A DNA stretch of 64,000 bases from Streptomyces sp. NRRL S-244 (GTDB taxonomy: Bacteria; Actinomycetota; Actinomycetes; Streptomycetales; Streptomycetaceae). The stretch's first letter is position 1. Each line of letters opens with the position of its first letter. Both the position numbers and the translations under genes were made by a program. The DNA lies in the NCBI RefSeq assembly GCF_000717915.1, contig NZ_JOCX01000010.1, forward strand, positions 124,001 through 188,000. The letters are read 5' to 3'. The notes beneath the pieces are model-generated. The model was not told the origin of the DNA and did not search any database. It worked only from the letters and a program-made list of their open reading frames with translations. Below, one piece after another: positions 1 through 64,000 of this stretch.

Positions 1-1202
1 GCCTCCTGGTTCTCGGCCAGTGCGGCGGCGCGCGCCTTGATGGCGTCGGCCTCGGCGAGGCCCTTCGCCTTCGCCGACGCCGCGACCGCGAGCCCCTTCG
101 CCTGGGTGGCAGCGGCCTCGGCCTCACCGGTCGCCCGGGTGGCCTTCGCGGCCGCCAGACCCCGGGCCTCGGTGGCCGCCGCGTCCGCGGTCGCCGCCGT
201 CGTGACGCGCGTGGCTTCGGCCGCGGCCGCCAGCTCGGTCTCCTTGGCCTTGGCCTGCGCCGCCGAGATGCGGGCGTCGCGCTCCGCCTCGGCGCGGGTG
301 CGGGTCTCGTACGCCGCCGCGTCCGCGGGCTTGCGTACGTCCGCCTGGAGCTGCTGCTCGCGCCGGTGGGCTTCGAGCTCGGCGACGCGGGTCTCCTGTA
401 CGACGACCTCCTGGCGGGCCGCGGCCTCCGAGAGCGGGCCCGCCTGGCGGGCGGTCGCGGCGGCCTTGTCGCGCTCGGCCTGGTAGCCGGCCTGGAGGAT
501 CTCGCTGTCGCGGGTGGCCTCCGCCATCCGCGCGAAGGCGGTCTGCTCGGCCTCGGTGGCCAAACGGTTCGCCTCGGCCTGCGCGATGCGCGCGTCCCGC
601 TGGACGGCGGCCGCGTGCGGCATCGCCAGGTTCTTGATGTAGCCCGTCGGGTCCTCGATCTCGTGGATCTGGAGCGAGTCGACGATCAGGCCGAGCTTCT
701 CCATCTCCGTACCGCAGGCCGCCCGGGTCTGCCCCGTCAGCTTCTCCCGGTCGCGGATCATGTCCTCGACCGTCAACCCGCCCACGATGGACCGCAGATG
801 GCCGGCGAAGACGATGTGCACCCGCTCGGGCATCATCTTCTGCTGGTCCAGGAAGCGGCGCGCCGCGTTCGCGATGGACACGAGGTCGTCGCCGATCTTG
901 AAGATCACGACGCCCTTGACCCGCAGCGGGATGCCCTGGTGGGTCACGCAGTCCACGTTCAGCTGGGTCTCGTTGAGGTCCAGCGAGAGCTTGCGCACCG
1001 CCTGCACACCGGGGACCACGAGGGTTCCGCGCCCGGTGACGATCCGGAACCCCATGCCCTCGCCGATGCCCTCGGTGCGGTGCGTGGAGCCGGAGATGAC
1101 GAGTGCCTCGTTCGGTTCGGCCACTCGCCACATGAGCTTGAACAGGCCGATCAAGGCCAGGATTGCGGCGAGAACGATTCCCGCCACGACGCCGATAGCC
1201 AT
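1..1202 (-). CDS. Flotillin-like SPFH/Band 7 protein (C-terminus outside window)
   Basis: Membrane scaffold protein of the flotillin family, which organises ordered membrane domains. About 400 residues are visible. One N-terminal membrane segment (residues 2-22) is followed by an SPFH/Band 7 domain (about 25-190, containing the stretch ending GLIVDSLQIHEIEDP) and then a long Ala/Glu/Arg-rich coiled coil typical of flotillins, which runs off the left edge. The ATG at 1202 has an AAGGGGG ribosome site just upstream. The gene follows the NfeD-like ORF at 1341-1559 on the same strand, a classic SPFH/NfeD pairing. The family is certain; the client process is unknown. Confidence 0.88.
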   Translation of the reverse strand, partial: MAIGVVAGIVLAAILALIGLFKLMWRVAEPNEALVISGSTHRTEGIGEGMGFRIVTGRGTLVVPGVQAVRKLSLDLNETQLNVDCVTHQGIPLRVKGVVIFKIGDDLVSIANAARRFLDQQKMMPERVHIVFAGHLRSIVGGLTVEDMIRDREKLTGQTRAACGTEMEKLGLIVDSLQIHEIEDPTGYIKNLAMPHAAAVQRDARIAQAEANRLATEAEQTAFARMAEATRDSEILQAGYQAERDKAAATARQAGPLSEAAARQEVVVQETRVAELEAHRREQQLQADVRKPADAAAYETRTRAEAERDARISAAQAKAKETELAAAAEATRVTTAATADAAATEARGLAAAKATRATGEAEAAATQAKGLAVAASAKAKGLAEADAIKARAAALAENQE

Positions 1203-1340
1203 CGGCAACGCCCCCTTATCGCAGTGCCGTTCGACACTGACGAGGGCGAGTGTGCTCCTGCGGCGGGCCGTTAAGAAGACGCTGGCGCTTTCTTGTCGCC
1301 ATCTTGATACGAACCACATCCGCCCAGGTGGCACCGGGGC

Positions 1341-1559
1341 TCAGTTGTCGTACGCCGCCATCACGTACACCGTGCGCGGCGGCAGGTACTCGACGACGGT
1401 CACGACCGTTCCGACCGGCAGCCGGCCCGTCCCGTGCGCCGGATGGGCGAGGAAGTGCTCCGCGCCGCCCCGGATGCGGACGATCACCTCGCCCACGAGC
1501 CCGGGGCCCACCGTCCCGGTCACCCGGCCGTCCAGCCCCACCATGCCGTCTTCCCCCAT
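1341..1559 (-). CDS. NfeD-like small OB-fold protein
   Basis: A 72-residue protein with no membrane segment. Its Gly/Val-rich beta pattern, including GLDGRVTGTVGPGLVGEVIV and an end reading VVTVVEYLPPRTVYV, resembles the soluble C-terminal OB-fold of NfeD proteins, which partner SPFH/flotillin proteins. It sits upstream of and co-directional with the flotillin-like gene, 138 bases away. The ATG at 1559 is chosen because the protein-like sequence begins exactly there; the open frame continues upstream but only as a shadow of the neighbouring gene. NfeD similarity is inferred from pattern and context. Confidence 0.7.
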   Translation of the reverse strand: MGEDGMVGLDGRVTGTVGPGLVGEVIVRIRGGAEHFLAHPAHGTGRLPVGTVVTVVEYLPPRTVYVMAAYDN

Positions 1560-1603
1560 GCGCCGAGGGTACGCCGCCGGGGGACGGCCGTCGCTCCGTA
1601 CGA

Positions 1604-2512
1604 CTACGAGTGCCCGAGGTCCGCGGCCGGGAGGTCCGTCGAGGGGACCGAGCCCGTGTCGGGGGCCGGGCGCAGCGGGAACTCGTCCGTGGCCATCGAG
1701 TCGAGCACCGGCGGCGCCGGGCGCAGCGGCTTCGGCATGACCGCGGCCTCCGAGTGGCCGCCGCAGCCGTACGAGAGCGAGACGAGGTGCCCGTCGGCCG
1801 GGCCGAACTCGTTGGCGCAGACCCCGAAGGCCTGGCCCAGCGAGCCGCCGATGGCGACGAGGAACCCGCAGGAGACGCAGGAGGCGGGCGCGGCCTGCGC
1901 CATCGGGGTCTTGGCGCCGAAGGACTCGTCCCAGCGGTCGGCGGCGCTGTGCAGCCCGTACCGGGACAGGACCCGGGCGCGCCGCATGCCGAGCTCCTCG
2001 GCGACGGAGGTGATGGAGCCCCGTACGGGGACCACGGCGCGGTCGGTGACGTCGGCGTCCTCGGCCTCGACCAGTTCGGCCATTTCGGTGGAGACGACCG
2101 AGTTCGGCGGCGGCGCGTCCTCGCCCGACCAGCCCGGCTCCAGCCGCAGGTCCTCGGCGTCGGTGGGCAGCAGGTCGCCGGGGCCCATGTCGCCCGGGCG
2201 CAGCCGCTCGCTCCACGGCACCCACTCGGGGGCGAGGAGGGCGTCGTCGCCGGGAAGCAGCACCGTTTCGTCGAGGGTGACGTTCTTGGCGCGGGAGGCG
2301 CGCGTGACGGTGACGGCCCAGCGCCAGCCCCGGTAGCCGGGGTCCTTGCACTCGAAGAAGTGCGTGACGACCCGGCCGCCCTCCGCCACGGCGGAGACGT
2401 GCTCGCCCACCACGGAGGGAGCGGCGGCTTCCTCGGCCGCCGTGCGGGCGAGGTCTACCGCCTCGGCGCACAGGCGGTCGGGGGTACGGCTTCGCGTCGT
2501 CGCAGCACTCAC
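1604..2512 (-). CDS. DUF3027 domain protein
   Basis: A 302-residue cytoplasmic protein of the actinobacterial DUF3027 family; function unknown. Recognisable stretches are HFFECKDPGYRGWRWAVTV near residues 52-70 and a C-terminal Cys/Gly-rich part (ASCVSCGFLVAIGGSLGQAF, then SYGCGGHSEA). The conserved cysteines and histidine in that C-terminal half could bind metal, but this is a guess. It uses a GTG start at 2512. It lies divergent from the MFS gene, near mqnB, mqnD and a cold-shock gene. Confidence 0.8.
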   Translation of the reverse strand: MSAATTRSRTPDRLCAEAVDLARTAAEEAAAPSVVGEHVSAVAEGGRVVTHFFECKDPGYRGWRWAVTVTRASRAKNVTLDETVLLPGDDALLAPEWVPWSERLRPGDMGPGDLLPTDAEDLRLEPGWSGEDAPPPNSVVSTEMAELVEAEDADVTDRAVVPVRGSITSVAEELGMRRARVLSRYGLHSAADRWDESFGAKTPMAQAAPASCVSCGFLVAIGGSLGQAFGVCANEFGPADGHLVSLSYGCGGHSEAAVMPKPLRPAPPVLDSMATDEFPLRPAPDTGSVPSTDLPAADLGHS

Positions 2513-2903
2513 AGGTCTCGTTCTCTCCTACGCCGTCTCACGAGTGCGCCGTCCGTACTGTCGTCCTGAACGACCCGTCGGTCCTGTCCGTACGTGGCGC
2601 GGGCGGAGCGGACCAGAGGGCCGCGTCGACGTCCGCACCCGATCGGCCTCGGGCGCACCTACCTGCCATCCATTCTGCGGGATAGCGAAGAGGCGCGCGG
2701 CCGAGAGCAACCGCCGGTGGCGCGCTACGCACGCTACCTCCTCCGACGCCTTGGGCCCACATGCAAGGTCCGATTCGCGGACGAGACCGTGTGCCGACAT
2801 CGCCCCTACGACCTCCCGACGCCGGCCCGACGCCGGCCCGACGGCGATCCGTCGGGCGCCCGTAACGCGCCGGGACGGGACCGGCAGGGGCGCGTGGGGC
2901 ACT
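2513..2903. other. 391-base intergenic region between divergent genes
   Basis: No convincing ORF, RNA gene or dyad seen. It contains a short tandem repeat of the 11-mer cccgacgccgg (about 2.7 copies, 2815-2844). It should hold the promoters of the DUF3027 gene and of the MFS gene. Confidence 0.5.
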
Positions 2904-4277
2904 ATGGCGGGTGTGGCACCCGTACGGTCGTCCCGCGACGGCTCGGGACCGGCCAGGCGGGCCGGCCGGGCCGTCGGGCGTGCCCTGCAGCGCCCCTTCA
3001 CCGGTACGGCGCGCGGGATCCGGCGGGCCACGCACGCGCACGGGGCGGGTGAATCGGGTCTCGGCAAGCTGATCGAGCTGCACGCCATCAACGGCGCCGG
3101 CGATGTGATGATCACCGTGGCGCTGGCCTCGACGGTGTTCTTCTCGGTACCCACGGACGAGGCACGCGGCCGTGTCGCCCTGTACCTGGCGATCACCATG
3201 GCCCCCTTCACCGTCCTGGCCCCGGTGATCGGCCCGGCGCTGGACCGGCTGCCACACGGCCGGCGGGCCGCGATGGCCTGCGCGATGCTCGCGCGGGCGC
3301 TGCTCGCGGTGATGATGTCGGGCGCGGTGGCCACGGGCGGGCTGGAGCTCTATCCGGCGGCGCTGGGCGTACTGGTCGCGTCCAAGGCGTACGGGGTGGT
3401 CCGCAGCGCGGTGGTGCCGCGGCTGCTCCCGCCGAATTTCTCACTCGTCAAGGCGAACTCCCGGGTCACCCTGGCGGGCCTGCTCGCCACCGGCGCGGCG
3501 GCGCCCGTCGCGGCGGGGCTGCACGCCATCGGCCCGCCGTGGCCGCTGTACGGGGCCTGCGCCATCTTCGTCTGGGGCACGTTCGCGGCGTTCTCGCTGC
3601 CGCACAAGGTGGACGAGGCCAAGGGCGAGCGGCGGGCCCGGCTGTCCACGCACGAACCGCACTCGCGCAAGCCGGGCCTGCGCACGGTGAGCCCGTCGGT
3701 GCTGTGCGGCCTGCTGGCGAACGCCTCGATGCGCGCGCTGTCCGGGTTCCTGATCTTCTTCCTGGCGTTCCTGCTGCGCGAGCACCCGCTCGCCGGACAG
3801 AGCGCGGCGGTCTCGCTGGGCATCGTGGGCGTCTCGGCGGGCCTCGGGAACGCCTGCGGGACGGCGGCGGGGGCGTGGCTGCGGGCGCGGGCCCCGGAGA
3901 CGATCATCGCGTCGGTGCTGTCGGTGACCCTGGGGGTCGCGATCATGGCGGCGGTGTTCTTCAGCGGGCTGTTCATGGCCGTGCTGGGGGCCACCGCGGG
4001 CTTCTGCCAGGCGCTGGCCAAGCTGTCGCTGGACGCGATGATCCAGCGGGACGTGCCCGAGGCCGTACGGACGTCCGCGTTCGCCCGTTCGGAGACGCTG
4101 CTCCAGATGGCGTGGGTGCTGGGCGGCGCGATCGGCATCGTGCTGCCGCTGAACGGGGTCCTGGGCATGGCCGTGGCCGCGGCGATCGTCGCGGCGGGCA
4201 CCGTGATGGCCCTGCGCGGCCGCCTCTCCGCCCCCCGCCACCACCAGTCCGGCTCCCCCCGCCCCCGAGTGGCGTAG
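2904..4277 (+). CDS. MFS transporter
   Basis: A 457-residue integral membrane protein of the major facilitator superfamily. A basic N-terminal tail of about 45 residues precedes the hydrophobic segments; the loop GPALDRLPHGRRAAM after the second segment is the MFS motif A position. The ATG at 2904 starts the protein-like sequence; the open frame extends far upstream but reads as low-quality Arg/Pro sequence. Substrate is not evident. Three tandem copies of a 12-mer follow the stop codon. Confidence 0.82.
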   Translation: MAGVAPVRSSRDGSGPARRAGRAVGRALQRPFTGTARGIRRATHAHGAGESGLGKLIELHAINGAGDVMITVALASTVFFSVPTDEARGRVALYLAITMAPFTVLAPVIGPALDRLPHGRRAAMACAMLARALLAVMMSGAVATGGLELYPAALGVLVASKAYGVVRSAVVPRLLPPNFSLVKANSRVTLAGLLATGAAAPVAAGLHAIGPPWPLYGACAIFVWGTFAAFSLPHKVDEAKGERRARLSTHEPHSRKPGLRTVSPSVLCGLLANASMRALSGFLIFFLAFLLREHPLAGQSAAVSLGIVGVSAGLGNACGTAAGAWLRARAPETIIASVLSVTLGVAIMAAVFFSGLFMAVLGATAGFCQALAKLSLDAMIQRDVPEAVRTSAFARSETLLQMAWVLGGAIGIVLPLNGVLGMAVAAAIVAAGTVMALRGRLSAPRHHQSGSPRPRVA

Positions 4278-4280
4278 GGC

Positions 4281-4316
4281 GTGTCCGGCGGGGTGTCCGG
4301 CGGCGTGTCCGGCGGG
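4281..4316. repeat. Three tandem 12-base repeats after the MFS gene
   Basis: The unit gtgtccggcgg(g/c) occurs three times head to tail directly after the stop codon of the MFS gene. No coding role is apparent. Confidence 0.9.
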
Positions 4317-4434
4317 GTTTCTTGTGGATCATGCCGGGCAAACCGGCCGGGCCGGGGCGTGCCGCGCGCCGCGCGGCAGGCCACGGACACCCCCGTGCGG
4401 CGGCGGAGCGGGGTGGCCCGATAGCCTTCGGCTC

Positions 4435-4920
4435 ATGACCGCACCGCTTTTCTCGGGTAGGGGCCGCCGCAGCGTCGCGGCCCTCGGAGCCGTGTCCGCC
4501 GGCCTCCTCCTTCTCTCCGCCTGCGACAAGCCGACGCCGCTGGCCACCGTGACGGTCGGCACGTCGTCGGTGTCCACCGAGGCCGTCTGCTCCGACGCCA
4601 AGGAGCTCTCCATGGACAAGGTCCAGGAGTGCCTCACCGATATGAAGGACGCCAAGACCATCGACTACGGCCGCGGGGACACCCTGCGTCTGGGCGTCGA
4701 GCCGGATGTCGTCGAGGACGGCAAGCGGTGGCAGGCGGTCCTGGACGGCCAGCCGATCACCGAGCCCTCCTCCAACACCTACCGCAGCTTCCCGGGCGCC
4801 GACCTCTTCGCCACCGGCGGCCAGGGCGAGGCCCCGTCCTCCAAGAAGCTGAACATCGTCCAGGTCGGCGAGGACGGCAAGCCGCTCGCCGTCTGGGCCT
4901 ACAACGTCAAGCTCAAGTAG
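4435..4920 (+). CDS. DUF2771 lipoprotein
   Basis: A 161-residue secreted lipoprotein. The signal peptide carries a lipobox LSAC with the acylated cysteine at residue 30, followed by a mature domain of the DUF2771 family, found in actinobacteria. It probably faces outward on the membrane; function unknown. It is followed 13 bases later by mqnB on the same strand and may be co-transcribed with the menaquinone genes, though no biochemical link is known to me. The ATG at 4435 is the only start giving an intact signal peptide. Confidence 0.82.
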   Translation: MTAPLFSGRGRRSVAALGAVSAGLLLLSACDKPTPLATVTVGTSSVSTEAVCSDAKELSMDKVQECLTDMKDAKTIDYGRGDTLRLGVEPDVVEDGKRWQAVLDGQPITEPSSNTYRSFPGADLFATGGQGEAPSSKKLNIVQVGEDGKPLAVWAYNVKLK

Positions 4921-4933
4921 CCACGTACCGACG

Positions 4934-5668
4934 GTGCGCGCGCTCATCGTGACCGCGGTGGCGGCGGAGGCAGACTCCGTCGTCAGTGGCCTGACCGGGT
5001 CCCCCCCTCATCCGGACCCGGTGACGCCGGAGCCGCGCGCCCTTCCCGGCGGATACCTCCTCTCCCGGCGCGATCTGCCCGGCCTCGCCGCCGACGTCCT
5101 CGTCGGCGGGGTGGGGCCGGCCGCCGCCGCGGCCGCCACGGCCACCGCGCTCGCGCTGGCCGAGTACTCCCTCGTCGTATCCGCCGGGATCGGCGGCGGG
5201 TTCGCGCCCGCCGCCCCGGTCGGCTCCCTCGTGGTCGCCGACGCCGTCGTCGCCGCCGACCTCGGGGCCGAGACCCCCGACGGCTTCCTCGACGTACAGC
5301 AGCTCGGCTTCGGGCACAGCGTCCACCTGCCGCCCGCCGAGCTCGCCGCCCGCGCCGCCGAGGCCACCGGGGCGCTGCTCGCCCCCGTGCTGACCGTCTC
5401 CACCGTCACCGGCACCGCCGAGGGCGCGGCCCGGCTCGCCGCCCGGCATCCGCTCGCCGGGGCCGAGGCCATGGAGGGCTTCGGAGTCGCCGAGGCGGCC
5501 GCCGCCCACGGGCTGCCCGTACTGGAGATCCGCGCCGTGTCCAACGCCGTCGGCCCCCGCGACCGCGACGCCTGGCGGATCGGGGACGCGCTGGCCGCGC
5601 TCACCGCCGGATTCCGCGCCCTGGGGCCCGTACTCGTCACCTGGGGAGAACGCCATGAGCACCGCTGA
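4934..5668 (+). CDS. mqnB: Futalosine hydrolase MqnB
   Basis: Hydrolyses futalosine to dehypoxanthinyl futalosine and hypoxanthine, the second step of the chorismate-futalosine menaquinone route used by Streptomyces. The 244-residue protein has a purine nucleoside phosphorylase/MTAN fold: LIVTAVAAEAD at the N-terminus, the Gly-rich strand VVSAGIGGGFAP, and AMEGFGVAEAA, which carries the ribose-binding Met-Glu pair. It starts with GTG at 4934 and overlaps mqnD by 14 bases, so the two are co-transcribed and probably translationally coupled. Confidence 0.92.
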   Translation: MRALIVTAVAAEADSVVSGLTGSPPHPDPVTPEPRALPGGYLLSRRDLPGLAADVLVGGVGPAAAAAATATALALAEYSLVVSAGIGGGFAPAAPVGSLVVADAVVAADLGAETPDGFLDVQQLGFGHSVHLPPAELAARAAEATGALLAPVLTVSTVTGTAEGAARLAARHPLAGAEAMEGFGVAEAAAAHGLPVLEIRAVSNAVGPRDRDAWRIGDALAALTAGFRALGPVLVTWGERHEHR

Positions 5669-6530
5669 CCGGCCCGCCGGACGACCCGCCGGACCGCTCG
5701 CCATCGCCTATTCGCCCTGCCCGAACGACACGTTCGTCTTCGACGCCTGGGCCCACGGCCGGGTCCCGGGCGCGCCCGGCCTCGACGTCACCTTCGCCGA
5801 CATCGACATCACCAACGGCATGGCCGAGCGCGGCGAGCTGGACGTGCTGAAGGTGTCGTACGCCGTGCTGCCGTGGGTGCTGGAGGAGTACGCCCTGCTG
5901 CCGTGCGGCGGGGCGCTCGGGCGTGGTTGCGGACCGCTCGTCCTGACGCGCGAGGCGGGGGTGGACCTGGCCGGCAAGACCGTCGCCGTGCCCAGCGAAC
6001 GCTCCACCGCCTACCTGCTGTTCCGGCTGTGGGCCGCGGACGTGCTGCCCGAGGGCGTCGGCAAGGTGGTCGTGCTGCCGTTCCACGAGATCATGCCGGC
6101 CGTCCGCGACGGCCGGGTCGACGCCGGACTGGTCATCCACGAGGCCCGGTTCACGTACCAGGACTACGGGCTGCACTGCCTGGCCGACATGGGCGAGCAC
6201 TGGGAGTCCACGACCGGCCTGCCGATCCCGCTCGGCGCGATCATCGCGAAGCGCTCGCTGGGCGCCGAGACGTTGCACGCGCTGGCCGAGTCGGCCCGTA
6301 CGTCGGTCCGGATGGCATGGGACGACCCGGAGGCTTCCCGCCCGTACGTCCGCGCCCACGCGCAGGAGCTGGACCCGGCCGTCGCCGACCAGCACATCGG
6401 GCTGTACGTCAACGAGTTCACCGCCGACCTGGGCGATTCCGGTTACGCGGCGGTGCGCGGGCTGTTGACGCGGGCCGCGGCGGAGGGTCTGGTACCGGCC
6501 ATCGCGCCGGGGGCGCTGGACTTCCCGTAG
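5655..6530 (+). CDS. mqnD: 1,4-dihydroxy-6-naphthoate synthase MqnD
   Basis: Converts cyclic dehypoxanthinyl futalosine to 1,4-dihydroxy-6-naphthoate in the futalosine menaquinone pathway. The 291-residue protein belongs to the MqnA/MqnD family with a periplasmic-binding-protein fold. The family signature AYSPCPNDTFVFDAWAHG is at residues 17-34, and the conserved histidine region VVLPFHEIMPAVRDGRVDAG is clear. The ATG at 5655 follows a GGGAGAA ribosome site lying inside the end of mqnB. A strong hairpin at 6570-6610 ends the operon. Confidence 0.94.
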   Translation: MSTADRPAGRPAGPLAIAYSPCPNDTFVFDAWAHGRVPGAPGLDVTFADIDITNGMAERGELDVLKVSYAVLPWVLEEYALLPCGGALGRGCGPLVLTREAGVDLAGKTVAVPSERSTAYLLFRLWAADVLPEGVGKVVVLPFHEIMPAVRDGRVDAGLVIHEARFTYQDYGLHCLADMGEHWESTTGLPIPLGAIIAKRSLGAETLHALAESARTSVRMAWDDPEASRPYVRAHAQELDPAVADQHIGLYVNEFTADLGDSGYAAVRGLLTRAAAEGLVPAIAPGALDFP

Positions 6531-6569
6531 GCCGTTTCAGGCCGCTTCCCGGCCGTTTTCACGTACCTG

Positions 6570-6610
6570 CGACGGTGCCCCGGCCCTCTCGGAGGGCCGG
6601 GGCACCGTCG
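6570..6610. terminator. Bidirectional hairpin between mqnD and the cold-shock gene
   Basis: A perfect inverted repeat: two 19-base arms (cgacggtgccccggccctc and its complement) around a 3-base loop. It lies between convergent genes and probably terminates both. There is no U-tract, as is common in Streptomyces. Confidence 0.88.
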
Positions 6611-6632
6611 TGCGTACGGGCTCGGTACGGGC

Positions 6633-7016
6633 TCAGACGTCGAGCTGGTCGGCCACCGCGCGCAGCAGGCCGGCGATCTTCGTGCCGTGCACCTTGTCGG
6701 GGTAGCGGCCGCGCTCCAGCATCGGAGTGATGTTCTCCAGCAGGGTCGTGAGGTCCTGCACGATCGAGGCGAGCTCGTCGGGCTTGCGGCGCTGAGCGGC
6801 CGCGACCGAGGGCGCCGGGTCCAGCACCGTCACGGAAAGCGCCTGGTCACCGCGCTGTCCGGCGACTACGCCGAACTCGACGCGCTGGCCGGGCTTGAGG
6901 GCGTCGACCCCGGCCGGGAGCACCGACGAGTGGACGAAGACGTCTCCGCCGTCGTCGCGGGAGAGAAAGCCGAAGCCCTTCTCACTGTTGAACCACTTGA
7001 CCTTGCCGGTAGGCAC
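6633..7016 (-). CDS. Cold-shock domain protein with C-terminal extension
   Basis: A single-stranded nucleic-acid binding protein, 127 residues. The cold-shock domain covers residues 1-66, with RNP1 (KGFGFLSR) and RNP2 (VFVHSS) intact. A further 60-residue helical extension (ELASIVQDLTTLLENI and on) makes it about twice the size of ordinary CspA. The GTG at 7016, preceded by GAGGA, gives the canonical beginning VPTGKVKWFN; the longer in-frame start at 7076 would add a non-homologous tail. The mRNA ends at the hairpin at 6570-6610. Confidence 0.88.
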   Translation of the reverse strand: MPTGKVKWFNSEKGFGFLSRDDGGDVFVHSSVLPAGVDALKPGQRVEFGVVAGQRGDQALSVTVLDPAPSVAAAQRRKPDELASIVQDLTTLLENITPMLERGRYPDKVHGTKIAGLLRAVADQLDV

Positions 7017-7217
7017 GTCCGTCCTCTGTCCTTGTGCTCGTCGGGGTCCGGCACTCCGCGCGGCGGGTCCGGACAACAGCGCAGCGGGTCATGGTGACCC
7101 GCCGTATCCAGGCTAGTGGGCGTTTCACAGGAGACAAGACGTTCCCCGGTCCTTCGCCGGCTCTTCGCACTTCGGCTGCGCTGTCGGCTGCTTCGGCCAG
7201 GGAACTACCCTGGTGAG

Positions 7218-7469
7218 GTGACTGTTACTCCTCATTCCGACGAAGCGCGGCCGGGCGACGGCCTGGTGCGCGCCGGTGGCATCGTGTTCATCGTGGGCGC
7301 CGTGGCGACCCTCGCGACGATGGCCCCGCTGTTCCTGGACGTCGACCCGTTCCCGTCGTACGCGTGGGCCGTGTGCATGCTGATGGGCGTCGGCTTCCTG
7401 ATCTCCGCCGCGGGCGTGCTGCGCTCGGCGGCTGCCCAGCGCCGGGCCGCCCGGGCGTCCCAGGCCTGA
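7218..7469 (+). CDS. Small two-helix membrane protein
   Basis: An 83-residue protein of unknown function. Two hydrophobic segments (about residues 17-37 and 47-67) suggest a hairpin in the membrane with a short basic C-terminal tail. The GTG at 7218 is preceded six bases upstream by TACCCT (7206-7211), the right distance for a -10 hexamer of a leaderless transcript, a common arrangement in Streptomyces. Conserved-looking composition supports a real gene. Confidence 0.7.
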   Translation: MTVTPHSDEARPGDGLVRAGGIVFIVGAVATLATMAPLFLDVDPFPSYAWAVCMLMGVGFLISAAGVLRSAAAQRRAARASQA

Positions 7470-7509
7470 CGCCCCCTCGGGCCGGACCTCGGGGGTCGGA
7501 CCCGCGGGC

Positions 7510-8181
7510 TCAGACCGCCTGCGTGCGGACGTACTCCGCGAGCCACTGCGGCAGCGCGGTGAGGTCCGGCAGCACCACGTCGGCGCCCGCCTCCCGCAGT
7601 TCCGGCTCGGGGCACGGGCCGGTCGGCACCGCCACCGACAGCGCACCGGCCGTACGGGCCCCGCGTACGTCGCCCACGTGGTCGCCGACGTAGACCTGCG
7701 CCCCGTACTCGCGCAGCGCGCCCGCCTTGGCCTCGGCCCACAGCCAGCCGACGACCGCGTCCGGCTCGATGCCGAGGTGCGCGAGGTGCAGCCGGGCGTT
7801 GGGCTCGTGCTTGGCCGTGACGACGATCGCGCGGCCGCCGAGCGCCTGGACGGCCTCGATCGCCTCGCGGGCGCCGGGCATCGCGGGGGTCGGCTCGATG
7901 GCGTGTGCGGGGTAGATCTCCCGGTAGCGGTCGGCCATGGCGGGGATCTCCGCCTCCGGGAACCAGTACGCGAGCTCCTCGTCCAGCGGCGGACCGAGCC
8001 GCGTGACCGCCTCGTCGGCATCGATGAACGTACCCGTCTCGGCCGAAAGCGCCTGGTAGGCGGCCTTGATTCCGGGGCGCGAATCGATGAGGGTCATGTC
8101 GAGGTCGAAGCCGACCGTCAGCTGGGCGGACGCGGCGGGCACGGCGGGCACTGCGGGCACGGCGGGGGTCTCGGAGCTCAT
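7510..8181 (-). CDS. HAD-family phosphatase, phosphoglycolate phosphatase-like
   Basis: A 223-residue HAD hydrolase. Motif I FDLDMTLIDS places the nucleophile and acid-base aspartates at residues 26 and 28; motif II is VVTAKHE; motif III/IV is YVGDHVGDVRGA. The helical cap between motifs I and II fits the Gph/PGP subfamily, whose members act on small phosphate esters; the substrate cannot be read from sequence. The N-terminus carries a PAV repeat generated by 9-base direct repeats (about 8130-8170). It is divergent from the siderophore importer operon, with 80 bases between starts. Confidence 0.85.
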   Translation of the reverse strand: MSSETPAVPAVPAVPAASAQLTVGFDLDMTLIDSRPGIKAAYQALSAETGTFIDADEAVTRLGPPLDEELAYWFPEAEIPAMADRYREIYPAHAIEPTPAMPGAREAIEAVQALGGRAIVVTAKHEPNARLHLAHLGIEPDAVVGWLWAEAKAGALREYGAQVYVGDHVGDVRGARTAGALSVAVPTGPCPEPELREAGADVVLPDLTALPQWLAEYVRTQAV

Positions 8182-8221
8182 GCACCCATTGTGCCGAGCC
8201 GGGGCCGCCGGGCGGGAACAT

Positions 8222-8240
8222 AGACTTAGCCTCGCCTTAC
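8222..8240. promoter_or_regulatory. Candidate iron box (DmdR/IdeR-type)
   Basis: The sequence agacttagcctcgccttac contains TTAGCCT followed by a degenerate second half-site and aligns to the actinobacterial iron-box palindrome at roughly 12 of 19 positions. It lies 22 bases before the first siderophore permease start, exactly where repression by the iron-loaded DtxR-family regulator would be expected. Match and position are seen; the regulator is inferred. Confidence 0.5.
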
Positions 8241-8261
8241 CGGACAGTGAAATTTGGTGAC

Positions 8262-9311
8262 ATGTCAGCGCCCGCCCCCGTGGCCCCCGTCCCGCGCGTG
8301 GCCCCCGTCACACGTGCCCTGACGGTCCGTCGTACCGCGTGGACCGCGGCCGGGAGCGCCGCGCTGGTGTGCGCCGTGATCCTGAGCCTCTCCGTCGGCG
8401 CCCGCTCCATACCGCCCGGCGAGGTGTTCGACGCGCTCCTGCGGGGTGCGGGCGGGCCCGACGCCGACGTCGTCCGTACGCTGCGCGTCCCGCGCACCCT
8501 GATAGCCCTGATGGTCGGCGCGGCCCTAGCCCTCGCGGGCACCGCGCTCCAGGGCATCACCCGCAATCCGATAGCCGACCCCGGCATTCTCGGCATCAGC
8601 CAGGGCGCCGGGGTCGCCGTCGTCTGCGCCATCTCCTTCGCGGGGGTGCACACGCTGGGCGGGTACGTGTGGTTCGCCTTCGCCGGGGCGGCGGTCGCCG
8701 CGGTCGCGGTGTACGCGGTCGCCTCCGGCGGGCGCGGGGGCGCGACCCCCGTGAAGCTGGCGCTGGGCGGGGCCGCGATCAACGCGCTGCTGGTGTCGGT
8801 GACGATGGCGGTGCTGACGACGAAGGCGTCGACGCTGGACGAGTTCCGGTTCTGGCAGGTCGGTTCGCTGGCCGGCCGGGACTTCGAGGTGGTCCACCGG
8901 ATCTGGCCGTTCCTGCTGTTCGGCGCGGTCCTGGTGGTCTTCGTGGCGCGCGGCCTGGACGCGCTCGCGCTCGGCGAGGACGTGGCGACGGGGCTGGGCC
9001 AGAACGTGGCCGTCGTACGGGTCGTCGGCGGTCTCGGGGCCACCGTGCTGACCGGCGCCGGGGTCGCGGCGGCCGGGCCGATCGCGTTCATCGGGCTCGC
9101 GGTGCCGCACATCGCGCGGGCGGTGGTCGGCGGCGACCACCGCTGGGTGCTGCCGATGGCTGCGCTGATCGGGCCGGTGATGCTGCTGGTCGCCGATGTG
9201 ATCGGGCGGGTCGTGGTGCCGCCGGGCGAGGTGCCGGCCGGGGTGATGACGGCGCTGATCGGGGTGCCGTTCCTGGTCACGCTGGTGCGGCGCAAGGCGG
9301 TGGCCGCGTGA
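8262..9311 (+). CDS. FecCD-family iron-siderophore permease (first)
   Basis: Membrane subunit of a ferric-siderophore ABC importer, 349 residues. The family hallmarks are present: [40 protein letters not shown], and the coupling-helix region [20 protein letters not shown]. About nine to ten hydrophobic segments are visible. The ATG at 8262 follows a GGTGA stretch and an iron-box-like site. Its stop overlaps the GTG of the second permease by four bases. The two permeases form a heterodimer with the ATPase at 10369; no binding lipoprotein is encoded in the window, so it must lie elsewhere. Confidence 0.93.
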
Positions 9312-10372
9312 GCGGCGTCTGCGTGGTTCCGGCGGGGTACGCGCTCGTCCGGGCCGGGCGGGGGTCCTTCCTGCTGCACCGCCGCGCCGCCGCGGTCGCG
9401 GCCGGGCTGGCGGCCTCGCTGGCCGCCGTGTGCGTGGCGTACCTGTCGGTCGGGGAGTCGTTCACCGCCCCCGCCGAGGTGGTCGAGGTCCTGCTGGGGC
9501 AGCCCTCCCCGGACGCGTTCGTCGTCGGGACGCTGCGGCTGCCCCGGATGGCGACCGGCCTGCTGGTCGGCCTCGCCTTCGGGGTCGCCGGCGCGCTGAT
9601 CCAGAGCGTGGCCCGCAATCCGCTGGCCTCCCCCGACATCATCGGCATCAGCCAGGGCGCGGGCGCCGTCACCGTCGCCGCGCTGACCTTCGGCGTCTCC
9701 TCGTACGCCGTCCTGCCGTACCTCTCGGTGCTCGGCGGGGTGCTCGCGGCGGCGCTCGTGTACGTCTTCGCCTGGCGCGGCGGCCTGCACGCGGCCCGGT
9801 TCGTGCTCATCGGCATCGGCTTCGCGATCGCCCTGCGGTCGGTGACCACGCTGCTGATGACCAAGGGCGACTACCTGGTGGCCCAGCAGGCGCAGATCTG
9901 GATGACCGGCTCCCTCAACGGGCGTGGCTGGGACGTCGCCGGACCGCTGGCCTGGGTGCTGCTGGCGCTGCTGCCCGGCGTCCTGTGGGCCGCGCGGGCC
10001 CAGCGCACGGTCTCGCTGGACGACGACACGGCGACCGCGCTGGGCGTCCGGCTGGGCCGGGTCCGCCTGGGCCTGATCGCGCTCGGCGTGGTGCTGGCCT
10101 CGGTGGCCACGGGAGCTGCGGGCCCGGTGGACTTCGTGGCCCTGCTGGCCCCGCAGATCGCCCGCCGCATGACGCGGACGGCGCAGATCCCGCTGTTGTG
10201 CTCGGCGCTGACGGGAGCGGTGATCGTCGTACTCGGCGATCTGCTGGCCCGGCGGCTGCTGTCCCCGACCGAGCTCCCGGTGGGCGTGCTGACGGCCGCC
10301 GTGGGGGCCCCGTACCTGATCTGGCTGATCGTCCGCAGCCGTACCGGCCTGCGTACCGGAGGAGAGTCGTGA
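9308..10372 (+). CDS. FecCD-family iron-siderophore permease (second)
   Basis: Partner permease of the same importer, 354 residues, with the matching family landmarks [20 protein letters not shown] and [20 protein letters not shown]. The GTG at 9308 lies in a GTGA overlap with the previous gene, giving translational coupling. The open frame extends upstream through the first permease but that part is a shadow. The stop at 10370-10372 again overlaps the next GTG start. Confidence 0.93.
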
Positions 10373-11163
10373 GCCGTCTGGCGGCGAGCGGGCTGACGCT
10401 CGCGTACGAGGACCGCGTGGTCGTGGAGGACCTGGACCTGGCGGTGCCGGACGGGAAGGTGACGGTGATCGTCGGCCCGAACGCGTGCGGCAAGTCGACG
10501 ACGCTGCGCGCGCTCGGGCGGCTGCTGCGGCCGCGCGCGGGCGCGGTGCTGCTCGACGGCGCGGCCCTGTCCTCCCTGCCCACCCGGCGGATCGCGCAGA
10601 CGATCGGCCTGCTCCCGCAGTCCCCGACGGCCCCCGAGGCGATCACGGTCGCCGACCTGGTGGCGCGCGGGCGCCAGCCGCACCAGCGGTGGTGGCAGCA
10701 GTGGTCGGAGGCGGACGAGCGGGCGGTGGCCGACGCGATGGCCCGTACGTCGGTCGCCGGCCTGGCGGACCGGCCGGTCGACGCGCTGTCGGGCGGGCAG
10801 CGCCAGCGGGTCTGGATCGCCATGGCCCTGGCCCAGGACACGGAGCTGCTGCTCCTGGACGAGCCGACGACGTTCCTGGACATCGCGCACCAGGTGGAGG
10901 TGCTGGACCTGGTCCGCCAGCTCAACCACGACCGCGGGCGCACGGTCGTCGCGGTGCTGCACGACCTGAACCAGGCGGCGCGCTACGCGGACCACCTGGT
11001 CGCGATGAAGGCGGGCCGGGTGGTGGCGCAGGGCCCGCCGTCGTCGGTGGTGACCGCCGAGCTGGTGCGCGAGGTGTTCGGCCTCGACGCGATCGTCATC
11101 CCGGACCCGGTGACGGGCTCCCCGCTGATCGTCCCGTCGGCCCCGTGGAGCCCGCCGGCATAA
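10369..11163 (+). CDS. Ferric-siderophore ABC transporter ATPase
   Basis: Cytoplasmic ATPase of the importer, 264 residues, FecE/FepC type. Walker [10 protein letters not shown] at residues 36-44, Q-loop at LLPQS, signature LSGGQRQR, Walker B LLLLDEP, and the switch histidine in [14 protein letters not shown] are all intact. GTG start at 10369, four-base overlap with the second permease, ribosome site GGAGAG. The three genes form a tight operon. Confidence 0.95.
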
Positions 11164-11173
11164 GCCTCGGCCC

Positions 11174-12187
11174 TCAGCGGCGGCGGGAGCGCCAGGCCAG
11201 GTAGAGGGCCGAGGCGACGGCCGCGCCCCGGGCCAGCCAGGGCCACATGCCCTGGAAGACCCCGCCCAGCCCCTCGTCCGTCAGCGGCGCGCCCCAGCGG
11301 CCCTCCAGGCGGCCCCACAGCCACACCACGGCACCCGCGAAGACGGCCCCGGGCAGCCCGAACACGACCGCCTTGCGCTCGGCCGGCCCCAGCACCCGCG
11401 AGGCGTACGCGAGCAGCCAGCCGCCGATCAGCAGCAGCCAGGAGCCGGTGACCGCGCCCGCGACGAGCACGGCCGCGGCCAGCAGCAGGAAGGCGTGCGG
11501 CTTCGGGCGCGGGGCGGTGGCCGGCGCCTGTGGACCGGCCGCCGCCCCGGCCGCCGCCCTGGCGTCCGCCTTGGCCTTCCGGCGCTGCTTCAGGAACCGT
11601 ACGAGGCCCCGTACGGCCGAACCGCCCTCGGCGCCGGGCGCACCCTCGGGACCGGCCGCGGGCTCCGGCTTCTTCTCCTCCTCCAGCGGGTTCCTGAACA
11701 GCTCCGGGATCTCCACCCCGCCCGCGAAGCCCTCCACCTGCGGACCGGCGCCGAACGGGCCCGGCGCGACGCGCCACCAGTCGGGCTCCGCCCCGCCGTC
11801 GGCGCCGAGTTCGTCGAGCCCGGCCAGGTGCGGCGGCGCGGGAGCGGTGTCCGCCGGGCGCGGCTCCGGCACGGCCTTGCGGCGCAGCCGGCCGGGCCCC
11901 CGCTGGGTCGGCACCGCCGGAGCCGGCTCCGGGGTGGCGGCCCGCGTCTCGGGAGCCGGCGACGCGCCCATGCCGTCGAGGACCTCCTCCGGCGTACCGA
12001 TCCGCTCCAGGATGCGCCGTACGGCCGCCGGGGTCTCCGGCTCGTACTTGGCGCGCCGCCGGTCGATCTCGTCCCGCAACCCCGCCACCAGCCGCATCCG
12101 GTCCCCGGAGGACAGCTGCCGCCGCTGCGCCAAGTCCCCGACCCGGCTCAGATATTCGTAGACCAGATGGTCGCTCTCGATCCCCAT
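11174..12187 (-). CDS. Membrane protein with HAAS-like N-terminus
   Basis: A 337-residue protein of unknown function. The first 75 residues (EYLSRVGDLAQRRQLSSGDR and on to LERIGTPEEVLDGMG) resemble the helical HAAS-type module common in actinobacterial signalling and membrane proteins. A long Pro/Ala/Glu-rich linker follows, then three or four hydrophobic segments in the last 110 residues. The ATG at 12187 has GGAGGAG seven bases upstream; the in-frame ATG at 12208 lies upstream of that ribosome site and is less likely. Convergent with the siderophore operon, 10 bases apart. Confidence 0.7.
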   Translation of the reverse strand: MGIESDHLVYEYLSRVGDLAQRRQLSSGDRMRLVAGLRDEIDRRRAKYEPETPAAVRRILERIGTPEEVLDGMGASPAPETRAATPEPAPAVPTQRGPGRLRRKAVPEPRPADTAPAPPHLAGLDELGADGGAEPDWWRVAPGPFGAGPQVEGFAGGVEIPELFRNPLEEEKKPEPAAGPEGAPGAEGGSAVRGLVRFLKQRRKAKADARAAAGAAAGPQAPATAPRPKPHAFLLLAAAVLVAGAVTGSWLLLIGGWLLAYASRVLGPAERKAVVFGLPGAVFAGAVVWLWGRLEGRWGAPLTDEGLGGVFQGMWPWLARGAAVASALYLAWRSRRR

Positions 12188-12306
12188 GCCCGGCTCCTCC
12201 CGTACCACCCACCGGAAAGGTAGCGCGTGCGCCCGTGGAGCGGCCGAGGGCTCAGCGGATACCGTTGGCCGGATGGGGACCGGCCGACGCGACCATGGAG
12301 GCGACC

Positions 12307-14775
12307 GTGCCTGAGCTGCCCGAGCCCAGCAGTGCTGCGGGAAGCGCCACAGCGAGCAGCGCCCCGCGCTCCCTCGCCGAGGCGCTGCGCGCCCGCGACG
12401 ACGCGTCGCTCGCCACGCTGCTGCACGCGCGCCCGGACCTGCTCGGCCCGGTGCCGGGTGACATGACGCAGCTGGCCACGCGGGCCGGCACCCGGGCCTC
12501 GGTGGTCCGCGCGCTGGACCGGCTCGACCGGTTCGCGCTGCAGACGGCGGAGGCCCTCGCGGTGGCCCCGGACCCGTGCCCGTACCCGGTGCTGGAGTCG
12601 CTGCTGGCCGGCGAGCACGGCAGCGGACCCGGCGCGCGGGAGTTCGGCGAGGACAACGGCGCCCGCGCCGAACTCCCGCGCGCCGTGGCCACCCTGCGCG
12701 ACCAGGCCCTGGTGTGGGGCGACGACGAGCGGCTGCGGCTGGTCCGCACCGCCCGCGAGCTGCTCGCGCCGTCCGCCGGCCGGCCCTCCCCGACCGGCCT
12801 CGGGCCGACCGTCGCGGAGGCCACCGCCGGGATGTCGCCGACGCGGATCCAGGAGATCGTGGCGGCCGCCGGGCTGCCCGCCACGCACGACCCGGTGTCC
12901 GCGGTGACGGCGCTGACCAGCCTGTTCACCGACCCGGAGCGGATGTCGGCGCTGCTGGACAAGGCCCCCGCCGAGGCCCACCAGGTGCTCGGCCGGCTCG
13001 TGTGGGGGCCTCCGTACGGGGAGGTCACGCCGAACCCGACCCCGCCCGTGCGCTGGCTGCGCGACCGCGGGCTGCTGCTGCCGGCGTCGGCGCGGACCGT
13101 CGTACTGCCCCGCGAGGTGGCGCTGCACCTGCGCGGCGGCCTCGCGCACCGGGAGACGGAGCCGCTGGCCCCGGCGGTGCCGGCGCACCGCGAGCACCGT
13201 CCACAGCTTGTGGACGCCAACGCGGCCGGGCAGGCGCTGGCCGCGCTGGCCACCGTCGAGGAGCTGGTGAAGTCCTGGGAGCACGCCGGGCCGCCGGTGC
13301 TGCGGGCCGGCGGACTGTCCGTACGGGACCTGAAGCGGACCGCGGCCACCCTGGACGCCACCGAGCCGGCGGCCGCGTTCTGGATCGAACTCGCCTACGC
13401 GGCCGGGCTGCTGGCCAGCGACGGGGAGGCGGACGAGCGGTACGCGCCCACCCCTGCCTTTGACGACTGGGTGGAACTCCCGCCCGCCGAGCGGTGGTCG
13501 GCCCTCGCCGAGGCCTGGCTGCCGGCCACCCGGACCGCCGGCCTGGTCGGCGATCAGGACGCCAAGGGCCGCACCCTGTCCGCGCTGGGCCCCGAACTCG
13601 ACCGCTCCGCCGCCCCCGAGGTGCGCCGACGCGTCCTCGAACTCCTCGCCGCCCTGCCCGAGGGCGGCTCCGCCGACACCGACACGCTGCTCGCGCGGCT
13701 CGGCTGGGAGCGGCCGGTACGGGGGACGAGCGTGCTGCGCGCCCACCTCGCGCGGTGGACGCTGACCGAGGCCGAGGTGCTCGGCGTGACCGGCCGCGGC
13801 GCGCTCGCGGCGCACGGCCGCGCGCTGCTGGAGCACCGCGATCCGGCGCCGCTGCTGGCGCCGCTGTTTCCGGAGCCGGTGGACCACGTACTGCTCCAGG
13901 CCGACCTGACGGCGGTGGCCCCGGGGCCGCTGCGCCGGGCGCTCGGCGATGTGCTGGCCGTCCTCGCGGACGTGGAGTCCAAGGGCGGGGCGACCGTCTA
14001 CCGCTTCACGCCCGGCTCCGTACGGCGGGCCCTGGACTCCGGGCGGACCGCCTCCGACCTGCACGCCTTCCTCGCCGAGCACAGCATCACGCCGGTTCCG
14101 CAGCCGCTGGCGTACCTGATCGACGACGTGGCCCGGCGGCACGGGCACCTGCGGGTCGGCGTGGCCTCCTCGTACGTGCGCTGCGACGACGACGGCATGC
14201 TGAACGAGATCCTGGCCGACCGGCGGTCCGCCGGGCTGGGGCTGCGGCGCCTGGCTCCGACGGTGCTGGCGGCGCAGGCCGAACCGGGCGCCCTGCTCGA
14301 CGGGTTGCGGGCGATGGGCTACGCCCCGGCGGCCGAGTCGCTGACCGGGGACGTGGTCGTGGCGCGGGCCGACGCCCACCGGACGCCGGCGCGCTCGGCG
14401 CCGGTCCCGGTGCCGGACGGGCCGCCGGTACCGGACGCGACGCTGCTGGGCGCGGCCGTACGGGCGATCCGCGCGGGCGATCTGGCGGCGACGGCGGTGC
14501 GCAAGGCGCCGGCCGCGGCATCCGTCGTACCGGGCGAACTCCCCCGCACGAGCGCGGCGGAGACCCTGGCCACGGTGCAGGCGGCCGCGCTGACCGGGTC
14601 GGCGGTGTGGATCGGGTACGTGAACGCGGACGGCGCGGCGAGCCAGCGGGTCATCGCCCCGGTCCGGGTGGAGGGCGGCTTCGTCACGGGGTACGACCAC
14701 ACGGCGGACGAGGTGCGGACGTACGCGCTGCACCGGATCACGGGGGTCGCGGAGCTGGCGGAGGAGCACCTGTAA
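12307..14775 (+). CDS. Helicase-associated protein with C-terminal WYL domain
   Basis: An 822-residue cytoplasmic protein of the actinobacterial family annotated as helicase-associated (XPB/Ssl2-like N-terminal helicase domain). The N-terminal 450 residues are helical winged-helix-like repeats without Walker motifs. Around residues 530-700 is the helicase-associated module (HVLLQADLTAVAPGPLRRAL; YLIDDVARRHGHLRVGVASS). The last 75 residues (WIGYVNADGAASQRVIAPVR; GYDHTADEVRTYALHRI) form a WYL-type ligand-sensing domain. GTG at 12307 is chosen because GGAGG lies five bases before it; the ATG at 12295 is an alternative. The XPB helicase at 19858 is a plausible functional partner. The stop-codon region is duplicated (14762-14795). 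Confidence 0.78.
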   Translation: MPELPEPSSAAGSATASSAPRSLAEALRARDDASLATLLHARPDLLGPVPGDMTQLATRAGTRASVVRALDRLDRFALQTAEALAVAPDPCPYPVLESLLAGEHGSGPGAREFGEDNGARAELPRAVATLRDQALVWGDDERLRLVRTARELLAPSAGRPSPTGLGPTVAEATAGMSPTRIQEIVAAAGLPATHDPVSAVTALTSLFTDPERMSALLDKAPAEAHQVLGRLVWGPPYGEVTPNPTPPVRWLRDRGLLLPASARTVVLPREVALHLRGGLAHRETEPLAPAVPAHREHRPQLVDANAAGQALAALATVEELVKSWEHAGPPVLRAGGLSVRDLKRTAATLDATEPAAAFWIELAYAAGLLASDGEADERYAPTPAFDDWVELPPAERWSALAEAWLPATRTAGLVGDQDAKGRTLSALGPELDRSAAPEVRRRVLELLAALPEGGSADTDTLLARLGWERPVRGTSVLRAHLARWTLTEAEVLGVTGRGALAAHGRALLEHRDPAPLLAPLFPEPVDHVLLQADLTAVAPGPLRRALGDVLAVLADVESKGGATVYRFTPGSVRRALDSGRTASDLHAFLAEHSITPVPQPLAYLIDDVARRHGHLRVGVASSYVRCDDDGMLNEILADRRSAGLGLRRLAPTVLAAQAEPGALLDGLRAMGYAPAAESLTGDVVVARADAHRTPARSAPVPVPDGPPVPDATLLGAAVRAIRAGDLAATAVRKAPAAASVVPGELPRTSAAETLATVQAAALTGSAVWIGYVNADGAASQRVIAPVRVEGGFVTGYDHTADEVRTYALHRITGVAELAEEHL

Positions 14776-14795
14776 AGCGCAGGAGCACCTGTAAA
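14762..14795. repeat. Direct repeat copying the stop-codon region of the WYL gene
   Basis: The 15-mer aggagcacctgtaaa, which includes the last three codons and the TAA stop, occurs at 14762-14776 and again at 14781-14795, offset by 19 bases. Confidence 0.92.
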
Positions 14796-14836
14796 ACGGC
14801 TCGCGGCACGGCATCCCCACCGAGCACCCTGGCCGC

Positions 14837-15439
14837 ATGCAAGAAGCGCAGAACAAACAGAACAACCGGCAGATCAGGGCCGCCCACACCGACACCACGG
14901 TGACCGTCTACCAGGCGTACGCGCCCGCGCTGGGGCTGCCCGCGGCCCGCGACGGCCGGTTCCCGCCCGCCTGGAAGCGGGAGCGGATGACGTGGATCAA
15001 GCCGTCGTTCCTGTGGATGATGTACCGCTGTGGCTGGGCCACCAAGGCCGACCAGGAGACGGTGCTGGCCGTCGAGATCACCCGCGCGGGCTTCGACCAC
15101 GCGCTGCGCCACGCCTGCCTGTCCCACTACGAACGCGGCACCCACACCGACCACGAGGCCTGGCAGCGGGCCCTGCGCGACTCCCCCGCCCGCGTCCAGT
15201 GGGACCCGGAGCGCGACCTGCACCTGAACCCGCTGGACCACCGCTCGCTCCAGCTGGGCCTGTCCGGGCCGGCCTCGCGGGCGTACGCCGACGAGTGGAC
15301 GGTCTCCATCCGCGATGTGACCCCGCTGGCACGGGAGATCCACGGCCTGGTCCGGTCCGGCGACGAGGCCGCGGCGCGGGCCCTGCTGCCCGTGGAGACG
15401 CCGTATCCGGCGGGGTCGCTGGAGCACCTGGGCGCGTAG
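14837..15439 (+). CDS. DUF4291 domain protein
   Basis: A 200-residue cytoplasmic protein of the DUF4291 family; function unknown. Family landmarks are IRAAHTDTTVTVYQAYAPAL near the N-terminus, RMTWIKPSFLWMMYRCGWAT, and the C-terminal QLGLSGPASRAYADEWTVSI. Length is normal for the family. It follows the WYL protein on the same strand after 61 bases. The RMTWIKPSF block rich in Arg, Trp and Lys would suit nucleic-acid or nucleotide contacts, but this is only a guess. Confidence 0.85.
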   Translation: MQEAQNKQNNRQIRAAHTDTTVTVYQAYAPALGLPAARDGRFPPAWKRERMTWIKPSFLWMMYRCGWATKADQETVLAVEITRAGFDHALRHACLSHYERGTHTDHEAWQRALRDSPARVQWDPERDLHLNPLDHRSLQLGLSGPASRAYADEWTVSIRDVTPLAREIHGLVRSGDEAAARALLPVETPYPAGSLEHLGA

Positions 15440-15754
15440 CGGTCCGCGGCACGGAAAGCGGAATGCGAAGCATCGTTTTCGCAGCTCAGGGAGGGTGGAA
15501 GGGCGCTTCCGGCCCCTGTTGCACAGCGGTGACACACGGGCGATGGATTGGTGATCCACGATGTGTGAAGATCAGTTCATCGCAGCAGCGGCCGAGGGAA
15601 AACGATCCGGCGCGAGAGCGAAAACCCCGCACCACCCGCCCCGGCGCTCTGCCGCGGCATCTCGCACGTCTGTTCCGCTTCTCCGTCTGCTCCGCCGGCT
15701 GCCACCGCTCTGCGCTGCTCGCCTGCCTTCGTGATTCCTTGGGGGGAGTCCACC
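15440..15754. other. 315-base intergenic region upstream of the surface protein
   Basis: No ORF or strong dyad seen. The segment around 15515-15585 (ttgcacagcggtgacac and on) is lower in GC than its surroundings and is the likeliest promoter location for the surface-protein gene. Confidence 0.4.
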
Positions 15755-17008
15755 ATGTCCGCTCGCACCGCCACCCGCCGTACCCTCCGCTCCGCGGCCG
15801 CCACCGCCGTCGTCGCCGCCGTCGCCGGCACCGTCCTGATGCCGCTGTCGGCGTACGCCGCCCCGGCCGCCGAGAACCTGCACGCGCTGAAGATCACGAT
15901 GGGTGCCCCGGCGCCGAGCGGCCCGCTGACCCGCGGCGGTGCGACGGAGACCTTCGAACTGACGGTCGCCAACCCCTCGGACAAGCCCCACTCGTACCAC
16001 CCGTGGATGATCGGCAAGCCGGCCGGCGCGAGCCCGCTCCAGCAGACCGACGTGACCTTCAAGGTCGAGGGCGTGACCGCGCCGGCGACCGAGTCGTCCA
16101 TCGGGCAGCAGGACGGCGAATGGCAGGGCATGTTCCGCCCGGCGGGCAAGGCGGGCTCGGAGGGCTTCGAGATCCCGGCGGGCGGGAAGCTGACCTGGAA
16201 GGTCACGATCGGCCTCGGCAAGAACTATCCGACCAACAACGGTGACTTCGAGCTGCGTGCCACGAGCTACCAGAACGAGGTGGCGGAGGGCGGCTCCCCG
16301 TCGCTGACCTTCAAGACGGACCCGTCGGTCAAGGCCGGCACCCTGGAGACCTGGTTCGACCAGATCAACCCCTGCCAGGACAAGACCGGCGAGTACCAGT
16401 GCCGCGAGATGGACCTGCGCTACCGCGCCACGGGCGACGGCGAGTTCAACACGGCGCTGGCCACCTACCTGGACCTGGACCTCGAAGGCGTCCAGCTCCA
16501 GATCCAGACCGACGGCCAGTGGAAGGACCTGTCCGCGAAGGACGGCAGCCACCGTCTGCCCGACATCGCGAAGGGCTTCGGCAAGGCCTCCGGCGAGCGC
16601 AAGGTGCACCTGCGGGCCAAGCTCGACCCGAAGTCGGCGCTGAAGAAGGAGACCACGGTCACCCTGAACGCGCAGATCGGCCTCGCCGAGGGCAACACCT
16701 ACCCGTTCGCGAGCGCCGAGGCCAAGTTCCAGTTCGCCCCGGCCACCACCACCTCGCCGGCGCCGACCCCGAGCAAGTCCGCCACCACGCAGCCGTCCAC
16801 CAGCCCCTCCCCGTCCGCCTCGTCCTCCGCCACCGCGGTCGTCGCCGCGAACAACAACACCAAGGCCACCGGCGCCACGGGCTCCCTGGCCAACACCGGC
16901 GCCGACTCGAACACCGGCCTGTACTCCGGCCTGGCCGCCGTCCTCGTCGCCCTCGGCGGGGCCGCTGCCTGGCTCGGCGCCCGCCGCCGCCGCGCCGCCC
17001 GCGGCTGA
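15755..17008 (+). CDS. Sortase-anchored cell-surface protein (LANTG)
   Basis: A 417-residue secreted protein. A twin-basic N-terminus and hydrophobic stretch end in SAYAAPA, a signal peptidase I site near residue 29. A beta-rich ectodomain of about 300 residues follows, with one probable disulfide (NPCQDKTGEYQCREMD). A Ser/Thr/Pro-rich wall-spanning linker then leads to the sorting signal LANTG, a hydrophobic helix and a final RRRRAARG. This layout means cell-wall attachment, probably by a class E-like sortase that prefers LAxTG. The ATG at 15755 is preceded by GGGGGGAG. A perfect hairpin follows at 17022-17052. Ligand unknown. Confidence 0.86.
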   Translation: MSARTATRRTLRSAAATAVVAAVAGTVLMPLSAYAAPAAENLHALKITMGAPAPSGPLTRGGATETFELTVANPSDKPHSYHPWMIGKPAGASPLQQTDVTFKVEGVTAPATESSIGQQDGEWQGMFRPAGKAGSEGFEIPAGGKLTWKVTIGLGKNYPTNNGDFELRATSYQNEVAEGGSPSLTFKTDPSVKAGTLETWFDQINPCQDKTGEYQCREMDLRYRATGDGEFNTALATYLDLDLEGVQLQIQTDGQWKDLSAKDGSHRLPDIAKGFGKASGERKVHLRAKLDPKSALKKETTVTLNAQIGLAEGNTYPFASAEAKFQFAPATTTSPAPTPSKSATTQPSTSPSPSASSSATAVVAANNNTKATGATGSLANTGADSNTGLYSGLAAVLVALGGAAAWLGARRRRAARG

Positions 17009-17021
17009 GGGACGGACCGAG

Positions 17022-17052
17022 AGGGGCCCGGCACACCACGTGCCGGGCCCCT
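17022..17052 (+). terminator. Hairpin after the surface-protein gene
   Basis: Perfect 12-base arms (aggggcccggca and its complement) around a 7-base loop, 13 bases after the stop codon. Confidence 0.85.
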
Positions 17053-17059
17053 TCGGCGT

Positions 17060-17173
17060 TCACCGGGCCGCGTGGTCGATCCGGCCGGCCTCGAAGGGCC
17101 ACGCCTCGGCCGGCCGGCGCGTGACGGCCTCGTACGGCACCGTGTCGCGCGGCACGTCGAACCCGTCCGGCAC
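17060..17173 (-). CDS. Possible 37-residue peptide gene or gene remnant
   Basis: On the minus strand a frame from GTG (17173) to TGA (17060) encodes 37 residues with balanced, protein-like composition (VPDGFDVPRDTVPYEAVTRR, then ending GRIDHAAR). This differs from the Arg/Pro/Ala-rich shadows around it. No clear ribosome site is visible and I do not recognise a family. It may be a small gene, the end of a lost gene, or chance. Confidence 0.25.
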   Translation of the reverse strand: MPDGFDVPRDTVPYEAVTRRPAEAWPFEAGRIDHAAR

Positions 17174-17230
17174 AAAAGAAAGCCGATCATCCGTCCCCCA
17201 ACCGGAGGACGAACTCCTACCGTTGGACGT

Positions 17231-19792
17231 ATGACCGGTCCACACGACAAGCAGGGCATCCGCAACCACATCAGCGGCGGCGTGTACTTCAGCGCCGTGG
17301 TGCAGGGCGCCAACGTGACCCTTCAGCTCCCGGCCACCATCCCGGCCGCCCTGACCGGCATGCCCGCCCCTTCCCCCGCCTTCACGGGCCGGGAGGCGGA
17401 GGCGGAAGCGCTGCTCACGGCGCTCCGGCCCGGCCCCTCGTCGTCGGCCGCCGCCACCCGCCAGGTGATCGCGGGACTGCCCGGGGTGGGCAAGACCGAG
17501 CTGGCCGTCCAGACGGCCCACCGCGCACTCGACACGGCGGACCTGCTGCCCGGCGGCGTTCTCTTCATCGACCTCTTCGGCTACGACGACAGGCGCCGCG
17601 TCAGCGCCCACCGGGCCCTCGGCTCCCTGCTCCGCGCCCTGGCCGTCCCGACCGAGTACGTCCCGGAGGACGTGGAGGAGCGGGCCGCCCTCTACCGGTC
17701 CGTCCTCGCCGCCTACGCGGCGGACGGGCGGCGGATCCTGGTGGTCCTGGACAACGCGATGGACAGCGCCCAGGTCCGGCCGCTGCTGCCGGGCGACCCC
17801 GGCATCCCCGTACTCATCACCTCCCGGCACACCCTGAGCGACCTCGGGGCCCGCGTGCTCGACCTCTCCGTCCTCGGGCAGCAGGCGGCGGTGGACCTCA
17901 TCGGCCGGAACCTGCGGAGCGTCGTGGGCCCCGCGGACACCCGGGTCGCGGACGAACCGGCGGCGGCCGCCGAGCTGGCGGCACTCTGCGGCCGGCTGCC
18001 CCTCGCGCTCTCCGTCGTCAGCGCCCTGCTGGCCGACATCCCCGCCCGGCCGCTGCACTCGATGGCGACGGCCCTCGGCGACGCCCGGCGCCGACTGGAG
18101 CGGCTCAGCCGCGAAGACCTCGCCGTCCGCGCGGCCTTCGACCTCTCGTACCGGCACCTGGGGCCGGAGCAGGCCCGGCTCTTCCGGCTGCTGACCCTCA
18201 ACCCGGGCCCCGACCTGGCCACCGAGGCCGTGGCCCGGCTGGCCGGTACGGCGCCCGACGACACGGAGGACCTGCTGCTGCCGCTCGCGCGCGGGCACTT
18301 CATCGAGCCCGGGCCCTCGTACGGGCGCTGGCGCATGCACGACCTCATGCGCCTGTACGCCGACGAACTGTGCCGGGCCCAGGACGAGCCGCACGAACGG
18401 GAGGCGGCCGCCGAGCGGTTGTACCGGCACTACCTGGGCAACGCCCATGCCGCCGACACCCACGTGGACGCCGGACTCCCGCCCGACCCCCTCTTCCCCG
18501 ACCGGGACGCGGCCCTGGCCTGGCTGGACGCCGAACGGCACAACCTGCGCGCCGCGGCCCTCGCCGCGCCGGGGCTGGGAAGGCCCGCCGTGCTGGTCCA
18601 CCTGCAGTCGTCCCTGCTCGAATTCCACTCCTTGCGCCGGCACTTCGACGAGTTCGCCGAACTGGCCGGCGCCGCGCTGGCTGCCGTCCGCTCCTCGGAC
18701 GATCCGGTGCTGCGGGCCACCGAGGCGGGCATCCTGAACAACCTGGGCACGGCCCGGCGCGAGCTGCGCCGCTTCGACGACGCGTCCGCCGCGTACCGGG
18801 AGGCCCTGGCCCTGCACGAACGCGACGGGGACCCCTTCGCGGCGGCGGCCACCCTGACCAATCTCGGCCTGACCTACCAGCAGATGAACCGGCCGGAGGA
18901 GGCGGTGGACATGCTCCGGCAGGCCCTGGACCGCTACCCGCCGCAGACCGACCCGCGCGCCCGGGGCATGGCGTACAACAACCTCGGCAAGGCCCTGCAC
19001 GATCTGCGCAGGCTCCCGGAGGCCTCCGAGGCCTTCGCCGAGGACATCGCCATCTGCCGGACGGCCGGCGACCGCAGGGGCGAGGGCATCGCGCTCAACA
19101 ACCTGGGGATGGTGCTGCGGGACATGGGGCAGTACGGCGCCGCCGTCGAGGCCCATGAAGAGGCCCTGGCGGCCGCCGAGGAGACCGGGGACCCGCACAG
19201 CGCGGGTCTCGCCCTGTCGAACAGCGGGCTGGCCCTCGCCATGGACCGCGACGAACGCGGCCCCCGGGAGGCGATCGACCGGCTCACGAGGGCCATGGAC
19301 ATCCTGGAATCGCTGGGCGACGAGCACATGGCGGCTCTGGCACGGAGCCACCTCGGCCTCGTCCTGATCCGGGCCGGCCAACCCTCGGAAGCGGTCGCCC
19401 CGCTCACGTCGGTGGTCGAGACGAGCCGCAGGGCCGGCGATCCGTACACCGCGGCGATGACGCTGACCAACCTGGGCACGGCGCTGGAGCTGAGCGGCCG
19501 GTACGAGGACGCGGTGCGGGCCCAGACGGAGTCCGTAGCCCTCTACCGGCAGCTGGGCGAGCGCCACCACGAGGCGAAGGCGCTGCTCAACCTCGGCCTC
19601 GCCCTGCGGCGCACCGGCGATCCGGCCGCGGCGCAGGACGCGTTCCGTGAGTCCGCCGACGCCTTCCGGGAAACCGGCGACGAGCAGCTCCTCACCCAGG
19701 TCCTGCGGCTCCACGACGAGACCGGGAGAACGCGCACACGGCAGCTGCCCGGGTGGCTCCGGCGATCAGGGCCCCGGACACCGGGCCCCTGA
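17231..19792 (+). CDS. STAND ATPase: NB-ARC domain with TPR repeats
   Basis: An 853-residue cytoplasmic signal-transduction ATPase. A short N-terminal module (NHISGGVYFSAVVQGANVTL, residues 12-31) is of a type I associate with actinobacterial STAND proteins. The NB-ARC ATPase follows, with Walker A GLPGVGKT, Walker B RILVVLDNA, the sensor stretch VLITSRH and the GLPL-like CGRLPLALSVV. A winged-helix part (MHDLMRLYADEL) leads to about nine TPR units from residue 480 on, recognisable by the repeated ILNNLGTAR, MAYNNLGKAL, IALNNLGMVL. It resembles the ATPase-TPR part of AfsR-type regulators but lacks a SARP DNA-binding domain. Likely a switch or scaffold; ligand unknown. Confidence 0.85.
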   Translation: MTGPHDKQGIRNHISGGVYFSAVVQGANVTLQLPATIPAALTGMPAPSPAFTGREAEAEALLTALRPGPSSSAAATRQVIAGLPGVGKTELAVQTAHRALDTADLLPGGVLFIDLFGYDDRRRVSAHRALGSLLRALAVPTEYVPEDVEERAALYRSVLAAYAADGRRILVVLDNAMDSAQVRPLLPGDPGIPVLITSRHTLSDLGARVLDLSVLGQQAAVDLIGRNLRSVVGPADTRVADEPAAAAELAALCGRLPLALSVVSALLADIPARPLHSMATALGDARRRLERLSREDLAVRAAFDLSYRHLGPEQARLFRLLTLNPGPDLATEAVARLAGTAPDDTEDLLLPLARGHFIEPGPSYGRWRMHDLMRLYADELCRAQDEPHEREAAAERLYRHYLGNAHAADTHVDAGLPPDPLFPDRDAALAWLDAERHNLRAAALAAPGLGRPAVLVHLQSSLLEFHSLRRHFDEFAELAGAALAAVRSSDDPVLRATEAGILNNLGTARRELRRFDDASAAYREALALHERDGDPFAAAATLTNLGLTYQQMNRPEEAVDMLRQALDRYPPQTDPRARGMAYNNLGKALHDLRRLPEASEAFAEDIAICRTAGDRRGEGIALNNLGMVLRDMGQYGAAVEAHEEALAAAEETGDPHSAGLALSNSGLALAMDRDERGPREAIDRLTRAMDILESLGDEHMAALARSHLGLVLIRAGQPSEAVAPLTSVVETSRRAGDPYTAAMTLTNLGTALELSGRYEDAVRAQTESVALYRQLGERHHEAKALLNLGLALRRTGDPAAAQDAFRESADAFRETGDEQLLTQVLRLHDETGRTRTRQLPGWLRRSGPRTPGP

Positions 19793-19857
19793 TACGGCAG
19801 ACTGGAGGTTTGGCCGTCCGCGCCCGGGCGGCCACCCCCCGCAGGAAAGGGACGTTT

Positions 19858-21513
19858 GTGAACGGGCCTCTCATCGTCCAGAGCGACAAGACACTGCTTC
19901 TCGAGGTCGACCACGAGCTCGCCGGGGCGGCGCGGCGGGCCATCGCCCCCTTCGCCGAGCTCGAGCGGGCCCCCGAGCACATCCACACGTACCGGATCAC
20001 CCCGCTCGGCCTGTGGAACGCGCGGGCCGCGGGGCACGACGCCGAGCAGGTCGTCGACGCGCTCGTCGAGTTCTCCCGCTACCCCGTCCCGCACGCGCTG
20101 CTCGTCGACGTCGCCGAGACCATGGCGCGCTACGGCCGCCTCACCCTCTCCAAGCACCCCGTGCACGGACTGGTCCTGACCAGCACCGACCGGCCCGTGC
20201 TGGAGGAGATCCTGCGCTCCAAGCGGATCGCCCCGCTCGTCGGCGCCCGGCTCGACCCCGACACGGTGGCCGTGCACCCCTCCGAGCGCGGGCAGATCAA
20301 GCAGACCCTGCTGAAGCTGGGCTGGCCGGCCGAGGACCTCGCCGGGTACGTCGACGGCGAGGCGCACGCCATCGACCTCGTCGAGGACGGCTGGGCGCTG
20401 CGGCCGTACCAGCAGCAGGCCGTCGAGGGCTTCTGGCACGGCGGCTCGGGCGTGGTCGTGCTGCCCTGCGGCGCCGGAAAGACGCTGGTCGGCGCCGGGG
20501 CCATGGCGAAGGCCAAGGCGACGACGCTGATCCTGGTCACGAACACCGTCTCGGCCCGCCAGTGGAAGCACGAGCTGGTCAAGCGGACCTCGCTGACGGA
20601 GGAGGAGATCGGCGAGTACTCCGGCACCCGCAAGGAGATCCGGCCGGTCACCATCGCCACGTACCAGGTCCTGACGACGAAGCGGAAGGGCGTCTACCCG
20701 CACCTGGAGCTGTTCGACTCCCGGGACTGGGGCCTGATCCTCTACGACGAGGTGCACCTGCTGCCGGCACCGGTGTTCAAGTTCACCGCCGACCTCCAGG
20801 CCCGGCGGCGGCTCGGCCTGACCGCGACGCTGGTCCGGGAGGACGGCCGCGAGTCGGACGTGTTCTCGCTGATCGGCCCGAAGCGGTTCGACGCGCCGTG
20901 GAAGGAGATCGAGGCGCAGGGCTACATCGCGCCGGCTGACTGCGTCGAGGTCCGGGTGAACCTGACCGAGAGCGAGCGGCTGGCGTACGCGACCGCCGAG
21001 ACGGAGGAGAAGTACCGCTTCTGCGCGACGACGGCGACGAAGCGGAAGGTCACCGAGGCGCTCGTCGCCAAGCACCGGGGCGAGCAGACGCTGGTCATCG
21101 GGCAGTACATCGACCAGCTCGACGAGCTCGGCGAGCACCTGGACGCGCCCGTCATCAAGGGCGAGACCTCCAACGCGCAGCGGGAGAAGCTCTTCGACGC
21201 CTTCCGCGAGGGCGAGATCAGCGTGCTGGTGGTGTCGAAGGTCGCGAACTTCTCGATCGACCTGCCCGAGGCCACGGTCGCGATCCAGGTGTCCGGTACG
21301 TTCGGCTCCCGCCAGGAGGAGGCCCAGCGGCTGGGCCGCGTGCTGCGCCCGAAGGCGGACGGCCACGAGGCGCGGTTCTACTCGGTCGTCGCGCGCGACA
21401 CGATCGACCAGGACTTCGCGGCCCACCGCCAGCGCTTCCTGGCCGAACAGGGCTACGCCTACCGCATCATGGACGCCGACGAGCTCCTGACGACCGACGG
21501 CCCGGCGGACTGA
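19858..21513 (+). CDS. XPB-type DNA repair helicase
   Basis: A 551-residue superfamily 2 helicase of the bacterial XPB group, 3'-5' DNA translocases thought to act in repair. The N-terminal 190 residues are the XPB damage-recognition-like domain. The RecA1 domain carries motif I PCGAGKT and DEAH-box variant DEVH; an insert around RQEEAQRLGRVLRPKADG is motif VI in RecA2. The GTG at 19858 follows AGGAAAGGG. The 3' end overlaps the convergent GT87-like gene by 47 bases. Confidence 0.92.
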   Translation: MNGPLIVQSDKTLLLEVDHELAGAARRAIAPFAELERAPEHIHTYRITPLGLWNARAAGHDAEQVVDALVEFSRYPVPHALLVDVAETMARYGRLTLSKHPVHGLVLTSTDRPVLEEILRSKRIAPLVGARLDPDTVAVHPSERGQIKQTLLKLGWPAEDLAGYVDGEAHAIDLVEDGWALRPYQQQAVEGFWHGGSGVVVLPCGAGKTLVGAGAMAKAKATTLILVTNTVSARQWKHELVKRTSLTEEEIGEYSGTRKEIRPVTIATYQVLTTKRKGVYPHLELFDSRDWGLILYDEVHLLPAPVFKFTADLQARRRLGLTATLVREDGRESDVFSLIGPKRFDAPWKEIEAQGYIAPADCVEVRVNLTESERLAYATAETEEKYRFCATTATKRKVTEALVAKHRGEQTLVIGQYIDQLDELGEHLDAPVIKGETSNAQREKLFDAFREGEISVLVVSKVANFSIDLPEATVAIQVSGTFGSRQEEAQRLGRVLRPKADGHEARFYSVVARDTIDQDFAAHRQRFLAEQGYAYRIMDADELLTTDGPAD

Positions 21514-22351
21514 CCCCCCGGTCGACGACGCGGACGTCCTGCTGCCCGAGGGGTGATCTGCGGACCGGGACCTGGACCGGGATCAGGACGAGGTCCGGGG
21601 GTGGCTTCGGGCGGCGGCGGGCCGCCGTCCGGGCCAGGAGGGCGAGCAGCGGGACGGACCAGACCCACAGGAGCGGCCAGTCCGGCAGCAGGGCCCGGCC
21701 GGAGGTGGGCAGGTGCCGGGCCCAGAATTCGGCGGAGGCCTGCGGGAGGACCAGCAGCCCGAGCAGGGCGGTACCGGCGAGGGCGCCCAGTGCCGTCAGC
21801 CCGGCCCGGATCCGGCCGGTCAGCAGCAGGTACGGGATGAGCAGCGCCGGGGTCAGGGTGATCCCGGCGGCGGTGCCCAGGGCGAAGCCCTTGCCGAGGG
21901 CGGCGCGGGGCCGGCGCAGGTCCCACAGGACCAGGCAGGCCAGCGCCAGGTTGATCTGCCCGGCGAGCAGGCTCTGGACCAGCGGCTCCAGCCAGAGCCC
22001 GGCGATGGTGGCGGCCAGGACGGGCCCGGGCCGGGCCCGCAGTCCCGCGAGGCGGCAGGACATCAGGATCAGCAGGGCGAGCAGGCCGGCGTTGCCGAGC
22101 GCGAAGACGGCCTTCAGGACGCCGGCGGGCAGCCAGGCGGCCGGGGTGAACAGGATCGCCGCGAAGGGCGGGTACGCGGCGGGAGGCCGCCACTCGGCGG
22201 CGCCGAACCCGGCGCTGAATCCGGCGGCGAGCCCGTCGGCGACCGGGATCCGCACCACGATGCAGAGGACGCCGAGCACGAGGAGCGAGCCCGTGACCAG
22301 CACGCCGACCAGCGGCGACGGCGGGGGGCTGGGATGGAGGCTCCGGGTCAC
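21467..22351 (-). CDS. GT87-like polyprenol-phosphate mannosyltransferase, shortened
   Basis: A 294-residue polytopic membrane protein resembling the GT87 family, which transfers mannose from polyprenol phosphate to cell-envelope glycans. Family features seen are PPAAYPPFAAILFTPAAWLP and the LAGQINLALACLVLWDL region. The usual family length is around 400 residues or more: after FWARHLPTSG the sequence jumps to PDWPLLWVWSVPLLALLA, which looks like the normally distant C-terminal WxxHWVWxxP region. About 100 residues therefore seem missing in the middle. The C-terminus overlaps xpb. It may be a decaying gene; activity is doubtful. Confidence 0.65.
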   Translation of the reverse strand: MTRSLHPSPPPSPLVGVLVTGSLLVLGVLCIVVRIPVADGLAAGFSAGFGAAEWRPPAAYPPFAAILFTPAAWLPAGVLKAVFALGNAGLLALLILMSCRLAGLRARPGPVLAATIAGLWLEPLVQSLLAGQINLALACLVLWDLRRPRAALGKGFALGTAAGITLTPALLIPYLLLTGRIRAGLTALGALAGTALLGLLVLPQASAEFWARHLPTSGRALLPDWPLLWVWSVPLLALLARTAARRRPKPPPDLVLIPVQVPVRRSPLGQQDVRVVDRGVSPPGRRSSGARRRP

Positions 22352-22419
22352 GCGCGTGACCCTAGTGGATCACCGCGGCCGCCCCGCCGCTATCCGGCCA
22401 GGCGGAGCGGAGCCGCGGG

Positions 22420-22605
22420 TCAGCGGCGTATGACGCCTGCGTCCTCGGCGTACTCGCCCAGGACGACCACGCTGACGGCCGCAGCCGCGAAGACCTTCGC
22501 GGCGCGCAGGGCATTGCCCACCAGGTGGCGGGGAGGGGAGTCGGAAGTGGCGGTGGCGCCGCTAGGGCGGCCGCCCCGGATCGGGGTGAAGGTTGCGGTG
22601 CTCAT
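22420..22605 (-). CDS. Small conserved protein, 61 residues
   Basis: A 61-residue protein of unknown function with a Ser/Thr/Pro-rich N-terminus and a C-terminal hydrophobic helix (FAAAAVSVVVLGEYAEDAGV), so possibly membrane-associated. ATG at 22605 is preferred; an upstream in-frame ATG at 22662 would add 19 residues without the protein-like pattern. It stands alone between the GT87-like gene and the helicase-like gene. Confidence 0.6.
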   Translation of the reverse strand: MSTATFTPIRGGRPSGATATSDSPPRHLVGNALRAAKVFAAAAVSVVVLGEYAEDAGVIRR

Positions 22606-22918
22606 GTATCCATGGTGCGTTTTCTTCCCGGATATCACATCGGTCTGCAGGTGGAACCGCATGCTCTCCCGCCTACTCCTCCCGGCCCATGCCGTCCCCT
22701 AGTGGGTCTGTCCGAGGTCTGACACTCCCCGGTATGACACCCGTACGGGCCTACCCCTCCAGAGGGACCTCCGCCCGGTAAATCCGTTCGCGCCGCGACC
22801 ACCCACTGACTACAATCTCCGCTCTTGCCGCCTCCCGCCGCCGTTTCGGGGAGAGCCGCCCGCCGGACGGAAACCGGCGGGCATCGTTCCGTACCGATCA
22901 GCAGCTGGAGGCATTTCC
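22606..22918. other. Intergenic region upstream of the HelR-like gene
   Basis: 313 bases without a gene. It holds a 10-base palindrome cccgtacggg (22740-22749), an AT-richer promoter-like stretch at 22775-22825, and a leader hairpin at 22858-22882. Confidence 0.5.
22858..22882 (+). promoter_or_regulatory. Leader hairpin upstream of the HelR-like gene
   Basis: Perfect 9-base arms gcccgccgg / ccggcgggc separated by seven bases, ending 36 bases before the GTG start. It could be an attenuator or a regulator site. No second competing structure was identified. Confidence 0.5.
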
Positions 22919-25072
22919 GTGTCCGCGCACGCCCCCGAAGCCGACTCCGAGACCGACCCAGAGACCGGCACCCACCCCCTCGCCCGCGAGCAGGCCCACC
23001 TCACCGCCTCCCGCGCCGCGCTCCGCGCCATGCGCGCGGACGTCGAGGCCCTCGACATCCGTGACGTCACCGCGAACTGGGTCAACGCGATCGTCCTCCA
23101 GGCCCAGATCGACGACCGGATCAAGGCCCTCGCCGACCTCGCGCACACCCCGCTCTTCTTCGGCCGCCTCAACTACCTGCACGCCCCCGGCGCGGACCTC
23201 GCCGAAGGCGCGGAAGGCGAGCAGTTCTACATCGGCCGCCGCCACGTCCACGACGCCGACGGCGACCCCATGGTGATCGACTGGCGCGCGCCCGTCTCCC
23301 AGCCCTTCTACCGGGCCTCCAAGAACGACCCGCAGGACATCGCGCTGCGCCGCCGCTTCGGCTACACCGGCGGCGAGCTCACCGCGTACGAGGACGAGCA
23401 CCTCTCCGGCCCCACGGCTGTGACGCTGTCCGGCTCCGCCGGGGGGACCGCCGTCAGCAAGCTGCTCCAGCAGGAGATCGAGCGCCCGCGCGTCGGCCCC
23501 ATGCGCGACATCGTCGCGACGATCCAGCCCGAGCAGGACGAGATCGTCCGCTCCGGCCTGTCCGGTTCCGTCTGCGTGCAGGGCGGCCCCGGCACCGGGA
23601 AGACGGCCGTCGGCCTGCACCGCGTCGCGTACCTGCTGTACGCCCACCGCGAGCGGCTCGCCCGCACCGGCACGCTCGTCATCGGGCCGAACCGTTCCTT
23701 CCTGCACTACATCGAGCAGGTCCTCCCGGCCCTCGGCGAGCTGGAGGTCAAGCAGGCCACGGTCGAGGACCTCGTCTCCCGCGACGGCCTGGAGATCCGC
23801 GGCGCCGACGCCGCCGCGACCGCCGTCGTCAAGGGCGACGCCCGCATGGCGGAGGTGCTGCGCCGCGCGGTCCGCTCGCACGTCACCCCGCCCGCCGAGC
23901 CTCTGATGGTGGTGCGCGGTTCGCGCCGGTGGCGGGTGCCGGCGTACGAGCTGGAGGAGATCGTGGCGGAACTCCTCGACCGCGACATCCGATACGGCGC
24001 CGCCCGCGACGCGCTGCCGCAGCGGATCGCGCACACCGTTCTCGTACGGATGGAGCAGGCGGGCGAGGCGCCGGACGACCGCGTCCAGGACTCGGTGGCC
24101 CGCAACGCCGCCGTGAAGGCGGCGGTCAAGGCGATGTGGCCGGCCGTCGACCCGGCGAAGCTGGTGCTGCGCCTGCTGTCCGACCCGGAGTTCCTGGCGG
24201 AGCACGCGCAGGGGGTGCTCTCGGACGACGAGCAGGCGCTGCTGCTGTGGGCGAAGCCCTTCCGCAGCGTGAAGTCGGCGAAGTGGTCGGCGGCCGACCT
24301 GGTCCTGATCGACGAGGCTGCCGACCTCGTGGAGCGCACGCACTCGCTGGGCCACGTCGTCCTCGACGAGGCGCAGGACCTGTCGCCGATGCAGTACCGG
24401 GCGGTCGGGCGGCGCTGTACGACCGGCTCGGCGACGGTCCTGGGCGACCTCGCGCAGGGCACGACCCCGTGGGCCACGCGCAGCTGGGACGAGGCGCTGA
24501 CGCACCTGGGCAAGCCGGAGGCGGCGGTGGAGGAGCTGACGGCGGGCTTCCGCGTACCGCGCGAGGTGATCGCGTACGCCTCGCGGCTGCTGCCGTCGAT
24601 CTCGCCGGGGCTGGCCCCGGTCTCCTCGGTGCGTGAGACGCCGGGCTCGCTGGTCGTCGCTCCGGCGGCGAGCCCGTCGGACCCGGCGGACCCCTCGGAC
24701 CTGGCGGACCCGGCGGACCTCACCGGCTCGGTGATCGACGCCTGCCGCGCCTCGCTCGGCCACGAGGGCTCGATCGGCCTGATCGCGGCGGACGCCCGGA
24801 TCCCGGAGCTGGCGAAGGCGCTGGAGGCGGCCGGGATGGCGTACCTCTCGCCCGGCGAGGAGACGACGGCGCAGTCGCGCCTCACCCTCGTTCCGGCGTC
24901 GCTGGCGAAGGGCCTGGAGTACGACTACGTGGTCCTGGACGAGCCCGCCGCGATCGTGGCGGGCGAGCCGGACGAGCGGACGGGCCTGCGCCGCCTGTAC
25001 GTCTGCCTCACCCGGGCCGTCTCCGGCCTGACGCTGCTCCACGCGGATCCGCTGCCGGCGGCACTGGCGTAG
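22919..25072 (+). CDS. helR: HelR/HelD-type RNA polymerase motor ATPase
   Basis: A 717-residue superfamily 1 helicase-like protein that releases stalled or drug-bound RNA polymerase; HelR homologs protect it from rifamycins. The N-terminal coiled coil (residues 20-75) would enter the polymerase secondary channel. The SF1 core has Walker A GGPGTGKTAVGLHR, the motif II region HVVLDEAQDLSPMQYRAVGR, and motif VI RRLYVCLTRAVSGL. Between them is the family-specific insert (residues 270-450). GTG at 22919 follows CTGGAGG. Length and domain order fit HelR better than short UvrD proteins; distinguishing HelR from other actinobacterial HelD proteins needs a tree. Confidence 0.8.
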   Translation: MSAHAPEADSETDPETGTHPLAREQAHLTASRAALRAMRADVEALDIRDVTANWVNAIVLQAQIDDRIKALADLAHTPLFFGRLNYLHAPGADLAEGAEGEQFYIGRRHVHDADGDPMVIDWRAPVSQPFYRASKNDPQDIALRRRFGYTGGELTAYEDEHLSGPTAVTLSGSAGGTAVSKLLQQEIERPRVGPMRDIVATIQPEQDEIVRSGLSGSVCVQGGPGTGKTAVGLHRVAYLLYAHRERLARTGTLVIGPNRSFLHYIEQVLPALGELEVKQATVEDLVSRDGLEIRGADAAATAVVKGDARMAEVLRRAVRSHVTPPAEPLMVVRGSRRWRVPAYELEEIVAELLDRDIRYGAARDALPQRIAHTVLVRMEQAGEAPDDRVQDSVARNAAVKAAVKAMWPAVDPAKLVLRLLSDPEFLAEHAQGVLSDDEQALLLWAKPFRSVKSAKWSAADLVLIDEAADLVERTHSLGHVVLDEAQDLSPMQYRAVGRRCTTGSATVLGDLAQGTTPWATRSWDEALTHLGKPEAAVEELTAGFRVPREVIAYASRLLPSISPGLAPVSSVRETPGSLVVAPAASPSDPADPSDLADPADLTGSVIDACRASLGHEGSIGLIAADARIPELAKALEAAGMAYLSPGEETTAQSRLTLVPASLAKGLEYDYVVLDEPAAIVAGEPDERTGLRRLYVCLTRAVSGLTLLHADPLPAALA

Positions 25073-25113
25073 CGGGGGCGGGCCGGGGCCCGGGGGCTGC
25101 GCACCCCGGCCCC

Positions 25114-25160
25114 CGCGCCCCGAACGCCGGCGGGGCGAACCCGTCGGCGTTCGGGGCGCG
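25114..25160. terminator. Bidirectional hairpin between helR and cutC
   Basis: Perfect 16-base arms (cgcgccccgaacgccg and its complement) around a 15-base loop, between convergent genes. Confidence 0.85.
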
Positions 25161-25162
25161 AG

Positions 25163-25199
25163 CCGTCAGGACAGGGCGGCCGACCCGTCAGGACAGGGC
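25163..25199. repeat. Direct repeat copying the cutC stop-codon region
   Basis: The 15-mer ccgtcaggacagggc occurs at 25185-25199, where it contains the cutC stop codon, and again at 25163-25177 just downstream of the gene, offset by 22 bases. Confidence 0.9.
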
Positions 25200-25892
25200 C
25201 GCGCGCCAGTCGGCCACCGCCGCCGCGGAGACCGGGGCCGACCAGCCGTCGGGGCGGGCCGCGCCGCCGATGTGGAAGGCGTCGATCCCCGCCGCGCGCA
25301 GCTCCGGCAGGTGGGACAGCGCCAGCCCGCCGCCCACCAGGATCTGCGCGGTGTACCCCGGCTCGCCCCGCCGCGCCGCCTCGGCCAGCAGCACCGGCAG
25401 CCCGGCGTCCACCCCGGCCGCCGACCCCGCCGTCAGGTACGTGTCCGGCCCGGCGGACTCCGGCAGTTCCGCGAGCGCCTTGCGCAGCTGGTCCCGGTCC
25501 GCGGCCCGGTCGATGGCCCGGTGGAAGGTCCACTTGCAGCCGCCCAGCTCCGCGACGACCGCCTCGATCGCGGCCAGGTCCGGGCTGCCGTCCGGGGTCA
25601 GGAACCCGAGGACGAACTCGTCCGCCCCCTCCGCCCGCAGCGCCCGCGCCCGCGCGGCCAGCAGTTCCACGTCCGCGGCCGAGCCCGCCGCGAATCCGTC
25701 GGTGGTTCGGAGCATCACGCGCAGCGGGACGTCGACCGCCGCCCTGATCGCCGCGAAGGTCTCGCGCGGCGGGGTGAGCCCGTCGGCGGCCATGTCGGTG
25801 ACCAGTTCGAGGCGGTCCGCCCCACCGGCCTGGGCCGCGACCGCGTCCTCCGCGTCGAGGGCGATCACCTCCAGGACTGCACGGTTGCTCAT
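25188..25892 (-). CDS. cutC: CutC family protein
   Basis: A 234-residue TIM-barrel protein of the CutC family, historically linked to copper tolerance although the biochemical role is unsettled. Seen: EVIALDAEDAVAAQAGGADR at the N-terminus, the RLELVTDMAADGLTPP block, FVLGFLTPDGSPD, and TFHRAIDRAAD. The ATG at 25892 gives the usual family start; the longer open frame upstream has no similarity. Upstream at 25930-25945 is a GntR/DasR-type palindrome, so control by amino-sugar status is possible. Confidence 0.85.
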   Translation of the reverse strand: MSNRAVLEVIALDAEDAVAAQAGGADRLELVTDMAADGLTPPRETFAAIRAAVDVPLRVMLRTTDGFAAGSAADVELLAARARALRAEGADEFVLGFLTPDGSPDLAAIEAVVAELGGCKWTFHRAIDRAADRDQLRKALAELPESAGPDTYLTAGSAAGVDAGLPVLLAEAARRGEPGYTAQILVGGGLALSHLPELRAAGIDAFHIGGAARPDGWSAPVSAAAVADWRAALS

Positions 25893-25929
25893 TGGGCCCC
25901 ACTCCTCCGGAAAGCTGCTGGTATGGAAA

Positions 25930-25945
25930 ATAGGTCTAGTCCAAT
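25930..25945 (-). promoter_or_regulatory. dre-like (DasR/GntR-type) palindrome upstream of cutC
   Basis: ATAGGTCTAGTCCAAT agrees with the DasR element ACTGGTCTAGACCACT at 12 of 16 positions and is centred about 45 bases before the cutC start. Other GntR-family regulators recognise similar GGTCTAGxCC cores. Confidence 0.5.
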
Positions 25946-26008
25946 ATCCAGAGTACGGGCCTCCCCCACCCTCCACCAGCACAATCACGCCACACGCACA
26001 ATGTGCGC

Positions 26009-26677
26009 ATGGACACCGCGCCCGAGACCGCGACCGACACCGCCCCGCTCCGCGCCCGCTGGCACGCGAGCACCGCCGCCGCGGGCGCCGCCGCGGATCG
26101 CGACCCCGCCCCCTACGCCGACCGGCTCCTCGCCGCCTGGGCGGAGCCCCAGCGCCGCTACCACACCACCGCGCACCTGGCCGACGTACTCGCGCGGATC
26201 GACGTACTGGCCGCGCACGCCGCCGACCCCGCCGCCGTGGAGCTCGCCGCCTGGTTCCACGACGCCGTCTACCGCCCCGACCGCTCCGAGAACGAGGAGC
26301 GCAGCGCCGCCCTCGCCGAGCGCGCCCTGCCCGAGCTCGGCATCGACGCCGACCGCACCGCCGAGGTGGCCCGCCTGGTCCGGCTCACCGTCACCCACGA
26401 CCCCGCCCCCGGCGACACCAACGGCGAGGTGCTCTGCGACGCCGACCTGGCCGTGCTCGCGGGCGCGCCCGACGCGTACGCGGCGTACGTCGCCGCCGTC
26501 CGCGCCGAGTACGGCTTCGTGCCCGAGGACGCCTTCCGCACCGGCCGGGCCGCGGTACTGCGCCAGCTGCTCGGGCTGCCCCGCCTCTTCCGCACCCCGT
26601 ACGGCACCGCGCACTGGGAGGCCCCGGCGCGCCGCAACCTGGCCGCCGAGCTCGCTGTTCTGGCTGCCGGGGAATGA
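26009..26677 (+). CDS. HD-domain metal-dependent hydrolase
   Basis: A 222-residue cytoplasmic protein with an HD phosphohydrolase pattern: YHTTAHLADVL supplies the first histidine, AAWFHDAVYRPDRSENEERS the HD pair, and LCDADLAVLAG the distal aspartate. Such proteins usually hydrolyse phosphate esters or nucleotides; the substrate is not evident. Start is either ATG 26009 (used) or GTG 26003, two codons upstream. It ends 29 bases before the MFS start on the same strand. Confidence 0.8.
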   Translation: MDTAPETATDTAPLRARWHASTAAAGAAADRDPAPYADRLLAAWAEPQRRYHTTAHLADVLARIDVLAAHAADPAAVELAAWFHDAVYRPDRSENEERSAALAERALPELGIDADRTAEVARLVRLTVTHDPAPGDTNGEVLCDADLAVLAGAPDAYAAYVAAVRAEYGFVPEDAFRTGRAAVLRQLLGLPRLFRTPYGTAHWEAPARRNLAAELAVLAAGE

Positions 26678-26706
26678 GATCCGCTTCGCGGCGGTTCGTG
26701 CAGAAC

Positions 26707-27975
26707 ATGCCCTCAGCCGCAGCACGCTCCCGCATGCCCGTCGCCGTCTACGTCCTCGGCCTGTCCGTCTTCGCGCTCGGGACCAGCGAGTTCATGCTCT
26801 CGGGGCTGCTGCCGCCCATCGCCGAGGACATGGACGTCACCATCCCGCAGGCCGGTCTGCTCATATCGGCCTTCGCGATCGGCATGGTCGTCGGGGCGCC
26901 GCTGCTGGCGGTGGCCACCCTGCGGCTCCCGCGCCGCACCACCCTCATCGCCCTCATCAGCCTCTTCGGCCTCGGGCAGATCGCGGGCGCGCTGGCCCCC
27001 TCGTACGAGCTCCTCTTCGCCTCCCGCATCGTCTCCGCGCTCGCCTGCGCCGGGTTCTGGGCGGTCGGCGCGGCCGTCGCCATCGCGATGGTGGACAAGG
27101 ACCAGCGGGCCCGCGCCATGGCCGTCATGATCGGCGGCCTGTCCATCGCCAACGTCCTCGGCGTCCCCGCCGGCGCCTTCCTCGGGGAGCACCTGGGCTG
27201 GCGGTCCGCGTTCTGGTCGGTCGGCGCGGCCTCGGCGGTCGCCCTCGTCGGCATCCTGGCGCTGATCCCGGAGATCCCGCGGCCCGCCGTACGGCCCACC
27301 CTGGCGCGGGAGCTGCACATCTACCGCGACCGCCAGGTGTGGCTGTCGATCGGCGTGACGGCGCTGGCCGCGGGCGGGGTGTTCTGCGCCTTCAGCTACC
27401 TGTCGCCGCTGTTGACGGAGGTCGCCGGGCTGGACGCCGGCTGGGTGCCGTGGATCCTCGCCCTCTTCGGGGTCGGCGCGCTCGTCGGCACGACGGTCGG
27501 AGGGCGGATCGCCGACGCGCACCTGTTCGGCGTGATGCTGTGGGGGATCACCGCGTCGACGGTCTTCCTCGTCGCGCTGGCCCTGTTCGCGTCGTCGGCG
27601 GTGGCGGCCGTCGGGCTGTCGTTCCTGATGGGCGTCTCGGCGTTCTTCACGGCGCCGGCGCTCAACGCCCGCATGTTCAACGTGGCGGGCGCCGCCCCGA
27701 CCCTGGCCGGAGCCACCACCACGGCGGCGTTCAACCTGGGCAACACCGGCGGCCCGTGGCTCGGCGGCACGGTGATCGACGCCGGCCGCGGCTTCGCCGC
27801 CACCGCCTGGGCGGGCGCCGCGATGACGGTGACGGCCATCGCCCTGGGCGCGATCGCGCTGCGCCTCCACACCCGTACGCCGCAGCCCCCGACCCGGGTG
27901 ATCGCGTCGTCGACCCCGGAGGCCTCGGCCCCGGAGGCATCGGCCGCGGCCACCGCACAGCCCGCCACCTGCTGA
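26707..27975 (+). CDS. DHA1-type MFS drug efflux transporter
   Basis: A 422-residue twelve-helix antiporter of the DHA1 family, similar in plan to Cmx/AraJ-type exporters. Landmarks: FALGTSEFMLSGLLPPIAED in the first helix region, motif A LLAVATLRLPRRTTLI after helix two, and motif C-like GGLSIANVLGVPAGAFLGEH in helix five, typical of drug/H+ antiporters. Substrate unknown. ATG 26707 is used; ATG 26734 is an alternative nine codons later and would begin directly at the first helix. The stop codon sits in a tandem 9-base repeat. Confidence 0.87.
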   Translation: MPSAAARSRMPVAVYVLGLSVFALGTSEFMLSGLLPPIAEDMDVTIPQAGLLISAFAIGMVVGAPLLAVATLRLPRRTTLIALISLFGLGQIAGALAPSYELLFASRIVSALACAGFWAVGAAVAIAMVDKDQRARAMAVMIGGLSIANVLGVPAGAFLGEHLGWRSAFWSVGAASAVALVGILALIPEIPRPAVRPTLARELHIYRDRQVWLSIGVTALAAGGVFCAFSYLSPLLTEVAGLDAGWVPWILALFGVGALVGTTVGGRIADAHLFGVMLWGITASTVFLVALALFASSAVAAVGLSFLMGVSAFFTAPALNARMFNVAGAAPTLAGATTTAAFNLGNTGGPWLGGTVIDAGRGFAATAWAGAAMTVTAIALGAIALRLHTRTPQPPTRVIASSTPEASAPEASAAATAQPATC

Positions 27976-27997
27976 CCGGGCTGACCGGGCCGACCGG
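27971..27997. repeat. Tandem 9-base repeat spanning the MFS stop codon
   Basis: The unit gctgaccgg occurs twice exactly and a third time as gccgaccgg; the first copy contains the TGA stop of the MFS gene and the second repeats it in the same frame. Confidence 0.9.
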
Positions 27998-28015
27998 GAG
28001 CACGACGCCCCGCCG

Positions 28016-28285
28016 CTACGCCGCCGGGCGGCCCTTCGGCCGTCGCAGGCCCGCGGCCGTCAGGCGGCGTACGAGCTCCTTGCTGCCGATCTCCACCGCG
28101 CCCGCGCCCACCGCGTCCGCGTAGCGGTGCGACGGCACGTCGTAGTGGTCCCGCTCGAACGCCTTCGCCGGGCAGCCGATCGACGCCGCGAAGGCGTGCA
28201 GTTCCTCGTACGAGACGTCGCTGACCAGGTGCGACCACATGCGGCCGTGGCCCGGCCAGGTCGGCGGGTCGATGTAGAGCGTCAC
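28016..28285 (-). CDS. DUF4031 domain protein
   Basis: An 89-residue protein of the DUF4031 family, unknown function. The family pattern is complete: YIDPPTWPGHGRMWSHLVSD at the start, ELHAFAASIGCPAKAFERDH in the middle and the YDVPSHRY block. The conserved His, Asp and Cys residues hint at a catalytic or metal-binding role, unproven. It lies seven bases downstream of the next entry on the same strand and is probably co-transcribed with it. Confidence 0.85.
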   Translation of the reverse strand: MTLYIDPPTWPGHGRMWSHLVSDVSYEELHAFAASIGCPAKAFERDHYDVPSHRYADAVGAGAVEIGSKELVRRLTAAGLRRPKGRPAA

Positions 28286-28292
28286 CGGCGGC

Positions 28293-28670
28293 TCACCGGC
28301 CGGCGCCGAACACGGGGCCGAGGGCGCCGACGGCGGCGACCTTCACCCCTGCCTTGGCGCACACCCAGTGCGGATCGGGTCCCAACTCCGGCTCCACGTC
28401 CAGCGCGTGCGGATCGCCGTGCGAGCAGACCGGGCACAGCGGCCAGCGCCCGTACTTCTCCAGCAGCGCGTCCTGTACGTCCTGGGCGACGAGTCCGGGA
28501 AGGTAGTCGACCCCCTCCGGCCACTGCTCCACCCACCACCGACGGTGCGTGACCGAGTCCTCGACGAGGGAGACGACATCGGCGTCGGCCACCTCGCCCG
28601 CGGCGAGATCGGCGAGAACAAGGGCACGGGCGACGTGCAGCGCCTGCTCCAGTGGGGTCGCGTGGTCCAT
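28293..28670 (-). CDS. Conserved protein of unknown function, 125 residues
   Basis: A cytoplasmic protein I do not recognise. The N-terminal 60 residues are helical and acidic (LEQALHVARALVLADLAAGE); the C-terminal half has CPVCSHGDPH and a later single Cys near the end, which could form a small metal site. The ATG at 28670 begins the protein-like part; an in-frame ATG at 28769 would run into the divergent promoter of the regulator gene and is rejected. Seven bases separate it from the DUF4031 gene. Confidence 0.7.
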   Translation of the reverse strand: MDHATPLEQALHVARALVLADLAAGEVADADVVSLVEDSVTHRRWWVEQWPEGVDYLPGLVAQDVQDALLEKYGRWPLCPVCSHGDPHALDVEPELGPDPHWVCAKAGVKVAAVGALGPVFGAGR

Positions 28671-28736
28671 GGGCCCATTGTGGCCCCGTATGGGCCAAGT
28701 GGTGAAGGTCCTTCCCCACCGGTACCGAATGGTGCC

Positions 28737-28765
28737 TTGACCGTCACCCCCGCCGAAAATAGATT
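28737..28765 (+). promoter_or_regulatory. Promoter of the MurNAc operon, apparently leaderless
   Basis: -35 TTGACC (28737-28742), 17-base spacer, -10 TAGATT (28760-28765). Transcription would begin at or within a base of the ATG at 28772, so the regulator mRNA is predicted to be leaderless. Confidence 0.75.
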
Positions 28766-28767
28766 TC
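28755..28767. promoter_or_regulatory. Candidate MurR/RpiR operator 1 (GAAA-N5-TTTC)
   Basis: GAAAATAGATTTC overlaps the -10 hexamer. The same architecture recurs 31 bases downstream. Binding here would block RNA polymerase. Confidence 0.55.
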
Positions 28768-28771
28768 AAGA

Positions 28772-29707
28772 ATGAGCGACGACCCGAAAGTAACTTTCAG
28801 CGATGACGTGGAGGGCGGCGCCACCGCCTCCGCCGTCCCGCTGCGGGCCCGCGTCCGCAGCCTCGGCCCCTCCATGACCCGCTCCGTCCGGGCCGTCGCC
28901 GAAACCGTCGCCGCCGACCCCGCCGGCTGCTCCCGCCTCACCGTCAGCGCGCTCGCCGCGCGCACCGGCACCAGCGAGGCCACCGTCGTCCGCACCGCCC
29001 GCCTCCTCGGCTACCCCGGCTACCGCGACCTGCGGCTCGCCCTCGCCGCGCTCGCCGCGCAGCAGGAGTCCGGCGCGGCCCCCGCCGTCACCGCCGGCAT
29101 AACCGTCGACGACCCCATCGCCGACGTCGTCGCCAAACTGGCCCACGAAGAAGCCCAGACCCTCGCCGACACCGCCGCCGGACTCGACCTCGGCGCGCTC
29201 GCCGCCGCCGTCACCGCGCTCGCGACCGCCCGCCGGATCGACATCTACGGAGTCGGCGCCTCCGCCCTCGTCGGCCAGGACCTGGCCCAGAAGCTGCTGC
29301 GCATCGGCCTCGTCGCCCACGCCCACGGCGACCCCCACCTGGCCGTCACCGGCGCCGTCCAGCTGCGCCCCGGCGACGCCGCCGTCGCGATCACCCACTC
29401 CGGCGCCACCGGCGACGTGATCGACCCCCTCCGTACGGCCTTCGAGCGCGGCGCCACCACCATCGCCCTCACCGGCCGCCCGAACGCCCCCGTCTCCCAC
29501 TACGCCGACCTCGTACTGGCCACCTCCGCCGCCCGCGAGACCCGGCTGCGCCCGGCTGCCATGTCCAGCCGGACCAGCCAACTCCTCGTCGTCGACTGCC
29601 TGTTCGTCGCCGTCGCGCAGCAGACGTACGAGACCGCCGCGCCCGCGCTCGCCGCCTCGTACGAGGCACTCGCCCCCCGCCGATCCGCCAGGAGCCCCCG
29701 CCCATGA
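28772..29707 (+). CDS. murR: MurR/RpiR-family transcriptional regulator
   Basis: A 311-residue sugar-phosphate sensing regulator. An RpiR-type helix-turn-helix (about 25-100: LTVSALAARTGTSEATVVRT) is followed by a SIS domain (about 130-260: DIYGVGASALVGQDLAQKLL, AVAITHSGATGDVIDPLRTA). It heads an operon with murQ and a PTS IIBC, so its ligand is probably MurNAc 6-phosphate and its targets are its own promoter sites at 28755 and 28786. It overlaps murQ by four bases (ATGA). The symbol is by function and context. Confidence 0.85.
   Translation: MSDDPKVTFSDDVEGGATASAVPLRARVRSLGPSMTRSVRAVAETVAADPAGCSRLTVSALAARTGTSEATVVRTARLLGYPGYRDLRLALAALAAQQESGAAPAVTAGITVDDPIADVVAKLAHEEAQTLADTAAGLDLGALAAAVTALATARRIDIYGVGASALVGQDLAQKLLRIGLVAHAHGDPHLAVTGAVQLRPGDAAVAITHSGATGDVIDPLRTAFERGATTIALTGRPNAPVSHYADLVLATSAARETRLRPAAMSSRTSQLLVVDCLFVAVAQQTYETAAPALAASYEALAPRRSARSPRP
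28786..28798. promoter_or_regulatory. Candidate MurR/RpiR operator 2 (GAAA-N5-TTTC)
   Basis: GAAAGTAACTTTC is a perfect palindrome around a central base, inside the fifth to tenth codons of the regulator gene and 31 bases (about three helical turns) from operator 1. Confidence 0.55.
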
Positions 29708-30672
29708 CCGGCTCGTACACCAACGGCTCGCACGCCAACGGCTCGCACGCCGCACTCCGCGCCCAGCTCGACACCCTGACCACCGAGGCCTTCCGCCCCG
29801 AACTGGCCGAGATCGACCGGCAGTCCACCCTCGACATCGCCCGCACCATGAACGCCGGTGACGCCACCGTCCCGGCCGCCGTCGCCGCGCAGCTGCCGCA
29901 GATCGCCGCCGCGATCGACGCCATCGCCGTACGGATGGCCCGTGGCGGGCGGCTCGTGTACGCGGGCGCCGGCACGGCCGGGCGGATGGGCGTACTGGAC
30001 GCCAGCGAGTGCCCGCCCACCTTCAACACCGACCCGGCGCAGGTCGTGGGCCTGATCGCGGGCGGGCCCGGCGCCATGGTCCGGTCGGTCGAAGGCGCCG
30101 AGGACTCGAAGGAGCTGGCCGCCGAGGACCTGGCCGCGCTGGACATCGGACCGGACGACACGGTCATCGGCGTCTCCGCCTCCGGCCGCACCCCGTACGC
30201 GATCGGCGCCGTCGAGTACGCCCGTACGCGCGGCGCGCTCACCGTCGGCCTGTCCTGCAACGCCGGCTCGGCGCTCGCCGCGGCCGCCGAGCACGGCATC
30301 GAGGTGGTCACCGGGCCCGAGCTGCTGACGGGGTCCACCCGCCTGAAGGCCGGCACCGCGCAGAAGCTCGTACTGAACCTCGTCTCGACCATCACCATGA
30401 TCCGGCTCGGCAAGACGTACGGGAACCTGATGGTCGACCTGCGCGCCTCCAACGAGAAGCTGCGCGCCCGCTCCCGCCGCATCGTGGCACTGGCCACCGG
30501 CGCGCCGGACGAGGAGATCGAAGCCGCGCTCGACGCCACCGGCGGCGAGGTCAAACAGGCCGTCCTCGTCCTGCTCGGCGGCGTGGACGGCCCGGCGGCG
30601 GCCGGACTGCTCACGACCGCGCGCGGCCACCTCCGCGAGGCCCTGGCCCTGGCCCGTACGCCCGCCGGCTAA
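29704..30672 (+). CDS. murQ: N-acetylmuramic acid 6-phosphate etherase MurQ
   Basis: Cleaves the lactyl ether of MurNAc 6-phosphate to GlcNAc 6-phosphate and D-lactate in recycling of cell-wall sugar. The 322-residue SIS-fold enzyme shows the family block GAGTAGRMGVLDASECPPTF, VRSVEGAEDSKELAAEDL and IGVSASGRTPYAIGAVEYAR. The N-terminal tail contains a 15-base tandem duplication giving NGSHANGSHA. Product GlcNAc 6-phosphate would feed the NagA encoded at 55596. Start ATG is in the ATGA overlap with the regulator. Confidence 0.95.
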   Translation: MTGSYTNGSHANGSHAALRAQLDTLTTEAFRPELAEIDRQSTLDIARTMNAGDATVPAAVAAQLPQIAAAIDAIAVRMARGGRLVYAGAGTAGRMGVLDASECPPTFNTDPAQVVGLIAGGPGAMVRSVEGAEDSKELAAEDLAALDIGPDDTVIGVSASGRTPYAIGAVEYARTRGALTVGLSCNAGSALAAAAEHGIEVVTGPELLTGSTRLKAGTAQKLVLNLVSTITMIRLGKTYGNLMVDLRASNEKLRARSRRIVALATGAPDEEIEAALDATGGEVKQAVLVLLGGVDGPAAAGLLTTARGHLREALALARTPAG

Positions 30673-30675
30673 GCC

Positions 30676-30706
30676 GCTGACCTGCTGACCTGCTGACCTG
30701 CTGACT
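30676..30706. repeat. Tandem 8-base repeat after murQ with stops in all frames
   Basis: The unit gctgacct is repeated nearly four times immediately after the murQ stop. Because the unit is eight bases long, its TGA falls in all three frames. Confidence 0.92.
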
Positions 30707-30738
30707 GCCCCGTTTCCCCGACGCAAGGCGATCACCAC

Positions 30739-32223
30739 ATGTCCACTGACAAGAACCGCGCCACCGCAGCCGCGATCCTCCCCCTGGTCGGCGGCCCGGA
30801 CAACATCGGCTCGATCGCGCACTGCATGACCCGGCTGCGCATCGCTCTGCACGACCGCTCGCTGGTCGACGACGAGGGGCTGCGGGCGCTGCCCGCGGTG
30901 CTGGGCGTCGTCGAGGACGACACGTACCAGATCGTGCTCGGGCCGGGGGCCGTCGCCCGGGTGACCCCGGAGTTCGAGGCGCTGGTCGAGGAGGGCCGCT
31001 CCCGCCGCACCACCGGGGCCCCGGTCACCGCCGAGGAACTCGCCGACCGGGGGGCCGCGTTGAAGCAGGAGCAGAAGGCCCGCAACAGCACCCCGGTCAA
31101 GCTGTTCCTGCGCCGGATCGCGAACGTCTTCGTCCCGCTGATCCCGGCGCTCATCGGCTGCGGCATCATCGCGGGCCTGAACGGCGTGCTGCTCAACACG
31201 GGTTGGCTGCCGGCCGTCGTCCCGGCGCTCGCCGCGATCGCGTCCGGGTTCATGTCGCTGATCGCGGTGTTCGTCGGCTACAACACGTCCAAGGAGTTCG
31301 GCGGTACGCCGATCCTGGGCGGGGCCGTCGCCGCCATCATCGTCTTCCCGGGCGTGGCGAAGATCGACGCCTTCGGCCAGCACCTCTCCCCCGGCCAGGG
31401 CGGGGTCCTCGGGGCCCTGGCGGCCGCGTTCCTCGCCGTGCACGTGGAGCGGCTGTGCCGCAGGTGGGTCCCGGAGACGCTGGACGCACTGGTCACCCCC
31501 ACCCTCACCGTCCTGGTTTCCGGGCTGGTCACGATCTTCGGCCTGATGTTCCTGGCCGGTGAGGTCGCCACCGCCATCGGCTCCTTCGCCACCTGGATGC
31601 TCGCGGGCGGCGGCGCCTTCGCCGGGCTGGTCCTCGGCGGGCTGTTCCTGCCGCTCGTGATGCTCGGCCTGCACCAGGCCCTGATCCCGATCCACACCAC
31701 CCTCATCGAGCAGACCGGCCACACCGCCCTCCTGCCGATCCTCGCCATGGCGGGCGCGGGCCAGGTCGGCGCGGCGCTCGCGGTCTACTGCCGCCTCCCG
31801 CACAACCGGTCGCTGCGGACGACCATCAAGTCCGCGCTCCCGGCGGGCTTCCTGGGCGTCGGCGAGCCGCTGATCTACGGGGTCTCGCTCCCGCTCGGGC
31901 GCCCCTTCGTCACCGCCTGCGTGGGCGGCGCGGCGGGCGGCGCGTTCGTCGGGCTCTTCAACCAGCTCGGGGTCGCGTTCGGCGCCACGGCCATCGGCCC
32001 GTCGGGCTGGGCCCTGTTCCCGCTGCTGGACGGCCCGTCGGGGCTGGGCCCGAACCTCGCGATCTACGCGGGCGGCCTGCTGGTCGGCTACCTGGCCGGC
32101 TTCGCCGCCACGTACTTCTTCGGGTTCACGCGCCAGATGCTGACGGACCTCAACACCGGCCCGCAGCCCGCGGCGAACGCCGCCCCGACCGCGGACCCCG
32201 ACAAGGAACCGGCGATGACCTGA
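30739..32223 (+). CDS. PTS sugar transporter IIBC, MurNAc/GlcNAc-type
   Basis: A 494-residue membrane permease-kinase of the phosphotransferase system. The IIB domain (residues 5-80) carries the phosphorylated Cys29 in HCMTRLRIAL; a linker leads to a IIC domain from about residue 115 with about ten membrane segments, including LGLHQALIPIHTTLIEQTGH and GVGEPLIYGVSLPLGRPFVT, the glucose-superfamily sugar site with its Gly-Glu-Pro. No IIA domain is present, so a separate IIA (Crr) must serve it. Operon context with murQ predicts MurNAc uptake and phosphorylation (MurP role). Confidence 0.88.
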   Translation: MSTDKNRATAAAILPLVGGPDNIGSIAHCMTRLRIALHDRSLVDDEGLRALPAVLGVVEDDTYQIVLGPGAVARVTPEFEALVEEGRSRRTTGAPVTAEELADRGAALKQEQKARNSTPVKLFLRRIANVFVPLIPALIGCGIIAGLNGVLLNTGWLPAVVPALAAIASGFMSLIAVFVGYNTSKEFGGTPILGGAVAAIIVFPGVAKIDAFGQHLSPGQGGVLGALAAAFLAVHVERLCRRWVPETLDALVTPTLTVLVSGLVTIFGLMFLAGEVATAIGSFATWMLAGGGAFAGLVLGGLFLPLVMLGLHQALIPIHTTLIEQTGHTALLPILAMAGAGQVGAALAVYCRLPHNRSLRTTIKSALPAGFLGVGEPLIYGVSLPLGRPFVTACVGGAAGGAFVGLFNQLGVAFGATAIGPSGWALFPLLDGPSGLGPNLAIYAGGLLVGYLAGFAATYFFGFTRQMLTDLNTGPQPAANAAPTADPDKEPAMT

Positions 32224-32261
32224 CGGCGCCGCCGCCCGACGTGGCGGTCCGGTCCGGCCCG

Positions 32262-33587
32262 TCAGGAAGTCGTTCCCGCCTTGACCCAGCCGTCGCCGCC
32301 GAGGGGGAACTCGTAGCCGGGCCGCCCGTTGTGACCGCTGGTGCGGAAGGGTTTTCCGTTGTTGTCGATCGTGACGGTGCCGTGGCGGGACCCGCTGGAC
32401 CAGGCGAGCTCCAGGTACCAGCTCACGTCGTACGCGGAGGCGTCGGCCTTGACGTAGAACACCTCCGGTTCGGACTCGCTCACCTTGAACGGGAAGTTCG
32501 GCTGCCCCGCCTCGGGTACGACGGCCGGGCGCACGGCGTCGAGGGTGACGGTGAAGGAGCGCGTCGGCACGCCGGCGCCGCAGCCGACGCCCGGGTAGCC
32601 CATGGCGTAGTCGTTCCAGGCGAGCGGCGCACGCTTGCCCGCCGTACGGACGGTCAGGCTGTCCAGGACCACGGTGTCCTTGCCGGAGCCCTGGAGGGTC
32701 AGCGTGACGTACTGCTCGCCCGCGGACACGGCTCCGACCGCCCCCACCCACGCGGGCGCGTCCCGTTCCAGGGGTGGCGGGGCCACCTGGGCCGGAGGCT
32801 TCTCGATCAGGTAGTGCTGGCCGCACGGTGCTTCCCAGGTGTAGGGCTGGGTGGTCACCTTCACCGGCGTACCGGACGCGGTGTCGTCGCCGCGGCCGGC
32901 GGGAGACGGGCTCGCGGCGGGGGCGGTGGGCGCGGTGGGCGCGGTGCCGGCAGCCGGCACGGAGTCCGAGGGCGAGGCTTGCGAGCGTGCCGCCTCGGGC
33001 GCCGCCGTCATCCCGCCGCCCGTACGCTGCCCGGCGCCGTCCGCGAGGGACGCGGCACCGACGGGGCGCTCCCGGACGTCGTCCTCTCGTGTCGGCAGGT
33101 ACGCGGTGAGCGCGACCGCCCCGGCCACGACGGCCACGGCGATCCCCGCGAGGACGGCCGCGCGGATCCGGCGGCGTCCCTTCGGCGCGGGCGGATCGGA
33201 AGGGCCGTCCGGGGCCGCCGGAGCCGCCGGCTCGGCCGGGTCCGCCGGGTCCGCCGGGTCCGCCGGGTCCGCCGGAAGCGTCTCCACGGGCGACTCGGCA
33301 CTCGATGTCCTGGCGCCCGGCTCACCGCCCTTGCGCGGGCGGTTGGCGTCCGCCAGCACCCAGGCCCGGTGCAGTTCGACGAGTTCCTCGGGCGATGCCT
33401 TGCAGAGCCGGGCGAGCCGTTCGACCGGTGCGTAGTCCGCGGGGACGACGTCGCCGATGCAGTACCGGTGCAGGGTCGACGTACTCATGTGGAGACGCTT
33501 GGCGAGCGTTCCGTAGCTGAGCCCGGACCGGTCCTTCAACTCTCGCAGCAGCCGGGCGAACCCGGCATCAGCAGTGTCTTCCGACAC
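32262..33587 (-). CDS. Membrane-anchored XRE helix-turn-helix protein
   Basis: A 441-residue bitopic protein. Residues 8-60 are an XRE-type HTH (RSGLSYGTLAKRLHMSTSTL). A Pro-Ala-Asp repeat linker, encoded by four 9-base repeats, precedes one membrane helix near residues 152-172. A Ser/Ala/Pro-rich stretch then leads to an extracytoplasmic beta-rich domain (residues 260-441) with paired cysteines. The layout puts a DNA-binding domain inside and a sensor outside, as in RodZ or one-component sensors. GTG 33587 follows GGGAGGA; the upstream ATG 33626 has no such site. Ligand unknown. Confidence 0.78.
   Translation of the reverse strand: MSEDTADAGFARLLRELKDRSGLSYGTLAKRLHMSTSTLHRYCIGDVVPADYAPVERLARLCKASPEELVELHRAWVLADANRPRKGGEPGARTSSAESPVETLPADPADPADPADPAEPAAPAAPDGPSDPPAPKGRRRIRAAVLAGIAVAVVAGAVALTAYLPTREDDVRERPVGAASLADGAGQRTGGGMTAAPEAARSQASPSDSVPAAGTAPTAPTAPAASPSPAGRGDDTASGTPVKVTTQPYTWEAPCGQHYLIEKPPAQVAPPPLERDAPAWVGAVGAVSAGEQYVTLTLQGSGKDTVVLDSLTVRTAGKRAPLAWNDYAMGYPGVGCGAGVPTRSFTVTLDAVRPAVVPEAGQPNFPFKVSESEPEVFYVKADASAYDVSWYLELAWSSGSRHGTVTIDNNGKPFRTSGHNGRPGYEFPLGGDGWVKAGTTS
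33241..33276. repeat. Four 9-base repeats coding a PAD linker
   Basis: tccgccggg three times followed by tccgccgga, in frame within the HTH-membrane protein, encoding consecutive Pro-Ala-Asp triplets on the minus strand. Confidence 0.92.
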
Positions 33588-33801
33588 TGTTCCTCCCACC
33601 CCGTGTCCCGTCCCGCATCCCAGCAACAGGATGTTTCAGCAGCTCAGAGCCCATTTCAGCATCCCAGCGTCCCTGACTGACCCTCGGGTGTCGCGGCTGG
33701 GACGGATCACCGCACAGGCTGAGGTCATCCAAGCACACGGCTCCCGGCGCCGGTCCCGACCAACCGCCGCTCCTGCCGGGCCACATGAGAGGGAATCAGC
33801 C

Positions 33802-34518
33802 ATGACCGCGTTCCGCACGACCCGTACGACCCGACGCCTCACGAGTGCCGCCGCCGTCGCCCTCGCCGCGCTCGCCCTCACCGCCTGCCAGAACGGCACG
33901 GGCCTCAAGGACGGAGGAGCCGCGACCGCCTCGGGCCCCACCACGGAGACCCCCTCCCCCACGGGCAGCACGAGCAATGCCCCGAGCACCCCCGCCCCGG
34001 GCTCCACGAAGACCGGTACCGGCACGGGCTCCGGCACGGGCTCCGGAGGCGCGAAGGGCGGCTCGTCGGACCCTGCCGCCGCCGCGGGCAACCGCGTCCT
34101 GTGCAACGGCTCCAACACCGAGGTGACCGTCCAGCCGGTCGCCCGTCCGCTCAACCACATGCTGATCTCGGTGAAGAACACCGGCTCGAAGCCCTGCGAC
34201 CTGACGTACTACCCGGTGCTCCGCTTCGACGAGATGCAGTGGGCCCCGGCCCCGCGGCAGGAGACCCACCCCCAGGCCGTGGTGTCCCTCGCGCCCGGCC
34301 AGTCGGGCCACGCGGCGGCCATGCTGGCGGCGGCCGACGGCAGCGGCGAGGGCGGAACGACCGGCCAGAAGCTCACGATCGCCTTCCAGGGCCGTACGCC
34401 CAACAGCAGCGGCGGCGCCTCCGCCACCCCGTCCCTGCCGGCCAAGGGCGTCTATTACGACAGCTCGCTGACGGTCACGTACTGGCAGCAGAACATCGAG
34501 GACGCGCTCGGCTCTTGA
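33802..34518 (+). CDS. DUF4232 lipoprotein
   Basis: A 238-residue secreted lipoprotein: twin-Arg-rich N-terminus, hydrophobic core and lipobox LTAC with Cys near residue 29. A 65-residue Thr/Ser/Gly/Pro-rich linker precedes a DUF4232 beta-sandwich domain (GNRVLCNGSNTEVTV through LTVTYW), common on the surface of actinobacteria. Function unknown. Divergent from the HTH-membrane gene with 214 bases between starts. The ATG at 33802 follows GAGAGGGA. Confidence 0.82.
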   Translation: MTAFRTTRTTRRLTSAAAVALAALALTACQNGTGLKDGGAATASGPTTETPSPTGSTSNAPSTPAPGSTKTGTGTGSGTGSGGAKGGSSDPAAAAGNRVLCNGSNTEVTVQPVARPLNHMLISVKNTGSKPCDLTYYPVLRFDEMQWAPAPRQETHPQAVVSLAPGQSGHAAAMLAAADGSGEGGTTGQKLTIAFQGRTPNSSGGASATPSLPAKGVYYDSSLTVTYWQQNIEDALGS

Positions 34519-34544
34519 GCCGGAGCCCCGGCATACTCTCGGGC

Positions 34545-35135
34545 ATGGAGATACCCCCCGTCGTCCCGGCCGGCCGGATGAGCGCGCTGCCCCGGACCGT
34601 GCTCGGCCTCCCGGGCGGGTGGCTCCTGCGGCCCTGGGAGCCGTACGACGCCCCCGCGCTGGTCGCCTCCGGCACGGACCCCGACATCCAGCACTGGAAC
34701 CGCACGGGCCGGTTCACCGAGGCCCGTGCCGAGGAGCGCATCGCGCGCTACCGCGCCAACTGGGAGGCAGAGAAGGCCGCGATCTGGGCGGTCGCCCCCG
34801 CCTCCGGCGGCCTGCCCGTCGGCCTGATCGGCCTGGCCGACCTCGACCTCCCCGGCGGGAGCGGGGAGATCCTGTACTGGCTGCTGCCCGCGGGCCGCGG
34901 CAGCGGTGTCATGGTCGCCGCCGTGGGCCGGGTCGGCAGCTGGGCCTTCGAGGAACTCGGCCTGCACCGCATACGCATCACCCACTCCGTGGCCAACCCG
35001 GCCTCCTGCCGCGTCGCGGAGAAGGCCGGCTTCCCCCTGGAGGGCACCATGCGCGGCGCCCTCCTCCACACGGACGGCTGGCACGACGAACACCTCCACG
35101 CCCGCCTGCGCACGGACGGCCCGGTCCCCGCCTGA
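34545..35135 (+). CDS. GNAT N-acetyltransferase, RimJ/RimL type
   Basis: A 196-residue acetyltransferase. Residues 25-175 match the RimJ/RimL-like GNAT plan: LRPWEPYDAPALVASGTDPD, YWLLPAGRGSGVMVAAV (acetyl-CoA binding region), LHRIRITHSVANPASCRVAE and KAGFPLEGTMRGA. Such enzymes acetylate protein N-termini or small amines; target unknown. It starts 26 bases after the DUF4232 gene, so co-transcription is possible. Confidence 0.88.
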   Translation: MEIPPVVPAGRMSALPRTVLGLPGGWLLRPWEPYDAPALVASGTDPDIQHWNRTGRFTEARAEERIARYRANWEAEKAAIWAVAPASGGLPVGLIGLADLDLPGGSGEILYWLLPAGRGSGVMVAAVGRVGSWAFEELGLHRIRITHSVANPASCRVAEKAGFPLEGTMRGALLHTDGWHDEHLHARLRTDGPVPA

Positions 35136-35277
35136 AGCTCGCCGCATGATCACACCATCGAGCTAACACACCGCGACGAACGCCCCATGGCGCCGCATAT
35201 GCCAGCAGCCTATGCACATGTATTCCCTCACCCCATACGCCGGGCACCGCGGTGGCATCGGAAGTAGCATGGGTGGC

Positions 35278-35550
35278 ATGAGCGAGCCCACCCAGAAGTA
35301 CTCGATCTCGATGCCCCGCGACGTCGCCGAGGCCGCTCGCGCCCGCAGCGGCCCCTCGGGCCTGTCCGCCTACGTCACCGCCGCCGTGGCCCGCCAGATC
35401 GAGCGGGACAACCTGGCAGAGCTCATCGCCGTCGCCGAGGCGGAGCACGGGCCCATCACCGAGGAAGAGATCGAGGCCACGCGCGAGATCCAGCGGCGTG
35501 CCCGCGCCGAGCAGACGGCCGACAGCGAGCCGGAGAGGAAGGCCTCATGA
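35278..35550 (+). CDS. CopG-like antitoxin
   Basis: A 90-residue protein. A ribbon-helix-helix-like N-terminus (KYSISMPRDVAEAARARSG; LSAYVTAAVARQIERDN) is followed by an acidic helical tail suited to cover a toxin. It overlaps the PIN gene by four bases (ATGA), the usual coupling of a VapBC-type pair. ATG 35278 is used; ATG 35269 three codons earlier is possible. Confidence 0.8.
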   Translation: MSEPTQKYSISMPRDVAEAARARSGPSGLSAYVTAAVARQIERDNLAELIAVAEAEHGPITEEEIEATREIQRRARAEQTADSEPERKAS

Positions 35551-35960
35551 CCCGTCAGGCGGCAACACCGGGCGGCACGCTCGTGCTCGACAGCGAGGGA
35601 CTCGCCAAGGCCGTACTGCGGGACCGCGTGATCACGCGGTGGCTCGCCCTCGCCCTCGCCGACGACTTGCGCGTCATCACCAGCACGGCCACCCTCGTCG
35701 AAGTGATCCACCCTCAGATCAACGTGCCGGCACTGAAGTGGGCGCTGTCCCGCGTGGTGGTCGAACCCGTCACGGAGGAGATCGCCCACCGTGCCACCGA
35801 CCTGCTCCGCGAAGCCGGACTGCACGGGCACAAGCACGCCATCGACGCCATGCTCGCCGCCACCGCGCTCGCGGCGCCCGGGCCCGTCACCGTCCTGACC
35901 TCCGACCCGGAGGACCTGACGGCCCTCTGCGGCAAACGCCTCGCCACGGTCAAGGTCTGA
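35547..35960 (+). CDS. PIN-domain toxin, VapC-like
   Basis: A 137-residue PIN-fold protein, probably an RNase inhibited by the upstream CopG-like partner. Candidate metal-binding acids are Asp15 (LVLDSEGLAK), the Glu in TATLVEVIHP, the Asp in KHAIDAMLAATAL and Asp in VLTSDPEDL. Length is normal for VapC. It converges with the gene at 35950-36495, overlapping by 11 bases. Confidence 0.8.
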   Translation: MTRQAATPGGTLVLDSEGLAKAVLRDRVITRWLALALADDLRVITSTATLVEVIHPQINVPALKWALSRVVVEPVTEEIAHRATDLLREAGLHGHKHAIDAMLAATALAAPGPVTVLTSDPEDLTALCGKRLATVKV

Positions 35961-36495
35961 CCACCCCCGCGGGGCCCGACCCGTCACGGCACGACCCGGC
36001 CGCGGTCCGCAGGAAGCGGACCAGGTCATCGACGCCGTAGCCGAGGCGCGGGCCCCGCTCGGCGGCCATCAGGAGCAGCTGGCCAACGATCTCGGCACCC
36101 CAACCGTCCGTGCCGTCCGCCGACCACTCCCACAGCTTCTCGATCCCGAGGTCGGTCATGAGCAGCCCGTGCCCGGTCCGGACCTCCCCGCACAGCTCGG
36201 CCACCGCCTCCAGCAGCCGCGCGCCCGGCCGCTCGCAGCGCAGCCCGAAGCGCCCGCCGATCTCCTCGACCGCGCAGCCCGCCGGCGGCCTCGCCTTGAT
36301 CCCCTCGTAGCGGGCGTCCTCGAACCGCGCACACTCCCCCACCGGCCAGTGGACCAGGGTGAACCGCTGTACGCCCGGCTCGGAAGGCCCCGCGCCGCCC
36401 CCGCGCTTCCATCCACTGCCCAGGAGGGCGTGCTCCAGTCCCCGCAGCTTCCAGCCGAGTTCGAAGCCCCACTCGGCGGCGGCGTCCCCGATCAC
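35950..36495 (-). CDS. Unknown protein linked to the XRE/DUF397 locus
   Basis: A 181-residue protein I do not recognise. It begins with GTG in a four-base overlap with the 72-residue gene upstream, so the two are translationally coupled. Composition is that of a soluble globular protein (WGFELGWKLRGLEHALLGSG; a Trp-rich region EKLWEWSADGTDGWGAEIVG). The pair is transcribed away from the XRE regulator at 36826 and shares its intergenic region. Confidence 0.62.
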   Translation of the reverse strand: MIGDAAAEWGFELGWKLRGLEHALLGSGWKRGGGAGPSEPGVQRFTLVHWPVGECARFEDARYEGIKARPPAGCAVEEIGGRFGLRCERPGARLLEAVAELCGEVRTGHGLLMTDLGIEKLWEWSADGTDGWGAEIVGQLLLMAAERGPRLGYGVDDLVRFLRTAAGSCRDGSGPAGVVRP

Positions 36496-36710
36496 GGGTT
36501 GGCCCGCTCGTGGAGCACGGCGGCCAGCCGGAGCGCGGTGTCCAGGTTGCAGCGGCCCAGGTCGACCAGCGGCAGACCGTACGTACCGGCGGCCGAGACC
36601 CGCTCCACGTCCAGCGAGGGGAACAGCACCCCCACCCCGGCCAGGGACTCCTTGAGCTGGCGGACGGCCTCCTCGGCCGCCTGCATCCGCTCCTGTGGAG
36701 AGAGCACCAT
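36492..36710 (-). CDS. Small protein coupled to the 181-residue gene
   Basis: A 72-residue protein, family not identified. An N-terminal amphipathic helix (QERMQAAEEAVRQLKESLA) is followed by VPLVD-like beta/helix elements (YGLPLVDLGRCNLDTALRLA). A similar short gene accompanies XRE/DUF397 loci in other streptomycetes as I recall. It is divergent from the XRE regulator, with a dyad between them. Confidence 0.65.
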   Translation of the reverse strand: MVLSPQERMQAAEEAVRQLKESLAGVGVLFPSLDVERVSAAGTYGLPLVDLGRCNLDTALRLAAVLHERANP

Positions 36711-36726
36711 GACATGTCACCTTTCT

Positions 36727-36757
36727 ACTCTGAGTGTTCAGCTTCGACACACAGAGT
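36727..36757. promoter_or_regulatory. Dyad in the XRE divergent intergenic region
   Basis: ACTCTGAGTGT and ACACACAGAGT form 11-base arms with one mismatch around nine bases, within an AT-richer stretch between the 72-residue gene and the XRE gene. Candidate operator for the XRE protein. Confidence 0.5.
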
Positions 36758-36825
36758 GGCGGTGGGCTCGCTAGCCTTTCCATACGGACACCTCAACAAC
36801 GGCACGTGTTGCCAGGAGAGTTGCC

Positions 36826-37665
36826 ATGGCAAGTAAGAAGAACCTCGACCCCTCCTCCTCACCCCGCGCCCTGCTCGGCGCCGAATTGCGGGTGGCCCGC
36901 GAACGCGCCGGCCTCAGCCAGGCCGAGCTCGGCGAACCCCTCTTCGTGAGCGGCTCGTTCATCGGCCAGCTCGAAGCAGGCACGCGACGCATGCACATCG
37001 ACTTCGCCCGGCAGATTGACGAGATCCTCAACACGGACGGCTTCTTCGTCCGCAACTGCGGGGCGGCGGCCAAGTCCAAGTACCCGGACCACTTCGCGGC
37101 GGCGGCCGAGGCCGAAGCTCTGGCGAAGGCCATCCGGGAGTACGCGCCTCAGATCATCCCGGGACTACTCCAGACCGAGGCGTACGCACGCGAGGTCTGC
37201 CGCGCATACCAGCCGACGGCGACGGAAGAGACCATCGACGAGCTGGTCATGAACTGGCTGGCCAGGGCCGCCCTCCTCGGTGATCCAACAACTCCCCTGT
37301 TGTGGTGCGTCCTTGATGAGGCAGTACTCCGACGGGCCGGGGAGAACCCGGCAGTCCTGGCCGAGGCCCTGCGCCACATCGCGAGCCTGATTCGGTCGCG
37401 CAGAATCATCGTGCAGGTACTGCCGTTCAGTGCAGGCTTCCACGCAGGCCTGGACGGCGCCCTAAAGCTCATGTCCTTCGACGACGCACCCCCACTCGCC
37501 TACGTGGACGGCATCGGGATGGGCCAGTTGTTCGACGATCCGGCCACCGTCGCCCGCCATACCCTGACCTACGATCTCCTTACGGCCAGCGCGCTGTCAC
37601 CGCGCAAGTCCCTGGCTCTGATCGAATCGGTGGCGGAGGATTACGAACATGATCAGCATGCCTGA
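36826..37665 (+). CDS. XRE-family regulator with DUF5753 domain
   Basis: A 279-residue regulator of the large Streptomyces family paired with DUF397 proteins. HTH at residues 18-75 (ERAGLSQAELGEPLFVSGSF, IGQLEAGTRRMHIDFARQID). The DUF5753 domain (about 95-270) shows EYAPQIIPGLLQTEAYAREV and the later LDEAVLRRAG. It overlaps the downstream DUF397 gene by 17 bases. Such pairs act in developmental or antibiotic control; the specific role is unknown. Confidence 0.88.
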   Translation: MASKKNLDPSSSPRALLGAELRVARERAGLSQAELGEPLFVSGSFIGQLEAGTRRMHIDFARQIDEILNTDGFFVRNCGAAAKSKYPDHFAAAAEAEALAKAIREYAPQIIPGLLQTEAYAREVCRAYQPTATEETIDELVMNWLARAALLGDPTTPLLWCVLDEAVLRRAGENPAVLAEALRHIASLIRSRRIIVQVLPFSAGFHAGLDGALKLMSFDDAPPLAYVDGIGMGQLFDDPATVARHTLTYDLLTASALSPRKSLALIESVAEDYEHDQHA

Positions 37666-37903
37666 GTACGATCTGTCGGCAGCCACTTGGCACAAGTCCA
37701 GCTACAGCGGTGGCGACGGCGGCAACTGCCTGGAGATGGCCACCTGGCGCAAGTCCACCCACAGCGCCGGAGACGGCGGCAACTGCCTCGAAGTCGCCGA
37801 CGGCCACCCCGGCCTCGTCCCCGTCCGGGACTCCAAGGTCCCCGACGGCCCGCACCTCACCTTCAACGGCCCGGCCTGGACGGCGTTCGTCACCAGCCTT
37901 TGA
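37649..37903 (+). CDS. DUF397 protein with duplicated core motif
   Basis: An 84-residue DUF397 protein, the usual small partner of DUF5753 regulators. A normal family member has one W(R/H)KSS.S...GNCVEVA core; here it occurs twice, at residues 14-29 (WHKSSYSGGDGGNCLE) and 33-48 (WRKSTHSAGDGGNCLE), offset by 19 residues. The C-terminal part (VPVRDSKVPDGPHLTFNGPA) is single and ordinary. ATG 37649 is used; ATG 37658 is an alternative. Confidence 0.85.
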   Translation: MISMPEYDLSAATWHKSSYSGGDGGNCLEMATWRKSTHSAGDGGNCLEVADGHPGLVPVRDSKVPDGPHLTFNGPAWTAFVTSL

Positions 37904-38218
37904 CCGTCGACGTTCGCCGGTGACGGCGAGTGGTCTGATCCCGCAGGGGTTCTCGTGGTGCTGGAGGTGACCTCCCGCGACTCCGAAACCAACCGGCGTA
38001 TCCGTCATGCGAAGCGGGACGGATACGCCGCCGCCGGCATCCCGGTCTTCCTCCTCATCGACCGGGACCGGCAGACCCTGACCCTCTACAGCGAGCCCGA
38101 AGGCGGCACGTACCGCCTCGACACCGAGGCGCTCAAGGGCTTCGCGGCCTGGCTCACCAGCCGATCGTCGGGGCCACGTCGAAGATCGGGGGGAGGCGGC
38201 CGCCGTCGTCGAGGTTGA
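37904..38218 (+). pseudogene. Uma2-family remnant (C-terminal half) fused behind DUF397
   Basis: Immediately after the DUF397 stop the same reading frame continues with GEWSDPAGVLVVLEVTSRDS and on to YAAAGIPVFLLIDRDRQTLT, which are the C-terminal half of a Uma2 restriction-endonuclease-like protein. The N-terminal half is absent, and similarity fades near 38150 where the frame runs into the end of the PQQ-propeller gene. No start codon with a ribosome site serves it. This looks like a deletion scar joining the two genes. Confidence 0.7.
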
Positions 38219-39554
38219 CGAACGTCCTGCCGTAGAGGGCGAACGACTCGCCCAGCCGGAGGCCCCGAAGGACCGTCGGCTCGCCGGTCGGCTTCCCGGT
38301 GCCCGGGGCGAGGTGCCGGAGGTGGGTGTACCCGCCCTCCGTGACCACGGCGATCCGGCCGTACCGGTCGGCGGCCAGGGAGCGGATCCGCCAGTCCTGG
38401 TCGAAGGCGCGGGTCCACAGGTGGCGGCCGTCCTTCAGGGAGAACGCCGCCAGGACCTCCCGCGTCTCCCGTTCCGGGACCGACGCGTACAGCACGTCAC
38501 CCGCGACCAGCCAGTCCGCCTCGCCCGTGGTCGGGACGTACGGCGCCTGCGACTCCGCACGCGGGCGGCCCGCTTCGTCGAACACCAGCAGGCGGCCGTC
38601 ACCGACGGCGGCGGCCGGGGAGGCCGACACGATGCGCGGGGACTCGTACCCGGCCGGCACCGTGAACCGCCAGCCGACGGCACCCGTACGGGCGTCGAGC
38701 GCGAACAGCTCGACCCCCTCGCCGGTCCGGGCCAGGAGCAGGACCCGGTCGGGGCCCGCGGCGACCTCCATGGCGTCGGCGCCCGCAGGCAGCGGGGAGC
38801 GCCACCGCTCGGCACCGGTGACCAGGTCGTACGCGACCACGGCGTCCGCGGTCGCGGTCACGGCCAGGGAGCCGCCCGCGGACGGCCGGCCCACGAGTTT
38901 CGGGATGTCCTTGGTCCAGCGCTGCTTGCCGGAGGTGATGTCCACCGCGACGAGGCGGTTGCCGCAACCGCTCCCCGCGGTGGCCACGGTGAGCAGGCCG
39001 GTACCGGAGGGGGTGTCCGCGCTCATCGCGCACACCGCGCCGCCGTCCGGGGCTGGCAGGCCCCAGCCGTGGCGGCCCTCCCCGTTGTAGCCGGTCACGC
39101 CGTCCGCGCGGGCCCGGATCACGAACCCCGTGGCCGGGTCCCCGGCCCAGGAGCCCAGCGGCTTCCCGGCGGCCGCGCCCTCCGGGGCCTGGTACGAGAA
39201 GAGGTCCATGTGCGGGCCGCGCAGCCACGAGAAGCCGAGCCAGCCGGGCCACAGCGCGACGAGCGCGATGGCGACAGCCATGGTCCAGCCGACGGCGGAG
39301 CGGTACCCGCGGTCCTTCACGGCCGACCACCACAGCCCGCCCGCGGCCAGCCCGGCGGCCACGGCCCACAGCACCAGCGTGCCGAGCCCGCGCGGACAGC
39401 CCCCGTCCCCGCACACGAGGGCGGGGGCCATGTCCGCGGCGGTCAGCTTCATGCACAGGACGGCCCACAGCACCGCGACGGCGCTGAAGGCGCAGGCCGC
39501 GGCGAGCCGTACGTGGTCCCGGAGCCGCTTCACGAGCGGCGGTGGCGTGTCCAT
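38154..39554 (-). CDS. Membrane protein with PQQ-type beta-propeller
   Basis: A 466-residue protein. Three hydrophobic segments (about 18-38, 57-75 and 87-108) precede an extracytoplasmic propeller (about 130-460) made of PQQ/WD-like repeats, for example VVAYDLVTGAERWRSPLPAG and FALDARTGAVGWRFTVPAG. No enzyme motif is visible. Such propellers act as scaffolds or sensors, often near protein kinases; a Ser/Thr kinase gene lies 2 kb away. Start ATG 39554. The 3' end overlaps the Uma2 remnant. Confidence 0.82.
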   Translation of the reverse strand: MDTPPPLVKRLRDHVRLAAACAFSAVAVLWAVLCMKLTAADMAPALVCGDGGCPRGLGTLVLWAVAAGLAAGGLWWSAVKDRGYRSAVGWTMAVAIALVALWPGWLGFSWLRGPHMDLFSYQAPEGAAAGKPLGSWAGDPATGFVIRARADGVTGYNGEGRHGWGLPAPDGGAVCAMSADTPSGTGLLTVATAGSGCGNRLVAVDITSGKQRWTKDIPKLVGRPSAGGSLAVTATADAVVAYDLVTGAERWRSPLPAGADAMEVAAGPDRVLLLARTGEGVELFALDARTGAVGWRFTVPAGYESPRIVSASPAAAVGDGRLLVFDEAGRPRAESQAPYVPTTGEADWLVAGDVLYASVPERETREVLAAFSLKDGRHLWTRAFDQDWRIRSLAADRYGRIAVVTEGGYTHLRHLAPGTGKPTGEPTVLRGLRLGESFALYGRTFVNLDDGGRLPPIFDVAPTIGW

Positions 39555-39661
39555 GATCCCCCCGGCCCGCAGCCTAGCCGCGATCCGGCCGCCCGTGCCG
39601 CCGGCCCGTGCGCGGGCTGCCGCGCACGGGCCGGGGAAGGTCCGTCAGGACCCTGCGACGG

Positions 39662-40855
39662 TCAGAGACCGGCGGTGAACAGCAGCGCGTTCGGGCTGGA
39701 CTTGGTGAGGTTGCCCAAGACGTCCTTGGTGGACTCCGACTCCAGGAACTCGGCGAGCTCCGCCGGATCCGCCGTGGGGTGCGCCTGCTTGTAGAGGGCG
39801 GCTACACCGGCAACGTGCGGCGCGGCCATCGACGTACCGTCCTGGGCCACGCTGCCACCGCCGAGCTTCGCCGAGACGATGCCCTCGCCGGGTGCGTAGA
39901 GCGTCAGGCACGTGCCGAAGTTGGAGAAGGACGTCTCCTCGTCCCACTTGTTGCTCGCCCCGACCGTGACCACGCGCTGGGCGGACGCGGGCGAGATGAA
40001 GCAGGCGTCCTTCGCGCTGTTGCCCGCCGCGATGACCGGCAGCACGCCCGCGTCGGAAAGCGCGGTCGCGGCGTCGTTCACCGCAGTCGACTTGTCCCCG
40101 CCCAAGGACCCGTTCAGCACGGCCGGCTGCTTGGCGTTCTTGGCCACCCAGTCCATGCCGGCGATGATCCCCGACCAGGTGCCCTTGCCGTCGCAGCCGA
40201 GGACGCGGACGCTGACCAGGTTCGCCTTGCGCGCGACCCCGTACGTCTTGCCCGCGACCGTGCCGGCCACGTGCGTGCCGTGGCCCTGGCAGTCGAGGCC
40301 GTTGCGGCCGTCGCCCACGGCGTCGAAACCGAACGTCGCCCGGCCGCCGAACTCGGTGTGGTTGTAGTCGATGCCGGTGTCGAGGATGTACGCGGTCACC
40401 CCGGCGCCGTTGCCCTGAGTGGTGAACTGACCGTCGCCCTGCCCGTTCACCTTGTCCCAGGTCTGCTGGTCGATGCGGTCCAGACCCCACGAGTTCGACG
40501 GGGCGCGCAACCCGGACGCGGACGGCATCGGTACGGACTGCACCGCCGCGTCCTCCTCCACCGACTTCACCCCGAGGCTCACCCGGACGATCTGCAGCTG
40601 GAGCGGGGTCAGCGGGACGGCGAAGCCGTTCATGGCCGAGGTGTAGACGAAGGACGGCTTCAGGCCGAGCTTCGTCGCGGCCTTCGCCGCGTCCACCCCC
40701 TTCTCCAGCGTCACGATGTACTTGCCGGGTACGGCACTCGCGGAGGTGTGCAGCGGGACCGGGGTCGGCTCCGGGGTGTCGGCGGCGGCCGTACCGGCCG
40801 CTACCGGTGGCACGGTGAGGAGGGCGGCGGCGGCCAGGCGTGCGAGCAGGCGCAT
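39662..40855 (-). CDS. Secreted S8 subtilase with I9 propeptide
   Basis: A 397-residue serine protease. Signal peptide (residues 1-25), inhibitor I9 propeptide (about 43-105: KYIVTLEKGVDAAKAATKLG), then the peptidase S8 domain. The triad is intact: Asp near 159 (AYILDTGID), His near 192 (GHGTHVAGT), Ser near 341 (GTSMAAPHVAG), with the oxyanion Asn in PVIAAGNSA. A short C-terminal tail follows. ATG 40855 follows AGGGAG. It is divergent from a free-standing I9 protein at 41229, which resembles its propeptide. Confidence 0.92.
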   Translation of the reverse strand: MRLLARLAAAALLTVPPVAAGTAAADTPEPTPVPLHTSASAVPGKYIVTLEKGVDAAKAATKLGLKPSFVYTSAMNGFAVPLTPLQLQIVRVSLGVKSVEEDAAVQSVPMPSASGLRAPSNSWGLDRIDQQTWDKVNGQGDGQFTTQGNGAGVTAYILDTGIDYNHTEFGGRATFGFDAVGDGRNGLDCQGHGTHVAGTVAGKTYGVARKANLVSVRVLGCDGKGTWSGIIAGMDWVAKNAKQPAVLNGSLGGDKSTAVNDAATALSDAGVLPVIAAGNSAKDACFISPASAQRVVTVGASNKWDEETSFSNFGTCLTLYAPGEGIVSAKLGGGSVAQDGTSMAAPHVAGVAALYKQAHPTADPAELAEFLESESTKDVLGNLTKSSPNALLFTAGL

Positions 40856-41228
40856 GGAAGAACTCCCTGAAGGGGGGTGAGCGTCGGCATGGGAGAGGCG
40901 CCCCACGACGACTACTGCCTCGTGCGGGTGCGGCCTCCGTTCCATCGGTGCCACCCCGGAACGTTCTGAACCAGCGCCCGCCTACTGGCCGATCGTCCCG
41001 CGCGGCGTCAACACGCGCTGTCGCACAAGCTGCAGAAAGGGTTATCCCGTTGTGGCGTCCAGCCCGTGCCCCGAGCGGCCCCGGTCGCCGCGGCCGACGG
41101 GCCGCCAGCAAGATCACCCGTACGGCCCGCCCCCACACCAGGGAGCGCACGGCGGGTGCGCCCCCGGTGCTTCCGCCACCCCCGTACGCGTCGTTGACCT
41201 GCGGCGATGTACGTGATGGCCTCGCCCC
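40856..41228. other. 373-base divergent intergenic region between subtilase and I9 gene
   Basis: No gene seen. It must hold both promoters. The part at 41020-41060 (acaagctgcagaaagggttatccc) is the least GC-rich and the likeliest promoter location; I could not define hexamers convincingly. Confidence 0.4.
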
Positions 41229-41564
41229 ATGCGCACCCGCCTGAGCCGATCCCTGCCCGTGGCCGCCGTCGTCCTGGCCGCCGCCTTCTCCGCCCTGCCC
41301 GCGTCGGCTGCCGGCGCCGCCGACGTGCCGGATCCCGCGCCGTACGCGGCCCCCGTCGACCACCACCCCACGTACATCGTCACCGTACGGAAGGACCTCG
41401 ACCCGGCCGACGTGGCGCGGCTGGTCGGTGTCACCCCGGTGCACGTGTTCCGCTCCACCCTGCACGGCTTCGCCGCCCCGCTCAGCCCCGGCCAGGTCGC
41501 GGCCCTGCACGCGCTGCCGGGCGTCGAGGCCGTCGAAGAGGACGGCACGGCCTCGGCGGGCTGA
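41229..41564 (+). CDS. Free-standing secreted inhibitor-I9 protein
   Basis: A 111-residue secreted protein: signal peptide ending near SAAGAA (residues 1-31), then only an inhibitor I9 domain (YIVTVRKDLDPADVARLVG; HGFAAPLSPGQVAALHALPG; VEAVEED). It aligns well with the propeptide of the subtilase encoded divergently next door (shared YIVT, GFA.PL.P.Q and VEED). Stand-alone I9 proteins act as subtilisin inhibitors or chaperones. The gene ends in a tandem repeat of its stop region. Confidence 0.85.
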   Translation: MRTRLSRSLPVAAVVLAAAFSALPASAAGAADVPDPAPYAAPVDHHPTYIVTVRKDLDPADVARLVGVTPVHVFRSTLHGFAAPLSPGQVAALHALPGVEAVEEDGTASAG

Positions 41565-41580
41565 CGGGCTGACGGGCTGA
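41557..41580. repeat. Tandem 8-base repeat spanning the I9 stop codon
   Basis: Three copies of cgggctga; the first contains the TGA stop and the next two place TGA in the two remaining frames. Confidence 0.93.
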
Positions 41581-41616
41581 CGGACTCCCGGCCGTTCCCC
41601 CGCCCTGCCCGCCACT

Positions 41617-41648
41617 TAGGGTGAGGACGATCAACTCGGCAGTTGATC
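41617..41648 (+). promoter_or_regulatory. -10 hexamer and palindrome before the protein kinase gene
   Basis: TAGGGT (41617-41622) is a good Streptomyces -10. Seven bases later begins a perfect palindrome gatcaact-cggc-agttgatc (41629-41648) at the predicted transcript start, ending 21 bases before the ATG. It could be an operator or a 5' mRNA hairpin. Confidence 0.55.
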
Positions 41649-41669
41649 GGGGGAGTCGGGGGGAGACCG

Positions 41670-43319
41670 ATGAACAGCGCGACCGAGGTGTTCCAGCCCC
41701 TGCGGGCGGACGATCCGCAGACCGTTGCCGGCTACCGCCTCGCGGCCCGGCTCGGCGCGGGCGGCATGGGCCGGGTCTACCTGTCGCACACCCAGGGCGG
41801 CCGCCCCGTGGCGATCAAGGTGGTACGGCCCGAGCTGGCCGAGGACCCGGCGTTCCGGCGGCGGTTCCGCCGGGAAGTGGAGGCGGCCCGGCGGGTCCGC
41901 GGCGCGTACACCGCCGAGCTGATCGACGCCGACGTGGACGCGACGCCGCCCTGGCTGGCCACCGTGTACGTACCGGGGCCCTCGCTGTCGGAGGCCGTGG
42001 CCCGGCGCGGACCGCTGCCGGTGTCCGCGGTGCTGTGGCTGGTGGCGGGGGTGGCGGAGGCCCTGCAGGTCATCCACGGTGCGGGGATCGTGCACCGCGA
42101 CCTGAAACCGTCGAACGTCCTGCTGGCCTCCGACGGGCCCCGCGTCATCGACTTCGGCATCTCGCTGGCCTCCGGCACCACCTCTCCCACCGCCACGGGC
42201 AGCGCCATCGGCACGCCCCAGTACATGGCCCCGGAGCAGGCGCTGGCGGGCGACACCACGGCGGCCACCGATGTCTTCGCGCTGGGCCAGACGGCGGCGT
42301 TCGCCGCGCTCGGCGAGCCGTTGTACGGAGACGGCCCCTCCGTCAGCGTGCTGTTCCGGATCGTGCACTCCGAACCCGACCTGTCCCGGCTGCCGGAGCC
42401 GCTGCGCCCGCTGATCGCCCGGTGCCTGGCAGCCGATCCGGAGGATCGCGCCACCCCTGCGGAGATCGTGGCGTGGTGCAGGCAGCGGCTGGGCAAGGAC
42501 GCCGACGCGGGCGGCGGTCCGGCCGTCTGGCGGGAGGTGACGGGGCCGGAGCTGGTGGTCCCGGCTCCGGTACCGCACCCCACCTCGGTCCACACACGGG
42601 CCCTGGATCCGCAACCCCAGCCGCCGCTGCCGCCTCCGATGGCCTGGCAGCCGCCGCAGACGACGCCCCTCACGCAGGAGGAGCAGCGGAGGCGCAGGCG
42701 GCGTACCGCCCTGATCGTCACCGCGGCGGTGACGGCTTCGGCGGCCCTGCTGACCGGTCTGGCCTGGACGGTCATGGACGCGGCGGACCGGGCGCGCGAA
42801 GGGAGCGCGGCCGCGGCCACGTCTCCCGGTCCGGCGAGTGGCGGCAAGGCCACCGGATCCGCGGGAGCCGGTGGAGCCGCCGGAGCCGCCGGATCGAGCG
42901 GTTCCGCAGCAAGTACGCCCAAGGCCTCCAAGCCGCCCGCGCCCGTCCCCCACCCCCAGGTACGGCTCGACCAGAAGAACTCGATCGGCATCAAGGACCC
43001 GGTCACGCGGGAGGACCGCACGGGGGACATCCGCCTGGACTGCGAGACGAACAGCTGCGAGCTGGCGAGCGACGCGACCGTGCTCGTCCAGCTGTACGCC
43101 GAACCCGGCACCGGCAACCTCGACACGTGCGGCCTCCTCACGAAGGCCGCCACGCAGCACACGCTGCCGCTGGCCGCATCGGCGCCCGGCACCGAGATCT
43201 GTGTCCGGCACCCCTCGGGAGACATCGCGCTGCTCGTGATCCAGACCAAGCCGGTCGTGCGGCTGCCGGACCTGCCCGGCTGGATCACCGCGGACATGAC
43301 GGTCTGGCGCGCGTCCTGA
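41670..43319 (+). CDS. Membrane Ser/Thr protein kinase
   Basis: A 549-residue Hanks-type kinase. Kinase domain about 20-290: Gly loop GAGGMGRVY, catalytic Lys in VAIKVV, HRDLKPSNVLL, DFG, and GTPQYMAPEQAL, all intact. A Pro-rich juxtamembrane region leads to one membrane helix near residues 346-368. A Gly/Ala/Ser-rich linker then reaches an extracytoplasmic domain (about 430-549) with three or four cysteines. No PASTA repeats are present. ATG 41670 follows GGGGGGAGA. Signal and substrates unknown. Confidence 0.92.
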   Translation: MNSATEVFQPLRADDPQTVAGYRLAARLGAGGMGRVYLSHTQGGRPVAIKVVRPELAEDPAFRRRFRREVEAARRVRGAYTAELIDADVDATPPWLATVYVPGPSLSEAVARRGPLPVSAVLWLVAGVAEALQVIHGAGIVHRDLKPSNVLLASDGPRVIDFGISLASGTTSPTATGSAIGTPQYMAPEQALAGDTTAATDVFALGQTAAFAALGEPLYGDGPSVSVLFRIVHSEPDLSRLPEPLRPLIARCLAADPEDRATPAEIVAWCRQRLGKDADAGGGPAVWREVTGPELVVPAPVPHPTSVHTRALDPQPQPPLPPPMAWQPPQTTPLTQEEQRRRRRRTALIVTAAVTASAALLTGLAWTVMDAADRAREGSAAAATSPGPASGGKATGSAGAGGAAGAAGSSGSAASTPKASKPPAPVPHPQVRLDQKNSIGIKDPVTREDRTGDIRLDCETNSCELASDATVLVQLYAEPGTGNLDTCGLLTKAATQHTLPLAASAPGTEICVRHPSGDIALLVIQTKPVVRLPDLPGWITADMTVWRAS

Positions 43320-43335
43320 CGGCGACGCCACGGGA

Positions 43336-43935
43336 TCAGCCGCGGGCGGCCTCGATGAAGGCGCGGATCAGGGCGGGGTCCTTCACCCCGCGCTCCCGCT
43401 CCACCCCGCTGGAGACGTCCACGCCCCAGGCGCCGGTGGTCTCCACGGCCTCCCGTACGTTCCCCGGGGTCAGCCCGCCGGCCAGCAGCCAGCGGCCCTC
43501 GGGCGCGGTGAACTCCTCGGAGCCCCAGTTCCACGGCTTGCCGGAGCCGGGGTCGGGGGCGTCGAGCAGCAGCAGGTCCTCCCCGTACTCCCCGCACCGC
43601 TTCACGCGCTCGGCGGTGGCCCGCAGCAGGGTCCGGCCCCCGGCGCGCAGCGCCTCGTAGTACTCCGGGCCCTCGTCCCCGTGGAGCTGCACTCCCCGTA
43701 CGCCGCTCTCCTCGGCCAGCCGCCGCACCTCCTCGACCGGCTGTCCCCGGAACACCCCGACGGTGAGCACCGAGTCCGGTACCCGCGCCGCCAGCTCCCG
43801 CGCCGCGGCGGCGCCGATCGTACGGGGGCTCCCTGCGGCGAAGACGAACCCGACGGCATCGGCCCCGGCCGCCACGGCCACGTCGACGTCCGCCCCGGTC
43901 TTCAACCCGCAGATCTTCACGAACAGCTCGCTCAT
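43336..43935 (-). CDS. trpF: Phosphoribosylanthranilate isomerase TrpF
   Basis: Third step of tryptophan synthesis: isomerises phosphoribosylanthranilate to CdRP. The 199-residue TIM barrel has the catalytic Cys in VKICGLKTGADV, the conserved FVFAAGSPRTI, GVQLHGDE, the catalytic Asp in LLLDAPDPGSGKPWNW and the C-terminal phosphate loops AGGLTPGNVREA and GVDVSSGVERERGVKDP. ATG 43935 gives the normal start. No other trp gene is near. Most streptomycetes lack trpF because PriA does both this and the HisA reaction, so this gene is noteworthy. Confidence 0.92.
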   Translation of the reverse strand: MSELFVKICGLKTGADVDVAVAAGADAVGFVFAAGSPRTIGAAAARELAARVPDSVLTVGVFRGQPVEEVRRLAEESGVRGVQLHGDEGPEYYEALRAGGRTLLRATAERVKRCGEYGEDLLLLDAPDPGSGKPWNWGSEEFTAPEGRWLLAGGLTPGNVREAVETTGAWGVDVSSGVERERGVKDPALIRAFIEAARG

Positions 43936-44063
43936 CCCCCCAGTCAACCAAACCGCCCTGTTGGGTGGTGATCCGTCTCGGCACCCGGGCGCGGCCACCC
44001 TCGCGCCGCTAGCCTGGAACGGGGCTCACGCCCAGTGCACGGCACGCCACGCGGAGGATCACG

Positions 44064-44645
44064 GTGACGATCATGATCGAACGGGCCACACCGATAGAGC
44101 AGGCGGCACCGCCGACATTCGAGACGCTCCTGCGCACGGTTGCGGAGATGGACACGCCAGACGGCTATAAGGCCGAGCTCATCCGGGGGAAGATCATCGT
44201 GTCGCCGTTCTCCAAGCTGCGCTACTCCCGTCGCATGCGTCTTTTGCGCGAGCAGCTCCAGGCCCACGTCCCCGAGGGGCAATTCGCGGACACCTCGCCC
44301 TTCCTCTTCCGGTTCGAGGCAGCTGAGCGCGGCTACGGACCAGACCTGTACGTCGCGGACGAGGCGGCCTTCGAGCAGGAGGGGCTGCACGCGGACGGCG
44401 CGGCGCTGTCGCTGGTCGGGGAGTTCACGTCCGTCTCCACCAGGGACGCGGACTGGAACGAAAAGCTCGACGTGTACGGCCGGCTCGTGCCCGTCTACCT
44501 CGTCGTCGACATGCAGGACTCGGAGATCACCTGCTTCTGGGACCCCTCGCCGCACGGATACCGCTCTCGTACGACGGTGTCCTTCGGGAAGCCCCTGCAG
44601 ATCCCCGCGCCCTTCGACTTCTCCCTCGACACCAGCGGCTTCTAG
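44064..44645 (+). CDS. Uma2-family endonuclease-like protein
   Basis: A 193-residue protein of the Uma2 family (PD-(D/E)XK-like fold), abundant in actinobacteria and cyanobacteria; function not established. Conserved elements: GYKAELIRGKIIVSPFSKLR, the region YGPDLYVADEAAFE, then FTSVSTRDADWNEKLDVYGR and VPVYLVVDMQDSEI. Most members read E(V/I)TS at the core; here it is EFTS. GTG 44064 follows GCGGAGGATC. Full length, unlike the remnant at 37904. Confidence 0.82.
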   Translation: MTIMIERATPIEQAAPPTFETLLRTVAEMDTPDGYKAELIRGKIIVSPFSKLRYSRRMRLLREQLQAHVPEGQFADTSPFLFRFEAAERGYGPDLYVADEAAFEQEGLHADGAALSLVGEFTSVSTRDADWNEKLDVYGRLVPVYLVVDMQDSEITCFWDPSPHGYRSRTTVSFGKPLQIPAPFDFSLDTSGF

Positions 44646-44661
44646 GAGCCCCGAAAACGCC

Positions 44662-44701
44662 CGAGGGCGGCACCCCCCGTGTGGGGAGTGCCGCCCTCGG
44701 T
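44662..44701. terminator. Bidirectional hairpin between uma2 and groEL
   Basis: Perfect 13-base arms (ccgagggcggcac and its complement) with an inner C/G-rich extension, between convergent genes. Confidence 0.85.
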
Positions 44702-44730
44702 CGAAGAACAGCCGATCAGCCAGGGGCCGA

Positions 44731-46491
<1,761 letters not shown>

Positions 46492-46512
46492 TCACCGACC
46501 CGGTCCTGTGTA

Positions 46513-46539
46513 GTAGCACTCTCACCAGGAGAGTGCTAA
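46513..46539 (-). promoter_or_regulatory. CIRCE element 1 (HrcA operator)
   Basis: gTAGCACTC-N9-GAGTGCTAA: matches the CIRCE consensus at 17 of 18 arm positions, about 160 bases before the groEL start. Confidence 0.93.
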
Positions 46540-46548
46540 CGCCAATGA

Positions 46549-46575
46549 TTAGCACTCGACCCCCGAGAGTGCAAG
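46549..46575 (-). promoter_or_regulatory. CIRCE-like element 2, half degenerate
   Basis: TTAGCACTC-N9-GAGTGCaag: one arm is perfect, the other matches at its first six bases. It lies nine bases from CIRCE 1. Confidence 0.7.
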
Positions 46576-46682
46576 CGGCTTCGAAGAAGCCTCACCGAGG
46601 GGTGGCGGTCGGGCGACGGGCGGGCGCAAGCGGCTTCGGGCAACGGCGGGCAGCCCGCCCGGGGCGGAGGCCGGACATGCGT

Positions 46683-46720
46683 CGAGGGCCCACATCCCTC
46701 CTCCAGGATGTGGGCCCTCG
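46683..46720 (-). terminator. Terminator of the cold-shock gene
   Basis: Perfect 15-base arms (cgagggcccacatcc and its complement) with an 8-base loop, 34 bases past the stop of the minus-strand cold-shock gene. Confidence 0.88.
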
Positions 46721-46753
46721 TACGTAATGCGTCGCTGGTCGATCGCGCCGGGG

Positions 46754-46957
46754 CTAGACGGCGAGCTTGACCATGTCCGCCTGCGGACCCTTCTGGCCCT
46801 GCGAGATCTCGAACTCGACCCGCTGACCCTCTTCAAGGGTGCGGTACCCGTCCATCTGGATGGCGCTGTAGTGGACGAACACATCCGCACCACCGTCGAC
46901 CGCGATGAAGCCGTAGCCCTTCTCCGCGTTGAACCACTTGACGGTGCCCTGAGCCAT
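46754..46957 (-). CDS. Cold-shock protein, CspA family
   Basis: A 67-residue RNA chaperone of classic CspA size with RNP1 (KGYGFIAV) and RNP2 (VFVHYS) intact. It begins [10 protein letters not shown] and ends ADMVKLAV, as in the abundant streptomycete Csp proteins. A 380-base AT-richer region upstream, ending at the metO terminator, probably includes its promoter and a long 5' leader typical of csp genes. Confidence 0.95.
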
Positions 46958-47290
46958 GCCTAACTCCCCTATTACTGGCCCTTGCGCAGGACCGCACTTC
47001 GCGGTCCCGGGTCAGAACTTGCGCCGGAACGCCTCGACCGGGGCTGAATGTATCCGCACCGCTGCTGTCTGCAACAGGTCAATCCGACGAGAATTCTGGA
47101 CACGGGGATACATTGAAATAGAGTGAAAAGTTGGCATATTCCCGGGCAACTCGGACCCGGCATATCTCGCCAAAGCCCCATACCGCACTTGCACATTGAC
47201 TCAATGTCAACCATCACGCGACCCGCTCATATGCGGCGGGCAAGAACAGCGGAGGGGACTTCCCCAACTCTACCGCGCCCAACCAAGCAG
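46958..47290. other. Upstream/leader region of the cold-shock gene
   Basis: About 330 bases, clearly lower in GC than the rest of the window. It holds a good -35 TTGACA on the minus strand (47210-47205) embedded in overlapping palindromes (47193-47210). No ORF is convincing. Confidence 0.5.
47193..47210 (-). promoter_or_regulatory. Overlapping palindromes in the csp upstream region
   Basis: ACATTGA-C-TCAATGT (47193-47207) overlaps TTGAC-N5-GTCAA (47196-47210). The second contains a consensus-like -35 on the minus strand. Candidate operator. Confidence 0.45.
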
Positions 47291-47325
47291 AATTACCCCC
47301 TCCGCTTTTACCGGAGGGGGTAATT
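47291..47325 (-). terminator. Terminator of the metM-metO operon
   Basis: Perfect 14-base arms (aattaccccctccg and its complement) with a 7-base loop, 15 bases after the metO stop. The AATT ends make it unusually AT-flanked for this genome. Confidence 0.88.
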
Positions 47326-47340
47326 CGAGGCTTTCGCGTG

Positions 47341-47619
47341 TCAGCAGCCGCCCGCGACGGCGGGAATGATCGAGACGCCCGCGCCGTCCGGCGTCACCGC
47401 GTCCAGACCGCCCTCGAAGCGCACGTCATCGTCGTTGACGTAGACGTTGACGAAGCGGCGCAGCTTGCCCTGGTCGTCCAGGACGCGGGCGGCGATGCCC
47501 GGGTGGCTCGCCTCGAGGGAGGCGATGACCTCGGAGAGGGTCGCGCCCTCGGCGGAGACCTCGGCCTGGCCGCCGGTGTAGGTGCGCAGGATGGTGGGGA
47601 TGCGGACGTTGACGCTCAT
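47341..47619 (-). CDS. metO: Sulfur-carrier protein, MoaD/ThiS-like (probable MetO)
   Basis: A 92-residue beta-grasp protein that, as a C-terminal thiocarboxylate, donates sulfur. It shows VRIPTILRTYTGGQAEV, LSEVIASLEASHPGIAARVL and RFVNVYVNDDDVRFEGGLD. It ends AVAGGC: the Gly-Gly needed for activation is followed by one extra cysteine, so the last residue must be removed first. It lies 38 bases downstream of the threonine-synthase-like gene under the same SAM riboswitch, the arrangement described for metM-metO in Streptomyces, where the carrier supplies sulfur for homocysteine. Confidence 0.82.
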   Translation of the reverse strand: MSVNVRIPTILRTYTGGQAEVSAEGATLSEVIASLEASHPGIAARVLDDQGKLRRFVNVYVNDDDVRFEGGLDAVTPDGAGVSIIPAVAGGC

Positions 47620-47657
47620 GGCGCTACTGCCTTTCCGGTAGAGCAGGGAGGAGATGG

Positions 47658-48932
47658 TCAGGCCAGGCCGGCGGCGCGGAACGCGTCCAGGCTCGGGCGG
47701 ATGGTGGCGCTCTGCCCGCTGTCCGCGGCCACCGCCTCCAGGGTCTTGAGGCCGTCACCGGTGTTGAGGACCACCGTGGTCAGTGCCGGGTCGAGCTGAC
47801 CGTTCTCGATGAGCTTCTTGGTCACGCCGACGGTCACGCCGCCCGCGGTCTCGGCGAAGATGCCCTCGGTCTGCGCGAGGATCTTGATGGCCTCGACGAC
47901 CTGCTCGTCGGTGACGTCCTCGACGTAGCCGCCCGTACGGCGGGCGATGTCCAGGACGTACGGGCCGTCGGCCGGGTTGCCGATGGCCAGCGACTTGGCG
48001 ATGGTGTTCGGCTTCTGCGGGCGGACCACGTCGTGGCCGGCCTTGAAGGCGGTGGAGACCGGGGAGCAGCCCTCGGCCTGCGCGCCGAAGATCTTGTACG
48101 GCTTGTCCTCGACGAGCCCGAGCTTGATCAGCTCCTGCAGACCCTTGTCGATCTTCGTCAGCTGCGAGCCCGACGCGATCGGGATCACGATCTGGTCGGG
48201 CAGCTGCCAGCCGAGCTGCTCGCAGATCTCGTACGCCAGGGTCTTGGAGCCCTCGCCGTAGTACGGGCGCAGGTTGACGTTGACGAAGCCCCAGCCCTCG
48301 CCGAGCGGGTCGCCGATGAGCTCGGAGCAGAAGCGGTTGACGTCGTCGTAGTTGCCCTCGATGCCGACGAGGTCGCCGCCGTACACGCCGGCCATGACGA
48401 CCTTGCCCTGCTCCAGGTCGTGCGGGATGAACACGCAGGAGCGGAAGCCGGCCCGGGCGGCCGCGGCGCCGACGGCGCCGGCCAGGTTGCCGGTGGAGGA
48501 GCAGGACAGGGTGGTGAAGCCGAAGGCCCGGGCGGCCTCGACGGCGATGGCCACGACGCGGTCCTTGAAGGAGTGCGTCGGGTTGCCGGAGTCGTCCTTG
48601 ACGTACAGCTTGCCCGTGACGCCGAGCTCCTTGGCCAGGTTGGCCGCGTCCACGAGCTTGGTGAAGCCGGGGTTCAGGCTGGGCTTGGAGGCCACGTCCG
48701 CGGGGACGGGCAGCAGCGGGGCGTAGCGCCAGATGTTGTTCGGGCCGGCCTCGATCGCGGCGCGCAGCGCCTCGGGGTCCCCGGTGGGAAGGTCGTAGGC
48801 GACTTCCAGCGGACCGAAGCACTCGACGCAGGCGAAGATGGGTCCGAGTTCGAAACGGGTACCGCACTCACGACACGAGAGGCCGGTGGCAGGTCCGAGA
48901 TCGACAGAGGTGGCAACAGTCTGTGCAGCCAT
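47658..48932 (-). CDS. metM: Threonine-synthase-like enzyme, probable MetM homocysteine synthase
   Basis: A 424-residue PLP enzyme of the threonine synthase fold. A zinc-ribbon-like N-terminus (CRECG ... CVECF) precedes the PLP lysine in NPTHSFKDRVVAIA, the Ser/Thr-Gly-Asn loop CSSTGNLAGAVGAAAARAG and the C-terminal NTGDGLKTLE. Sequence alone says threonine synthase. Context argues otherwise: a SAM-I riboswitch precedes it and a sulfur-carrier gene follows, matching MetM, which makes homocysteine from O-phosphohomoserine. ATG 48932 is used, with AAAGGG ten bases before. A housekeeping thrC elsewhere would settle the assignment. Confidence 0.8.
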   Translation of the reverse strand: MAAQTVATSVDLGPATGLSCRECGTRFELGPIFACVECFGPLEVAYDLPTGDPEALRAAIEAGPNNIWRYAPLLPVPADVASKPSLNPGFTKLVDAANLAKELGVTGKLYVKDDSGNPTHSFKDRVVAIAVEAARAFGFTTLSCSSTGNLAGAVGAAAARAGFRSCVFIPHDLEQGKVVMAGVYGGDLVGIEGNYDDVNRFCSELIGDPLGEGWGFVNVNLRPYYGEGSKTLAYEICEQLGWQLPDQIVIPIASGSQLTKIDKGLQELIKLGLVEDKPYKIFGAQAEGCSPVSTAFKAGHDVVRPQKPNTIAKSLAIGNPADGPYVLDIARRTGGYVEDVTDEQVVEAIKILAQTEGIFAETAGGVTVGVTKKLIENGQLDPALTTVVLNTGDGLKTLEAVAADSGQSATIRPSLDAFRAAGLA

Positions 48933-48951
48933 GATGGCGAGGCCCTTTCTC

Positions 48952-49101
48952 CTCATCTTCCCCATGGCGCACTTCGCCATGAGACGGAATTGGCACCTTC
49001 CCTAGCCGGGGACCTCGCTGCCGCAAGCAAGCAAGCGCGAGAACCGACTGGAGGGTTGCCGGGGCTTCAACGGGCCGTGTCCCTCTGCCCCTCTGGATGA
49101 G
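48952..49101 (-). ncRNA. SAM-I riboswitch (S-box leader)
   Basis: On the minus strand the leader reads CTCATCCAGAGGGGCAGAGG, then the core GACACGGCCCGTTGAAGCCC and CGGCAACC, later GGTGCCAATTCC, and closes with GATGAG. These are the conserved S-box segments in order; the first and last hexamers pair as P1. P1's 3' strand lies 19 bases before the ATG and abuts the purine-rich ribosome site, so translational OFF control by SAM is likely. No intrinsic terminator is visible between P1 and the gene. Confidence 0.93.
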
Positions 49102-49290
49102 CGGTATGGCACCGGGCCGCGCGCTCTGCGGCGCGTCCGGGCGTTTGTGCGCGGGGACCCCCGGCATGCGGTGGTCCTTCGCGTTGTTCAAGACTGTAAC
49201 TGAAGGTCCGGGTGGTTGAGACAGCCGTCCGAACCGCGAGATGGATCACTTTTCGGCTGAAACCGCCGGGGAGCGACGGACGACCAGGGA

Positions 49291-50250
49291 GTGCTGAACG
49301 TGCTGGAAGAGGTGGAGCGCTGGTTCGCGGACCGCTCCTGGTCCGCGGCCGACCGACCGCTCGACCAGCTGCTTTCCGCCAAGCGGGCGGCGGGCACCAC
49401 GGTCAGCGTCGTCCTGCCCGCGCTCGACGAGGAGGAGACGGTCGGCGCGATCGTCGAGGTGATCCGGCGCGATCTGATCGACGGGCTGCCGCTGCCGCTG
49501 GTCGACGAACTGATCGTGATCGACTCGGGCTCCACCGACCGGACCGCCGAGGTGGCCGCCAAGGCAGGTGCCCGGGTGGTGCACCGCGACGACATCCTGC
49601 CGCGGATCCCGGCCGTGCACGGCAAGGGCGAGGTGCTGTGGCGCTCGCTGCTGGCCACCACCGGGGACGTGGTCTGTTTCGTGGACGCGGACCTACGGGA
49701 CTTCTCCTCCGCGTTCGTGTCCGGGATCGTGGGCCCGCTGCTGACCGAGCCCGACGTGCAGTTCGTCAAGGCGATGTACGACCGCCCGCTGGGGGACGCG
49801 CCCGGCCAGGGCGGCCGGGTCACCGAGCTGGTCGCCCGTCCGCTCCTCAATCTCCACTGGCCGCAGCTGGCCGGCTTCGTCCAGCCGCTGGGCGGCGAGT
49901 ACGCCGTGCGCCGGGCCCTGCTGGAACGTTTGCCCTTCCCCGTCGGGTACGGGGTCGAGCTCGGCCTGCTGGTGGACGCGCTGCACACCGTCGGACTGGA
50001 CGCGTTGGCCCAGGTGGACGTGGGTGTACGGCTCCACCGCCATCAGGACGGACAGGCGCTGGGCCGCATGGCAGCGGCGATCTACCGGACGGCGCAGCTG
50101 CGGCTCTCGCGCGGGCATCTCGTACGGCCGGAGCTGACGCAGTTCGAGCGCGGCCCGGACGGGTTCACGCCGCGCACGTACGCCGTGGACACCGAGGAGC
50201 GGCCGCCGATGGCCGGGGTGAAGGAGTACTCCGGTCGCCGGGTGGCGTGA
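49291..50250 (+). CDS. gpgS: Glucosyl-3-phosphoglycerate synthase-like glycosyltransferase
   Basis: A 319-residue GT81-type enzyme expected to transfer glucose from an NDP-glucose to 3-phosphoglycerate, the first step to glucosylglycerate. Seen: SVVLPALDEEETVGAIVEVI, the acceptor-side IDSGSTDRTAEVAAKAGARV, metal-binding FVDADLRDF, and LAGFVQPLGGEYAVRRALLE with the later HRHQD. GTG 49291 follows CAGGGA. otsA follows 45 bases downstream, so the locus joins two compatible-solute pathways. Confidence 0.85.
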   Translation: MLNVLEEVERWFADRSWSAADRPLDQLLSAKRAAGTTVSVVLPALDEEETVGAIVEVIRRDLIDGLPLPLVDELIVIDSGSTDRTAEVAAKAGARVVHRDDILPRIPAVHGKGEVLWRSLLATTGDVVCFVDADLRDFSSAFVSGIVGPLLTEPDVQFVKAMYDRPLGDAPGQGGRVTELVARPLLNLHWPQLAGFVQPLGGEYAVRRALLERLPFPVGYGVELGLLVDALHTVGLDALAQVDVGVRLHRHQDGQALGRMAAAIYRTAQLRLSRGHLVRPELTQFERGPDGFTPRTYAVDTEERPPMAGVKEYSGRRVA

Positions 50251-50295
50251 GGGAACTGACGTTTGAGCGGGCGGGCCCCGGGCTAGGTTCGCCGC

Positions 50296-51735
50296 ATGGC
50301 TTCCCAGGTACTCGTTGCAGCGAACCGCGGCCCGCTCTCCTACGCACTCGAAGACGACGGCACCCTCACGGCCCGGCGCGGCGGGGGCGGACTCGTCTCC
50401 GGCCTCTCCGCCGCCCTCGCCCGCCAGCCGGAGGCACTGTGGATCTGCGCGGCGCTGTCGGACGCCGACCGGGAGGCGGTCCGCCGGTGCCACTCCGAGC
50501 CCGGTGTCCGGATGCTGGACATCGATCCCACGACGTACGACGACGCGTACAACGGCATCGCGAACTCGGTGCTGTGGTTCACCCACCACCACCTGTACGA
50601 CATCCCGCGCGAGCCCGTCTTCGACGCGGAGTTCCGGCGGCAGTGGCAGTCGTACGCCGCGTACAACCACGCCTTCGCGCTGGCGCTGGCCGAGGAGGCG
50701 GGCGAGGGCGCGGCGGTGCTCGTGCAGGACTACCACCTGGCGCTGGTCCCGGGTGAGCTGCGGGAGCTGCGGCCCGACCTGAAGATCAGCCACTTCACGC
50801 ACACCCCGTGGGCCTCGCGGGAGTTCCTGGAGATGCTCCCCGACGACATCCGCTCGCAGCTGATGTGGGGGATGCTCGGGGCGGACATCGTGGGCTTCCA
50901 CACCTGGGCGTGGGCGAACAGCTTCATGGACGGCGCGGACATCGACGACACGAGCGGAATCGCCCGCCCGACCGGGGACCCGCGGCGCAGGGTGCAGCAC
51001 CAGAGGAGGGGCGGGGCCGTCCGGTACACGGACGTGGCCGTGTACCCGCTGGGCGTGGACGGGGACGAGCTGCGCGCGCTGGCGCACCGGCCGGCGGTGA
51101 ACGACAAGCTGGCGGCGCTGCGGGCGGAGGCCGGGGACCGCAAGACGATCGTCCGGGTGGACCGGACGGAGCTGTCGAAGAACATCGTGCGCGGGCTGCT
51201 CGCGTACCGGGAGCTGCTGACGGTGCACCCCGAGTGGCGCGGGCGGGTGGTGCACATGGCGTCGGCGTACCCGTCCCGTCAGGACCTGGCGGTGTACCGG
51301 TCCTACACGGAGGCGGTACGGGAGCTGGCGGAGCGGATCAACGAGGAGTTCGGCACGGAGGACTGGCAGCCGGTGCTGGTGTCGGTGAAGGACGACTTCA
51401 CCCGCTCCCTGGCGGCGTACCGGCTGGCGGACGTGGCGCTGGTGAACCCGGTACGGGACGGGATGAACCTGGTCGCGAAGGAGATCCCGGTGGTGTCGGA
51501 CGCGGGGTGCGCGCTGGTGCTGTCGACGGGGGCGGGGGCGTACGGGGAGCTCCGCGAGGACGCGCTGACGGTGAACCCGTACGACGTGACGGCGACGGCA
51601 GAGGCCCTGCACGCGGCGCTCGCCATGCCGGCGGGCGAGCGGCTGGAGCGCACGAAGCGCCTGGCAGCCGCCGCGACCGCCCTCCCCCCGACGGACTGGT
51701 TCACGGCCCAGCTGGAGGCCCTGCGCGAGGCGTGA
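50296..51735 (+). CDS. otsA: Trehalose-6-phosphate synthase OtsA
   Basis: A 479-residue GT20 retaining glycosyltransferase that makes trehalose 6-phosphate from NDP-glucose and glucose 6-phosphate. Landmarks: VLVAANRGPLSYALEDDGTL, RRGGGGLVSGLSAAL, VLVQDYHLALVPGELRELRP, SHFTHTPWASREFLEMLPDD, RVDRTELSKNIVRGLLAYRE and the sugar-nucleotide loop DGMNLVAKE. Full length. A long inverted repeat separates it from convergent otsB. Confidence 0.94.
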   Translation: MASQVLVAANRGPLSYALEDDGTLTARRGGGGLVSGLSAALARQPEALWICAALSDADREAVRRCHSEPGVRMLDIDPTTYDDAYNGIANSVLWFTHHHLYDIPREPVFDAEFRRQWQSYAAYNHAFALALAEEAGEGAAVLVQDYHLALVPGELRELRPDLKISHFTHTPWASREFLEMLPDDIRSQLMWGMLGADIVGFHTWAWANSFMDGADIDDTSGIARPTGDPRRRVQHQRRGGAVRYTDVAVYPLGVDGDELRALAHRPAVNDKLAALRAEAGDRKTIVRVDRTELSKNIVRGLLAYRELLTVHPEWRGRVVHMASAYPSRQDLAVYRSYTEAVRELAERINEEFGTEDWQPVLVSVKDDFTRSLAAYRLADVALVNPVRDGMNLVAKEIPVVSDAGCALVLSTGAGAYGELREDALTVNPYDVTATAEALHAALAMPAGERLERTKRLAAAATALPPTDWFTAQLEALREA

Positions 51736-51758
51736 GCGCTGGCCGCTGCAGGGGACCC

Positions 51759-51865
51759 TCCCCTACCCGCCCTTCCACCGTTCCCCGGGCTCTGCCCGGA
51801 CCCGGGCGGAGCCCGCATGGGGTCCGGGGCTTGCCCCGGTGAACGGGAGAAGGGCGGGTAGGGGA
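51759..51865. terminator. Long cruciform-type inverted repeat between otsA and otsB
   Basis: Perfect 16-base outer arms (tcccctacccgccctt, 51759-51774, and its complement, 51850-51865) enclose 75 bases that contain further short GC-rich hairpins. It lies between convergent genes and probably terminates both. Confidence 0.82.
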
Positions 51866-51884
51866 CCGGCCCCGCAGGGCCCTG

Positions 51885-52733
51885 TCAGCCGCGGATGGCT
51901 TCGGCGAGGGCGGCCAGGAAGCCGACCACCTGGGACGGGCCGTTCAGGACCAGGTCGGCCCGGGCGGCGAGCTCGGGGACCTCCACCGAACCACTGGCCA
52001 CCAGCAGCCCCGGCAGACCGTCGGCCCGGCGCTTCTCCACCGCGGAGTACGCGGCGAGGTCGCCGAGGTCGTCGCCCGCGTAGAGGACCGCCTCCGCGTC
52101 CCGTTCCGCCACGAACTCCGTCAGGGCGACGCCCTTGTCCATGCCGGGCGGCCGCAGCTCCAGCACCGCCCGGCCCGGCTCCACCATGAGCCCGTGGCGG
52201 GCCGCGAGTTCCGCCAGGGGTTCCCGCAGGGCCGCGAAGGCCGCCGCCGGGTCGTCCGCGCGCCGGGTGTGGACGGCCAGCGCCCGGCCCTTCTCCTCGA
52301 TCCAGGTACCGCGCCAGGCGCCGATGGAGTCCAGGAACCCGGGCAGCTCCGCCCGTACGGCGGCGACTCCCGGGTGCTCGGCCGGCGCGTGGACGATGCC
52401 GGTCACCGCGTCCCACCGCTCGGCGCCGTAGTGGCCGAGGACGACGAGGTGCTCCAGCCCGGGGACCCCGGCGAAGCCCCCGTAGCGGACGGCGACGCCG
52501 GCCGGGCGGCCGGTGATCACGGCGACCGAGTCGACCTCGGGGGCGAGGGCGGAGAGGGCCGGGACGGCCCCGGGGTGGGCCCGGGCCTGGTCCGGGTCGG
52601 GGACGATCTCGGCGAGGGTGCCGTCGAAGTCGAGCGCGACGACGGAACGGCGGGGTGCGCGGAGCAGGGCTTCGAGGCCCTCGCGTCCGGCAGCGGTGAC
52701 GGGCATCGGCAAGTCGTGCGGATGGCTCCCCAT
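51885..52733 (-). CDS. otsB: Trehalose-phosphatase OtsB
   Basis: Dephosphorylates trehalose 6-phosphate. The 282-residue HAD-family protein has motif I ALDFDGTLAEIVPDPDQA, motif II VITGRPAG, the T6P-specific LGHYGAER and KGRALAVHTRRADDP, the RPPGMDKGVAL block with the catalytic Lys, and motif IV YAGDDLGDLAAY. It is convergent with otsA. The start ATG 52733 is the family's normal position. Confidence 0.94.
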   Translation of the reverse strand: MGSHPHDLPMPVTAAGREGLEALLRAPRRSVVALDFDGTLAEIVPDPDQARAHPGAVPALSALAPEVDSVAVITGRPAGVAVRYGGFAGVPGLEHLVVLGHYGAERWDAVTGIVHAPAEHPGVAAVRAELPGFLDSIGAWRGTWIEEKGRALAVHTRRADDPAAAFAALREPLAELAARHGLMVEPGRAVLELRPPGMDKGVALTEFVAERDAEAVLYAGDDLGDLAAYSAVEKRRADGLPGLLVASGSVEVPELAARADLVLNGPSQVVGFLAALAEAIRG

Positions 52734-52821
52734 ACGGACGACCCTAACGGCCCCGCCGGGCCACGGCTACGGCGCGCGAAGGCCGGACACCCCCTGGGGT
52801 ACCCGTCCCCGGTGCCGTCCC

Positions 52822-53058
52822 TCAGCGCCGGGCCCGCTGTGCCTCGCGGATGCGGCGGAGCCGGTTGACGGTGCCGGGGGCGTGGGCCAGCGCGCGCGGG
52901 TCGTCCATCAGCACGTTGAGCAGCTGGTAGTAGCGGACCGGGGTCATCCCCAGCCCTTCCCGTATCGCCCGCTCCTTGGCCCCGGGCCCGGGCCAGGTGC
53001 GTCCCTCGTACGCGAGCACCGCGGCCTCGGTGGCCGTCAGCCCCACGTCGTCCGTCAT
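52822..53058 (-). CDS. DUF3263 domain protein
   Basis: A 78-residue basic protein of the actinobacterial DUF3263 family. It looks like a small helix-turn-helix protein (ERAIREGLGMTPVRYYQLLN) and may bind DNA; function unknown. The family pattern through RALAHAPGTVNRLRRIREAQ is complete. It lies 88 bases upstream of otsB on the same strand. Confidence 0.88.
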   Translation of the reverse strand: MTDDVGLTATEAAVLAYEGRTWPGPGAKERAIREGLGMTPVRYYQLLNVLMDDPRALAHAPGTVNRLRRIREAQRARR

Positions 53059-53096
53059 ACCGCCAGATTAACGCCGCCCTGTGACACCCACCCGGC

Positions 53097-53172
53097 CCGC
53101 GCCCCTCAGTGCCCGCGCCTCGGGCCACGCCCGTCCAGGCCGCGCCCCTCAGGCCGCGCCCCTCAGTGCCCG
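53097..53172. repeat. Echo repeats of the sugar-binding-protein stop region
   Basis: The 19-mer ccgcgcccctcagtgcccg occurs at 53154-53172, where it contains the stop codon of the minus-strand gene, and again at 53097-53115 downstream. A 14-base tandem copy (aggccgcgcccctc, 53137-53150 and 53151-53164) lies between. Confidence 0.88.
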
Positions 53173-54464
53173 TCCGCCCTGCGCGCCGACTCCGCGATGT
53201 CCTCCAGGACCTTCGCCGGCTGCCCGCCGGGCTGCACGGTCTTGCCGATGTTCTGCTTGACGTCCTCGCTCACCCCGGCCCAGGACTTCTTGCCGACCGG
53301 GTAGAGCCGCGCGTTCGGCAGCGCCTGGAGGAACGTCTTCAGCTGCGTGGCCGAGCCGCCCGTACTGGCGTCCATCGCCCGGTAGCCGGTCGTCGTGACC
53401 GGCAGCAGGTCGTACTTGTTGGTGAACGTCGTCACGTTCTTCGCCTCGTACAGGTAGTCCAGGAACTTCCCGGACTCCTTGCGGTGGCCGTTCTTGAAGG
53501 CCATCACCCAGTCCGCGACGCCCATCGCCGGGTGGTCGGTCCCGTCGGCGGTCGGCAGGGCCACCATGCCGAACTTCACGCCCTTCTCCGCCGCCTGCTT
53601 CAGCAGCGTGGGGTGGCCGTTGAGCATGCCGACCTCGCCCCGCGTGAAGGCGTCGAACGCCGCCTGCCGGTCGGTCTTCGCCGGTTCCAGCGCTCCGGTC
53701 AGCCCCTGGCCGACCATTTTGTCGCGGAGGAACTCGAACGTCTTGACGTTGTCCGGGGAGTCGATCGAGTACGCCTCTTCGTTGTCGGTGTAGCCGCCAC
53801 CGCCCGCGAGCATCCACATCATCGTCTCGGCCTGCGCCTCCTCGCGGCCCAGCGGCAGCGCGAGCGGCGTCGGCACGCCCGCGGCCTTGAGCTTCTTCGC
53901 GGCGGCCTCCAGGTCGGCCCAGCTCTTCGGCTGCCAGCCGCCCTTGGCGTCCTTCGGCAGGACCCCGGCGTCCGTCAGCAGCTTCTCGTTGTAGAAGAGC
54001 AGGCGGGTGCTGGCCACGAAGGGCATCCCGTACTGGACCCGCCGGACCTTGCCGGCGTCCGCGAGGGGCGCCAGGAAGTCGGCCTCGGTGCTGACGGAGA
54101 GCAGCTCCTCCGCCGTGTACAGCTTGCCGGCGGCCGCGTAGTCGGCGTACGCGCCGATCTGCGCGATGTCGGGGGCCTTGCCGGTCTTGACCATCTCCGC
54201 GACCTTGGCGTCGACCTCGGACCAGGAGTAGACGCTGACCTCGACCTTGACGCCGGGGTGGTCCTTCTGGAAGCCGGCCGCGAGGTCCTTCCAGTAGCCC
54301 GCCGAGGAGTTCTGCGGATTGTCCCCGTAGTCGGCCGCCACGACCCGCAGGGTCACCTCGTTGTCCCCCGTGAGACTCCCCACGGCTCCGCAGCCCGTCA
54401 GTGCCGCGGCGGTCAGGCTCAGCGCGGCGCCGGTCGCGGCCAGGCTCAGGTAACGGCCCTTCAC
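53163..54464 (-). CDS. ABC sugar-binding lipoprotein
   Basis: A 433-residue family 1 extracellular solute-binding protein. Lipobox LTGC places the lipid Cys at residue 25. The mature part has the usual ABC sugar-binder blocks (TEADFLAPLADAGKVRRVQY; VPTPLALPLGREEAQAETMM; AAFDAFTRGEVGMLNGHPTL). No permease genes accompany it, so it must use a distant ABC system energised by a shared ATPase such as MsiK. It is divergent from nagK-nagA with two dre-type sites between, which suggests an amino-sugar or chito-oligosaccharide ligand. GTG 54464 start. Confidence 0.87.
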   Translation of the reverse strand: MKGRYLSLAATGAALSLTAAALTGCGAVGSLTGDNEVTLRVVAADYGDNPQNSSAGYWKDLAAGFQKDHPGVKVEVSVYSWSEVDAKVAEMVKTGKAPDIAQIGAYADYAAAGKLYTAEELLSVSTEADFLAPLADAGKVRRVQYGMPFVASTRLLFYNEKLLTDAGVLPKDAKGGWQPKSWADLEAAAKKLKAAGVPTPLALPLGREEAQAETMMWMLAGGGGYTDNEEAYSIDSPDNVKTFEFLRDKMVGQGLTGALEPAKTDRQAAFDAFTRGEVGMLNGHPTLLKQAAEKGVKFGMVALPTADGTDHPAMGVADWVMAFKNGHRKESGKFLDYLYEAKNVTTFTNKYDLLPVTTTGYRAMDASTGGSATQLKTFLQALPNARLYPVGKKSWAGVSEDVKQNIGKTVQPGGQPAKVLEDIAESARRADGH

Positions 54465-54502
54465 AGTTCTCGATCCACCCCTTGTTGTACGTACGATCCA
54501 CG

Positions 54503-54518
54503 TAAGGTCTACACCACT
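54503..54518. promoter_or_regulatory. dre-type DasR site 1
   Basis: TAAGGTCTACACCACT matches ACTGGTCTAGACCACT at 12 of 16 positions, 39 bases upstream of the sugar-binding-protein start. Confidence 0.65.
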
Positions 54519-54610
54519 TTGGCGGCTCGTCCACATCCGGAACGCACGGTGTCCGGTTCGTCGCCCGACCAAGGTCTTCGATTTTGTATGGCCGCTCAAC
54601 AATCCCCTCC

Positions 54611-54626
54611 AATGGACTAGACCTTT
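54611..54626. promoter_or_regulatory. dre-type DasR site 2
   Basis: AATGGACTAGACCTTT matches the dre consensus at 12 of 16 positions and ends 29 bases before the nagK start, close to its promoter. DasR control of nagKA is established in S. coelicolor. Confidence 0.78.
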
Positions 54627-54654
54627 CCCCGCCGAGCACGCGAGACTGTCACCT

Positions 54655-55596
54655 GTGAAACCCGTGAAACACGTCATCGCCCTCGATGTGGGCGGCACCG
54701 GGATGAAGGCCGCCCTCATCGCCGAGGACGGCTCCCTGCTGCACGAAGCGCGCCGCGCCACCGGCCGCGACCGGGGCCCCGACGCCGTCGTCGAGACGAT
54801 CCTGGAGTTCGCCGCCGAGCTGTCCGACCTCGGCCGCGAGCGCTTCGGCGTGCCCGCCTGCGCGGCCGGCGTCGCCGTCCCCGGCATCGTCGACGCCGAG
54901 AACGGGATCGCCGTCTACGCGGCGAACCTGGGCTGGCGCGACGTACCGATGCGCGAGCTGCTCAGCAGACGGCTCGGCGGCATCCCGGTGGCCCTGGGCC
55001 ACGACGTCCGCACGGGCGGACTCGCCGAAGGCCGCATCGGCGCGGGCCGGGGCGCCGACCGCTTCCTGTTCGTCCCCCTCGGCACCGGCATCGCCGGCGC
55101 CATCGGCATCGCCGGCCGCATCGAGGCCGGCGCCCACGGCTACGCCGGCGAGATCGGCCACATCGTGGTCCGCCCCGGCGGCCCCGCCTGCGGGTGCGGC
55201 CAGTACGGCTGCCTGGAGACCCTCGCCTCCGCGTCCGCCGTCAGCCGCGCCTGGGCGGCCGCCTCCGGCGACCCGGCCGCGGACGCCGCGGACTGCGCCA
55301 AGGCCGTCGAGTCCGGCGACGCGCGCGCCCGCGAGGTGTGGCTGGCCGCGGTCGGCGCCCTCGCCGACGGCCTGGTCACCGCGATCACCCTGCTGGACCC
55401 GCGCACGCTGATCATCGGTGGCGGGCTCGCCGAGGCGGGGGAAACCTTGTTCACACCACTACGGACGGCCGTCGAGGAGCGCGTGACGTTCCAGCGGCTG
55501 CCCGACATCGTTCCGGCGGCCCTCGGGGACACCGCCGGATGCCTGGGCGCAGGGCTGCTCGCCTGGGACCTACTCGCCACGGAGGTACCTGCCTGA
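54655..55596 (+). CDS. nagK: ROK-family N-acetylglucosamine kinase NagK
   Basis: A 313-residue sugar kinase of the ROK family. ATP motif ALDVGGTGMKAALI at residues 8-21, sugar-binding GEIGHIVVRP and the ROK zinc signature CGCGQYGCLE are intact. Context with nagA fixes the likely substrate as GlcNAc. GTG 54655 start; a second in-frame GTG lies three codons later. The stop TGA overlaps the nagA ATG by one base, so translation is coupled. Confidence 0.9.
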   Translation: MKPVKHVIALDVGGTGMKAALIAEDGSLLHEARRATGRDRGPDAVVETILEFAAELSDLGRERFGVPACAAGVAVPGIVDAENGIAVYAANLGWRDVPMRELLSRRLGGIPVALGHDVRTGGLAEGRIGAGRGADRFLFVPLGTGIAGAIGIAGRIEAGAHGYAGEIGHIVVRPGGPACGCGQYGCLETLASASAVSRAWAAASGDPAADAADCAKAVESGDARAREVWLAAVGALADGLVTAITLLDPRTLIIGGGLAEAGETLFTPLRTAVEERVTFQRLPDIVPAALGDTAGCLGAGLLAWDLLATEVPA

Positions 55597-56747
55597 TGTC
55601 CGGAAGCGCACACAGCACCGTTCTCTCCGGCGCCAGGGTGGTCCTGCCCACCGGGACCGTGGCGGGCGGCCGCGTCATCGTCGACGGCGAGCGCATCGCC
55701 GGCAGCGCCGGCGAGGGCGCGCGGATCGTCGACCTGTCCGGACACTGGCTCGTCCCCGGCTTCGTGGACATGCACAACCACGGCGGAGGCGGCGCCTCCT
55801 TCACCTCCGGCACCGCCGAGGAGGTCCTCAAGGGCGTACGGACCCACCGCGAGCACGGCACCACCACGCTCGTCGCCTCCACCGTCACGGGCGACCTGGA
55901 CGAACTGGCCCGCCGCGCCGGGCTGCTCGCCGAGCTGACGCAGGCGGGCGAGATCGCCGGCATCCACTTCGAGGGGCCGTTCATCAACGCCTGCCGCAAG
56001 GGCGCGCACAAGGAGGACCTGCTCCGCGACCCCGACCCGGCCGAGGTCCGCAAGCTGATCGACGCCGCGCACGGCGCCGCCCGCATGTTCACCCTCGCCA
56101 CCGAACTCCCGGGCGGGCTGGACTCCGTACGGCTGCTGGCCGAGCACGGGGTCATCGCCGCGATCGGCCACACCGACTCCACGTACGAGCAGACCCGCCA
56201 GGCCATCGACGCGGGCGCGACCGTGGCCACCCACCTGTACAACGCGATGCCCGGCATGGAGCACCGCGCCCCCGGCCCGATCGCCGCACTGCTGGAGGAC
56301 GAGCGGGTCACCGTCGAGCTGATCAACGACGGCACCCACCTGCACCCGGCAATGCTGGAGCTGGCCTTCCACCACGCGGGCGCGCACCGCGTGGCGCTGA
56401 TCACCGACGCGATGGACGCGGCGGGCTTCGGCGACGGGATCTACCACCTGGGGCCGCTGGAGGTCGAGGTCAAGGAGGGCGTGGCCCGCCTCGTCGAGGG
56501 CGGCTCGATCGCCGGCTCCACGCTGACCCTGGACACCGCGTTCAAGCGGTCGGTGACCCTGGACAAGCTGCCCGTCGAGTCCGTGGTCCAGGCGATCTCG
56601 GCCAATCCCGCCAAGCTGATCGGCCTGTACGACGAGGTCGGCTCGCTGGAGCCGGGCAAGTACGCCGACCTGGTCGTCCTGGACGCCGCGTTCGACGTCA
56701 AGGGCGTCATGCGGCGCGGCGAATGGATCGTGAATCCGCTGGTCTGA
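55596..56747 (+). CDS. nagA: N-acetylglucosamine-6-phosphate deacetylase NagA
   Basis: Deacetylates GlcNAc 6-phosphate to glucosamine 6-phosphate. The 383-residue amidohydrolase has the metal motif GFVDMHNHGGGG, IHFEGPFINACRKGAH with the metal Glu, AIGHTDSTYEQTRQ, THLYNAMPGMEHRAPG and the catalytic Asp in LITDAMDAAG. It is the meeting point of GlcNAc from NagK and GlcNAc 6-phosphate from MurQ (29704). A hairpin follows at 56765. Confidence 0.96.
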   Translation: MSGSAHSTVLSGARVVLPTGTVAGGRVIVDGERIAGSAGEGARIVDLSGHWLVPGFVDMHNHGGGGASFTSGTAEEVLKGVRTHREHGTTTLVASTVTGDLDELARRAGLLAELTQAGEIAGIHFEGPFINACRKGAHKEDLLRDPDPAEVRKLIDAAHGAARMFTLATELPGGLDSVRLLAEHGVIAAIGHTDSTYEQTRQAIDAGATVATHLYNAMPGMEHRAPGPIAALLEDERVTVELINDGTHLHPAMLELAFHHAGAHRVALITDAMDAAGFGDGIYHLGPLEVEVKEGVARLVEGGSIAGSTLTLDTAFKRSVTLDKLPVESVVQAISANPAKLIGLYDEVGSLEPGKYADLVVLDAAFDVKGVMRRGEWIVNPLV

Positions 56748-56764
56748 GCGGGTATCAGAGGCAG

Positions 56765-56792
56765 CGGGCGGCCCGTGGGACTGGGCCGCCCG
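56765..56792 (+). terminator. Hairpin after nagA
   Basis: Perfect 10-base arms (cgggcggccc / gggccgcccg) with an 8-base loop, 17 bases after the stop codon. Confidence 0.78.
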
Positions 56793-56840
56793 TACTGGTG
56801 TTTGGCATGATCCCGGCACACACCGAGACCGGGGCCTGCC

Positions 56841-57758
56841 ATGATCCTCACCGTGACGCTCAACACCGCACTCGACGTCACCCACCATGTACCGAAGCTG
56901 ATTCCGCACACCTCGCACCGGGTCACCGCCGTGACCGAGCGGCCCGGCGGCAAGGGCCTCAACGTCGCCCGGGTGCTGGCCGCGCTCGGCCACGAGGTCA
57001 CCGCGACCGGCTTCGCGGGCGGGCGCACGGGCGCCGTCGTACGCGAACTGCTCGCCGACACCCTGAAGGTGACGGACGCTCTGGTCCCCTGCGCGGGCAC
57101 CACCCGGCGCACCCTGGCCGTGGTCGACGCGGCCTCGGGCGACACCACGCAGTTCAACGAGCCGGGCCCGCTGATCGGTTCCGCGGAATGGGCCGGGTTC
57201 CTCGACCGCTACGAGGCCCTGCTGGCCGGGGCCGCCGCGGTGGCCCTGTGCGGCAGCCTCCCGCCGGGCGTGCCGGTGGGCGCGTACGCGGTGCTCGTAC
57301 GGGCCGCCCGCGCGGCCGGGGTCCCGGTCCTCCTGGACACCAGCGGCGAGGCCCTGCGCCGCGGGGTCGCCGCCCGGCCCGAGATCATCAAGCCGAACGC
57401 CGCCGAGCTCGCCGAGCTGACCGGCTCCTGCGAGCCGCTCCAGGCCACCCGCGACGCCCGCCGCCGCGGCGCGCACGCCGTGGTGACCTCCCTCGGCCCG
57501 GGCGGGCTGCTGGCGGCCACCCCCCAGGGCACCTGGCAGGCGGCCCCGCCGCGCGCCCTGACGGGCAACCCGACCGGAGCGGGCGACTCCGCGGTGGCGG
57601 GGCTGCTGTCGGCCCTCACGGAGGGGCTGGACTGGCCGGCCCGCCTGACCCGCGCGGTCGCCCTCTCGGCGGCCACGGTCCACGCCCCGACGGCGGGAGA
57701 CTTCGACCCCCGCACCTACGAGGAGGTACGGGGGTCGGTGAAGCTGACGGCGCGCTAG
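56841..57758 (+). CDS. PfkB-family sugar kinase (1-phosphofructokinase/tagatose-6-P kinase type)
   Basis: A 305-residue ribokinase-fold kinase. Seen: ILTVTLNTALDVTHHVPKL, the substrate block RPGGKGLNVARVLAALGHEV, IIKPNAAELAEL, and the C-terminal anion-hole GNPTGAGDSAVAGLLSAL with the catalytic Asp. The NT(A)LD start fits the LacC/FruK subgroup that phosphorylates a hexose phosphate. Position after nagA suggests a role with amino-sugar or fructose-type intermediates; the exact substrate is open. Confidence 0.86.
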   Translation: MILTVTLNTALDVTHHVPKLIPHTSHRVTAVTERPGGKGLNVARVLAALGHEVTATGFAGGRTGAVVRELLADTLKVTDALVPCAGTTRRTLAVVDAASGDTTQFNEPGPLIGSAEWAGFLDRYEALLAGAAAVALCGSLPPGVPVGAYAVLVRAARAAGVPVLLDTSGEALRRGVAARPEIIKPNAAELAELTGSCEPLQATRDARRRGAHAVVTSLGPGGLLAATPQGTWQAAPPRALTGNPTGAGDSAVAGLLSALTEGLDWPARLTRAVALSAATVHAPTAGDFDPRTYEEVRGSVKLTAR

Positions 57759-57795
57759 GTCGTCGCGGGGGACTGCGGGGGCCGCCGAGGGCCGG

Positions 57796-58809
57796 TCAGC
57801 CCTTCTCGAGCCAGAGCTGGTCGAGGTTGACCTCGCACTGGTTCCCGGCCTCGCACGAGATCTTGACCGTGTTCGTGCCCTGCTTGAGCGTCACGAGCGA
57901 CCAGGTGTTGGTCCAGCCCTTGTCCCACTCGCCCGGCTTGGCACCGGAGAAGTTCTTCATGTTGATCGGCCGGGACTGGGCCTCACCGTTGATGGTCAGC
58001 GTGGTGCTGGCGTCCTTGCCCGGCACCCCGTAGACCATCTTCAGCTTGTACTGGCCCGCCTTGGCCACGTCCACGGTCCAAGTGGCCGCCGCACCGGCGG
58101 CGTTCAGGCCGCCCACGTACTGGCCGCCCGTGCTCTTCGCGCCGGGGACCGCGGCCTCCAGGTGCGCGCCGCCCGTGAGGGACATGCCCGCGCCCGAGGC
58201 GTCCGCCTTGGGCAGCGGGGCCTCCGGGGACTGCGAGGGGCTCGGCTGGGCCGACGAGGAATTCTGCGGCTGCGCGGACTGCTGCCCGCCCGCCGCGCCG
58301 TCCTTGTCGCCCTTGTCCTTGTCCTTGTCGCCGAAGGCCACGGCCGCGCCGATGCCGATCGCGACGGCGGCGACCACCGCGACCGCCGCGATGAGCATGC
58401 CCTTGCGGCTGGAACCGCCGCCTCCGCCGCCGTGGCCGCCCGGCGCCGGGATCGTGGCCGTGGCCTGCCCCTGCTGCGGCGGAACCCCGTAGCCGCCCGC
58501 CTGGAGCGCTTCCGGGGCCTGGTACTGGGCCTGGTAGGCCGGCTGCTGCTGGGGCGGAACCTGGGCGCCGCGCTGGCCGCCGTACGTCCGCTCACCGACC
58601 GTGCGCACCTGGTTGTACGAGGTACGGGGGACACCGGGCTGTACGCCGGGCTGGCCACCGACCGTCGGGCCGGGGTAGCCGTATCCACCGCCCGGTGGGG
58701 GCGGGGTGGCTCCGGCGGCCTGGCCGTCCGCGTAGAGATAGCCGAACGGATCGTCGTCCTCGGGCTTGTTCGCCCCACTGTTCGGGCCGTGGTTCGCGGG
58801 CGTCGTCAT
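57796..58809 (-). CDS. Membrane-anchored carbohydrate-binding (CBM35-like) protein
   Basis: A 337-residue protein. A 125-residue Gly/Pro/Gln/Tyr-rich cytoplasmic part precedes one membrane helix (about 138-160: MLIAAVAVVAAVAIGIGAAV), an acidic-Lys stretch, a Ser/Pro linker and a C-terminal beta-sandwich (about 210-337) of CBM6/35 type: VDVAKAGQYKLKMVYGVPGK, TLTINGEAQSRPINMKNFSG, WSLVTLKQGTNTVKISCEAG. Two Cys near the end may pair. It could sense or hold envelope sugars. Function not proven. Confidence 0.82.
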   Translation of the reverse strand: MTTPANHGPNSGANKPEDDDPFGYLYADGQAAGATPPPPGGGYGYPGPTVGGQPGVQPGVPRTSYNQVRTVGERTYGGQRGAQVPPQQQPAYQAQYQAPEALQAGGYGVPPQQGQATATIPAPGGHGGGGGGSSRKGMLIAAVAVVAAVAIGIGAAVAFGDKDKDKGDKDGAAGGQQSAQPQNSSSAQPSPSQSPEAPLPKADASGAGMSLTGGAHLEAAVPGAKSTGGQYVGGLNAAGAAATWTVDVAKAGQYKLKMVYGVPGKDASTTLTINGEAQSRPINMKNFSGAKPGEWDKGWTNTWSLVTLKQGTNTVKISCEAGNQCEVNLDQLWLEKG

Positions 58810-58877
58810 CGCAGGTCACTCCTTTCGACCCACGGGAGCCTACCCCGAACACGTGCACCCACGGGCGGCCGATCGCC

Positions 58878-60671
58878 TCAGCCGGCTCGGCGGTGCGCCT
58901 TGGAACGGGACCTTTTCTCGATGTACATCCGCTGGTCGGCGGAGCGCAGCACCTCGTCCGCCGACATGCCGCAGCTGGCCCATCCGATCCCGAAACTCGC
59001 GCCCACACGGACCGCGCGGCCGTCCACCCGGATCGGCGGGATGATCGCGTTGCGCAGCCGGACGGCCAGGTCGGCGGCGTCGGCCGCGCCCAGTCCGTCC
59101 GCGAGGACGACGAATTCGTCACCACCCAGCCGAGCGACGGTGTCACCGTCCCTGACGCCCGTCGTCAGCCGCCGGGCCACCTCGATCAGGACGGCGTCAC
59201 CCGTGTGGTGCCCGAACCGGTCGTTGATCGACTTGAACCCGTCGAGGTCGCAGAAGAGCACCGCGAGCCCCTTCGTCCCGTCGTCGATGTCCGTCGCGGG
59301 CGCCACCGTGTGCACGTGGTGGTCGTACGGGCCCGGGCCCGCGCCGGGCCCGCCGGGCCCGGGCACCCCCGGGACACCGGGAGCGGGCACCGCCGGGGCG
59401 CCGGGGTACTCGAAGGGCTCGGGGTAGGCGTCGGGCCGAAAGCCGTGCTCCCCGACGGCACCACCGGCCTCGATCGCGCCGCCCCCGTGCCCGCCGTGGC
59501 CTCCGTGCCCGGCGTGGGCCCCGTGGGCCCCGTGCGCCCCCTGCCCCTCGTACGCCGCGTCGAGCGCCTCCACGGCGGTGGCGCGGACCGACTGCGGCCT
59601 GCGGCACAGCCGCGCGCCGAGGCGGGAGCGCAGCTCGGCGCTGTTGGGGAGGCCGGTCAGCGAGTCGTGGCTGGCCCGGTGGGCGAGCTGGAGCTCGTGG
59701 CGCTTGCGCTCCTCGATGTCCTCGACGTGCGTGAGCAGGAAGCGCGGCCCGTCGGCGGCGTCCGCGACGACGGAGTTGCGCAGCGAGACCCATACGTACG
59801 TGCCGTCGCGCCGCCCGAGCCGCAGCTCGGCCCGGCCGCCCTCGGCGGAGGTCCGCAGCAGGGTCCCGATGTCCTCCGGGTGGACCAGGTCGGAGAAGGA
59901 GTACCGGCGCAGCACGGAGGCGGGCCGGCCCAGCAGCCGGCACAGCGCGTCGTTGGTCCGCAGCAGCCGCCCGTGCTGGTCCCCGCCCATTTCGGCGATC
60001 GCCATGCCGCTGGGCGCGTACTCGAAGGCCTGCCGGAAGGACTCCTCGCTCGCGCGCAGCGCCTGCTGTTCACGCTCCAGCCGGACCAGGGCCCGCTGCA
60101 TGTTCGCGCGCAGCCGTGCGTTGCTGATCGCAATCGCCGCCTGGAAGGCGTACATCTGGAGCGCTTCGCGCCCCCACGCGCCGGGGCGCCGTCCGTTGCG
60201 CGGTCTGTCCACCGAAATGACACCCAGAAGTTCCCCGCCGGACGCATACATGGGGGCGTAGAGCCGGTCCTCGGGGTGCCACTCGTCCGCGAAGCGCGGG
60301 TCGGGGCCGTCCGTGTGCCACTGGGGCACGTCGTCCTCCAGGAGGACCCAGCCCTCGGTGTGCGGGATGAAGCGGAGCCCGTCCCAGCTCTCACCCATCG
60401 TCAGACGGCGCTCCCAGGAGGCGCGGGAGCCGACGCGGCCGGTGATGAGCGCCTCGGCGGCGGGGTCGCCCGCGAAAGCGGCGACGACGAGATCCCCGTC
60501 AGGGCGTACGAGGTTGACACAGGCGAGTTCGTAGCCGAGGCCCACGACGATGCCGTCCACGACGGTCTGCAGGGTGTCCGCCAGGCTCCTGGCCGTGTTG
60601 AGCTCGGCCACCACCTGATGGAGCTGCCGCAGGGTCGCAAGACGGACGTACGGCTCCGACTCGGTCTCCAT
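58878..60671 (-). CDS. cdgB: GAF-PAS-GGDEF diguanylate cyclase, CdgB-like
   Basis: A 597-residue c-di-GMP synthase. GAF domain about 15-170, coiled coil, PAS/PAC about 205-330, GGDEF domain from about 335. The active site RLGGDEF and, five residues before it, the inhibitory I-site RDGD are intact, so it should be active and product-inhibited. About 95 residues of Gly/His/Pro-rich sequence (AHGAHGAHAGHGGHGG and on) are inserted after the first GGDEF helix. In S. coelicolor and S. venezuelae CdgB controls development under BldD. ATG 60671 follows GGGGAGAG. A Crp-type palindrome lies 128 bases upstream. Confidence 0.88.
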   Translation of the reverse strand: METESEPYVRLATLRQLHQVVAELNTARSLADTLQTVVDGIVVGLGYELACVNLVRPDGDLVVAAFAGDPAAEALITGRVGSRASWERRLTMGESWDGLRFIPHTEGWVLLEDDVPQWHTDGPDPRFADEWHPEDRLYAPMYASGGELLGVISVDRPRNGRRPGAWGREALQMYAFQAAIAISNARLRANMQRALVRLEREQQALRASEESFRQAFEYAPSGMAIAEMGGDQHGRLLRTNDALCRLLGRPASVLRRYSFSDLVHPEDIGTLLRTSAEGGRAELRLGRRDGTYVWVSLRNSVVADAADGPRFLLTHVEDIEERKRHELQLAHRASHDSLTGLPNSAELRSRLGARLCRRPQSVRATAVEALDAAYEGQGAHGAHGAHAGHGGHGGHGGGAIEAGGAVGEHGFRPDAYPEPFEYPGAPAVPAPGVPGVPGPGGPGAGPGPYDHHVHTVAPATDIDDGTKGLAVLFCDLDGFKSINDRFGHHTGDAVLIEVARRLTTGVRDGDTVARLGGDEFVVLADGLGAADAADLAVRLRNAIIPPIRVDGRAVRVGASFGIGWASCGMSADEVLRSADQRMYIEKRSRSKAHRRAG

Positions 60672-60975
60672 TGCTCGCTCTCCCCGAGACCTCGACAGCA
60701 ACTCCAGGTTTGTCATCGGCGTTTCGTTGCGGTGTCCCGTCCACTGAATCACAGTGAGCTGTGCGGCAGGTACACAGGGTCAACAAATCTTGCCCTCTGT
60801 GACTCAAGTCACATGGGATGAATAAAGGTGGGCAATGGGGGTCGTGTCACCTGGAGGCGCTCCCTTGCCATTCCCGGGAGCAAACGATACGCCCAGGCCT
60901 AGGCCGAGGGGCGGGGACGCGGCTCGGGCTCGGGCCCGATGTGCGGCGCGGGAGGGCGAGACTAGCGTTCCGAAC
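60672..60975. other. Divergent intergenic region cdgB/flavin reductase
   Basis: 304 bases. It contains the Crp-type palindrome at 60799-60814 and a -10-like TAGCGT at 60963-60968. I searched by eye for a BldD box (TNAC-N7-GTNA) and found only single half-sites. Confidence 0.5.
60799..60814. promoter_or_regulatory. Perfect Crp-type palindrome
   Basis: TGTGACTCAAGTCACA fits both the general TGTGA-N6-TCACA and, as I recall it, the streptomycete GTG-N6-GNCAC Crp motif without mismatch. It lies 128 bases before cdgB and about 160 bases before the flavin reductase. Confidence 0.75.
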
Positions 60976-61545
60976 GTGCCGAAGACGACCCCTGTACCCA
61001 TGCCGATCCCCGCCACCCTTCATCCTGAGGGCGTGAGCAACGACGAGTTCCGGGCCGCCATGTCCCGACTGGCGGCGGGCGTGTGCCTGATCACCGCGCA
61101 CGAACCGCCCCTGACGCCGACCGGCCCGGGCGGCGAGGACATCGGCATGACGGCGACCGCCTTCCTGTCCGTGTCCCTGGACCCGCCGCTGGTGCTGGTG
61201 AGCCTGCGCGAGGGCTCCCGGATGGACGACCTGCTGGCCGAGCAGCCGCTGTGGGCGGTCTCGGTGCTCGCCGACCACCAGGTGCAGGTGGCGAGCCGCT
61301 TCTCGATGAAGAACCGCATCAGCGACCGGCTGCTCTTCGCGGACCTGCCCCACGGGCGCGGCGAGGTCTCGGGGGCCCCGCTGCTGACGGGCGCGCTGGC
61401 CACCCTCGAATGCCGTACGGAGAACCGCGTCGAGGCGGGCGACCACACCCTGGTCATCGGCCGCGTCCTGACCGCGTCGCTCCCGTCCCCGGACTCCCCG
61501 CCGCTCACGTACTTCCGCGGCCGCTACCGCCACCTGGCGGGCTGA
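60976..61545 (+). CDS. Flavin reductase family protein
   Basis: A 189-residue FMN-binding split-barrel protein of the HpaC/flavin reductase family, which supplies reduced flavin to monooxygenases. Seen: FRAAMSRLAAGVCLITAHEP, GMTATAFLSVSLDPPLVLVS, SVLADHQVQVASRFS and ECRTENRVEAGDHTLVIGRV. The start is uncertain: GTG 60976 is preferred because TAGCGT lies at leaderless distance (7 bases); ATG 61000 and GTG 61033 also work. Its monooxygenase partner is not in the window. Confidence 0.85.
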   Translation: MPKTTPVPMPIPATLHPEGVSNDEFRAAMSRLAAGVCLITAHEPPLTPTGPGGEDIGMTATAFLSVSLDPPLVLVSLREGSRMDDLLAEQPLWAVSVLADHQVQVASRFSMKNRISDRLLFADLPHGRGEVSGAPLLTGALATLECRTENRVEAGDHTLVIGRVLTASLPSPDSPPLTYFRGRYRHLAG

Positions 61546-61592
61546 GGGCCCCGGCCGCGCAACCAGTGGCCACCGGCGGTCGCTGCCGGCGG

Positions 61593-62018
61593 CTACCAGT
61601 CGCGGCCGGTGCGGCCGCGCTTGGTCTCCGCCCGGGCCTTCTTCTCGCGCAGGCGGCGCTCGTTGATCCCCCGGGGGATCTTCGTGGCACGGCGCGCCTT
61701 CGGCGGCGGGGCGGTGGCCTCCGCGAGCACGGACGCCATCCGGACCAGTGCCATCTCCCGGTTGCGGAACTGCGACCGGTGCTCCGAGGCCCGTACGGTC
61801 AGCACCCCGTCCACCAGCCGGGCCGCGAGCCGCTCCAGCGCCCGCTCCTTCCAGACGTCCGGCAGCGCCTTCGTCGCCGCGACGTCGAACAGCAGCTCCA
61901 CCCGCGAGTCCGAGGTGTTGACGTGCTGCCCCCCGGGCCCGGAGGATCGCGAAAAGCGCCAGGCGAGCTCCGCCTCGGGGAGCACGACCGAACCGCGAAT
62001 GACATGGGGACCAGGCAT
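61593..62018 (-). CDS. arfB: Ribosome-rescue peptidyl-tRNA hydrolase ArfB
   Basis: A 141-residue class I release-factor-like protein (ArfB/YaeJ/ICT1) that frees stalled ribosomes on mRNAs lacking a stop codon. The catalytic GGQ is in SSGPGGQHVNTSDSRVELL, near residue 30. The C-terminal 40 residues are strongly basic (RRATKIPRGINERRLREKKA), as needed to enter the empty mRNA channel. ATG 62018 gives the usual family length. Confidence 0.93.
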   Translation of the reverse strand: MPGPHVIRGSVVLPEAELAWRFSRSSGPGGQHVNTSDSRVELLFDVAATKALPDVWKERALERLAARLVDGVLTVRASEHRSQFRNREMALVRMASVLAEATAPPPKARRATKIPRGINERRLREKKARAETKRGRTGRDW

Positions 62019-62177
62019 GCCCCCTATGATCCCGCCCCGCGCGATGCCCGTCACCCGTATTTCGCCGCGCGTATTTCGCCGCGCGGAACCTACCGGCCCC
62101 CTCGCCGCGTTATGTAGGTCAGCGGTACCTTGGCCACGATCTCGCGGCCAAGCGAAGAGGAAGGGACACCAGTCAAA

Positions 62178-62753
62178 ATGGCAGTAAGCCTGTCCAAGGG
62201 CGGCAACGTCTCGCTCACGAAGGAGGCCCCCGGCCTCAGCGCCGTCACGGTCGGCCTCGGCTGGGACGTCCGTACGACGACCGGTGTCGACTTCGACCTG
62301 GACGCCTCCGCCATCGCGGTCAACGCGATGGGCAAGGTCGTCTCCGACGGTCACTTCGTCTTCTTCAACAACAAGTCCACCCCGGACCAGAGCATCGTCC
62401 ACACCGGTGACAACCGCACCGGCGAGGGCTCCGGCGACGACGAGTCCATCAACGTCAACCTCGCCACTCTCGCGGCCGACGTGGACAAGATCGTCTTCCC
62501 GGTCTCGATCTACGACGCCGACGCCCGCAGCCAGAACTTCGGCCAGGTCCGCAACGCGTACATCCGCGTCGTGAACCAGGCCGGCGGCGCCGAGATCGCC
62601 CGCTACGACCTCTCCGAGGACGCGGCCACCGAGACCGCCATGGTCTTCGGCGAGCTCTACCGCAACGGCGCGGAGTGGAAGTTCCGCGCGGTCGGCCAGG
62701 GTTACGCCTCCGGCCTGACCGGCATCGCGCAGGACTTCGGCGTCAACGTCTGA
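62178..62753 (+). CDS. terD: TerD-family calcium-binding stress protein
   Basis: A 191-residue TerD-domain protein, linked to tellurite resistance and calcium-dependent stress responses in Streptomyces. Complete family sequence: [40 protein letters not shown] with the Ca-binding Asp residues, [20 protein letters not shown] and ending [13 protein letters not shown]. No other ter gene is adjacent. An Ala/Glu-coding tail lies after the stop in another frame (62752-62826). Confidence 0.95.
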
Positions 62754-62826
62754 GTCTGCGCCCGAGGCCGAGGCTGACGCCGAGGCCGAGGCAGAGGCCG
62801 AACCTGAGCCCGACCGGCCCAAAACG

Positions 62827-62875
62827 CCGTAGCGAAGCCCCCTCCCGGCCGTCCGGGGAGGGGGCTTCGCTACGG
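62827..62875 (+). terminator. Terminator after terD
   Basis: Perfect 20-base arms around a 9-base loop, starting 73 bases after the stop. It ends eight bases before the next gene's GTG. Confidence 0.92.
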
Positions 62876-62883
62876 TTCGGCAG

Positions 62884-63399
62884 GTGATCCTGCAACCGCT
62901 CGCACCCGTGGACGGCGCCCTGCCGGGCCCGGTCCTCACCGAGATCGCCGCGCTCTACGCGACCAACCACGCCTTCTTCGAGCTCAGCGGCGATTTCCCC
63001 GACCCGGACCGCATCACGGTCGAACAAGTCGCGGCGGCCCTCGCCGACGAACTGGCCCACGACGGCGCCGAGGTGCTCCTGGCCCGCTCCGCCGGCCGGC
63101 TGGTCGGCCTGGCCGCCACCCTGGCCCACCACCCGGACCCGGCCTCCCGCGACCCGGACCCGTGGATCGGCCTGCTGCTCATCGACGCCACCGCGCACCG
63201 CGCGGGGTACGGGAGCGCCGTCGCCGGCCTCGTCGAGGACCGCTTCCGCGCCGCGGGCCGGACCGGCGTACGGCTGGCCGTACTCGACAACAACCCCGCC
63301 GGCCTGGCGTTCTGGCAGTCCCGGGGCTACACCGCGCTGCGCCACGCCGAGGACCGCGAGCACGGCCGCGACTGCACGGTCCTGCGCAAGGCCCTGTAG
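62884..63399 (+). CDS. GNAT N-acetyltransferase
   Basis: A 171-residue acetyltransferase. Acetyl-CoA-binding region DATAHRAGYGSAVAGLVEDR (the R/Q-xxG-x-G/A position) and the C-terminal RLAVLDNNPAGLAFWQSRGY are typical of GNAT. Substrate unknown. GTG 62884 is only eight bases after the terD terminator hairpin, leaving little room for a ribosome site; the gene may be read from a leaderless transcript or start further in. Confidence 0.85.
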   Translation: MILQPLAPVDGALPGPVLTEIAALYATNHAFFELSGDFPDPDRITVEQVAAALADELAHDGAEVLLARSAGRLVGLAATLAHHPDPASRDPDPWIGLLLIDATAHRAGYGSAVAGLVEDRFRAAGRTGVRLAVLDNNPAGLAFWQSRGYTALRHAEDREHGRDCTVLRKAL

Positions 63400-63421
63400 G
63401 ACCGCCTGCCGCGACGGACGG

Positions 63422-64000
63422 CTACTTCGGCCGGTCCTCCCCGTACAGCCAGACGTCCCAGACCTTCTTCAGGTCGTGCCCCGTCGACCGCTCCGCGTAC
63501 GCGGTGAAGTCGGCCGTACTCGCGTTCCCGTACCGGTGGTCGGTGGCCCAGCCGCGCAGCAGGGCGAAGAACTTCTCGTCGCCGACCTCCTGCCGGATCC
63601 GCTGGAGGACCATCGCGCCCCGGACGTACACCGGGGTCTCGGAGATGTCCTTCGCGCTGGGCGGGTCGGCGGGCGGGAAGGCGGCCCAGTCGGATTCGGC
63701 GTCCTCGTCCACCGCGGTGTCGCCGGTGAGGTAAGCGTCGAAGTGCTGCTGGGCGGTGGTGCCGCCGTGGTCCTCGGACCACAGCCATTCGGCGTAGGTC
63801 GCGAAGCCCTCGTTGAGCCACATGTCCTTCCAGGACTTCGGCGACACCGAGTCGCCGAACCACTGGTGGGCCGTCTCGTGCAGGACGAGTTTCTCGTCGG
63901 GCGCTCCGGAGAAGACGGGTTTGGTCTGCGTCTCCAGCGCGTACGCGAGGGATTGGGCCGGCAGCACGATCGCCCCGGCGGTGGCGAAGGGGTACGGGCC
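63422..64000 (-). CDS. M1-family metallo-aminopeptidase (N-terminus outside window)
   Basis: The C-terminal 192 residues or so of a zinc aminopeptidase. The zinc motif [10 protein letters not shown] and, 18 residues on, [10 protein letters not shown] supply the ligands and catalytic Glu; the later [20 protein letters not shown] and [17 protein letters not shown] close the catalytic domain. No ERAP-like C-terminal domain follows, so it belongs to the short secreted M1 group of actinobacteria. The N-terminal part lies beyond 64000. Confidence 0.92.

Follow-up and report, generated by a model that had tools for sequence, protein, structure and literature searches.

The minus strand of the window (the whole stretch of 64,000 nucleotides of Streptomyces sp. 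NRRL S-244 DNA that was analyzed) carries an operon transcribed in the order SAM-I riboswitch, metM, metO, and a hairpin. The aptamer of the SAM-I (S box) riboswitch, at positions 48950..49103, is separated by only 17 nt from the start codon of metM, and the segment that includes this spacer and the ATG (48930..48949) holds a likely ribosome-binding site beside the 3′ strand of the P1 helix. The metM gene (47658..48932) encodes a fold-type II PLP enzyme of 424 aa. After an intergenic gap of 38 bases it is followed by metO (47341..47619), which encodes a sulfur carrier protein of 92 aa with the C terminus Gly-Gly-Cys. These boundaries agree within 2 bases with those given in an earlier note on this DNA. 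The host genome, 7.1 Mb in 73 contigs, is rated 99.95% complete.

Immediately 3′ of metO lies a 15-bp perfect inverted repeat (47290..47326 on the minus strand), whose folding z score is −5.27, with none of 200 shuffled sequences being equally stable. The single terminator claimed in the earlier note is thus likely, although the hairpin is not followed by a good U-tract and does not appear in the list produced by the terminator pattern scan. One other minus-strand site that the scan did list, 47266-47250, is within chance expectation (1 found, 1.4 expected). Farther downstream on the same strand, a GroEL-like gene (44731-46353) and a small cold-shock-like gene (46780-46957) were recognized by eye from their translations.

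The riboswitch matches the Rfam model RF00162 over its full length (positions 1 to 108 of 108) and scores 75.9 bits where the gathering threshold is 44.4 (E = 4.9e-16), which bears out its description in the earlier note as a clear SAM-I riboswitch; no second match to this model was found in the 7.1-Mb genome. A riboswitch precedes metM in all 80 named Streptomyces loci compared here (the best 80 of at least 527) and in 10 of the 20 scanned metM loci from other genera, with two more such loci (L159 and L162) lying outside the scan. In the 40 of the 80 Streptomyces loci that were printed and compared by eye, the P1 3′ strand GAUGAG runs directly into GAGGAGAAAGGG, with the ATG shortly after. 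The GAGGAGAAAGGG segment, which starts in the last bases of the aptamer, is identical in 38 of these 40 loci, the exceptions being L045 and L057. The longest metM open reading frame starts at another ATG, at position 48980 inside the riboswitch aptamer, and would yield a product of 440 aa; many of the top database entries in the homolog list have this length. Judging by the leader, the ATG at 48932, behind the conserved ribosome-binding site, fits better than the one at 48980 as the start of metM.

The most likely mode of control is that closure of P1 upon SAM binding hides the ribosome-binding site of metM, because a terminator would hardly fit into the 17 nt and none of the sites listed by the pattern scan lies in the leader. 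With plentiful SAM, the riboswitch would close the P1 helix beside the ribosome-binding site, and translation would be lowered. Many SAM-I riboswitches of Firmicutes act by premature termination of transcription, and the same mode could be envisaged here. It appears improbable, however, in view of the short distance between the aptamer and the start codon, the outcome of the scan, and the near invariance, in the 40 loci printed, of the segment with the likely ribosome-binding site. When the leader was folded on energy alone, the aptamer structure of Rfam was not recovered, and this folding was not used.

The MetM protein matches the Pfam PALP domain with 219 bits and the NCBIfam thrC model TIGR00260 with 274 bits, well above the cut-off of 167.1, as against 32.6 bits with the NCBIfam cysK model. 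Its partner matches the Pfam ThiS domain with 60.6 bits, and its best solved relatives are of the CysO type: chain B of 4n6e and chain C of 3dwg, deposited as the 9.5 kDa culture filtrate antigen cfp10A, which we take to be the CysO protein of Mycobacterium tuberculosis. Both assignments in the earlier note, a PLP enzyme of the threonine synthase fold and a MoaD/ThiS-like protein, are therefore confirmed. The Gly-Gly pair near the C terminus is present in MetO, with the Cys residue after it. The two genes are linked well beyond this genome: metO follows metM in 79 of the best 80 Streptomyces loci (of at least 527), the remaining one being cut by a contig end, and a metO-like gene lies beside metM in 19 of 22 loci from other genera (it is missing in L151, L157, and L161).

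The thrC equivalog model accepts MetM and ThrC alike, and all named homologs among the 120 listed are called threonine synthase. The earlier note, which predicted that metM would be misannotated as thrC, had proposed looking for a second threonine synthase gene near thrB or hom, and one is indeed present in a lysA-hom-thrC-thrB cluster, where it follows lysA and hom and precedes thrB. The product of this canonical thrC is 37% identical to MetM and scores 320.7 bits with TIGR00260. Against the solved threonine synthase 2d1f it scores 493 bits versus 156 bits for MetM, and the best score of MetM to any solved threonine synthase is 178 bits, as compared to 493 for the canonical ThrC. Both the position between hom and thrB and the closest kinship to solved ThrC proteins thus belong to the other gene, and the prediction of misannotation holds, given that the thrC equivalog accepts MetM and the database names follow it.

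The 120 listed homologs are near neighbors of metM, so an alignment was compared instead of a wide ThrC/MetM tree; it included 34 MetM-type sequences, one ThrC, two ThrC-like paralogs, and CysM. In this alignment, the MetM-type proteins have an N-terminal Cys4 segment in common and carry FKDRVV, STGNLA, and Gly-Gly-Val (residues 364-366) where ThrC has FKDRGM, STGNTS, and Ser-Ala-Ala. MetM therefore resembles the solved threonine synthases (2d1f, 2zsj, and 1uim) in its fold-type II PLP family, the SFKDR motif and, probably, the substrate, but differs from ThrC in the Cys4 segment, in conserved residues near the active site, and in having a carrier partner and a riboswitch. The same genome encodes two further ThrC-like PLP enzymes (L003, 1411-2520 on contig C18, and L004, 1444-2631 on contig C20). 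Neither of them reaches any of the NCBIfam cut-offs shown for threonine synthase, and a search of both contigs for ThiS-family genes found none.

Two other assignments of the operon were weighed. The first would make MetM an additional threonine synthase under SAM regulation, with the small protein next to it being unrelated to the enzyme. The score above the thrC equivalog cut-off and the database names speak for it, as does the behavior of a cyanobacterial MetM homolog with 51.6% identity, which forms threonine according to the available excerpts of PMC12172450. It was rejected as the main reading once the hom-thrC-thrB cluster was found, and we regard it as very unlikely: a canonical ThrC is already encoded between hom and thrB, SAM is a signal of the methionine pathway, the carrier gene is linked to metM in nearly all the Streptomyces loci compared and in most of the others, and the conserved residues of the MetM sequences around the active site differ from those of ThrC. 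Some residual threonine synthase activity of MetM would nonetheless be possible, because the thrC equivalog model accepts the protein. The second assignment, a further CysM/CysO-like system forming cysteine from O-phosphoserine or O-acetylserine, can draw on the 61% identity of MetO to the CysO of this genome and on the CysO-type chains among its best solved relatives, but is practically negligible because the genome already has a mec-cysO-cysM cluster elsewhere (on finding which a duplicate cysteine pathway was rejected), the enzyme of the cysteine synthase branch beside cysO and mec is cysM whereas MetM falls on the threonine synthase branch, and control by SAM does not suit such a system.

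The remainder of the genome was searched for genes of the competing and supporting pathways. For MetX, the best score with TIGR01392 was 24.1 bits. None of the 14 control genomes scores as high as the 500-bit cut-off of this model, but 7 of them have a match at E ≤ 1e-30, and MetX was therefore counted at the latter threshold. For MetA, the PF04204 search of the genome gave no match, as compared to matches in 8 of the 14 controls. The family PF01053 has nine matches in the genome, six of them over the cut-off; the three with more than 270 bits were examined. One of the three exceeds the cut-off for cystathionine gamma-synthase, another that for cystathionine gamma-lyase, and the third passes none of the 25 models shown; none passes an O-acylhomoserine sulfhydrylase model among those shown. 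The search for metB-, metC-, and metY-type genes that the earlier note had suggested thus gave a mixed answer: it would be untrue to say that there is no metB-type gene, as gamma-synthase- and gamma-lyase-type genes are both present, but the acyltransferase that would feed the metB-type one, MetX or MetA, was not found.

Four carriers of the ThiS family were found in the genome: MetO, the CysO protein of the mec-cysO-cysM cluster, one encoded beside thiamine-looking genes (recognized by eye), and a MoaD-like one ending in Gly-Gly, the names of the last two not being model-based. The Mec protein is the Prok-JAB protein encoded beside cysO. The genome also encodes MoeZ (NF005902, 754 bits versus a cut-off of 647), with ThiF and rhodanese domains.

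The separate canonical thrC, the failure to find MetX or MetA, and the presence of MoeZ and mec-cysO-cysM elsewhere in the genome lead us to assign the operon, with high confidence, to metM-metO, the predicted homocysteine-forming step of Streptomyces methionine synthesis. The operon and its pathway are already known, having been published in 2024. According to the available excerpts of PMC12172450, Hasebe et al. 2024 (doi 10.1128/aem.01247-24) found that Streptomyces has a new homocysteine synthase, MetM; the same excerpts mention metO and a SAM riboswitch upstream of metM in Streptomyces albulus and state that MetM prevents methionine auxotrophy. The name S. albulus corresponds to S. noursei in the NCBI taxonomy, and S. 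noursei B-3066 (locus L086), a strain of the tested species, has MetM and MetO proteins that are 88% and 91% identical, respectively, to those described here, a riboswitch, and a MetO ending in Gly-Gly-Cys. The two systems thus share the genus, the SAM riboswitch, the threonine-synthase-like enzyme, and the adjacent sulfur carrier, and no difference between them was found. Together with the separate ThrC and the missing acyltransferases, this likeness bears out the proposal in the earlier note that the operon is the methionine branch.

In the Streptomyces MetM route, MetO reportedly acts as a thiocarboxylate donor. By this scheme, MoeZ would adenylate the C-terminal glycine of MetO, which would then probably be converted to a thiocarboxylate, whereas the hom and thrB products would supply O-phosphohomoserine to MetM. 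The enzyme would swap the gamma-phosphate of O-phosphohomoserine for the sulfur of MetO-COSH, with homocysteine formed either directly or via a MetO-homocysteine adduct from which it is then released, and methionine synthase would methylate the homocysteine. The Gly-Gly-Cys tail of MetO might be trimmed by the JAMM peptidase Mec. The whole arrangement resembles the CysM-CysO-Mec system of M. tuberculosis, which, per the available parts of PMC3227635, also combines a PLP enzyme with a ubiquitin-fold carrier bearing a terminal thiocarboxylate, uses a phosphorylated hydroxy-amino-acid substrate, and has MoeZ. It differs in that the enzyme comes from the threonine synthase branch, the substrate is probably one carbon longer, the operon is under SAM control, and no peptidase is encoded in it.

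Some observations count against the assignment to MetM-MetO. The cystathionine gamma-synthase-type gene might itself use O-phosphohomoserine, as plant cystathionine gamma-synthases do. A MetX-like gene (E ≤ 1e-30) is present in 45 of the 150 sampled Streptomyces genomes, three of these genes scoring just 139 to 153 bits, although this genome is not among the 45. Finally, the Microcystis protein that is 51.6% identical to S. albulus MetM both made and deaminated threonine; it is encoded without a riboswitch, and its authors, in the available excerpts of PMC12172450, did not consider it to be a full MetM in cells. The behavior of this homolog is a warning against naming distant MetM relatives.

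Within the genus, MetM was found in all 150 Streptomyces genomes sampled (E ≤ 1e-100), in one of them as a fragment at a contig end. Among 198 genomes from the phylum, a MetM match was detected in 76 (E ≤ 1e-60), MetX in 71, and MetA in 23. In the 190 genomes outside the genus, 17 combine MetM with MetX or MetA, 51 have MetM alone, 73 have MetX or MetA alone, and 49 have none of these; the odds ratio is 0.22 (Fisher p = 4e-6, uncorrected for kinship), and the matches counted include one (in G182) that is merely 34% identical. These counts from outside Streptomyces lean toward replacement, although MetM relatives near 55% identity may be the sole threonine synthases of their genomes. The unit of riboswitch, metM, and metO reaches some Actinomycetota outside the class Actinomycetes, as seen from the metO-like genes in 19 and the riboswitches in 10 of the best-scoring non-Streptomyces loci (22 in all, 20 of them scanned for the riboswitch).

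The C-terminal tail of MetO varies within the genus. Among the 79 readable loci of the best 80 Streptomyces loci (of at least 527), MetO ends in Gly-Gly-Cys in 50 and in Gly-Gly in 29, with no other ends seen. At the DNA level, 45 of the 50 Gly-Gly-Cys loci end in GGCTGCTGA and 28 of the 29 Gly-Gly loci in GGCTGA, so that these two endings differ by a single CTG unit. The tail state was mapped on a metM tree of 80 labeled sequences (the 79 readable loci and the window) and switches there at least 13 times, as compared to 18 to 28 times in 200 shuffles of the labels, so that the tail is an inherited trait that flips often. The 120 nearest MetO relatives listed include 63 that end in Cys, 54 that end in Gly-Gly, and 3 that end otherwise; outside Streptomyces, the ends of MetO include bare Gly-Gly as well as Gly-Gly followed by C, R, A, AG, CA, or something longer. 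The CysO protein of this genome (L109, 6348-6635) ends in Gly-Gly-Ser-Val, and all of its 120 listed relatives, whose gene context was unchecked, have at least two residues past the glycine position, most often SK. The match to the M. tuberculosis chain 3dwg_C ends at Gly-Gly, unlike the CysO described here and its listed relatives.

The mixture of Gly-Gly and Gly-Gly-Cys ends in MetO, together with the two or more further residues in all the listed CysO-like proteins, suggests that a JAMM peptidase of the Mec type trims the MetO tail before the carrier is loaded with sulfur. There is a precedent in thioquinolobactin synthesis, where QbsE is a carrier with residues past Gly-Gly that are removed by a JAMM protein, QbsD, before sulfur loading; that pathway is a different one, and the Streptomyces MetO tail is a single Cys (in 50 of the 79 loci). 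The simplest reading is that Mec, encoded beside cysO, trims MetO and CysO alike. We tentatively extend this to a joint reading, which is plausible if somewhat short of probable, in which both carriers would be pro-proteins, CysO with its tail of at least two residues and MetO with a single Cys that would imitate the CysO-cysteine adduct. Mec would mature both and free any MetO-homocysteine, MoeZ and Mec would be shared by cysteine and methionine synthesis, and the MetO tail would flip on and off as one CTG unit is gained or lost by slippage, its presence being nearly neutral as a result of the trimming.

Alternatively, the encoded C-terminal Cys could be trimmed by a peptidase other than Mec or be kept and functional, which is possible but doubtful. 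No peptidase gene was recognized next to metO, and the variety of tails outside Streptomyces gives no hint of a single dedicated enzyme. On the other side, the tail is missing in 29 of the 79 loci, so that the Cys is unlikely to be needed for function, and CysO and MoaD carry their thiocarboxylate on the terminal glycine (PMC3227635 and PMC4326299, in their available parts). As to another peptidase, the same sources report that the Mec protein of M. tuberculosis hydrolyzes the CysO-cysteine adduct, freeing cysteine from CysO-Gly-Gly-Cys, and the Prok-JAB protein of this genome adjoins cysO. No discussion of the MetO tail was found in the literature searched, including the available portions of PMC12172450, PMC12452182, PMC4326299, and PMC3227635, although Hasebe et al. 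2024 may cover it; within that scope, the tail pattern and its consequence for carrier maturation are the one part of this description for which no earlier account was found.

The operon lends support to the idea that in Streptomyces, which are major antibiotic producers, the methionine branch starts at O-phosphohomoserine. It also shows that automatic annotation still calls MetM a threonine synthase. The counts attest to how widespread the unit is, with MetM in every Streptomyces genome sampled and riboswitch, metM, and metO together in some Actinomycetota outside the class Actinomycetes. The Gly-Gly-Cys tail, in turn, bears on the question of a single JAMM peptidase shared by the cysteine and methionine pathways.
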